This document shows positions 1-32,811 of a stretch of 32,811 bases of DNA, in pieces. The stretch's first letter is position 1; each line of letters opens with the position of its first letter. A model generated the notes under the pieces. It did no database searches and was not told the origin of the DNA. It was given only the letters and a program-made list of their open reading frames with translations. The translations under genes and the position numbers were made by a program. Source of the stretch: Planctomycetota bacterium (GTDB lineage Bacteria; Planctomycetota; Planctomycetia; Planctomycetales; Planctomycetaceae); contig JAURQH010000024.1 of the NCBI GenBank assembly GCA_030836185.1, forward strand, positions 1 to 32,811. Reading direction: 5' to 3'.

Positions 1-128
1 AAGTGGAACGCACCTTCGCCTGGTTGAAGTATCTGCGGCGATTGGGGATGCGTTGGGAGTATCATGCTTTTTTGTTTGAAGGGTTCTGGCAACTCGGCTG
101 CGTGTTCACTATTCTCAAAGGGTTATAG
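1..128 (+). mobile_element. 3' end of an IS5-family transposase gene (partial)
   Basis: The reading frame is open from the window edge (first full codon at base 3) and stops at 126-128. It gives 41 residues beginning VERTFAWLKYLRRLGMRWE, the C-terminal signature of IS5-type DDE transposases; the glutamate in VERTF is the usual third catalytic acid. The rest of the element lies left of the window. The right end is probably at about base 136, because a CTAG (137-140) follows the sequence TTATAGGACAAGCT, and IS5-group elements commonly duplicate a YTAR tetranucleotide. The second copy of that target would be off-window, so the exact end is unproven. The element abuts and truncates the minus-strand PLD-like gene. 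Confidence 0.8.
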
Positions 129-606
129 GACAAGCTCTAGTGGCATCGCGAATTTGCTCGATGATATTCAGGCAGTCGTCTTCCGCGGTATCAATCGCCA
201 GGAACCCTTCGATATTTATGCTCAATCCACCCGATGTGAAGTTTCCAGAGCCAACAAGACATGCAAACTCGTTCTTCTCAGTTTCGACAAACGCGACTTT
301 TGGATGGAATAGACCGTCAGCGAAAGCGACTACGGTCAGTGAAGAGTCAGGGAACGGCTCGATCAGTTCAAATGTTTGTCGTAGATCAGAGTCCGTAAGT
401 TGCCGTTGGTTCGCACCCAAAACGAAATGCATTAGAGCACCGTTTTCTCCTGCCGTGCGAAGATAAGCGGCAAATGGTTCCAAAGCCTTAAAATTGAAGT
501 ATCCAAATTGAAGTTCGATACCAAGAATGTCTGGATTGATGTGATTCTGTAGCCAATGTCCCATGAAAGAATCTGAGTCACGAAGACGGTTGTCCAAATA
601 TCTCAA
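115..606 (-). pseudogene. PLD-like nuclease domain protein, truncated by IS insertion
   Basis: An open frame of 163 residues carries one phospholipase-D-like half site: FHPKVAFVE (H-x-K, with Glu where the motif usually has Asp) followed by VGSGNFTSGGL, matching the G-S-x-N pattern. This arrangement is typical of NgoFVII-like or helicase-associated PLD nucleases found with restriction and defence genes. Proteins of that kind are much longer, and the frame here runs into the right end of the neighbouring IS5-type element; the last residues (about ACPITL) are encoded by IS sequence. The start is a TTG at 606-604, supported by AGGAG at 617-621 with a 10-base spacer. A short inverted repeat ACGGT/ACCGT (632-648) lies just upstream and may be an operator. 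The original role is unknown; nuclease or defence is inference from the family. Confidence 0.6.
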
Positions 607-730
607 AGTGAGTGATCTCCTAACGAAAACTACGGTGTCATATACCGTGTAACGCTGGCATCACGTAATTAGATCACAAGAAAATGAAAACTTTGGAATC
701 TGTCTCTCAGGGACTCTTATTGAGAACAAT

Positions 731-1771
731 TCACCCACTGATATGCCCCAAGCCATCCTCGGTCAACACTCGGCCACGGGGAGTGCGTTGGATGAAACCA
801 CATTGTAACAGGTATGGTTCCACTTCATCTTCCAAAGTGTCGGGAGGAATGTTCATCGTGTGGGCGATGGCGTTCAATCCGGCGGGGCCGCCGGAGAAGA
901 CCGAAGACAAGACCGTCAGGTATTTTCTGTCTTGTCCTTCCAAACCCCTTATATCGACGCCCCGCATTTCCAAGGCTTGTTCGGCGAGCATATCGGTGAT
1001 GATGCCGTCGCCTCGACTGGTCGCGTAATCGCGTGACCAACGCAGCAGGTTATTGGCTTTACGAGGAGTTCCCCGACTTCGTCTTGCCATCTCGGCAGCC
1101 GCTTCGGATGAAATTTCGGTGTTCAGTTTTTTGGCGTTACGGGAAATGATTTCGATCAGTTCTTCCTGGTCGTAAAACTCCAGATGCTCGCGATTGACGA
1201 ATCGGTCGCGAAGTGGTGCCGTCAACATGCCGCTGCGTGTGGTCGCGCCGATGACCGTGAAAGGTTGCAACTTCATGTTGATCGTGCGAGCGTTGAGCCC
1301 TTCACCCAGCGTGATGTCGACGCGGAAGTCTTCCATCGCGGGATAAATAAACTCTTCCACTGCTGCCGGCATGCGATGGATTTCATCGATGAACAAGATC
1401 GATCGCTCGGAGGCATTCGTCAGATAGGGCAACAGATCTTTCGGAGCACTGAGGGAGGGACCGGAAGTGATCTGAAATTCGACGCCGAGTTCTTTGGGGA
1501 GAACGGTGGCAAGCGTCGTCTTGCCGAGTCCCGGTGGTCCATCGAGTAACAGGTGCGAGAGCGGTTCGTCCCGCTTTTTGGTCGCGTCAAGAATGATACG
1601 CAGGCGTTCGACGACTTTCCGCTGGCCGACAACATCGTCGAGCCGTTGCGGACGGAGTTCTTCGTCGTGTCGAAGATCTTCTGCGGAATAGGTGGTCTCC
1701 GTGGGAAGGTCAAACGAAGGTTCATCCTCTTCAGGAAAGTCACCAGATTGAAACACCGGCTCTCTGACCAT
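731..1771 (-). CDS. ruvB: Holliday junction branch migration helicase RuvB
   Basis: RuvB is the AAA+ motor that, with RuvA, drives branch migration of Holliday junctions in recombinational repair. The 346-residue product has Walker A GPPGLGKT (about 78-85), Walker B LFIDEIHR (about 126-133), sensor 1 GATTRSGML (about 175-183), the PLRDRF segment, and the C-terminal winged-helix segment ending with QRTPRGRVLTE. The frame extends upstream to 1858, but the Met at 1771 (MVREPVFQ) gives a length close to the usual 335-350 and is preceded by AAAGGA. The N-terminus before the VGQ motif is about 15 residues longer than in E. coli and is acidic. ruvA and ruvC are not adjacent. It is last in the long minus-strand block apart from the disrupted PLD gene. 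Confidence 0.96.
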   Translation of the reverse strand: MVREPVFQSGDFPEEDEPSFDLPTETTYSAEDLRHDEELRPQRLDDVVGQRKVVERLRIILDATKKRDEPLSHLLLDGPPGLGKTTLATVLPKELGVEFQITSGPSLSAPKDLLPYLTNASERSILFIDEIHRMPAAVEEFIYPAMEDFRVDITLGEGLNARTINMKLQPFTVIGATTRSGMLTAPLRDRFVNREHLEFYDQEELIEIISRNAKKLNTEISSEAAAEMARRSRGTPRKANNLLRWSRDYATSRGDGIITDMLAEQALEMRGVDIRGLEGQDRKYLTVLSSVFSGGPAGLNAIAHTMNIPPDTLEDEVEPYLLQCGFIQRTPRGRVLTEDGLGHISG

Positions 1772-1878
1772 TGTGGTCCTGCATCCTTTCAGCCGTAATG
1801 GGGTTAAGTTCGGAGTCTCAGAATACGCCATCCGGGCGAGAGGGTAAAGATCGTCCACTTTAAAGTAGGATCTGTTGA

Positions 1879-2916
1879 TTAGTAGTTATCGCGGAATGTT
1901 TGCTGACCGCCGCATAAATGATTGTAAGTTGTTGCATAAAGTAACATCACAAATGGAATTGCGACAATCAGTCCGAAACCAAAGATAAGAGCACCGACAA
2001 ATAATGCTGCCATGCTGATGATTACTAAGAGAATCACGGAGAAGTAATTCCCACTCATCATACGTCGTGAATTCGAGACAGCCGTCATTACATCGCAATC
2101 AAGATCAATCAGATTTGGAACAGACCACATGAGCATCAGCGATACGATGATCGAGCTTATCCAAATCGCAAAGTATCCGACTGCAATCAGTGCAACCTCA
2201 CCAGACGCAACTGCCGCAATCATAATAATTCCACCAGGAATCGCGACGGCAAGGCTGATGACTGCGAGCAAGAGATTGCATAAAATAGTGCGCCCGAGAA
2301 ACGGGCTTCCGGTATAGAGGTCGGCGACCTGAGCACGTTGATTGCGGATCAGTTTGAGAAAGAAGATGATGATGCCTATGCTCAACCAGATGTTGGCAAG
2401 AATGAGCATCACGTAAACAATGACAGACATTAAAATCGTCAGGAACGGTGAAATAAAAGCGAGTGCGATTGAGGCAAATACGCCCATTCCCGCAACAAGA
2501 GACAGACCAAAAACACTGACGACGTACATCAACAATCCACCAACAGCGAGACCAAAATTGTCGCCGAAGGATTGGGTGACACTATTCAAAACTTCTCCAA
2601 CTCGAATCTTCTGGCCCGGCGTAAATCCTCCGTCAGTGAACTGTTCATTGATCGATTCACCACATGCCGGACAGGAGCTTTCCGAACTCGGAACAGCAGT
2701 TCCACACATCGGGCATGGTTCTGTCGGTTCGGGAGCGGCTTGGAAAGAATACGGCGATTCGTCTTGTGCGAAAGGGTTCTCGGGTTCTGATGAGCGATCA
2801 GGAAGCGGGACCAGAATCGGTTCACCGCAATCGGGACATTTCCCGGTCTTCCCCGCTTTGTCTTCGGGCGCTTTTAGCGATTTTCCGCAACCGCCGCAGT
2901 TGAATTCAATCGTCAT
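1879..2916 (-). CDS. Zinc-ribbon polytopic membrane protein of unknown function
   Basis: This 345-residue product is not a family I can name. The N-terminus holds two zinc-ribbon pairs: CGGCGK...CPDCGE (about residues 8-35) and CPMCGT...CPACGE (about 68-87), joined by a Pro/Ser/Glu linker. From about residue 120 to the end it is very hydrophobic, with around six to eight predicted membrane segments broken by short charged loops (LIRNQRAQ; NSRRMMSGN). No catalytic motif is visible. A cytoplasmic metal-binding sensor or adaptor attached to an integral membrane domain is the simplest description. It lies 98 bases downstream of yebC and 107 upstream of ruvB on the same strand, so co-transcription is possible. 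ATG start at 2916. Confidence 0.8.
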   Translation of the reverse strand: MTIEFNCGGCGKSLKAPEDKAGKTGKCPDCGEPILVPLPDRSSEPENPFAQDESPYSFQAAPEPTEPCPMCGTAVPSSESSCPACGESINEQFTDGGFTPGQKIRVGEVLNSVTQSFGDNFGLAVGGLLMYVVSVFGLSLVAGMGVFASIALAFISPFLTILMSVIVYVMLILANIWLSIGIIIFFLKLIRNQRAQVADLYTGSPFLGRTILCNLLLAVISLAVAIPGGIIMIAAVASGEVALIAVGYFAIWISSIIVSLMLMWSVPNLIDLDCDVMTAVSNSRRMMSGNYFSVILLVIISMAALFVGALIFGFGLIVAIPFVMLLYATTYNHLCGGQQTFRDNY

Positions 2917-3015
2917 CAGTCAATCTCGTAAGTCGTGTGGTGTTCAATTTGACATTGCCTGAGTCTACACACGACGAGAGCGAAATGACATCAGAAAGTG
3001 TTCAGACTTGGCAGC

Positions 3016-3771
3016 TTACCCCTCGGCATTGAGGACTTCCTGGACTTCATCAGGGATTGTGAAATTACCGATGACGTTTTGAACGTCGTCGTTGTCTTCG
3101 AGAGCGTCAATTAACCTCATGACTTTGCGAGCAGCTTCCTCGTTGAGCTCGACTTCGGTATCGGCAATCTGAGTCACTTCGGCAATTTCGGTTTCGATAC
3201 CGGCTCCTTCAAGAGCCGAGTTCAATTGATCAAAATCTTCGAACGCACAGGTGATTTGGAACCCGCCATCAATTTCTTTGACATCATCGGCTCCGTTATC
3301 CAATGCCAAGTCGAAGATTTGTTCTTCGGTTGTGTTGCCGGGTGCAATGGCAAACAATCCCTTGCGCTGGAACATGTAGGCCACGCAGCCACTGTTACCG
3401 AGGTTGCCACCATTTTTTTCAAAGAGGTTTCGGACCTCACCTCCGGTACGATTACGATTTTCGGTGAGAGCCTCACAAAGAATCGCAACACCTTCAGGCC
3501 CGTAACCTTCGTAGACCAACGATTCGTATTGGTCGCCACCCGACTCACCGCAGCCCTTTTTGACGGCTCGGTCGATGTTGTCGTTCGGCATACTCGCTTT
3601 ACGCGCTTTATCGATGGCGTAACGCAGAGTCAGGTTCATGGCGGGATCACCACCACCGGTTTGAGCGGCCACAATGATTGCCCGGCTCAATTTGCCGAAT
3701 AGCTTACCACGTTTAGCGTCGATACGCCCTTTTTTGTGAGCAATATTGGCCCAGTGTGAGTGGCCCGCCAT
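3016..3771 (-). CDS. yebC: YebC/PmpR (TACO1) family protein
   Basis: The 251-residue product opens with MAGHSHWANIAHKKGRIDAK, the near-invariant YebC/TACO1 N-terminus. It continues with family blocks including GGGDP...NLTLRYAIDKARKASMPNDNI, YEGYGPEGVAI, CEALTENRNRT and the C-terminal LMRLIDALEDNDDVQNV-type helix. Family members are cytoplasmic and were long annotated as transcriptional regulators; newer work links them to translation of difficult sequences such as proline stretches. In many bacteria yebC sits next to the ruvABC genes; here ruvB is two genes downstream, which keeps that association. Full length, ATG start at 3771, no damage seen. Confidence 0.95.
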   Translation of the reverse strand: MAGHSHWANIAHKKGRIDAKRGKLFGKLSRAIIVAAQTGGGDPAMNLTLRYAIDKARKASMPNDNIDRAVKKGCGESGGDQYESLVYEGYGPEGVAILCEALTENRNRTGGEVRNLFEKNGGNLGNSGCVAYMFQRKGLFAIAPGNTTEEQIFDLALDNGADDVKEIDGGFQITCAFEDFDQLNSALEGAGIETEIAEVTQIADTEVELNEEAARKVMRLIDALEDNDDVQNVIGNFTIPDEVQEVLNAEG

Positions 3772-3844
3772 ATTGGGTAACTCCCGAGTATTGAGATGTC
3801 TAAGGTGAAAATAAAAAAGGATGACAGGTTGATGATCTCGGTAA

Positions 3845-6169
3845 TTACTCGGTCGATTCTACCGGCTTGTCCTTGGAGTCTGCTTCCGAATCCTCTTTGA
3901 CCATCGGGGCTTCTTCTTCGGGAAGACCCAGTTTTTTGCGAATCTTGTTCATCAATTCCAGATCAGGATTGTCGTCGGCTTTGGCCTGTTTCAGGGCGGT
4001 CTCCCACGACTCTTTCGCTTTTTCGGCGTTCCCCATTTTTTGATAGACATCACCAAGATGATCCCAAAGAGTGGAGTCACCATCTTCCGAGCCTTCCACC
4101 GCCTTGAGCAAGTAGTCGAGTGCTTCGTCCAGCTTGTCACGTCGAAAAAGGACCCATCCGAGACTATCCAGATAAGCATGATTCTCGGGCTCTGCTTTGA
4201 GAGCCAGGCGAATCATTTTCTCTGCCTGTTCGAGTTTGATGTTTTGATCGGCATAGAGATATCCGAGATCGTTGTTAACCGAAGGGTCGGTCGGGTCGTA
4301 TTCGTAGACGGATTCTAAGATCTTTTGGCCAGCCGCTGCGTCACCCTGTTCGACAAGTATCGCCGAGAGCAGGAAGTGGCATTGCTTGAGGAGATTGTGG
4401 AGTTGAGAATCTTTCTCCAGTTTGCGGAAGTCTTGTTCTGCAATCAACGATTGAAAAATCGTGACCGCGGCATCAGGATGACCGTTTCGCCATTCCAGCC
4501 AGCCTCGGCGATAGGTCAAAAGAGGATTTCCGGGTACTGTTTCCTGAGCACGAGTAATAGTTTTCAAGGCCTCTTTACGATCCCCTGCTTCTTCTTGGTC
4601 GTAGGTGAGGGACATGAGTGCTTGAGCCAGCAGTTGAGTGTAAGCAGCTTTCAGTTGAGGATTTCCCGGAGACTTCATCGCTTTTTCGAGGGTCTCGGCA
4701 AGCAACAGATTATCTTCCTGTTCTCTCAGGTATTGTATCAATTGAGCGGTCAGTTGATTGCGTTGATTCGGGCGAAAGCTCATCGCCATATTGTAGAACT
4801 CGACGACATACTCATTCCGTTTGGAAGCGGCAGCGAGTCGCCCGATGATATACGCTTCCGGGAAATTGAACTTGCGGGAACCCGCTTCTTTTTGTGCACG
4901 CGCTGCCACGACAAGTTTCTTCATAAACTCGTCGTTATCGCTGACCTGTTTGAATTGCTCTTCAATTCCATCGACGTTGCGGCCCAGTCCTAACAATCCC
5001 GACAGAGCTCCAAGCCATTCTTCGGCCCGTCCTTCCGAGAAGTAGACGTCCATTAAACCTTGATAGCCTTCGGGGTCGGCTCCGCGACCGATGGCTTTTT
5101 GGAACAGCTCGATCGCTTTCGCATTTTCATCGCGCTGGCGATAAATGTTGGCCAAGGCGTAGATGATGAAATTGTTGTTGTCGTCGTTCTGTTGTAGCTC
5201 TTCCAGCTTGGTTTCGATGTCATCTTGTCGGTCAAGAGCTGTATAGATATCCGTCAGCAGTTGATAAGGACCAAGTCCTTGCGATTGCAGTTTTTTGCTG
5301 AGATAAGGTTCGAGTTCTTCGAGCGCGCGTTTCGGCTTCTTTTGGGCGAGGAAAATCTTTGACTTGAAATAGCCAATTTCTTCTGATTTCAATCGTGGAT
5401 TGTCGGCGGCCTTATTGAATGCCTCTAGTGCCAACTGATATTTTCCCGCTTCGAGAAAAATTTGACCGGCGGTGTCATAAGCGAAGTTTTCATCCGCCAT
5501 TAACACTCGTACCGCCTGTTGGTGTAGGCCGTACCGAGTCGGTTCGGCAAAAGCTTTCATGATGACTTCATAAGTCTCGGCCGCTTTTTCCAGCATCCCG
5601 GCGTTTCGATAAAGCGGGCCGAGTTCCATCAACAACAGCGTGTGTTTTTGTGATCCTTTTTTCAGGTCGGGCGATTTCAACGCGTTTTCAAACGCATCAA
5701 TCGCCTGAACAACCTGTCCCACACGGCGTCTTAATGTCCCCAGAAGTTGTAGAAGTTGACCATCATCGGGAGCGTGTTTGAGTGCTTGAAGTAAAAGCCC
5801 TTGTGCCGATTCAGGCCGATTGAATCTAATGTTGAGCATGATCAATGAGCGGTAAGCTTCGATGGCTTGAGGATCAATCTCAATCGCTTTGGCGTATTCC
5901 CGCATTGCGTCCTGAAACTCGCCACGCTTTTCCAGCAACACGCCGTGCATGTAATACGCACCGGCATCAATTTTCTTTTGCGCTTCGGGCGAGCGTTTTT
6001 TTGTAGGATCGAAGGGAAGCAGGTTTTCAGGAAGCTCGCCGTCTAAAGACTCGATGAGTGGAGGCGGCTCGGGAGAATCAGATTCCTGGGCACTCATTGC
6101 CGAGGGGAATTGCGTGAACATCACCGTAAAGATCAACAGGAACCGAATCGTCTTATTTATCGAAATCAT
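3845..6169 (-). CDS. Large secreted TPR-repeat protein
   Basis: Starting at the Met at 6169 gives 774 residues with a typical signal peptide (MISINKTIRFLLIFTVMFTQ, then a likely cleavage after SAMSA) preceded by GGAG about 9 bases upstream; the frame itself extends to 6223. After an acidic linker the protein is almost entirely helical tetratricopeptide-like repeats, e.g. AMREYAKAIEIDPQAIEAYR, AIDAFENALKSP, ALEAFNKAADNP, AIELFQKAIG, and near the C-terminus DPSVNNDLGYLYADQN, HAYLDSLGWVLFRRDKLDEA and LWDHLGDVYQKMGNAEKA. The tail is acidic and lysine-rich. TPR arrays are protein-binding scaffolds; an exported location is predicted. The partner is unknown. It lies 73 bases upstream of yebC in the same orientation. 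Confidence 0.85.
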   Translation of the reverse strand: MISINKTIRFLLIFTVMFTQFPSAMSAQESDSPEPPPLIESLDGELPENLLPFDPTKKRSPEAQKKIDAGAYYMHGVLLEKRGEFQDAMREYAKAIEIDPQAIEAYRSLIMLNIRFNRPESAQGLLLQALKHAPDDGQLLQLLGTLRRRVGQVVQAIDAFENALKSPDLKKGSQKHTLLLMELGPLYRNAGMLEKAAETYEVIMKAFAEPTRYGLHQQAVRVLMADENFAYDTAGQIFLEAGKYQLALEAFNKAADNPRLKSEEIGYFKSKIFLAQKKPKRALEELEPYLSKKLQSQGLGPYQLLTDIYTALDRQDDIETKLEELQQNDDNNNFIIYALANIYRQRDENAKAIELFQKAIGRGADPEGYQGLMDVYFSEGRAEEWLGALSGLLGLGRNVDGIEEQFKQVSDNDEFMKKLVVAARAQKEAGSRKFNFPEAYIIGRLAAASKRNEYVVEFYNMAMSFRPNQRNQLTAQLIQYLREQEDNLLLAETLEKAMKSPGNPQLKAAYTQLLAQALMSLTYDQEEAGDRKEALKTITRAQETVPGNPLLTYRRGWLEWRNGHPDAAVTIFQSLIAEQDFRKLEKDSQLHNLLKQCHFLLSAILVEQGDAAAGQKILESVYEYDPTDPSVNNDLGYLYADQNIKLEQAEKMIRLALKAEPENHAYLDSLGWVLFRRDKLDEALDYLLKAVEGSEDGDSTLWDHLGDVYQKMGNAEKAKESWETALKQAKADDNPDLELMNKIRKKLGLPEEEAPMVKEDSEADSKDKPVESTE

Positions 6170-6324
6170 ACAGATCGCTCCATCCTGAGGTGAGTTTTCT
6201 TCGGGGTCGCACTCTTCCTGCAACGCTTCAGCCCTGAAGTGCTGCTAATCACGTAAAGTTCTTGCCAAAGTCTCGCGTAAGAGGCGATTTCTTGTCAAGC
6301 TCTCTCCGGCAGTCATCATAGGAA

Positions 6325-6520
6325 TCACTTCTTTCGTGTTGGTGACTTCGTCGTTTTTTTGGTGGTTTTCTTGGGTTTCTTTTTTGCGGCAGGTTTCTTG
6401 GCGGCTTTTTTAGGAGTGCTTTTCGTTGCTGCCTTCTTTTTCGTCGCTTTCTTCTTAGCAGCCTTGGGTTTTGTGGTCTTTTTGGCGGGGACTTTTTTCT
6501 TCTTTTTCCGTTTACCGGAT
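6325..6520. repeat. Low-complexity Lys/Ala/Pro coding repeat
   Basis: The 3' end of the endonuclease-III-like gene is a degenerate repeat of lysine, alanine, proline and threonine codons, seen on the plus strand as runs of C/T-rich triplets such as TTTCTTGGCGGC. It encodes the basic tail. Such tracts change length easily between strains by slippage. Confidence 0.7.
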
Positions 6521-7236
6521 TTCGCCGAAGCGATGATTTCGTCCAGTTTTGAAGCAGCCTGCGTCGGATCAAACTCGTCGTCGGTGTAGTCGAGTTCGTT
6601 CAACACGACCTCACGAATCTTGGGCTCAATCGAGAGACTTTTCAACAGGTTGGCAAACAAGGGAGCATCGGCTTTGCGAACGGCCGCTTTTAGAGATTCG
6701 GCTCCGGCTCCCGCATTTTCCTTCCGCTCCAGCAGTCCTAAGCAAGTCGCCGTGTCACGCATGTAATCGTCTAAGGGGACCAAATGCGAGTCCAACGCAT
6801 TTTGCATCACCCAATTGACGATGAACGGCGTTTTGTGTGGGATTTTGTTAAGTTGTCGTGCGGCAAGATCCTGAGTCTTTTTGCGAACAGCTTCAAATTC
6901 GAAGACGTATTTTTTTTCAAAGATAAATTGCAAAATGGAGCGGACTCGAAGAGCGCGCCAATCGGGGTCGGCCATCCCTTCAAAGGCGGCTTCCAACTCG
7001 GTGATTGAGCTGACGCGAACTTCGTTCCAGTCATGAAAGACTTCAAGTAGCCGATCATAATACTGCTGGGCGCGCTCATAGGACTCATTTTCGAGGCAAG
7101 CAGCAAAGACCAGACTCTCCATCACAGGAAGTTCGATCTTGGGGACCGACCCGTTGTAACGTTTCTTGAGGGCTGTTGTCAGCTTTTTGCAAATCGCTTG
7201 TTTATCAGAGGCTTTAATTGAACTCGCTGTCGCCAT
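6325..7236 (-). CDS. Divergent endonuclease-III-like (HhH-GPD) protein with lysine-rich H1-like tail
   Basis: The 303-residue product starts at the Met at 7236 (AAAGGA six bases upstream). Residues about 15-170 follow the endonuclease III fold order: a segment like the EndoIII ELLVA helix (PVMESLVFAACLENESYERA), then NKIPHKTPFIVNWV, where K135 sits at the position of the catalytic lysine of LPGVGRKTA, then HLVPLDDYMRD, where D156 aligns with the catalytic aspartate of VDTHVFR. The helix-hairpin-helix glycines are poorly kept, and the C-terminal four-cysteine iron-sulfur loop is absent. Residues about 241-303 are almost all Lys, Ala, Pro and Thr in repeats such as KKATKKKAATK, like histone H1/HC1 tails, so nonspecific DNA binding is likely. 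Glycosylase or lyase activity is inference; a purely structural DNA-binding role is possible. It lies 60 bases downstream of rbfA. Confidence 0.65.
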   Translation of the reverse strand: MATASSIKASDKQAICKKLTTALKKRYNGSVPKIELPVMESLVFAACLENESYERAQQYYDRLLEVFHDWNEVRVSSITELEAAFEGMADPDWRALRVRSILQFIFEKKYVFEFEAVRKKTQDLAARQLNKIPHKTPFIVNWVMQNALDSHLVPLDDYMRDTATCLGLLERKENAGAGAESLKAAVRKADAPLFANLLKSLSIEPKIREVVLNELDYTDDEFDPTQAASKLDEIIASAKSGKRKKKKKVPAKKTTKPKAAKKKATKKKAATKSTPKKAAKKPAAKKKPKKTTKKTTKSPTRKK

Positions 7237-7296
7237 CGTGTTCCTTTCGTCTCGGTAATTCATCCAAAGGGATCGAGAATCCAGAGATCATTGATT

Positions 7297-7740
7297 TCAG
7301 TCTGTTGGAGGATCTTCGGAAAGGGCCCGTTCATGATCGAGCAGTGTGCCGCTCTCACGCGGAGTCTCTTCAACATCATTCTCGTCTTCTGACTCGGTGT
7401 CCGGGATGACGCTGCGGAGAAGTTCGGAAGCTCGAATGCTTTTCTTGACCCCTTCGTCAAGTTGAAACTCCAAAATCGGTGTATATCGCAGATTCAGTTC
7501 GTCGGCGATTTTTGATTGTAGAAAACCACGCGCAGATCTGAGGCCGTGCATTGTGAGTGATTGCGTTTTTTCGTCCCCCATCACCGAGACAAAAATCTTG
7601 GCATGCCTCAAATCACCACTGACTTCCACGCCCAAAACGGTCACATTTTTCACGCGGGGATCTTTCAATCCGAACAGGATCTGCATGCTCACGGTTTCCC
7701 GGAGTGCTTGTGCGACCTTGAGTGTCCTGCGTGATGTCAT
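7297..7740 (-). CDS. rbfA: 30S ribosome-binding factor A
   Basis: RbfA is a small KH-fold assembly factor that binds the immature 30S subunit near the 16S 5' helix. The 147-residue product has the family N-terminus (SRRTLKVAQALRETVSMQI), the block DPRVKNVTVLGVEVSGDLRHAKIFVSV, and the C-terminal LRYTPILEFQLDEGVKKSI. The final 25 or so residues form an acidic tail beyond the usual core. It is 72 bases downstream of infB, the classical nusA-infB-rbfA order. ATG start at 7740. truB and rpsO, often next in other bacteria, are not here; the EndoIII-like gene follows instead. Confidence 0.95.
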   Translation of the reverse strand: MTSRRTLKVAQALRETVSMQILFGLKDPRVKNVTVLGVEVSGDLRHAKIFVSVMGDEKTQSLTMHGLRSARGFLQSKIADELNLRYTPILEFQLDEGVKKSIRASELLRSVIPDTESEDENDVEETPRESGTLLDHERALSEDPPTD

Positions 7741-7812
7741 AGTCGTTTGGTAATCGCAAAATTTGGAGAGTGGTGGTGCCGCTGAGTCTGAGAGAGGTCT
7801 CTCAGGCTGGAA

Positions 7813-10521
7813 TTATTCGTCGGAGTCGTCGGCCGTCTTCACGGGGACATCATCCAGACTTCGTTTTTTCTCTTCAATGCGGAAGGCTTCGAGAAGATCA
7901 CCCTCTTTAATGTCGTTAAATCCATCAAGGCGAATACCGCATTCCATCCCTTCCCGCACCTCTTTGACGTCATCTTTTTCTCGCCGCAATGAGGCAATCG
8001 GATAATCGTTAATGATCGTTTGGTCCCGAATGACATGGACGTGGCAATCGCGTCCAATATTACCATTGAGTACCCGGCAACCCGCGATTGTTCCCGAGCG
8101 ACTCACACTGAATGTTCTGAGAACGAGTGCTCGTCCTGCAGCAATTTCGACACGTTCGGGAGACAGCATTCCTTCCAAAGCATCTCGAATATCCTGAATC
8201 AACTCGTAGATAATTTTGTATCGGCGTATTTCGACGCCTTCCTGGTCCGCAAGAGCGGCTGCCCGATCTTCGGCAATCACGTGGAACGCCATGATGATCG
8301 CAGAACCGGCTGAGGCGAGATAAATATCACTTTCGTTCACACCACCCACGCCTTCGTGAATAATGTTCACGCGGACTTCAGGATGATCGAACTTCAGTAG
8401 CTCGCTACGAATTGCTTCGAGCGAACCGGGAGTATCGGCTTTGACAATCAAGGACAAGTCTTGAACTTTGCCTTCACGAATGGCACCAAGAATGTCTTCC
8501 AAACCGGCTGGCACTTTGATGCGAGACAGAATCTTGGTGCGATCAAGATGTTGACGTTCATCGGCAATTTCGCGGGCACGTTCAATATCTTCCATGACGA
8601 AGAATTTGTCGCCCGCACCGGGAACCGAATCGAATCCAGAGACCTTAACCGGTAAAGAAGGAGGCGCTTCTTTGATTTCTTCGCCACGGTCATTGTAAAT
8701 TGCACGAATACGACCGAAGGCACCACCACAAAGAACATCATCACCAATTTTAAGTGTACCGTCTTTGACAACGAGCCAGGCAATCGGGCCACGTCCTTCG
8801 TCACGGAAGGCTTCCAGACACACGCCCACTGAGGGACGATCATAGTTGCCTTTGTATTCTTGCAGTTCGGCCGTCAGCAAAATCGTTTCCAGCAGGTCGT
8901 CGAGACCGTCACCGGTTTCTCCCGATGTGCGGACGACTTCGATATCGCCACCCCACTCGGAAGGGATGATTTCATGTTGTGCGAGTTCCTGAAGAACTTT
9001 CTGTTCGTTGACGTCCGGTAAATCCATTTTATTCATCGCGACTATGATCGGCACACCCGCGCTTCTGGCGTGGCTGATACATTCGACCGTTTGAGGCATG
9101 ACACCATCGTCGGCAGCCACCACGAGAACAATAATGTCCGTGACGTTGGCTCCACGAGCACGCATTTCTCCAAACGCAGCGTGACCCGGTGTGTCGACAA
9201 ACGTCACTTTCTTATCGTTGTGCTCGACTTGATACGACGAAATGTGTTGTGTGATGCCGCCTGCCTCACCTGCGGCAACATTGGCAGAGCGGAGTCTGTC
9301 GACCAGTGTGGTTTTCCCATGATCGACGTGCCCCAAGACTGTCACAATCGGAGGACGTTCTTGTAGCTCGTCGTCAGGAAACTCTTGGTTGAAGATCTCT
9401 TCGAGTTCTTCTTCGAAATGGATTTGCTCTTTGATGGTGAGGTCGACGCCATGTTCCATGGCGAGCATTAAGGCGGTCTCTTCATCGACCATTTCGTTGA
9501 TCGTGACCATTTCGCCTTGCTGCATCAAAGTTTTCATCAGATCGCGAGCAGGTCGTCCGAGTGCTTCGGAAAGTCCTCGTAAATTGATCGGCAGTGCGAT
9601 GGTGGCTTCTGTTTTGAGTTGGACCGGTTGTGACTTCCCCCGTCTCCGTGAGCGTCGCATCGGGCGTGATCGCTGACGACCACCTTCTTCTTCCTGTTCC
9701 TCAAGCTTTTTCTTGTTGCGGCGTCGCTCTTCGATCAAGCTGCGGCCACGTCGTCCAGCCTCGTCGTCCTTCCCGCGGTCTTTGCTATGCGTGAGTTTCT
9801 TCTCCGCATTTTTCCGAATCTGTTCACCGAGAGGGCTGGACTGTTGCTCCAGCATTTCTGAATTGAGTCGGATTTCCGGCTTGGGGGCTTCCTTTTCCTC
9901 TTTCTTCTTTTGTTTGGGAAGTTTGAGGTTTGGGGCAGCGGCAATGGCTGGGGCTTGTTTTGGTTTGGGTTTCGGCTTGGGCTTCGGTTCAGATTCGTCG
10001 CGTTCAGCCACCCCGGTTCCGATGGGTTTCATCTCTCGCATGCGGGACATCGCATTTGAACGCGGTGACGAGGAGGAGTCCTCACGCGTCATTGGTTTGA
10101 TGGCCGGTTCCGATTTTGATGAATCTTGGTCATCGCCCTCTGGGGGCTTTTCGGGCTCTGTCTCGGAGCCAGGCTCTTCGGCGGGCAACTCAATGGTCTC
10201 TTCTTCGACTGTTTCTTCGGTTTCTGGTTTGGAAGCGGCTCGTAGCTTGGCGCTACGCGCGGAGAGCTTACGCACTTTCCCCACTTTTTCGGAAGCAGAT
10301 TCGTCACGGACGGGTGCCACTTCAGTTTCTGTATCGGCAGACTCTTCCCCTCCAGCCGTCTGCTGATCTTGATACCAGGAGACGACTTTATCACGCTCTT
10401 CGGGGGTGATGCTGGCCAAGGCGGAACTTTTGACCGGAATGCCTAAATCGTTGCAGTGTTGGATTAACTCCTTGCTGTCAAGACCCAGCTCTTTGGCTAA
10501 CGCAAATACTCTGACTTTCAA
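7813..10521 (-). CDS. infB: Translation initiation factor IF-2
   Basis: IF-2 is the GTPase that brings initiator fMet-tRNA to the 30S subunit and promotes subunit joining. This 902-residue protein has an IF2_N domain (MKVRVFALAKELGLDSKELI), a long charged, low-complexity linker (about 55-320, including a KPKPKPKPK stretch), and the GTPase core with G1 GHVDHGKT (about 395-402), G2 GGITQHI, G3 DTPGHAAF and G4 NKMD. Domains II-IV follow, ending GMECGIRLDGFNDIKEGD. The start is TTG at 10521-10519, supported by GAGGAG ten bases upstream, and the first residues match the family start. It lies 60 bases downstream of nusA and 72 upstream of rbfA. Confidence 0.97.
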   Translation of the reverse strand: MKVRVFALAKELGLDSKELIQHCNDLGIPVKSSALASITPEERDKVVSWYQDQQTAGGEESADTETEVAPVRDESASEKVGKVRKLSARSAKLRAASKPETEETVEEETIELPAEEPGSETEPEKPPEGDDQDSSKSEPAIKPMTREDSSSSPRSNAMSRMREMKPIGTGVAERDESEPKPKPKPKPKQAPAIAAAPNLKLPKQKKKEEKEAPKPEIRLNSEMLEQQSSPLGEQIRKNAEKKLTHSKDRGKDDEAGRRGRSLIEERRRNKKKLEEQEEEGGRQRSRPMRRSRRRGKSQPVQLKTEATIALPINLRGLSEALGRPARDLMKTLMQQGEMVTINEMVDEETALMLAMEHGVDLTIKEQIHFEEELEEIFNQEFPDDELQERPPIVTVLGHVDHGKTTLVDRLRSANVAAGEAGGITQHISSYQVEHNDKKVTFVDTPGHAAFGEMRARGANVTDIIVLVVAADDGVMPQTVECISHARSAGVPIIVAMNKMDLPDVNEQKVLQELAQHEIIPSEWGGDIEVVRTSGETGDGLDDLLETILLTAELQEYKGNYDRPSVGVCLEAFRDEGRGPIAWLVVKDGTLKIGDDVLCGGAFGRIRAIYNDRGEEIKEAPPSLPVKVSGFDSVPGAGDKFFVMEDIERAREIADERQHLDRTKILSRIKVPAGLEDILGAIREGKVQDLSLIVKADTPGSLEAIRSELLKFDHPEVRVNIIHEGVGGVNESDIYLASAGSAIIMAFHVIAEDRAAALADQEGVEIRRYKIIYELIQDIRDALEGMLSPERVEIAAGRALVLRTFSVSRSGTIAGCRVLNGNIGRDCHVHVIRDQTIINDYPIASLRREKDDVKEVREGMECGIRLDGFNDIKEGDLLEAFRIEEKKRSLDDVPVKTADDSDE

Positions 10522-10581
10522 AAGATTCCACTCCTCAAGTGATGTTCAGCCGATTAGAAACGATTTCCAGAATCAGCTTGA

Positions 10582-12078
10582 TTACTCCTGTGCGGCCTGT
10601 TTCTCTTCGGTCGGCTCCTCATCCGAATCGGATTCGGTCGTTGGGCTCTCCTCCGCCGCAACTTCAACCACAGGTTCTTCAACGTCTTGCTCAATTTCGG
10701 CTGGTTCATCGGATTCGACAGACTCTTCCGTCGTTTCCGTTGCTTCTTCGGCAGACGATTCTGTTTCGGCAGACTCCTCTGTGACTTCTTCTGAAGAAGC
10801 TGTCTCTTCGGTGGGGGCTACCGTCGCTTCTTGTTTCGCCTGATTGCTTCCCGTGTCGGCTTCCATTCGCCCCATCTCGCGAGCCAGTTTCCGTTCAGCG
10901 GCTTCGCGAATTTCTTCTTGTTCGGCTTTCAGAGATTCCTCATCGGCGTAATCGACGATCACAGCACAATCCTCGACGGACAGGCCGCTCAACTCTTCGA
11001 GTTGATCGGGTTCGATCACCGAGAGGTCATCAAAGCTGAAGAACCCTTGCGAGACGAGATTCTCTGCAAGGTCTTCCGTAATGTGCGGGACTTTGCAGAA
11101 TGCCGTCACTGCGCCGTCGAGCATTTCGTCCAATTTCTCCTGAGTCATCACATTGATGTCCCAGCCGACCAGTTTGGAAGCGAGCCGAACATTCTGCCCT
11201 TTTTTGCCAATGGCTAACGAAAGTTGGTCGTCGCGAACAAGGACAATGACTTTACCCAGCATCGGACACAGAATGACGTCTTCGACTTCGGCGGGTTGCA
11301 AGGCATTGGGAACCAGCACTTGCAGAGAATCATTCCAGCGAACGATATCAATTCGTTCCCCCGCCAATTCATCAACAATGTTGCGAATGCGGGCTCCACG
11401 AACACCAACACAAGCACCGACCGCGTCAACTTTTGTGTCAAAACAACTCACAGCAACTTTTGATCGATAGCCGGCTTCTCGAGCGAGAGAACGAATCTCG
11501 ATGATTCGTTCACTGACTTCCGGGATCTCGATTTCAAAGAGCCGACGAACCATATCGGGATGCTTGCGTGACAAAACGACGCGAACACGTGGGCCAACTT
11601 TTCGAACTTCCAGAATGATGGCTCGAACTCGCTCACCCACACGATGAGACTCTCCGGGAATCTGTTCGCTGCGAGGAAGAATCGCTTCCACCTTGCCAAG
11701 ATTGACGGTCGCGGACCCGTGATCGAGTCGCGTGACGGCTCCTGTCATTAATTGTGATTGAAGCTCGGTGTATTCGTCGAATAATTGGTCGCGTTCCGCT
11801 TCGCGGATGCGCTGAATCATCACTTGTTTTGCGGTTTGAGCAGAGACACGTCCAAGTAAATCTCCAAGAACATCGGCGTCAAGAACTTCTCCATCGCAAG
11901 TGACGGTTGCTTCTCCCGTCTCACGATCAATGTCAACATTCACATCCTCTTCTTCACCAAAGTGTTTTCGCGCAGCGGACAAAATGGCCTGTTCGATACC
12001 TTCGAAGACCGTCTCTTTGTTGATGTTCTTGTCGCGATGAAGGACGTCAACAATTCGTAATAGCTCGTTGCCGTTCAT
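10582..12078 (-). CDS. nusA: Transcription termination/antitermination factor NusA
   Basis: NusA binds RNA polymerase and nascent RNA, and modulates pausing, termination and antitermination. The 498-residue product has the N-terminal RNAP-binding domain ([18 protein letters not shown]), an S1 domain ([25 protein letters not shown]), and two KH domains with the motifs [16 protein letters not shown] and [20 protein letters not shown] helix-hairpin-helix-like segment follows, then an acidic Glu/Thr/Ser-rich tail of about 90 residues typical of this phylum. ATG start at 12078. It heads the nusA-infB-rbfA group; rimP, which usually precedes nusA, is absent. The gene is preceded by a strong promoter and a structured leader of about 345 bases. 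Confidence 0.97.
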
Positions 12079-12102
12079 GTCCGCCTCGTCTTGAGTGTTT
12101 CG

Positions 12103-12120
12103 CGGGATTGATCAATCCCG
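12103..12120. promoter_or_regulatory. 18-bp perfect palindrome upstream of nusA
   Basis: The sequence CGGGATTGATCAATCCCG is its own reverse complement. It is centred about 33 bases ahead of the nusA start codon, inside the transcribed leader. It could be a protein-binding operator or, as RNA, a short hairpin close to the ribosome-binding site (GAGGCGG). The symmetry is directly visible; the function is unknown. Confidence 0.5.
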
Positions 12121-12201
12121 ATGTTATCTCGTCTTCTGAACGAATTAATGTCTTCGATTCAGAAGTGTTATATCTCTTCCTCTAAATGTGTTCAGTCCAA
12201 T

Positions 12202-12224
12202 AAAAAAAGCGGGCCCTCGCCCAC
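12202..12224 (-). terminator. Intrinsic terminator-like hairpin inside the nusA leader
   Basis: On the minus strand, GTGGGC-GAGG-GCCCGC (one G-U pair) forms a 6-bp stem with a 4-base loop, followed at once by seven T residues. It ends about 123 bases before the nusA start codon and about 220 bases after the predicted transcription start, so it would end a short leader transcript unless read through. A second, longer hairpin (12232-12255) lies directly upstream of it. Confidence 0.65.
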
Positions 12225-12424
12225 TTCTTAGGAGACCCTCTTCGCAAAGAGTCTCTTCCTGACCACGTGAAATTCACATGAATACAGGTATGCCAGTCAT
12301 TCAGATCCGCTGGGGCTTAAAACATGTTATTGCCTTGTAGGACTGAGTAACAGTCAAGCAAATGCCTGGCTGTTGCTGGATAGATGGACATTCCACATCC
12401 GCGAACAGAATCATTTCTGTCGCT
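12225..12424 (-). promoter_or_regulatory. Structured nusA leader; candidate attenuator or small RNA
   Basis: This region lies between the predicted start (about 12424) and the terminator-like hairpin. It contains a 6-bp hairpin ACAGAA-ATGA-TTCTGT near its 5' end and a 9-10 bp hairpin GAGACTCTT...AAGAGGGTCTC at 12232-12255. No T-box element, tRNA or known riboswitch was recognised, and no convincing small ORF was found. Either a terminated small RNA of roughly 220 nt or a regulated leader would fit. The rest of the 12079-12629 gap, on the plus side of the promoter, shows only several CTCTCT motifs. Confidence 0.45.
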
Positions 12425-12430
12425 GGTGTA

Positions 12431-12459
12431 AATGTATCGGTGCAGCTTGACGATGTCAA
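12431..12459 (-). promoter_or_regulatory. Sigma-70-like promoter for nusA-infB-rbfA
   Basis: On the minus strand a perfect -35 TTGACA (12459-12454) is followed after exactly 17 bases by a -10 TACATT (12436-12431). This predicts a start near 12424 and is one of the two best promoter matches in the window. Its only downstream target is the nusA leader. Confidence 0.65.
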
Positions 12460-12629
12460 GTTGCCCAACTTTTCGCTAGATAAGGAGATCGAATCGTGAG
12501 AGATCTCTCTCCAGGTTCAAAAAATGTCAGAACTGGTCTGGAGGCAATTTTGGGATCTCTCTAATATGCACGATCGTACGGAGGCTTTTGGGGCTCTCTC
12601 TTGATCAATTTTCTTCATGGTGGAAGACA

Positions 12630-14114
12630 ATGCTGAAATCACTCAATCTGGCGACTGCAACACTTTTATTAGTAGGAACAATTGTCCACGCTCAGCCGAA
12701 CCGAACTGTTCCCGGTCTTCCGGCTGCCGCTCCCAATGTGAATCCCGAACACGAGAACAGTAAAAAACAGGCCGAACAAGCTTACCGATCAGCACAGTTT
12801 CTCAAAGTCGAAGAACTGACTTCGAAGGTGATCTCGGAAAATTCCAAAGATCATGTCGCTTTGTATCTGAGAGGCAGTGCTCGGGTGGAATTGGGAATTC
12901 GTACTCGCGATGTTCCCAAAATTCGCCAAGGGATTGCCGATTGCCGTGGTGCGATTTTGCACGACACACAGAGTCAGTCGATGTACTATTTGCCTTATCT
13001 TTACGGAATGTCGAACCTGGCCAAGCTGGAATCTCGACCACAACATGCCGATGTGGCCATTCAGGTCGCGACTTCGACATTGGCGGAGTCAGAAGATCGT
13101 GGTGAGGATCGAGCCAATCTGATCTATCAGCGGGCCTACGCCCAGCAATCCAAAGGGGATTTTGACGCGGCCATTCTCGATTATCAGGCAGCCATCAAAG
13201 AGTTCCCCGCTCATCTCGGAGCTCATGTGGCGTTGGCAGAAGTGTTTGTGAAAGCGGGAAAAACTGAAGAAGCGAAAGCAGCCTTTGCTTCGGCTCTGGA
13301 AACATTCCCCGATAGTCCGTTGATTTTCAACAATCGCGGCATGTTTCTTCAACAACAAAACATGCACGAAGAAGCGGTTCAGGACTTTACTGCTGCACTC
13401 AAAAACGATGCCAACTATTACACGTCCTACACAAACCGTGGATTCTCATTGATGCAGCTTGGTAACCCGACCGCTGCTGTTATTGATTACAACGAATCAC
13501 TTAAGCGAAACCCCAATCAAGCGGAAGTTTATCGCCTGAAAGCCTCAGCGAATTTGGCTCAAGGCAAAGCGGACGAAGCCATCGCCGATTATCAGCAAAT
13601 GGTCAAAATAGATCCTCGGCGAGCAGTTGCCAAGGCAGAACTGGGATTTGCACAGTTCTTTGCAGGCGATTATCGGTCGGCGTTCGATTCTCTGACTGCC
13701 GCTAAACAAGCCGATGCGAATCTGCGATACGTCGATCCTTGGCGCTATCTTGCATTGGCTCGATTGGGACAAGAAGACAAAGCCAAAACCATTTTCAATG
13801 ACAGCCTGCAAAAGATTGCTGTCCAGCGTGACTGGATCGATTCTCTGATCGCCTATCAGGCAGGAACAATTGCAATGCGGGACTTGGCAGCTTCCATGTC
13901 GCAAAATGATGAGAACATGAAAATCTCCCAACAGTGTGAGGCAGACTTCTTTACAGCTCATCGTATGTTGAAAGAGAATGAAGGCGGCAAAGCTCGTGAG
14001 CATTTCCAGAAAGCCATCGATTCCGGCAAGACACATCTGTCGGCATATCGTGGTGCTCGTTACGCTCTGAAGCAGTTTGAAACCGCCAGCAGCGATGATT
14101 CAGCTCCCAACTGA
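12630..14114 (+). CDS. Secreted TPR-repeat protein
   Basis: The frame opens at a TTG (12588), but the Met at 12630 gives a clean signal peptide (MLKSLNLATATLLLVGTIVHAQ) and a 494-residue protein. After a short Pro/Asn linker it is built of tetratricopeptide-like repeats: AILDYQAAIKEFPAHLGAHV, AKAAFASALETFPDSPLIFN, NRGMFLQQQNMHEEAVQDFT, AVIDYNESLKRNPNQAEVYR and AIADYQQMVKIDPRRAVAKA. The last part is less regular (AREHFQKAIDSGKTHLSAYR) and may end in a partial repeat. An exported scaffold or binding protein is likely; the partner is unknown. It is a single-gene unit, divergent from nusA and followed by a very strong terminator. Confidence 0.85.
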   Translation: MLKSLNLATATLLLVGTIVHAQPNRTVPGLPAAAPNVNPEHENSKKQAEQAYRSAQFLKVEELTSKVISENSKDHVALYLRGSARVELGIRTRDVPKIRQGIADCRGAILHDTQSQSMYYLPYLYGMSNLAKLESRPQHADVAIQVATSTLAESEDRGEDRANLIYQRAYAQQSKGDFDAAILDYQAAIKEFPAHLGAHVALAEVFVKAGKTEEAKAAFASALETFPDSPLIFNNRGMFLQQQNMHEEAVQDFTAALKNDANYYTSYTNRGFSLMQLGNPTAAVIDYNESLKRNPNQAEVYRLKASANLAQGKADEAIADYQQMVKIDPRRAVAKAELGFAQFFAGDYRSAFDSLTAAKQADANLRYVDPWRYLALARLGQEDKAKTIFNDSLQKIAVQRDWIDSLIAYQAGTIAMRDLAASMSQNDENMKISQQCEADFFTAHRMLKENEGGKAREHFQKAIDSGKTHLSAYRGARYALKQFETASSDDSAPN

Positions 14115-14147
14115 ATCTGTAAAACAAGAGTGATACCAAGAGTAAAA

Positions 14148-14184
14148 CGAGCCTTCGACATGGTTGTCGAAGGCTCGTTTTTTT
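14148..14184 (+). terminator. Strong intrinsic terminator after the TPR gene
   Basis: A perfect 13-bp stem (CGAGCCTTCGACA / TGTCGAAGGCTCG) with a TGGT loop is followed by seven T residues. AAAA precedes the stem, so a weaker terminator in the minus direction is also possible. It closes the 12630-14114 unit. Confidence 0.92.
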
Positions 14185-14361
14185 ATCACTAATAAATACG
14201 GCAGGTGGTATAAAGATCAGTCCAGCGTGCGGCATAGGTGGAGCTTGGTCGGAAAGGTTCTTTCAGAGGAAATAGAGCCAAGTTGATCTGGCGGGGGTTG
14301 TCACTCGTAATTCTCCCTACTCTTAAAGATGCACGGCGTTACTCAAAAATTCTCAGCGCAT

Positions 14362-14391
14362 AAAAAAACTCCTCGTAAAGACGAGGAGTTT
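14362..14391 (-). terminator. Intrinsic terminator of the ketoacyl-synthase-like gene
   Basis: On the minus strand an 11-bp stem (AAACTCCTCGT / ACGAGGAGTTT) with a CTTT loop runs into a T tract made by bases 14362-14368. It lies 29 bases past the stop codon of the 14420-15739 gene. The stretch between this hairpin and the preceding plus-strand terminator (14185-14361) holds nothing I can recognise. Confidence 0.9.
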
Positions 14392-14419
14392 GATCTCATT
14401 CTGTGCGGAATTGTGCCAA

Positions 14420-15739
14420 TCAGGCGCCTTGAATCACCACGGCAGACGATTGCCCGATGCGGGTCGTGTTGACGTTGATGAATGTTTTATTGTCTGTTTT
14501 CAGAAGTTCACCAGCCACGACATTCAGTTTGCAGTCAGCATCGGGGGTTTGATAGTTCAGTGTGTAAGGAACAACACCTTGTTGTAGCCCCAAGAGTGAG
14601 GCGGCGAGTTCTTGAGCACCGCAGCCGGCCCCTGAGTTGCCGGTGAAGCTTTTGATGGCCGTCACTGGAACTTCTGCTCCGTATGCCCCCAAAGCATCAT
14701 GGATACCTTTTGCTTCTGCAAGGTCTTCCACAATACTTCCACGACCGTTGGCGTTGATGTGGCCAATTTCTTCGGGACTCAGGCTCGCTTTCGCAAGGGC
14801 GGTTTTGATGGCATTGCTGGTCGCCAGTTCGATATTGCCGGTACGAGGGCTGGTTTTGTAAACGGCACAACTGGCTCCGGTCCCCAGAATACGACCGTAG
14901 ATCGTCGCTCCGCGGGCTTTGGCGTGTTCTTCCTCTTCGAGTACCAGTGTGCAAGCGCCTTCTGCGGGGACGATTCCTGTACGACTGGCATCGAACGGTC
15001 GCGAACGACTGGCAGGTTCGCCTTCATTGGCGGCTAACGTATCATGCAATGCGGAGTGCATTGATCGCACAGGATGCACGAACGTGCCCGTTGAACCAGT
15101 CAACATGACATCAGCACTTCCACGCAGAATAATGCGGCAGGCTTCCGACATCGCCAGGTTCGCAGAAGCTTCGTCTTCTGTCAGCGAATTACTGGGGCCG
15201 CGAGCATCGAGAAAGATCGCGATATGGCAGGCAGGCATATTTGGTAAGTATCGTAACAGCCACAAGGGGTCCATCTTGCTGATGCCGTCTGTTCCCCATT
15301 GGTCGTAATGGAATCCGTTTTCATCGGTGCAGTTGAAGCAGCCGTCTTGCAGATCATCGGGAGGAGAGCACATCAATCCTGCCCCGAAGTCGATTCCGAT
15401 GCGTTGAGAATTGGTTTCTTCCAGAATGAGCCCGGAATGCTCGGCAGCCATCAACGCGGAAGCCGCACCGAGTTGGATTTCCCGGCACATTACCTTCAGG
15501 CTTTTGCGCTGTTCTTTTTCGGTGAAGAACTGCTTTTTGATGGTGCTTTTGTTGAAGCCAGAAACCTCACCCCCAATGTCACCCGGACAAGCGGATCCAT
15601 TCAAGAGCTCCAGCGGTTTAACTCCGCTGACGCCTGTCGAGAGATTGTTCCAGAATTCCTCACAACCAATACCGGCCGAACTGAGGATCCCCATCCCCGT
15701 GATCACGACCCGGCGGTCGGATTCTGCAAATGCATTCAT
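14420..15739 (-). CDS. Beta-ketoacyl-synthase-fold protein lacking the catalytic triad
   Basis: The 439-residue product is clearly a thiolase-fold ketoacyl synthase: RRVVITGMGILSSAGIG at the N-terminus, GSADVMLTGST, RPFDASRTGIVPAEGACTLVLEE and a C-terminal half in the FabF order. Every key position differs from the intact FabF in this window (25128-26372). The nucleophile Cys (TACAS) is E190 in TEDEASAN, the first His (NAHGTS) is N331 in NANGRGS, the second His (TGH) is N368 in KSFTGNSG, and the FGFGG gate is RIGQSS. The lysine of KSxTG (K363) is kept. Condensation is therefore not expected; a chain-length-factor-like partner, a decarboxylase, or a binding or structural role is possible. It stands alone with its own terminator and has no clear ribosome-binding site. 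Confidence 0.85.
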   Translation of the reverse strand: MNAFAESDRRVVITGMGILSSAGIGCEEFWNNLSTGVSGVKPLELLNGSACPGDIGGEVSGFNKSTIKKQFFTEKEQRKSLKVMCREIQLGAASALMAAEHSGLILEETNSQRIGIDFGAGLMCSPPDDLQDGCFNCTDENGFHYDQWGTDGISKMDPLWLLRYLPNMPACHIAIFLDARGPSNSLTEDEASANLAMSEACRIILRGSADVMLTGSTGTFVHPVRSMHSALHDTLAANEGEPASRSRPFDASRTGIVPAEGACTLVLEEEEHAKARGATIYGRILGTGASCAVYKTSPRTGNIELATSNAIKTALAKASLSPEEIGHINANGRGSIVEDLAEAKGIHDALGAYGAEVPVTAIKSFTGNSGAGCGAQELAASLLGLQQGVVPYTLNYQTPDADCKLNVVAGELLKTDNKTFINVNTTRIGQSSAVVIQGA

Positions 15740-16005
15740 GAATTTTTATACCAGACAGAGTGTGCCTGCCCTGCGTGACTCCCGCCCAAAGGGAGTTTCA
15801 AAGCAAACGACAAGTCAATGATTGTCTTTTCGGCTTTTGATCTCGCTCACCGTTATCAAGAGCCGTATCTATGAGAATTGATTATCCTTAATTTCGCAAG
15901 TGATGGAGTTTCCCACTCAATTTCCTCCAGATTTCTCAGACATCGGAGTCCGATTCTGGCGGTTATGGCCCCGGATGATTGAATCAGCATGTTTTTGAGT
16001 CTCAA

Positions 16006-16965
16006 TCAGGCGATTGGCAACGAATTCACCGGCTCGTCATTATTTTCGGGCCGCCCTTCAATGTAAAACCAGTTATGGGCCGGTTCGAGGATCTCCTGCA
16101 CTTCTTCGACTAATTGTGTATCGAGGGGAATGTCGGCCCATTCGGCCCATTGTGCAATTCGTTTCGGGTTGGCCGACCCGGTCACACAGGTGGTCATATC
16201 GGGGTTGGCAATCGAGAATTGTAGGGCCAATTGAGCAATATCGACGCCCGCCTGTTCGCAATGCCGGGCGGCTTTCGCACATGTTTCGCGCACGATAGGT
16301 GTCGCTTTATGCCAGGGTGGAAGTGGTGCATTGGTCAGTAATCGAGCCGAAAATGGGGCCGCATTCATGATGCCGACACTTTTTTCTTTCAGATAAGGAA
16401 CTTGATCGGCAAACATGGTGTTCTGGAGCGTGTAGTGATTATAGGAAAGCACGACATCCAAATCGGTTTGTTCGAGCACAAACGGGAAGTTGTTCATGGG
16501 ATAGCCACTGATCCCAACGAAGCGAACTTTTCCCTTCTCTTGTTCTTTCCTCAATGCCGGCAATGTCTCATCGACAATTTGTTGTCGGTCAACAAATTCA
16601 ATGTCGTGGCAGAGGCAGATATCGAGGTGATCGACGCCCATTCGTTCCAGAGAGATATCGACACTCTCTTCGACTCGTTTGGCAGAAAAGTCGAAATGCT
16701 TGCCAGCATAGCGCCCCAGTTTTGTTCCCAGAATGTAGCTGTCGCGCGGCACTTCCCGCAGCACGATTCCCAGCATCACTTCCGACATTCCTCGACCGTA
16801 AAACGGGGAAGTGTCGATGAAGTTCATGCCGCAATCGAGGGCGACATGAACGGCACGCAAGGCTTCGTTGATGTCCACTTCACGAAACTCTTGCCCCAGT
16901 GACGACGCTCCAAAACTGACGACCGGCAGTGACAGGCCGGTGTTTCCAAGGTTACGATGTTCCAT
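16006..16965 (-). CDS. Aldo-keto reductase, L-galactose (L-fucose) dehydrogenase type
   Basis: The 319-residue protein has the AKR tetrad: D51 and Y56 (NFIDTSPFYGRGMSE), K82 (LGTKLGRY) and H120 (CHDIEF). Several blocks follow plant L-galactose dehydrogenase as I remember it: LGNTGL, FGASSLG, FDFSAKRVEESVD, SLERMGVDHLDICLCHDIEF, DVVLSYNHY, PPWHKATP and LALQFSIAN. That family oxidises L-galactose at C1, with NAD(P), to L-galactono-lactone; relatives act on L-fucose, which is 6-deoxy-L-galactose. It is the last gene of a six-gene minus-strand operon, 39 bases after the mutarotase gene, which supports an L-galacto-configured substrate. ATG start at 16965, weak ribosome-binding site. Exact substrate unproven. 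Confidence 0.8.
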   Translation of the reverse strand: MEHRNLGNTGLSLPVVSFGASSLGQEFREVDINEALRAVHVALDCGMNFIDTSPFYGRGMSEVMLGIVLREVPRDSYILGTKLGRYAGKHFDFSAKRVEESVDISLERMGVDHLDICLCHDIEFVDRQQIVDETLPALRKEQEKGKVRFVGISGYPMNNFPFVLEQTDLDVVLSYNHYTLQNTMFADQVPYLKEKSVGIMNAAPFSARLLTNAPLPPWHKATPIVRETCAKAARHCEQAGVDIAQLALQFSIANPDMTTCVTGSANPKRIAQWAEWADIPLDTQLVEEVQEILEPAHNWFYIEGRPENNDEPVNSLPIA

Positions 16966-17004
16966 GAGTTTTTATATCTGATCAAAAAAATGACGGAATG
17001 TATG

Positions 17005-17448
17005 TCAGGTACGGCAACCAACCACCAACAACACATTGGCCCACAACGCTTGCTCAGCGGTCTGAATTGTCAGCACATGATCGGGTGATTTCACCGCGTC
17101 GTAGAAGTCCCACTTGTCGATCGGTTCTAATTCGAGTGAAAGTTCTTCTTGTTTGAGAATCTCACGATACTCGGCCCAGATTGGAGGCTCCCCTTCTGCC
17201 GCGTAAGGGTCATCAGGAGGAATTCCCATGGTATGGACACCATCCACGGGCAACGCACTGAGTACGGCTTTCAATACATCGGGGACACCGACTATGCCGG
17301 GGGACAGGTTGAGCGAAACGAGTTCCGCATTGGGACCGAGTGTCGTCGAGGCCGGGTAGTTGCCGTCGGCAATCAGGACTTTTGCGTGGTGCCCTGCCCG
17401 TCCGAGCACTTCGTTGATCTTGGGGTGGATCAATGTGTGTTTCAGCAT
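17005..17448 (-). CDS. FucU/RbsD-family sugar mutarotase
   Basis: This small 147-residue protein belongs to the RbsD/FucU family: MLKHTLIHPKINEVLGRAGH, VLIADGNYPA with the conserved His and Asp at about residues 20-28, and the central NLSPGIVGVPDVLKAVLSALPVD. The family interconverts anomers or ring forms of ribose or L-fucose, so that downstream enzymes receive the right form. L-Fucose and L-galactose share ring stereochemistry, so a FucU-type enzyme beside an L-galactose-dehydrogenase-like gene makes biochemical sense. It is cytoplasmic, with 33 bases to the upstream epimerase gene. I cannot separate FucU from RbsD specificity with certainty. Confidence 0.82.
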   Translation of the reverse strand: MLKHTLIHPKINEVLGRAGHHAKVLIADGNYPASTTLGPNAELVSLNLSPGIVGVPDVLKAVLSALPVDGVHTMGIPPDDPYAAEGEPPIWAEYREILKQEELSLELEPIDKWDFYDAVKSPDHVLTIQTAEQALWANVLLVVGCRT

Positions 17449-17481
17449 GATGTCTGCTTTCCTGCTTGATGACGTCGTCGA

Positions 17482-18747
17482 TCACATGCCGGCGCGGAGT
17501 GCTTCGAGATGTTTCACGAAGTGGACTTTCAGAATCTCGGTGTAAGTGTCTGTGTGATCTTCCAGAACTTTGCGAACGGCGGGGCCGTATTCAGGATGAG
17601 TCAGGACCGATCCGAAGGTGCAATGCAGGATCTGTCGTCCTTCTTTCGTAAAGCCCTTCCCTTCAGGAACTTCGTCCCAGATTTCCAGATACTGACGCTC
17701 CAACTCTTCGAGAGAAACCGAGTCATCAGCCGGTGGTGCCGAGTCCAAAGTGGCCGAGACGTGATAGGTGGCTTTGTCGGTTTCGTAGCGATCCCGGGCA
17801 AAGTTGATGATCGTGCGAAACAACGCCTCGTCGTGACGAGCGACGACGCGTAACGCTTCCAGATAACTTGTTCCCGCCGTTTTGACGTGGAAACGGCCTT
17901 TGGTCGCGCGAGCCAGTGCCGGGTACATGGACAGTTTGTCGGAACCGGAATGCAGACTGATTTTATAAGGTCCAAGAAGTTCGGCGATGGCCGCATGATC
18001 GTGAAGCGATTTTTCTAATGCATCCAAGTCGCCTTTGAAATCGACTCCTTTTTCGAAGTCTCCTAAAAATCGAGGAGCCAGACTGACCAGCTTCATGCCT
18101 TGATCGAGACAGCGGTGAGCCACAACGTAATGTTCGGCCAATGTTGTCGGCTGTTCGGTTTCATCGACACTCAGTTCAATCTCGAAGTCTTGCTCCAAGT
18201 CGGTGCAGACTTTGGCGATGTAGTTGGAAAGTTCAACAGCCTTGTTGACTGCCACACCATATTTGACCGCGGCCCGCAAGCAGGCTTCTTCATCGATGGA
18301 CAGCTTGGTGCCCGTCGCGAGATCAATCTCCTGACCAAGATACTCATCGACCCATTCGACTCCGCTCAGCTCTGCATGTTTGGCTTTGAGTTCTTCGAGT
18401 GAGTAACCATCGGCCTGCTCATCGACGTGATCGGAGGGATCAATCGTGAAAAACGTGAATCCGGCAGCAGCCGTGATGTCAACATCGTTGGGGACTTTCA
18501 GATGATCGGCATCAGCGCCCGTGATGCGATCCCAACCCGCTCTGGCCATGTCTTCGAGGGCGTCACTCATGACACCTTCGGGCGTTCGTGCGGTGCGGGT
18601 CATCTCGCGAATCGATTGTTGAGGATAAATCGCTTCGATTTCTCCTCCCGCAGCGATCATTGAGGCGACATGTCCGGGGGTCGCCAAGCCAATACGGTCT
18701 CCGAAGCCGAAGCTCGGTTTAAGTCCTAATGTGACAGCTTTTGACAT
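17482..18747 (-). CDS. uxaE: Tagaturonate epimerase-like protein (UxaE family)
   Basis: The 421-residue protein matches the UxaE family as I know it: N-terminal PSFGFGDRIGLATPGH (about 11-26), ELSVDETEQPTT (about 191-202) and the hallmark SLHSGSDKLSMYP (about 264-276), with the His/Asp/Glu pattern expected of a metal-dependent TIM-barrel epimerase. Characterised members convert D-tagaturonate to D-fructuronate (C4), linking galacturonate-type acids to the mannonate branch. In this operon D-tagaturonate could be made from L-galactonate by the LgoD-like dehydrogenase. It lies 33 bases upstream of the mutarotase gene. Start ATG at 18747, weak ribosome-binding site. The substrate could be a different ketouronate. 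Confidence 0.75.
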   Translation of the reverse strand: MSKAVTLGLKPSFGFGDRIGLATPGHVASMIAAGGEIEAIYPQQSIREMTRTARTPEGVMSDALEDMARAGWDRITGADADHLKVPNDVDITAAAGFTFFTIDPSDHVDEQADGYSLEELKAKHAELSGVEWVDEYLGQEIDLATGTKLSIDEEACLRAAVKYGVAVNKAVELSNYIAKVCTDLEQDFEIELSVDETEQPTTLAEHYVVAHRCLDQGMKLVSLAPRFLGDFEKGVDFKGDLDALEKSLHDHAAIAELLGPYKISLHSGSDKLSMYPALARATKGRFHVKTAGTSYLEALRVVARHDEALFRTIINFARDRYETDKATYHVSATLDSAPPADDSVSLEELERQYLEIWDEVPEGKGFTKEGRQILHCTFGSVLTHPEYGPAVRKVLEDHTDTYTEILKVHFVKHLEALRAGM

Positions 18748-18798
18748 GGTGTTACTTTCAAAGGTGGTGTCTCAGAAGTCGTGTGCTGAGTCGTCTGC

Positions 18799-19611
18799 TT
18801 ACTTCAAATACTTGTTAAATGATTCGATGGTCTGCTTCGCGGCATCATCGGGGTTCGGCCAAGGGAACGCTTCAGCCGAGGCGTATTTGTCGTATCCGAT
18901 CTCTTTGAGAGCTGCCGCAATTGGTTCGTAATCCATGTGACCGATCCCGGCCGGTTTGCGGCTCGAATCGACAAAATGAACGTGTCCCAGATGTTTGGCG
19001 GCTGCTTTCAGACCATGTGCGATGTCGTCTTCTTCGATGTTCATATGGAACAGGTCTGCCAGCAGCACAACATTCGCGATGCCCGCTTGTTCGAGAAAAT
19101 AGACACCATCCGACATGGTGCAAATCAAGTTGGTCTCGTAGCGATTTAACGGTTCGTAGATGAGCGGAATTTTGTATTGAGACGCATGTTGGCCCAGTTC
19201 TTTCAATGCGTCTGCCAACCAACCAAGTGCCTGCTCCTTCGTGACATCGCCGCCCCATTTGCCCTGCATCGATCCGATGATGGCCGGTGCTCCAAACGGG
19301 CCACCCAGGTCGATCATTGTTTTGACAAAGTGGATCGCCTGTGCGCGTTTGTCGGCGTCAGGATCGGTGAGAGACAGTTTTTGAATCACCATACCCGCAC
19401 CCGTGCCGACCGCGGCAAGATTCAAACCGTGTTGAGCAAGCAACGCTTTCAACTCGGCGGGGTCAACGGCATCCGGGCCGGGAGCAAACAATTCAATGGC
19501 ATCGTAGCCGAGGTCGGCCGCTTTTTGACATGCAGCAGGAAGATCGTGCCAAAAGACAAACGGGCCTCCCTCGGCTTCTTTGACGAGACTCACTGTGACT
19601 GCTGATTTCAT
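18799..19611 (-). CDS. TIM-barrel sugar epimerase, D-tagatose-3-epimerase / IolO-like
   Basis: The 270-residue protein (Met at 19611; the frame runs to 19662 but the family start is MKSAVTVSLV) has the ketose 3-epimerase metal site. This comprises Glu in IYEPLNRYET, Asp and His in LLADLFHMNIEED, His in HVHFVDSSR with GIGHMDY, and Glu in SAEAFPW. It resembles D-tagatose/psicose 3-epimerases and IolO, the enzyme that interconverts 5-keto-L-gluconate and D-tagaturonate in Thermotoga inositol breakdown (AVGTGAG and LSLTDPD blocks). Placed next to uxaE, it suggests a second epimerisation on the same ketouronate. It is cytoplasmic and 51 bases upstream of uxaE. Assignment to this superfamily is firm; the substrate is inferred. 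Confidence 0.8.
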   Translation of the reverse strand: MKSAVTVSLVKEAEGGPFVFWHDLPAACQKAADLGYDAIELFAPGPDAVDPAELKALLAQHGLNLAAVGTGAGMVIQKLSLTDPDADKRAQAIHFVKTMIDLGGPFGAPAIIGSMQGKWGGDVTKEQALGWLADALKELGQHASQYKIPLIYEPLNRYETNLICTMSDGVYFLEQAGIANVVLLADLFHMNIEEDDIAHGLKAAAKHLGHVHFVDSSRKPAGIGHMDYEPIAAALKEIGYDKYASAEAFPWPNPDDAAKQTIESFNKYLK

Positions 19612-19652
19612 GATGTTGCTATTTCGTATTGAGAATAATTTGAATTTGAGCC

Positions 19653-19668
19653 GCCAGCGCAAGCTGGC
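19653..19668. repeat. Short GCAA-loop hairpin in operon spacer
   Basis: GCCAGC-GCAA-GCTGGC is a perfect 6-bp stem with a stable GCAA tetraloop, between the sulfatase stop and the epimerase start. It is not followed by a T run. It could be a short REP-like unit or an RNA-stability element within the operon message; a related CGCAAGC core occurs in the hairpin at 31836-31859. Confidence 0.4.
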
Positions 19669-19707
19669 AGGAGACGATGAGTGTCAGGTTTGCTTCTTGA
19701 GTTCTCT

Positions 19708-21054
19708 TTACTGAGGTGCGATGGATTGCAGATAACGTCCGCGGAGTCGTACCATTTCCTTGAGCTTGTCAGGTTCAGCTTCGGCGAGGTTTGTTGTCTC
19801 TCCTGGATCGTTTTCCAGATCGACCAGAAACATTCCATCGACTGTATTCACGGGTTGTTTGCTGACTGTGTCTCGGGGGTTCCCCAGCAGTTTCCAATTG
19901 CCCCGACGGACGGCCCATTGAGGGTTTTTGCCGCCTCCCATATGCCAGTAGAAGGCCGGGTGAGGAGAGTCGCTGTTCTGCATGATGACATCCTTCAGGC
20001 TTTTGCCATCGAAGCGGTGTCCTTGTGGAATCGCGATCTCACACATGTCGGCCAAAGTCGGAAACCAGTCGCAACCGGTCCCCATTTGTTTGCGAACTTC
20101 CCCTTCCGGGATATGTCCCGGCCAGGAGATAATCGCGGGAACTTTCAAGCCACCTTCGAATAGACACGCTTTCGCGCCACGATTGATGCCCGCGTTTCCG
20201 CCGCCGAAATGAGTCCGTTCTTCGGTCGAGTGTCCATGATCGGACTGATAGACGACAATCGTCTCTTCGGTCAATTTGAGTTGATCGATGATCGACAAGA
20301 CCTGTCCGATGCGTTCATCGGTGGTCGAGACAAACGAGCCGTAAAGATTACGGGGATAGGGAACATCTTTGTATTTCTCTCTCCACTTGTCGGTCGCTTG
20401 CAATGGGTAATGGGGCGTGTTGATGGCCCAGTAGATGAAGAACGGCTTATCACTTTTCTCCGTCAGAAACTTTTCTGTCTCCTTGACCATCAGGTCTGGA
20501 AAGAACTGACCATCTGCGAAGATCTCTTCTCCATTGCGCCACAAGTCGTGACGGTTGGGACCATTCCAATAAAAGAAGTGGGAATAGTTATCGATGCAGC
20601 CCCCCATGTGGCCGAACGAGTGATCGAACCCCTGCCCGTTCGGCATGGTTTCAGGAGTGTAGCCGAGATGCCATTTGCCGATGTGAGCCGTCCGGTATCC
20701 TGCCTCCTTGAAGAAATCGCCCATCGTGATTTCCTCTGCCGGTAATCCCGCGTTCCCCGCTTTTGAGGAAACATTGGAAGGAACGCCGACTCGGAGGGGA
20801 AATCGCCCCGTAATCATACCTGCTCGCGAAGCCGAGCAGATCGCCGAGGGTGCGTAAAACTGCGTGAACTGAACCCCGCGCTCGGCAAGCCCATCCAGAT
20901 TTGGTGTGATCAGATCTTTTGAACCATAACAGTTCAGGTCCAATGTTCCTTGATCGTCGGTATAAATGACAATCACGTTGGGTCGATCTGCCGCATAAAG
21001 GTTGACGCTCATCGACAATGCGATCAACACTGAAAATTTTGTCATGTGAGTCAT
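19708..21054 (-). CDS. Secreted sulfatase (arylsulfatase A-like) with CxAxR active site
   Basis: The 448-residue protein has a signal peptide (TKFSVLIALSMSVNLYA) followed by the sulfatase core: RPNVIVIYTDDQG (metal-binding Asp pair at 33-34), then SAICSASRAGMITGR, where C73 would be converted to formylglycine. The recognition motif is C-S-A-S-R rather than the usual C-x-P-x-R; Ala at this position is known in sulfatases matured by the radical-SAM enzyme anSME. HIGKWHLG, GFDHSFG and YQSDHGHS complete the metal and sulfate site. It should remove a sulfate ester from a carbohydrate outside the cytoplasm. Its place inside an L-galactose-type operon suggests a sulfated algal galactan or fucan. The start may be 21054 or the Met at 21045. 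Confidence 0.92.
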   Translation of the reverse strand: MTHMTKFSVLIALSMSVNLYAADRPNVIVIYTDDQGTLDLNCYGSKDLITPNLDGLAERGVQFTQFYAPSAICSASRAGMITGRFPLRVGVPSNVSSKAGNAGLPAEEITMGDFFKEAGYRTAHIGKWHLGYTPETMPNGQGFDHSFGHMGGCIDNYSHFFYWNGPNRHDLWRNGEEIFADGQFFPDLMVKETEKFLTEKSDKPFFIYWAINTPHYPLQATDKWREKYKDVPYPRNLYGSFVSTTDERIGQVLSIIDQLKLTEETIVVYQSDHGHSTEERTHFGGGNAGINRGAKACLFEGGLKVPAIISWPGHIPEGEVRKQMGTGCDWFPTLADMCEIAIPQGHRFDGKSLKDVIMQNSDSPHPAFYWHMGGGKNPQWAVRRGNWKLLGNPRDTVSKQPVNTVDGMFLVDLENDPGETTNLAEAEPDKLKEMVRLRGRYLQSIAPQ

Positions 21055-21088
21055 GCGAGGTTCTCCGTGTGTGCGAAGTTAAAAACTG

Positions 21089-22117
21089 TTACTCGTCCAC
21101 TTCGATAATCGCTTTCACCACGCCCGTTTCCGGTTTTGTGTACGACTCAAAGTTGCCGATCAGATCATCGAAGGCTGTGCGGTGTGTGATCCAGGGATCG
21201 GTGTTAATGCGCCCCTGTTCGATATGCTCGATGATGTCGTCGAAGTCTTGAGAGTGGGCATTTCGAGACATCAGGATCGACATTTCCTTCCGATGTGGGA
21301 TCGGATGTCGGAAAGAGACTTCTTCTGTTGTGATACCGACAAAAACCAAAGAGCCGGTGTGAGCGACGTAATTCACGGCGTTCGACATCGATTTGTTGTT
21401 TCCCGTCGCATCGACAACCAGTTCGAATAAATGGCCGTCTGTAATGTCCTGCATTTTGACGAAATCGGCTTCTTCGCCAGTGAACTGGATCGTTTCATCA
21501 ACGCCCATTGTCGCTTTACAAAAATCAAGACGGCCCGCGTTCATGTCGAGCACAGTGATATGGCTGCCACGAATTTTGAGAAATTCGATGACCGATAATC
21601 CAATCGGTCCCGCACCGATCACCATGACATGATCCTCTTTGGTGGGATTGCCTCGATTGACGGCGTGACAGCCAATGGCGAGTGTTTCGACGAGAGCGAG
21701 CTGTTCGAATTCGAGTGATTTGGCTTTATGGAGTTTTCGGGCAGGGAGCTTGAAGAAGGGACGCAATCCGCCATCCTTGTGGACTCCCAGAACTTCTAAA
21801 TCTTCGCAACAGTTGGCTCGTCCGCGCTTGCTGGCGAAACTTTCGGGATTGTTGATATAGGGTTCGACCGAACAACGATCACCCACGGCAACATTGGTGA
21901 CATCCGGGCCGACTTCCACCACTTCAACGCCCAATTCGTGGCCAGGAATTCGCGGATAGCTGAAAAATGGCATCTTGCCGAGATATCCACTGATATCTGT
22001 GCCGCAAATGCCGACATTATGAACACGGACGATGGCTTCGCCCGCACCGGCTGATTCCGGTTGAGGAATGTCGATTTGCTTAAAGTGTTTAGGTTCTTCG
22101 AGTTGGATCGCCTTCAT
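21089..22117 (-). CDS. Zinc-dependent dehydrogenase, LgoD/RspB (L-galactonate 5-dehydrogenase)-like
   Basis: Starting at the Met at 22117 (MKAIQLEEPKHFK, after GGATAGAGTC) gives 342 residues; the frame extends to 22300 without family similarity. It is a medium-chain dehydrogenase: VGICGTDI (catalytic Cys 38), PFFSYPRIPGHE (His 60, Glu 61), ETLAIGCHAV (Glu 144) and the Rossmann GAGPIG (168-173). The combination PFFSYPR...GHE, GRANCCEDLEVLGVHKDGG and VDATGNNKSM closely resembles E. coli LgoD/YjjN and RspB as I remember them; LgoD oxidises L-galactonate to D-tagaturonate. Three of the four structural-zinc cysteines are missing (PYINNPESFASKRGRANCC). It is first in the operon, 34 bases upstream of the sulfatase. 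Confidence 0.8.
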   Translation of the reverse strand: MKAIQLEEPKHFKQIDIPQPESAGAGEAIVRVHNVGICGTDISGYLGKMPFFSYPRIPGHELGVEVVEVGPDVTNVAVGDRCSVEPYINNPESFASKRGRANCCEDLEVLGVHKDGGLRPFFKLPARKLHKAKSLEFEQLALVETLAIGCHAVNRGNPTKEDHVMVIGAGPIGLSVIEFLKIRGSHITVLDMNAGRLDFCKATMGVDETIQFTGEEADFVKMQDITDGHLFELVVDATGNNKSMSNAVNYVAHTGSLVFVGITTEEVSFRHPIPHRKEMSILMSRNAHSQDFDDIIEHIEQGRINTDPWITHRTAFDDLIGNFESYTKPETGVVKAIIEVDE

Positions 22118-22270
22118 GACTCTATCCGCGTTAAATATTGTGTGTATTAAGAATATTGGCGTGAGGTATTTATCAAGAGCACGCCTGATTCGGAGACCAA
22201 GTCTAACGTCCTGAGACTCTGGCGAAAAGGATTCACATTGATGATTGTCAGAACAGGATTTGCGTGTTCC
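22118..22270. promoter_or_regulatory. Upstream region of the sugar-acid operon
   Basis: This part of the 348-base divergent gap should hold the operon promoter. On the minus strand TTGATA (about 22178) with AT-rich TATTCT/TTAATA 15-20 bases on is a weak sigma-70 candidate. A 6-bp inverted repeat GGCGTG...CACGCC (22160-22188 area) and the AT-rich near-palindrome TTAAATATTGTGTGTATTAA (near 22133) could be regulator sites. No regulator gene lies nearby. Confidence 0.3.
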
Positions 22271-22300
22271 TTGACAGTCTTTTCGGCGATTGCGTACCAT
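22271..22300 (+). promoter_or_regulatory. Sigma-70-like promoter for rpmF-plsX-fabD
   Basis: A perfect -35 TTGACA (22271-22276) is followed after 18 bases by TACCAT (22295-22300; four of six consensus bases). The predicted start near 22307 leaves a leader of about 160 bases ahead of rpmF. Confidence 0.5.
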
Positions 22301-22399
22301 GCGTCGTCTTCATCGCATCCCTGATGTGAGAAAACCTGCTGTCTTCAAGGGCGATGATTGCTCGCGAGACGGTGTTTTCGCTTATTTCAGAGGGTTTTG

Positions 22400-22449
22400 A
22401 AGTGTGTCCGTCGGGTGAGGGATACATTCAGCCCTCTCCACACTTTTTC
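22400..22449 (+). promoter_or_regulatory. Hairpin with T run in the rpmF leader
   Basis: AAGTGTG (22400-22406) can pair with CACACTT (22439-22445), enclosing an inner stem GAGGG (22417-22421) with CCCTC (22432-22436). A run of T residues follows, ending 17 bases before the rpmF start codon. It looks like a leaky terminator or a ribosomal-protein-binding leader structure; the two stems are separated by an asymmetric loop. Confidence 0.4.
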
Positions 22450-22465
22450 AGTGAAGTTCGAGATC

Positions 22466-22645
22466 ATGGCAGTTCCCAAGAGAAAAATTTCAAAACAACG
22501 TAAGCGCAAGCGTCGCAGTCACATGTCAGTGACAGCTCCGCAATTGTCTTATTGTCCTCAGTGCAGTACCAAGATTCCATCACATGTAGTGTGTCCCACT
22601 TGCGGTCACTACATGGGACGTACCTTGGTTGAGACTGAGGATTAA
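22466..22645 (+). CDS. rpmF: 50S ribosomal protein L32
   Basis: The 59-residue product begins MAVPKRKISKQRKRKRRSH, the basic L32 N-terminus, and has a zinc-ribbon CPQC (30-33) ... CPTCG (43-47), so this is the zinc-containing form. The frame is open upstream to 22358 but the Met at 22466 is the family start. rpmF-plsX-fab gene order is widely conserved and couples ribosome and membrane-lipid synthesis. The usual upstream neighbour, a DUF177/YceD gene, is missing. The plsX start follows after six bases, so the two are probably translationally linked. Confidence 0.96.
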   Translation: MAVPKRKISKQRKRKRRSHMSVTAPQLSYCPQCSTKIPSHVVCPTCGHYMGRTLVETED

Positions 22646-22651
22646 TCCAAA

Positions 22652-23662
22652 ATGCGGATTGCATTGGATGCGATGGGTGGCGATCACGCGCCCGCTCCGA
22701 ATGTCGAAGGCGCGCTCACAGTTCTCGCCGATCACTCCGAGTTAGAAGTTTTACTCGTGGGTGACGAGAAATTGATTGAGCCGTTGCTGGCTGACGCAGA
22801 CAGTTCGCTGACGGCACGGATCAAGGTGATTCATACCGACGAAGCGGTCGGCATGCATGAAAAACCAACCGAAGCACTGCGAAAAAAGCCAAATAACTCC
22901 ATTGCTGTCTGTTGGCGGTTGATGGCAGAAAAGAATGTCGATGCGGTCGTCAGTGCGGGCAATACCGGTGCGGTTGTTGCCGCAGGTTTACGAACACGTT
23001 TGTTCCTGAAAGGGGTCAAACGTCCTGGGATTGCCGTGGCATTGCCGACCATCAAAGGACGATCAATCCTGATGGATGTGGGAGCTAATCCGGCCGCTCG
23101 TCCCGAGCATTTGATGCAATATGCCGTCATGGGCGGCTTGTATGCCCGCGAAATGCTGCAAATTGAATCACCTCGGATTGGCCTGATGAACATCGGCAGC
23201 GAGGACGGTAAAGGGAATGATCTTTATCGCGAATCGCACGCACTCATGCAAAGTTTTCCTCTCGGAGGAGAATATGTCGGTAACGTCGAAGGACGTGGAT
23301 TGTACCAGGGGGAAGCCGATGTCCTTGTTTGTGAAGGTTTTGTCGGCAATGTGGTGCTGAAAGTCTCCGAAGGTATGGCCGAGTTTATGATGAAACGCAT
23401 CGGTCATGCGGTCCTGGAAAGTCTCGATCAGGAGAAGCAGCAAGCTGGTAAAGCGATGCATGACTTGGCCCAACAGTATCACTATCAGGAAGCGGGTGGT
23501 GCCCCTTTGTTGGGAATTGACGGCACTTGTATCATCTGTCACGGTTCGAGTGATGGCCGGGCCATCGCCAATGCCCTGCGAGTTTCTGAGACGCTGAAAG
23601 ATCGAAATTTGAACGATCAAATCGTCGAGCATCTGGCACAAATTAAAATCGAACAAAGCTGA
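22652..23662 (+). CDS. plsX: Phosphate acyltransferase PlsX
   Basis: PlsX makes acyl-phosphate from acyl-ACP, the first step of the PlsX/PlsY route to phosphatidic acid, at the inner face of the membrane. The 336-residue protein has the family start MRIALDAMGGDHAP, VSAGNTGAVVAAG, MDVGANPAARPEHL, NIGSEDGKGNDL, CEGFVGNVVLKVSEG and GGAPLLGIDGTCIICHGSSD. Full length. It sits between rpmF (6 bases) and fabD, as in many bacteria; fabH, which often lies here, is absent. Confidence 0.97.
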   Translation: MRIALDAMGGDHAPAPNVEGALTVLADHSELEVLLVGDEKLIEPLLADADSSLTARIKVIHTDEAVGMHEKPTEALRKKPNNSIAVCWRLMAEKNVDAVVSAGNTGAVVAAGLRTRLFLKGVKRPGIAVALPTIKGRSILMDVGANPAARPEHLMQYAVMGGLYAREMLQIESPRIGLMNIGSEDGKGNDLYRESHALMQSFPLGGEYVGNVEGRGLYQGEADVLVCEGFVGNVVLKVSEGMAEFMMKRIGHAVLESLDQEKQQAGKAMHDLAQQYHYQEAGGAPLLGIDGTCIICHGSSDGRAIANALRVSETLKDRNLNDQIVEHLAQIKIEQS

Positions 23663-23724
23663 ACGGAAGACTGATCAGGCGATTTGTTGAGGATTTGGTT
23701 TCGCCTCTGTAAATGGAGTTTAAG

Positions 23725-24630
23725 ATGACGAAAACGGCATTTCTCTTTCCCGGACAAGGCGCGCAACATGTCGGCATGGGGAAATCGCTCCGCGAGCAAT
23801 TTCCCGCTGCCAAGGCACTCTTCCAACAAGCAAATGACATTCTCGGCTTCGATCTCGAAACACTCTGTGTCGATGGCCCCCAAGAAAATCTTGATGCGAC
23901 AAATAACAGTCAGCCAGCACTCTTCGTGGCCAGCTTGATGGCGTTGGAGATGGTGAAGGCAGAGTCTCCCGAACTCCTCGACCAAGTGACGGCTGCTGCC
24001 GGGTTGAGCTTGGGAGAATACACAGCGTTGGTCTTTGCCGGTGCCATGAGCTTCGAAGATGGATTGCGATTGGTCCGCAAACGAGGCGAAGCCATGCAGG
24101 CCGCCGCTGAAGCGACTCCCTCGGGAATGGTCAGTATTCTCTTGTTGGATGTTGATAAGGTGCAAGAGATTTGCGATCAAGCCAGCTCGGCAGGACAGAT
24201 TCAGATCGCCAACTTTTTGTGTCCCGGAAATACCGTCGTCTCGGGTGATCAGGCCGCTTGTGATAAAGCCGCCGAAATTGCTCAAGAGTCAGGCCGTGCG
24301 ATTCCCCTCTCAGTTGCAGGAGCATTCCATACACCAATTATGCAACCAGCCGTCGAAGAGCTGAAAGCCGCACTCGCCGATGTGGAAATTACTTCACCGC
24401 GAATTCCGGTGATCTCCAATGTGGATGCTCAATCGCATTCTGATCCTGCTGAAATCAAAGAGTTGTTAGTACAGCAGGTGGTGAGTCCGGTGAAGTGGGA
24501 AGAATCCATTCGAGTATTGCTGAATGATGGATACGAAGAGTTTTATGAAATCGGCCCCGGAAAGGTGTTAACGGGCCTGATGAAGCGAATTTCCCGTAAA
24601 ACCCCCTGCACACCAAAAAACGATTCCTGA
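23725..24630 (+). CDS. fabD: Malonyl-CoA:ACP transacylase FabD
   Basis: FabD transfers malonyl from CoA to ACP for fatty-acid elongation. Starting at the Met at 23725 gives 301 residues: FLFPGQGAQHVGMG, the nucleophile motif GLSLGEYTAL (Ser 95; GHSLG in E. coli, but Leu before the Ser is also found in the family), the malonyl-binding Arg in RKRGEAMQ, and the catalytic His 202 in AGAFHTPIM. The C-terminus has the usual YEIGPGKVLTGL block. ATG at 23713 is an alternative start four codons upstream. It lies 62 bases after plsX. Confidence 0.97.
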   Translation: MTKTAFLFPGQGAQHVGMGKSLREQFPAAKALFQQANDILGFDLETLCVDGPQENLDATNNSQPALFVASLMALEMVKAESPELLDQVTAAAGLSLGEYTALVFAGAMSFEDGLRLVRKRGEAMQAAAEATPSGMVSILLLDVDKVQEICDQASSAGQIQIANFLCPGNTVVSGDQAACDKAAEIAQESGRAIPLSVAGAFHTPIMQPAVEELKAALADVEITSPRIPVISNVDAQSHSDPAEIKELLVQQVVSPVKWEESIRVLLNDGYEEFYEIGPGKVLTGLMKRISRKTPCTPKNDS

Positions 24631-24882
24631 AAACCGTTTGGAGTTGACGTAAACCCCTGTCACTACACTTGATCCGTTTGTTAGAGGTGTGCTACAACTT
24701 CAAGAACCAACTTGGCAGATACCGAAACAAGAGGTTTCGGATTTCGGTCGGATGTGAATTCTGTATCTCCCGCATCAAATGGAGTTTACATCGTTCACGA
24801 AAGCCGTTATATCTGCCCACCTATATGGAAGTCGGATCAACACATTTATCCGACGAAAAACTGTCCTGGGAGGATATGAAAC
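24631..24882 (+). promoter_or_regulatory. acpP leader region
   Basis: This 252-base spacer contains no ORF I believe. It has two small hairpins, CCGAAAC/GTTTCGG (near 24721) and GTCGGAT/ATCCGAC (near 24832), and a TTGACG box (about 24643) without a well-spaced -10. A separate acpP promoter, needed because ACP is made in excess over its neighbours, probably lies here. Confidence 0.3.
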
Positions 24883-25131
24883 GTGGCCAATCTGGAAAAC
24901 CTGGAAGACAAGGTCATCAACATCGTTTCCGAGCAATTGAGTGTCTCGAAAGACGAAATTACGCTGACAAGTAACTTCATCGACGATTTGAAAGCCGACT
25001 CGCTCGACCTCGTCGAACTGGTGATGGAATTCGAAGACGAATTCGGTATCACTGTTCCCGACGATGATTACGAAAAAATTCGTACCGTCGGCGATGCCAT
25101 TGAATACATTAGGGAAAAGGCTTCCGAATGA
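24883..25131 (+). CDS. acpP: Acyl carrier protein
   Basis: The 82-residue acidic protein carries the acyl chain in fatty-acid synthesis. The phosphopantetheine site is Ser 40 in [12 protein letters not shown], followed by the helix [18 protein letters not shown] and the C-terminal VGDAIEYI. The start is GTG at 24883, supported by GGGAGG (24868-24873) nine bases upstream. Its stop overlaps the fabF start (ATGA), so the two are translationally coupled. Confidence 0.97.
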
Positions 25132-26372
25132 CCCGGCGTGTTGTGGTGACGGGAACCGCCGTCGTCACTTCCCTCGGTTGTGAAGTTGCTGATTTCTGGG
25201 ATCGCATCTGCGCGGGTAAAAGTGGCGTTGGGCCGGTAAAGCGTTTTGACTGCTCCGAATTTAAGGTGCGGTTCGGTGGCGAATTGCGCGATTTTGATGC
25301 CTCCGAGCATATCGATGTCAATCCCAAGCAGTTGCGAAGGCTTGATCGCTTCGTCCAGTTTGCGCTGGTCGGCGCTCACAAAGCCATTGCCGAGTCTGAA
25401 ATCGATTTCACGCAAGGTGATCCCTATCGTTACGGCGTACTTGTGGGATCGGGGATTGGCGGCTTGAACGAGATTGAAGCCCAGCACGAAGTGCTGTATG
25501 GCACCGGTCCGTCACGTGTTTCGCCATTTATGATTCCCAAATTGATGATCAATGCGGGTAGCGGAAACATCTCCGTCCATTGGCAACTCAGAGGTCCGAA
25601 CTCGACTGTTGCGACCGCCTGTGCTTCTGCAACAAATGCTATTGGGGATGCTTTCAAGCTGATCCAGAACGGCGTCGCCGATGTGATGATCACTGGGGGA
25701 AGCGAATGTGCTCTCACTCCGATGGGGCTTTCCGGCTTCGCTCGTATGAAAGCACTTTCCACACGTAATGAAGACCCGGAAACAGCCAGTCGTCCCTGGG
25801 ATAAAAAACGTGATGGATTTGTGATGGCGGAGGGGGCGGGGATCATTGTGCTCGAAGAGTACGAGTTTGCCAAAGCGCGCGGAGCAACAATTCTTGCTGA
25901 ACTTGTCGGCTATGGCATGTCGGCTGATGCTTCACACATCACGGCTCCCGATCCTGAAGGTCGCGGAGCAGCGATGGCGATGAAATTTGCGGTGAAAGAT
26001 GCTGGCATCACACCTGATCAGATCAATTACATCAACGCCCACGGAACGAGTACGCCATTAGGTGATGTTGCCGAGACCCGGGCGATTAAGTCGGTCTTCG
26101 GTGTTCATGCAGACAAGCTATTGGTCTCCTCCACGAAAAGTCATACTGGTCACATGATTGGCGCATCGGGTGGAGTTGAATTTGTGGTTTGTGTGCAGGC
26201 TCTCAGAGAGCAAATTGCACCGCCAACCATCAATCTCGATAACCCTGATGACGAATGCGACCTCGATTACGTGCCTCACGAACCGCGATCCGCACAGCTC
26301 AATTATGTCTTGAAAAACAGCTTCGGCTTCGGCGGTCATAACGCTTGCCTAGTGCTCAAAAAAGCCGAGTAG
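25128..26372 (+). CDS. fabF: 3-oxoacyl-ACP synthase II (FabF)
   Basis: FabF condenses malonyl-ACP with acyl-ACP. All catalytic parts are intact in the 414-residue product: Cys 165 in [11 protein letters not shown], His 305 in [11 protein letters not shown], Lys 337 and His 342 in [12 protein letters not shown], and the FGFGGHN gate near the C-terminus. The start overlaps the end of acpP by four bases. It makes a useful contrast to the triad-less homologue at 14420-15739. The gene is the last of the fatty-acid block and converges on the gene ending at 26415; an inverted repeat TCGCAA-AAAC-TTGCGA (26378-26393) without a T run lies just after the stop. Confidence 0.97.
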
Positions 26373-26414
26373 GACTCTCGCAAAAACTTGCGATTCGATG
26401 TCTTGAGGCCGTTT

Positions 26415-27704
26415 TTATTGCCCTGCTTTGATTCCAACCTGGTTTCTTTGGCGCTCTACTGCTTTGATATTGTCAAAGATAACCGGCAGAAGGTTGAAGG
26501 GAGAGTCGGTGGCGATCAGGCAAAAACAGAAACACATCTCGTCGGTTGTTTCTTCACCAAATGAGACAACTCGCGGAGGAGTAGAAGGGTTGAAGGGATT
26601 GTCTTCTGAATTATCGTAATGAGCTTCGAGTAACAACTGGGTGCCTTTGGCGAGTCGTTTGGAAGATTGAAGGTAATACTGATCCTGCCAATAGAAATGC
26701 CAGTCTTTAATGTGGAGTAGGTCTTCGATGCTTCCATCCACATACTTGGCACTAATTTTCATCGACTTCCCAACGAGGTGCATATGTGGAGTCAGGCCAA
26801 CCAGTATTACATCAGTGGGAAGTGTGTAGTTTGCTCTGACGACATGGTCGTTGTCCCCTGGTTCTATCTGGAAGCGATAATTGGCCAGCGTGACGTTTCC
26901 GACGATGTTTTTCGGTTTCTCGGAGAAATACAGCCCGACCTCTGATTGGTCGACCTCTTCTTTGCCCGTCGGATGATAATGAATCTGTAGTACAAGATCA
27001 GACCCCTTGGCCGCGTATCGGCAGAAGCCACCCGGAAGGATGCGAGGCGTTGTGCCGGGAGACCAGCCTCCCACGGCACCTGTGGGAATAAAGCCCGGTC
27101 CGCCGAAGGTCGAGTACCCTGGTTGTGGGTCGGCATCGTCGAGTTTTCGGGCGGCTTGGTTCTTGTCAAGATAGAAAATCGAGTGATGGTCCACACTTTT
27201 GTTTCCTGGTTTGAATTCGGCAGCCATCACAAAGTGATCTTTGCTCAGATTCATGGGCAGGACAAAATTCTGGAAGATGTCGGGGCCATCAGCGGCAATT
27301 TTGAAGGGAGTGGGCATTTTGAGAATCAGGTCGGGTTCTCCGAGTTGCCAGCCTGTTGGATAGTCTGGAGCTTTGGGCCGATCCGTTTTGGCTCCTTCTG
27401 CTCGACCGGAAGCGGCCCATTGTTTGAGGAGCTGTTTTTGATGATTCGTCAGACGCCGTTCCCCCAGAAAATGGCCAACATTTTCCGCAGGACGCCAAGG
27501 GGGCATCAGTCCAGACTCAACCACGCTATTGATTTGAGCGGCTCGTTTACGGACATCCTGATACGTGAGAAGTGGAAAGGGGGCGACTTCTCCCTTGCGA
27601 TGACAACTGGTGCAGTTCGCGTGAATGATAGGTGCGATGTCTCGATTGAAGGTGACCGAATTCTTACTGTCGGTCAGTTCCTCGGTTTCATAAAAACAGC
27701 CGAC
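26415..27704 (-). pseudogene. 3' part of a split gene: cytochrome c motif plus copper type II monooxygenase-like domain
   Basis: In this frame coding continues from about 27704 (codons for VGCFYETEEL) to the stop at 26415. It begins with a c-type heme site CTSCH (27600-27614), then PFPLLTYQDVRKRAAQINSV and GLMPPWRP, typical of planctomycete single-heme domains. A PHM/DBH-like copper domain follows, with DHHSIFY, QIHYHPTGKE and LTPHMHLVGKSM, the histidines expected for its two copper sites. The start of the protein is in another frame at 27674-28279. A standalone start would be the GTG at 27524, which would cut off the heme site. Such three-domain proteins (redoxin, heme, copper domain) are common in planctomycetes; their reaction is not known to me. 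Either one base is missing, or the gene is really broken. Confidence 0.7.
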
Positions 27705-28279
27705 CGGTTTTGATAGGCGACTTTGACGGGCTGCCCTTTGATTAAAGAAGTGACAGCCTCTTGAAGATCATGCGTTGTGGGAGTTTGTCGCCGTTTCCCG
27801 ACCTCAGAGCAAAGATTGTCAATGCGTCCTCGATAAACAATCTCTCCTTTGGAGTTCAGGACAAATGCCTCGGGAGTATGTGTCGGCTGTAAGAGGGATG
27901 CTAATTCCCCCGAACCATCGAAAATCACGGGGAACTTGAGGTCGAACTCTTCGGAATGTTTCAGTGCTGCTTGCCGGGAGAGTGTGCGATCCGAAACAAA
28001 CCCCAGAAAATCAATCTGAAGATCATTTTTGGACCATTCTTGTGATCGCTGATTGAGCAGAGTTATGTAGGAGTTCGAGATAGGGCACTCGGTCGATAAC
28101 AGTACCACGACGAGAGCGGTACGTTGGGACGTCGGGCCAAGTTGATGAACTTGACCATGAACATCGGTCAGGTTGAATGCTTTTGTGATGCCGGGGACCG
28201 ATTGATTCTGTTCCCCACAGGTTTCGCTGATGGGGAGACAAGTGATGCTCAATAACCACACAAAATGAGCGAACCTCAT
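27674..28279 (-). pseudogene. 5' part of the split gene: secreted redoxin (thioredoxin-like) domain
   Basis: The 201-residue frame starts with a signal peptide (MRFAHFVWLLSITCLPISETC) and a thioredoxin-fold AhpC/redoxin domain: FNLTDVHGQVHQLG, VVVLLSTECPISNSYI (a single Cys in the CPxS position), FPVIFDGSGELASLL, and THTPEAFVLNSKGEIVYRGRID. It runs out of frame at about 27702-27713 (CAAAACCGGTC on the minus strand); the last residues AVFMKPRN are out of phase, and the true continuation VGCFYETEEL is in the -1 frame. It is divergent from the hypothetical gene at 28469. As it stands it could still make a soluble periplasmic redoxin. Confidence 0.7.
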
Positions 28280-28468
28280 GTTCGGACCTCTTGAAGTAAA
28301 ACCGGTTCTGAATTTGAAGATCTCTACCTTAACAAACTACTCAGAATTCCAAGGGGAAGTTTCAGAAATATTGCGTGTCTCTGCAATTTGCCTGCTTCGC
28401 TCTTCTACCATTTCGAAGTACAATGGGAATCTTCCCATAAATGGAACTCAATCGGTGGAATTTAACGA

Positions 28469-29332
28469 ATGGCGACTGATCCGCTTCCACGCGAAGAATT
28501 AATCGAACAGGTCTATTTCTTTCGCACTTATCGCGAGCGGTTAGCTCAGAATCTTCCTGCGCAAGAAATCTTGGAGACCATCCGCGAAGAGATACTCGCC
28601 ACGACACGTATGCCATTCGCTATCGATTTCCTTTACGATGAGATCAAACTGCATGGAAAAATCAGCACTGGGATGGAGCGGCTTTCTCATTACTTCAGGC
28701 CGTTTCAAACTTGTGTTATGTCGGCTGCTGAAGAAGACAAAGCACGTTTCGATTTACCCATTGCCTTACAGATTCTCGAACGGGAAGCAGAGTATCTTTC
28801 TGGCGAGCCGAAGCCCGCCGGTTTGTTCATTTTTCAGTTTGAATGCATCTCGCGGAATCGTATTGGATACGAAGCGGGATTGACGGCCATTTCCGAAGAT
28901 CCGTTCTTCTCGCAGGATTGGCGAGAGTGGGTGAAGATGGTGAAAAGAAGTTTGGGGTCGCGCGACTTTGCTGATTTCGTTTATCTTTATTCGGAGTTTG
29001 CATTGGGGGAACATCGCAGACAACAACGCGATGAGAATGCCACTTTTGATCGTCCGCTTCTCTTTGACGTTCAGGAAGGCCGCATTGCCAAGGCCAATCG
29101 ATCAAACGAGCCGCTTTACATGTTCGCCGCGCTGCAAAGGCATCTGAATTATCCGATTGTTCCCAGAAGTAAAAGTAAGTCTGATGAGTCTCCGTTCCCA
29201 CCAGCACTGGAAGCACGCCTCACACGTATTGAGAAGCGAATTCAGTTAATCGAAATGGAACAGAAGAACTCAGTCGATCTTTCGGAGTTTTATGAGAAGC
29301 CCACAAATTTTGGCGAAGAGACCTCTCCCTGA
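28469..29332 (+). CDS. Hypothetical protein, cytoplasmic
   Basis: The 287-residue product has no motif I recognise. It is soluble, with no signal peptide or membrane segment. It contains aromatic and charged stretches (YFFRTYRERLAQN, LSHYFRPFQTCVMSAAEEDKARF, FFSQDWREWVKMVKRSLGSRDFADFVYLYSEFALGE) and a C-terminal helical stretch (ALEARLTRIEKRIQLIEMEQ) that looks like a short coiled coil. Codon pattern and length support a real gene. A TACAAT box at about 28420 may be a -10 element. It is divergent from the redoxin gene and convergent with the small gene at 29348. Confidence 0.75.
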   Translation: MATDPLPREELIEQVYFFRTYRERLAQNLPAQEILETIREEILATTRMPFAIDFLYDEIKLHGKISTGMERLSHYFRPFQTCVMSAAEEDKARFDLPIALQILEREAEYLSGEPKPAGLFIFQFECISRNRIGYEAGLTAISEDPFFSQDWREWVKMVKRSLGSRDFADFVYLYSEFALGEHRRQQRDENATFDRPLLFDVQEGRIAKANRSNEPLYMFAALQRHLNYPIVPRSKSKSDESPFPPALEARLTRIEKRIQLIEMEQKNSVDLSEFYEKPTNFGEETSP

Positions 29333-29347
29333 TCGAAGCCAGTTTCT

Positions 29348-29608
29348 TCAAGCAACTTCGATGTCGTCTTCGGTTAGACATACCATGAGATGGTAGAGTT
29401 GTTTTTCTTCACACGCTTGCTTGAAGGCGTCGCTCATTGCATCGAGAGTTTGATCATCCCACTCGATGAAGATTTTCCGAGCCCCTTTTTTCCCGGAGAC
29501 TTGTGTGATCGTTCCCGTCCAGCCAGCAATCGAGTGCTCGGGAAGATCGGGCGCGTTCACGCCAGCTTTGACTTGTACTGATGTTCCGGCAGAAAAGTCA
29601 GCGGCCAT
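29348..29608 (-). CDS. Small SH3-like barrel hypothetical protein
   Basis: The ATG at 29608 has GGAG eight bases upstream and gives 86 residues. The frame also allows a GTG at 29617. The N-terminal part (GTSVQVKAGV, IAGWTGTITQVSG, ARKIFIEWDDQTLDAM) looks like a small SH3/KOW-type beta barrel, followed by a helix (FKQACEEKQLYHLMV) and an acidic end. I do not know a function; such barrels usually bind nucleic acid or peptides. Convergent with the 28469-29332 gene, with 15 bases between the stops. Confidence 0.65.
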   Translation of the reverse strand: MAADFSAGTSVQVKAGVNAPDLPEHSIAGWTGTITQVSGKKGARKIFIEWDDQTLDAMSDAFKQACEEKQLYHLMVCLTEDDIEVA

Positions 29609-29850
29609 GGCCGTCACTCCATTGTCGACATTGCAGTGGGTCAGGCAGAAATTGTGGAAATTGAACGCCTGATTTGAATCCAGAATGTAACGGATCCGAC
29701 GGGTGGAGTGAAGTTATTCTTGGATTCTCTTTGGAGATATGTTTCTTTGCGTCCTATCTTGTTATTTCAAAATGGTTTACGTTGCGACTGTGCTGCGAAG
29801 TTTTTCCGTCATTCAGAGAATTCTCGAGATCGGATCGTGACGGTTACCTC

Positions 29851-29879
29851 TTGACCAGTCAAGTTTCCCCGTTTATGCT
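29851..29879 (+). promoter_or_regulatory. Sigma-70-like promoter for the DUF1501 gene
   Basis: TTGACC (29851-29856), a 17-base spacer and TATGCT (29874-29879) form a good promoter match, with a start near 29886 and a leader of about 100 bases. The remainder of the 29609-29988 gap shows no gene. Confidence 0.5.
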
Positions 29880-29988
29880 GACGAAGATATCAACGGGTGC
29901 TATTGTGTTCGCCGGAGGATCCTAACCTCTGACGCGACCCACCTTTGCGAACACAACAGCGACAAACCCTCCTGAAAGGATTGCGCCC

Positions 29989-31350
29989 ATGCTGACATTG
30001 TTTAGTCAACCACGTCGAACCCGAGGTCGTTTTTGCGATGGTCTGCAAAGACGTGACTTCCTCAAGATCGGTGGCTTTGCATTTGGTGGTCTTGCTAATC
30101 TCGGCCTGCCGCAAATTCTAAGCGCCTCTTCAGCCAATGCGGGTTCGCACTCACAAAAATCTGTGATTCACGTCTTCCTGGGTGGTGGACCGCCTCATCA
30201 GGATATGTGGGAAATCAAAACCGACGCTCCCTCAGAATTTCGAGGTGAGTTCGCCCCAATCTCGACGGCAGTTCCCGGAATTCAAATCGGTGAAGTGTTT
30301 GAAGGAATCGCTGCTCGAATGGATAAGTGTGTGGCCATTCGCAGTGTTGTTGGAAACACAGGCTCACACGATGCTCATCAATGTTTGACCGGCTATGATC
30401 GTCGGTCCCTCACGTCGATTGGTGGACGGCCAAGTATGGGATCTGTCTTGGCGAAATTGCAGGGACCTCTCAGCCCTTCGATTCCTCCCTCGGTTGCTTT
30501 GGCAGAACAAACACGACATGTCCCCTGGTCTGAACCAGGCCCATCAGGCTTCCTTGGCCCCGCATTTCAGGCGTTTCGTCCCAACGGTCAAGGCATGGAC
30601 GATCTGACTCTCAATAACATTACGCTCGAGCGTTTACAGGATCGCAAAGAACTTCTTCGCGGCCTCGATACCCTCAAGAAATCAGCCGATGTCGGTGGCA
30701 TGCTTAATGGCGTTGATGCCTTTACCGAAGCTGCATTTGGAGTGTTAACATCTAGTCAATTGGCCGATGCCTTGGACCTCTCCAAAGAAGATCCCAAAGT
30801 GCGTGCCCGTTACGGCGACGGCAAACCGTACAACTACCAATACGACGGTGCCCCCACATGCAACGATCATCTGTTGATCGCTCGTCGATTAGTTGAAGCT
30901 GGCGTGCGGTCGGTGACGCTCAGTTATGGACGCTGGGATTCGCACAGCAAAAACTTCGATCTGGTTCGCGATCACGGTGGCAAACTGGATCGCGGACTCT
31001 CGGCATTGATTGACGATCTCGACGAAAGAGGTCGCCTCGACGATACGACCATTGTCGTTTGGGGAGAGTTCGGTCGAACTCCGCGAGTGAATCAAAATGC
31101 CGGTCGAGACCACTGGCCCAGAGTCAGTTGTTGTCTGTTGATTGGTGGTGGAATGCAAACGGGACAGGCGATTGGGGCAACCAACCGGTTGGGTGAACAT
31201 GCTGCCGAGCGTCCCGTCGATGTGCAGGAAATTCTCTGCACGATCTACCACAATCTGGGAATCGACGTGATGAATACCACGATTGCCGACCCCACGGGGC
31301 GTCCACAGTTCCTGCTCGATGTGCGCGAGCCCATGCGCGAACTCGTCTGA
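29989..31350 (+). CDS. DUF1501 family protein with Tat signal
   Basis: The 453-residue product has a twin-arginine signal (LQRRDFLKIGGFAFGGLANLGLP) and the DUF1501 core, an alkaline-phosphatase/sulfatase-like fold: VIHVFLGGGPPHQDMWEIK, IRSVVGNTGSHDAHQCLTGY, GVRSVTLSYGRWDSHSKNFD, TTIVVWGEFGRTPRVN and GRDHWPRVSCCLLIGGG. The family is hugely expanded in planctomycetes, often beside DUF1549/1553 cytochrome-like proteins, which are not seen here. Export in folded form is predicted; the enzymatic role is not established. The ATG at 29989 is preceded by AAAGGA. A second copy of its last 70 or so codons lies 730 bases downstream, and no terminator follows this copy. Confidence 0.92.
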   Translation: MLTLFSQPRRTRGRFCDGLQRRDFLKIGGFAFGGLANLGLPQILSASSANAGSHSQKSVIHVFLGGGPPHQDMWEIKTDAPSEFRGEFAPISTAVPGIQIGEVFEGIAARMDKCVAIRSVVGNTGSHDAHQCLTGYDRRSLTSIGGRPSMGSVLAKLQGPLSPSIPPSVALAEQTRHVPWSEPGPSGFLGPAFQAFRPNGQGMDDLTLNNITLERLQDRKELLRGLDTLKKSADVGGMLNGVDAFTEAAFGVLTSSQLADALDLSKEDPKVRARYGDGKPYNYQYDGAPTCNDHLLIARRLVEAGVRSVTLSYGRWDSHSKNFDLVRDHGGKLDRGLSALIDDLDERGRLDDTTIVVWGEFGRTPRVNQNAGRDHWPRVSCCLLIGGGMQTGQAIGATNRLGEHAAERPVDVQEILCTIYHNLGIDVMNTTIADPTGRPQFLLDVREPMRELV

Positions 31351-31860
31351 GTAGTTGTTCTTCTTATGGCGTTTTGTGGCATTCTTGACGTTTCCTGTTC
31401 ACAAATCGCCTCTCTTACCGTCAATGACTCACTAGATCTTCCAGAGTATTACCGTCTCGGTCAGACACTTGCGATACTCTTGCCCGAATGGTGCATGCTC
31501 TTCGTTTTTGTAGGCTCAATTGCACGTTTTGTGACCTCTCGGTTGGGTTCACAAACAGACAAACCGACGCGCGAGACTGTTTGGAAATCAGCCGTCGATA
31601 CTGATTATCTGTTGCGGTGGACGAATGGGGGGAGAGTATGGTGGATTGGGCATGCCTCCTGAGGCCTCTCGTGATACTGTTGGTTCCTTGCTAACAGAAC
31701 ATCGATCAACCAGAAAAGTCGATGACGGCGACACCAATGTCTAATTTCTGGCAGTCGCCTGTGATCGATCATGGGTTAGGGTGAGAGTGGTCAATGGCTC
31801 GTGTTGATTTCAGTTTATCTGAGTAGTGATTCCTGCATGCTCACGCAAGCGAGAGCATGG
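31351..31860. other. Non-coding or decayed spacer between the DUF1501 gene and its partial duplicate
   Basis: About 510 bases without a gene I can support. An open frame at 31366-31662 has a hydrophobic stretch (LAILLPEWCMLFVFVGSIA) but no ribosome-binding site and no recognisable family. No transposase remnant or terminal repeat was found. The stretch ends at the hairpin at 31836-31859, next to the duplicated segment. Confidence 0.4.
31836..31859. repeat. REP-like inverted repeat at duplication boundary
   Basis: CATGCTC (31836-31842) and GAGCATG (31853-31859) form a 7-bp stem around ACGCAAGCGA. It lies within about ten bases of the point where similarity to the DUF1501 gene begins. The CGCAAGC core resembles the loop of the hairpin at 19653-19668, which hints at a dispersed palindromic family. 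Confidence 0.4.
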
Positions 31861-31865
31861 CACCT

Positions 31866-32080
31866 GGCTGATCGGTGGCGGTATGCAGACAGGACAAGCG
31901 ATTGGAGCGACCAACCGGCTGGGTGAGCATGCTGCCGAACGTCCCGTCGATGTGCAGGAAATCCTCTGCACGATCTACCACAATCTGGAAATCGACGTGA
32001 TGAACACCACCATTCCCGATCCCACCGGACGCCCACAATTTTTGCTCGATGTTCGAGAGCCCATGCGCGAACTCGTCTGA
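31866..32080 (+). pseudogene. Detached C-terminal fragment of a second DUF1501 gene
   Basis: The last about 71 codons repeat the end of the DUF1501 gene (31136-31350), shifted by exactly 730 bases. A hand count over 31141-31350 against 31871-32080 gives 25 differences in 210 bases, about 88% identity. Only two residues change (GIDV to EIDV, IADP to IPDP), so nearly all changes are silent. The N-terminal 380 or so residues are missing. This fragment keeps a natural stop and a terminator (32102-32132), while the intact gene does not. The open frame starts at a GTG at 31826 and could be translated, but a function is unlikely. Confidence 0.8.
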
Positions 32081-32428
32081 GTTAATTTGACTAGAAATCT
32101 CAAGCACCGGATGGTCTCATTCGGTGCTTTTTCATGCGCTGAGTGTGATGTCTCGGGCGACGTAACGACGCTGGAAGATGCCGGGATTCTGGATAAGTGA
32201 CGAGAGAATGATTAGCCGTAGGGGCCGCTGTGCAAGACCGCCTGATATGGCCTCAAATCACCACCGACATGAACATTTTACGAACCGGAACGAAAGTTCC
32301 GTTTTTTGTTTGACGGTGAATTACGCCTCATCATAGACTAAGAAGTAGCGAGAACATTTGGGACTGAACTGAATAGGTCTATGAACAGAGGTTGGGTAGT
32401 TAACCATTCTTTCAAGAAACGTAAAGTC
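32081..32428. other. Intergenic stretch, no gene seen
   Basis: Apart from the terminator at 32102-32132, this 348-base stretch shows no ORF, RNA gene or repeat I can support. A minor inverted pair, GGAACGAAAGTTCC (about 32287-32300), is visible; it is a small palindrome of unknown meaning. Confidence 0.4.
32102..32132 (+). terminator. Intrinsic terminator after the DUF1501 fragment
   Basis: AAGCACCG (32102-32109) pairs with CGGTGCTT (32122-32129), an 8-bp stem with a 12-base loop, then a T run to 32132. It follows the stop of the duplicated fragment by about 22 bases. Confidence 0.75.
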
Positions 32429-32629
32429 ATGTATGATGATTTGGTGGTCATCTCCAGAGGTGTTATGGGATTTCTTGGACTCTTAATTGGCACTGCAGCA
32501 ACGGCTCAGTTATTCACGGAAGACGCTACAAGCACACACTGGATGCTTGCTGGTGGTATTTGGCTCGGAATACTTTCGGGGTGGGCGAATATGTCCAATA
32601 ATTCTGGTGGTGATCGTGATGAAGAATAA
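32429..32629 (+). CDS. Small two-pass membrane protein
   Basis: The Met at 32429 gives 66 residues (MYDDLVVISRGVMGF...); an upstream Met at 32381 would add a basic 16-residue extension. Two hydrophobic segments are visible, VISRGVMGFLGLLIGTAATA and THWMLAGGIWLGILSGWA, with an acidic C-terminus (GGDRDEE). No family recognised; real-gene status rests on the clean hydrophobic pattern only. Confidence 0.5.
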   Translation: MYDDLVVISRGVMGFLGLLIGTAATAQLFTEDATSTHWMLAGGIWLGILSGWANMSNNSGGDRDEE

Positions 32630-32771
32630 CCCAGTGGTTGGTGTTTATCGTTGCATAATACTCTCTCATTCAAGATAAGTCTAATAATTATTTGAATGAT
32701 CGGCCATTTCATAATTCTCGGTCAGCACCAGTGAAATAACAAAATGGTTTCTTCAAGACAGAGTTAAACAC

Positions 32772-32811
32772 ATGACGGTCGAAGACTTAATGGATTCTTT
32801 AAGACGACTTG
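32772..32811 (+). CDS. Possible start of a gene running off the window
   Basis: ATG at 32772 opens a frame (MTVEDLMDSLRRL) that is still open at the edge. Only 13 residues can be read and the ribosome-binding site is weak, so this is a tentative call. Confidence 0.3.
   Translation, partial: MTVEDLMDSLRRL

Follow-up and report, generated by a model that had tools for sequence, protein, structure and literature searches.

The closest described relative of the element treated here is the rimP-leader, an intrinsic terminator with a GGGc..gCCC stem and a U-run, found in the leaders of rimP-nusA-infB operons (Naville and Gautheret 2010, PMC2965389). According to the accessible text of that study, its signature occurs in no other terminator and lies 4-130 nt from the gene, NusA is the best candidate effector, and no larger conserved element goes with it in general, although some Gammaproteobacteria have a tandem terminator and a possible antiterminator. 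When we read the sequence before rimP in E. coli K-12 we found TGGGCTTTAGGCCC followed by T7, i.e. the same GGGc..gCCC signature. The gene for the initiator tRNA, metY, also lies in the rimP leader of E. coli, which we mention as a curious parallel only. In B. subtilis, as set out in the available part of a review (PMC12288461), NusA-stimulated termination in the nusA leader autoregulates nusA, and no start-stop mini-ORF is mentioned there. A second kind of relative is the uORF attenuator, such as ilvB1 of M. tuberculosis (PMC13236596, accessible portion), in which a short ORF lies between a promoter and an intrinsic terminator.

The window, by which we mean the whole 32,811-nt stretch of planctomycete DNA analysed, contains a nusA-infB-rbfA cluster preceded by a terminator of this kind (Table 1). 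A first-pass annotation had described here two consecutive hairpins, the second ending in seven Ts, 123 nt before nusA, and folding bears this out. The terminator hairpin spans 12229-12204, with the core stem GTGGGC-GAGG-GCCCGC at 12224-12209 and T7 at 12208-12202, and 123 nt separate the last T (12202) from the nusA ATG (12078). Both hairpins form the minimum free energy structure of 12260-12200 (-30.1 kcal/mol, z -4.2; 0 of 200 shuffles equal it), and the fold of the 230-nt leader has a z of -4.75, again with none of 200 shuffles equally good. After rbfA the cluster continues with a 312-codon ORF (6325-7263, minus strand) without a Pfam match.

Table 1. Positions of the features of the nusA leader and its neighbours in the window.
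Feature	Position	Strand	Basis or remark
rbfA	7297..7740	-	Pfam RBFA
infB (IF2)	7813..10521	-	Pfam IF-2, GTP_EFTU
nusA, first operon gene	10582..12078	-	Pfam NusA_N, S1, KH
Intrinsic terminator of rimP-leader type, core AAGTGGGC-GAGG-GCCCGCTT, T7	12202..12229	-	Folding, family-wide motif
Hairpin GAGACTCTTT-GCGA-AGAGGGTCTC	12232..12255	-	Folding; immediately 5' of the terminator; kept in the genus
Stem-loop (predicted; GGC..GCC plus outer stem), mini-ORF in the apical loop	12296..12351	-	Folding
Mini-ORF ATG TTT TAA (M F stop)	12317..12325	-	The window's form of the family start-stop mini-ORF
Shine-Dalgarno-like AAGG	12333..12336	-	7 nt before the mini-ORF ATG
Sigma-70-type promoter TTGACA-17-TACATT	12431..12459	-	Transcription start inferred near 12424
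Divergent TPR-protein gene	12618..14114	+	Start codon uncertain, ORF opens at 12588

The window terminator resembles the rimP-leader in its GGGc..gCCC stem, in the T7 directly after the stem, in its distance from the first gene of the operon, and in being restricted to that operon: the pattern GTGGGN{2,12}CCCRCTTTTT has a single match in its own 5.16 Mb genome, before nusA, and the control pattern none. It differs in that rimP is absent and nusA is the first gene, in its stem (GTGGG..CCC(A/G)C), and in having a Shine-Dalgarno (SD) sequence with a start-stop mini-ORF at a narrow distance upstream. Since it fits the published rimP-leader, it is not a new candidate in kind. The Rfam rimP leader family (RF01770) is alike in operon position and general idea, and its profile has no match in the window or in 40 relatives; of the 14 control genomes, E. 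coli alone gives a match. No Rfam family reaches its gathering score in the window, lax filters over 12040-12620 gave one chance match that is not RF01770, and a search for similarity to plasmid DNA gave none.

A terminator at this place could instead close an upstream gene, and many relatives do have a long upstream ORF on the same strand, usually several hundred nt off (these are mechanically called ORFs). In the window gene order refutes this: the upstream TPR gene is divergent, so that the terminator does not serve it, and a promoter lies in between; with the signature occurring once in the genome, before nusA, this explanation is extremely unlikely. A strong terminator of 11 pairs with a T-run (14366-14391, minus strand) follows the ketoacyl synthase gene at 14420-15739 and faces the end of the TPR gene.

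RimP is a ribosome maturation factor. The first-pass annotation had remarked that its gene, usual at this position, is missing before nusA; we found no RimP_N match in the whole source genome, and across the phylum only 12 of 294 genomes have one, against 10 of 14 control genomes. Lack of rimP characterises the phylum and is nothing peculiar to this locus, and in consequence the attenuator element here stands directly ahead of nusA.

NusA was found in 163 of 170 Planctomycetaceae genomes. We collected 145 leaders, a redundant set with 103 assigned to the family by their handles, 7 from different families within the class and 35 from named MAG contigs. The motif G[TC]GGG..[CT]CC[AG]C with a T-run lies at most 900 nt before nusA in 128 of the 145, and by genus in 51 of the 55 Planctomycetaceae genera examined; the pattern was preset as a regular expression, so these counts carry no measure of covariation. 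By eye, the stem variants GCGGG..CCCGC and GTAGGG..CCCTGC (the latter in L126 and L127) are compensatory. Conservation of the two hairpins, one of the conditions that the first-pass annotation had set for its reading, holds for the terminator; the sequence of the first hairpin is conserved in the genus, and many other leaders (not counted) fold a different hairpin there. Elsewhere in the class the strict terminator pattern is patchy (5 of 47 leaders: L026, L027, L188, L191 and L196), and the attenuator sequence seems to have changed between planctomycete families. The f10 family of the same class has nusA leaders with a different conserved terminator, GCCGGC..GCCGG(C/T) with a T-run, in 4 of 6 cases (L174, L175, L176 and L186, about -100 to -150 from nusA). 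Two f5 leaders, L194 and L201, share TTGCCCGGGCC..GGTTCGGGCAG with T7.

The most novel part of the leader is one that the first-pass annotation missed, the mini-ORF at 12325-12317, some 115 nt 5' of the terminator. Many genera have here the bare form (ATGTAA, ATGTAG or ATGTGA), usually with an SD ahead. The window's copy is not a bare start-stop: it has one sense codon and a moderate SD, and this ATG TTT TAA form is that of its genus, while one clade has ATGGGCAAGATGTAG and another ATGCACAGTATGTGA. The predicted stem-loop around it is nearly invariant in sequence within the genus, hence offers too little variation for a covariation test. Clade-specific stems around the mini-ORF occur, and in a search for a universal hairpin no pairing register stood out clearly over the 67 bare forms (the best pair of columns has z 5.4, the rest are scattered).

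Comparison of the leaders demonstrates, at the level of sequence, that the start and the stop of the mini-ORF are under selection across the family. We counted in 97 non-redundant leaders, after exclusion of the 17 of 145 without the strict terminator pattern; two of the 97, L026 (no start-stop) and L027 (start-stop), come from a different family within the class. A mini-ORF was defined as 0-4 codons after ATG, and the search interval, -150..-85 from the terminator, was set after viewing all 97 leaders. A bare ATG-stop occurs in this interval in 67 of 97 leaders, against 3.4 in dinucleotide shuffles (maximum 7 over 100 rounds and 10 over another 60). For ORFs of 0-4 codons in the same interval the count is 92 leaders, against 15.4 (maximum 24). 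Other trinucleotides before a stop are far rarer, the next being ACC with 16 leaders; the alternative starts GTG, TTG and CTG precede a stop in 2, 1 and 5 leaders. The motif was first noticed in L001-L065, and 45 leaders dissimilar to that set served as a hold-out that is clean for the motif, not for the interval, so we give an untuned count over 300 nt besides. SD plus mini-ORF was found in 38 of the 45 hold-out leaders (shuffle mean 1.1, maximum 4; reverse strand 0), and a bare ATG-stop anywhere in the 300 nt likewise in 38 (shuffle mean 7.5, maximum 14; reverse strand 2).

Judged by sequence, start, reading frame and stop all behave as parts of an ORF. The codon after ATG is TAG in 28 leaders, TGA in 25 and TAA in 14, and TGG in 1. 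In the 30 leaders without a bare ATG-stop, stops stand at in-frame gaps of 3, 6, 9, 12 and 15 in 11, 7, 15, 7 and 0 cases, and out-of-frame gaps up to 14 have stops in 1 to 5. A core SD (GGAG, GAGG, AGGA or AAGG) lies at most 16 nt before the ATG in 81 of 92 mini-ORFs, against 21 of 263 other ATGs, and a purine is at -12 in 65 of 67 bare forms. On a NusA tree of 43 proteins the type of stop changed at least 17 times yet stayed a stop, and ORF length changed 6 times; this is a quick tree, with support of at least 95 on 15 of 40 inner branches and uncertain labels for L007 and L011. An ATG-stop that is no ORF at all, being a conserved protein-binding motif in RNA or DNA, would account for its fixed place in the leader and for the AUG lying inside a predicted hairpin in several clades. 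We consider this very improbable, given that TAA, TAG and TGA interchange while TGG is nearly absent, that the extensions by 1-4 codons are in frame, that the SD stands at the canonical distance, and that the motif is strand specific.

By genus, a strict count over the 51 with a terminator gives a mini-ORF at -150..-85 in 47, with a core SD in 42 and in bare form in 35; a generous count over a wider stretch gives 54, 47 and 38 of 55. Nine of the 51 lack a core-SD mini-ORF at -150..-85. Three of these have an SD start-stop or a start-stop further out, at 164-197 nt (L022, L118 and L121), and others a bare start-stop without core SD; in L088 none is recognisable. L126 and L127 (genus g62) have GGAGG and a 9-codon ORF (MAGVGVQRW and MAGVGVHRW, translated by eye) instead of a start-stop. 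Among 47 leaders of the class from outside this family we found no core-SD mini-ORF (at most 4 codons, within 600 nt), and a bare ATG-stop without core SD in 4 (L027, L184, L194 and L199). The mini-ORF is therefore not part of the general rimP-leader; in the leaders compared, the SD start-stop belongs to this family, by the names of near records the Planctomycetaceae.

Spacing relates the mini-ORF to the terminator. A search over 900 nt before nusA, free of any preset interval, found 48 sites with SD and bare ATG-stop in 92 family leaders, 45 of which have none of this strict form. The distance to the terminator is 85-150 nt for 43 of the 48 (median of all 48, 114), and the best 66-nt stretch counted from nusA takes in 21; the distance from terminator to nusA ranges over 46-427 nt (n=82). 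An earlier comparison of spacings (CV 0.145 vs 0.65, n=82) was biased, because mini-ORFs had been sought 60-230 nt from the terminator. By its position, then, the mini-ORF goes with the terminator and not with the start of nusA; this argues against both reinitiation and translational coupling.

The narrow spacing also bears on a rival account, in which NusA alone feeds back through the terminator, as in B. subtilis, and the mini-ORF has a role unrelated to it, e.g. a ribosome shielding the long leader from Rho or RNases. The mechanism is known for this operon (available text of PMC12288461; proposed in the accessible part of PMC2965389), and folding predicts a terminator stem that does not depend on the mini-ORF (below). 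General protection would need no fixed distance, whereas the SD start-stops hold a narrow one to the terminator and much less so to nusA. Three outgroup leaders (L188, L191 and L196) have the same terminator and no core-SD mini-ORF, although this shows only that the terminator needs none. Feedback by NusA alone is an unlikely explanation, to be kept in view all the same.

Copies away from nusA were sought by the terminator pattern in the source genome and by a combined pattern, ATGTRR-N85..115-terminator, in 61 family genomes; the leaders themselves had been fetched via nusA. The combined pattern occurs at 19 places in 18 of the 61 genomes, and the reversed control pattern at 3. Thirteen of the places fall in nusA leaders and have a genuine stop; one more (G096) is a nusA leader with ATGTGG; four are away from nusA, two with ATGTGG and two with an ATG-stop, and one (G103:C171) has no assigned position. 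The idea of a regulon was dropped, with 14 of the 19 places in nusA leaders and 4 elsewhere. The two ATG-stop places away from nusA (G108:C42:49638-49776 and G181:C111:7812-7950, each 85-115 nt before GGG..CCCRC-T5) resemble each other and are possibly coding.

The near-consensus promoter that had been proposed ahead of the hairpins is present: TTGACA at 12459-12454 and TACATT at 12436-12431 on the minus strand, with a 17 nt spacer and 10 of 12 consensus matches. Such sites number 12 in 12 kb, against 7.4 expected (sd 2.6), so that alone it is unremarkable; both hexamers are unchanged in 3 species of the genus, over a divergent spacer sequence. A sigma-70-type site (at least 9 matches, spacer 16-18) lies 5' of the mini-ORF in 49 of 64 Planctomycetaceae leaders, against 3.35 in shuffles, and it is on this account most likely that one transcript carries promoter, mini-ORF and terminator. 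The DNA itself gives these three parts and the SD, with their order and spacing. The commonest -10 hexamer among these promoter-like sites is TATCGT, with CG in the middle (19 of 49).

With its own promoter and a strong terminator, the terminated leader of about 220 nt might also be a trans-acting small RNA, the other interpretation that the first-pass annotation had put forward. Nothing in the comparison lends it support: beyond the genus, the window leader has no similarity save the terminator and short weak matches, and other clades keep conserved blocks of their own, including around the mini-ORF. We regard a small RNA as very unlikely. The proposal of premature termination with NusA feedback fared better. 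It is partly supported and, by analogy with the described systems, the best-founded part of that earlier interpretation, in that the element fits the rimP-leader, although it is not new in kind.

A short ORF followed by an intrinsic terminator is the classical layout of leader-peptide attenuation, in which either the codons respond to an amino acid or the ribosome is arrested by its nascent peptide, with a switch between antiterminator and terminator. The commonest form here, in 67 of 97 leaders, has no sense codon after the ATG, and the codons of the longer forms differ between clades. Stops read by RF1 only, by RF2 only and by both all occur. With 0-4 varied sense codons and a varying type of stop, the mini-ORF is an unlikely sensor of amino acids, of its nascent peptide or of any single release factor. 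We predict no antiterminator: whether or not a ribosome is placed on the mini-ORF, the terminator stem has a median probability of 0.997 (n=57, compared as equilibrium folds), and the means for the two states are 0.85 and 0.83, 7 of the 57 leaders being below 0.5 already without the ribosome. Placing the ribosome shifts the stem probability by more than 0.2 in 4 of 57 leaders, three down and one up, so there is no general alternative fold. With the stem nearly unchanged, a trp-like switch is not predicted, and attenuation by a leader peptide seems highly improbable. The family leaders differ from uORF attenuators of the ilvB1 type on the same points, having almost no sense codons, no predicted antiterminator and about 115 nt between mini-ORF and terminator.

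What the mini-ORF always keeps, at a constant spacing to the terminator, is a requirement for initiation (30S subunit, initiator tRNA, initiation factors and subunit joining) followed by termination in place. Because the operon it precedes encodes IF2, we propose a two-input attenuator of nusA-infB-rbfA, combining a NusA-type terminator with a start-stop mini-ORF that reports translation initiation; on the arrangement of the leaders we give this an even chance of being right. The first input would be the terminator of rimP-leader type, at which NusA, by analogy with B. subtilis, probably promotes termination of its own operon. For the second, a ribosome would initiate on the mini-ORF and stop almost at once, without moving away. 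Both this translation and its effect on termination are what we infer from the leaders: occupancy of the mini-ORF would tune read-through into nusA-infB, and expression of IF2 and NusA would follow the cell's capacity to start translation. As to the sign of the effect, we lean to initiation favouring termination, which would amount to negative feedback on IF2. A ribosome on the mini-ORF might act on the terminator through contact with RNA polymerase, by protecting the spacer from Rho, or by altering folding in time. The stronger form of the two-input proposal, that the mini-ORF is a dedicated initiation sensor, in which a 70S ribosome initiating and terminating in place, a constant distance behind RNA polymerase, sets termination at a NusA-responsive attenuator, is more tentative, a possibility that we would put below an even chance.

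Related subjects have been treated before, in the parts of these papers available: AUGUGA as ambiguous start sites at genes (PMC9841429) and leader genes close to the main start (PMC4833913). Among the literature matches listed, none reports a start-stop ORF in the leader of nusA or rimP; as evidence of absence this is weak, since the subscription literature lay mostly outside the scope of the search. The terminator is thus a further case of a known attenuator, while a start-stop mini-ORF tied to it was, within that scope, not found described.

A lineage with the terminator and without rimP shows that this element can serve nusA-infB alone. The mini-ORF adds a part readable by initiation alone, in front of an initiation-factor gene, and makes a coupling of initiation to transcription in this operon directly testable by one point mutation. 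If the sensor proposal is true, the quantity read by this leader ORF would be initiation itself instead of an amino acid, a peptide or a drug. An ORF with nothing to encode, easily dismissed, shows clear selection across a bacterial family.
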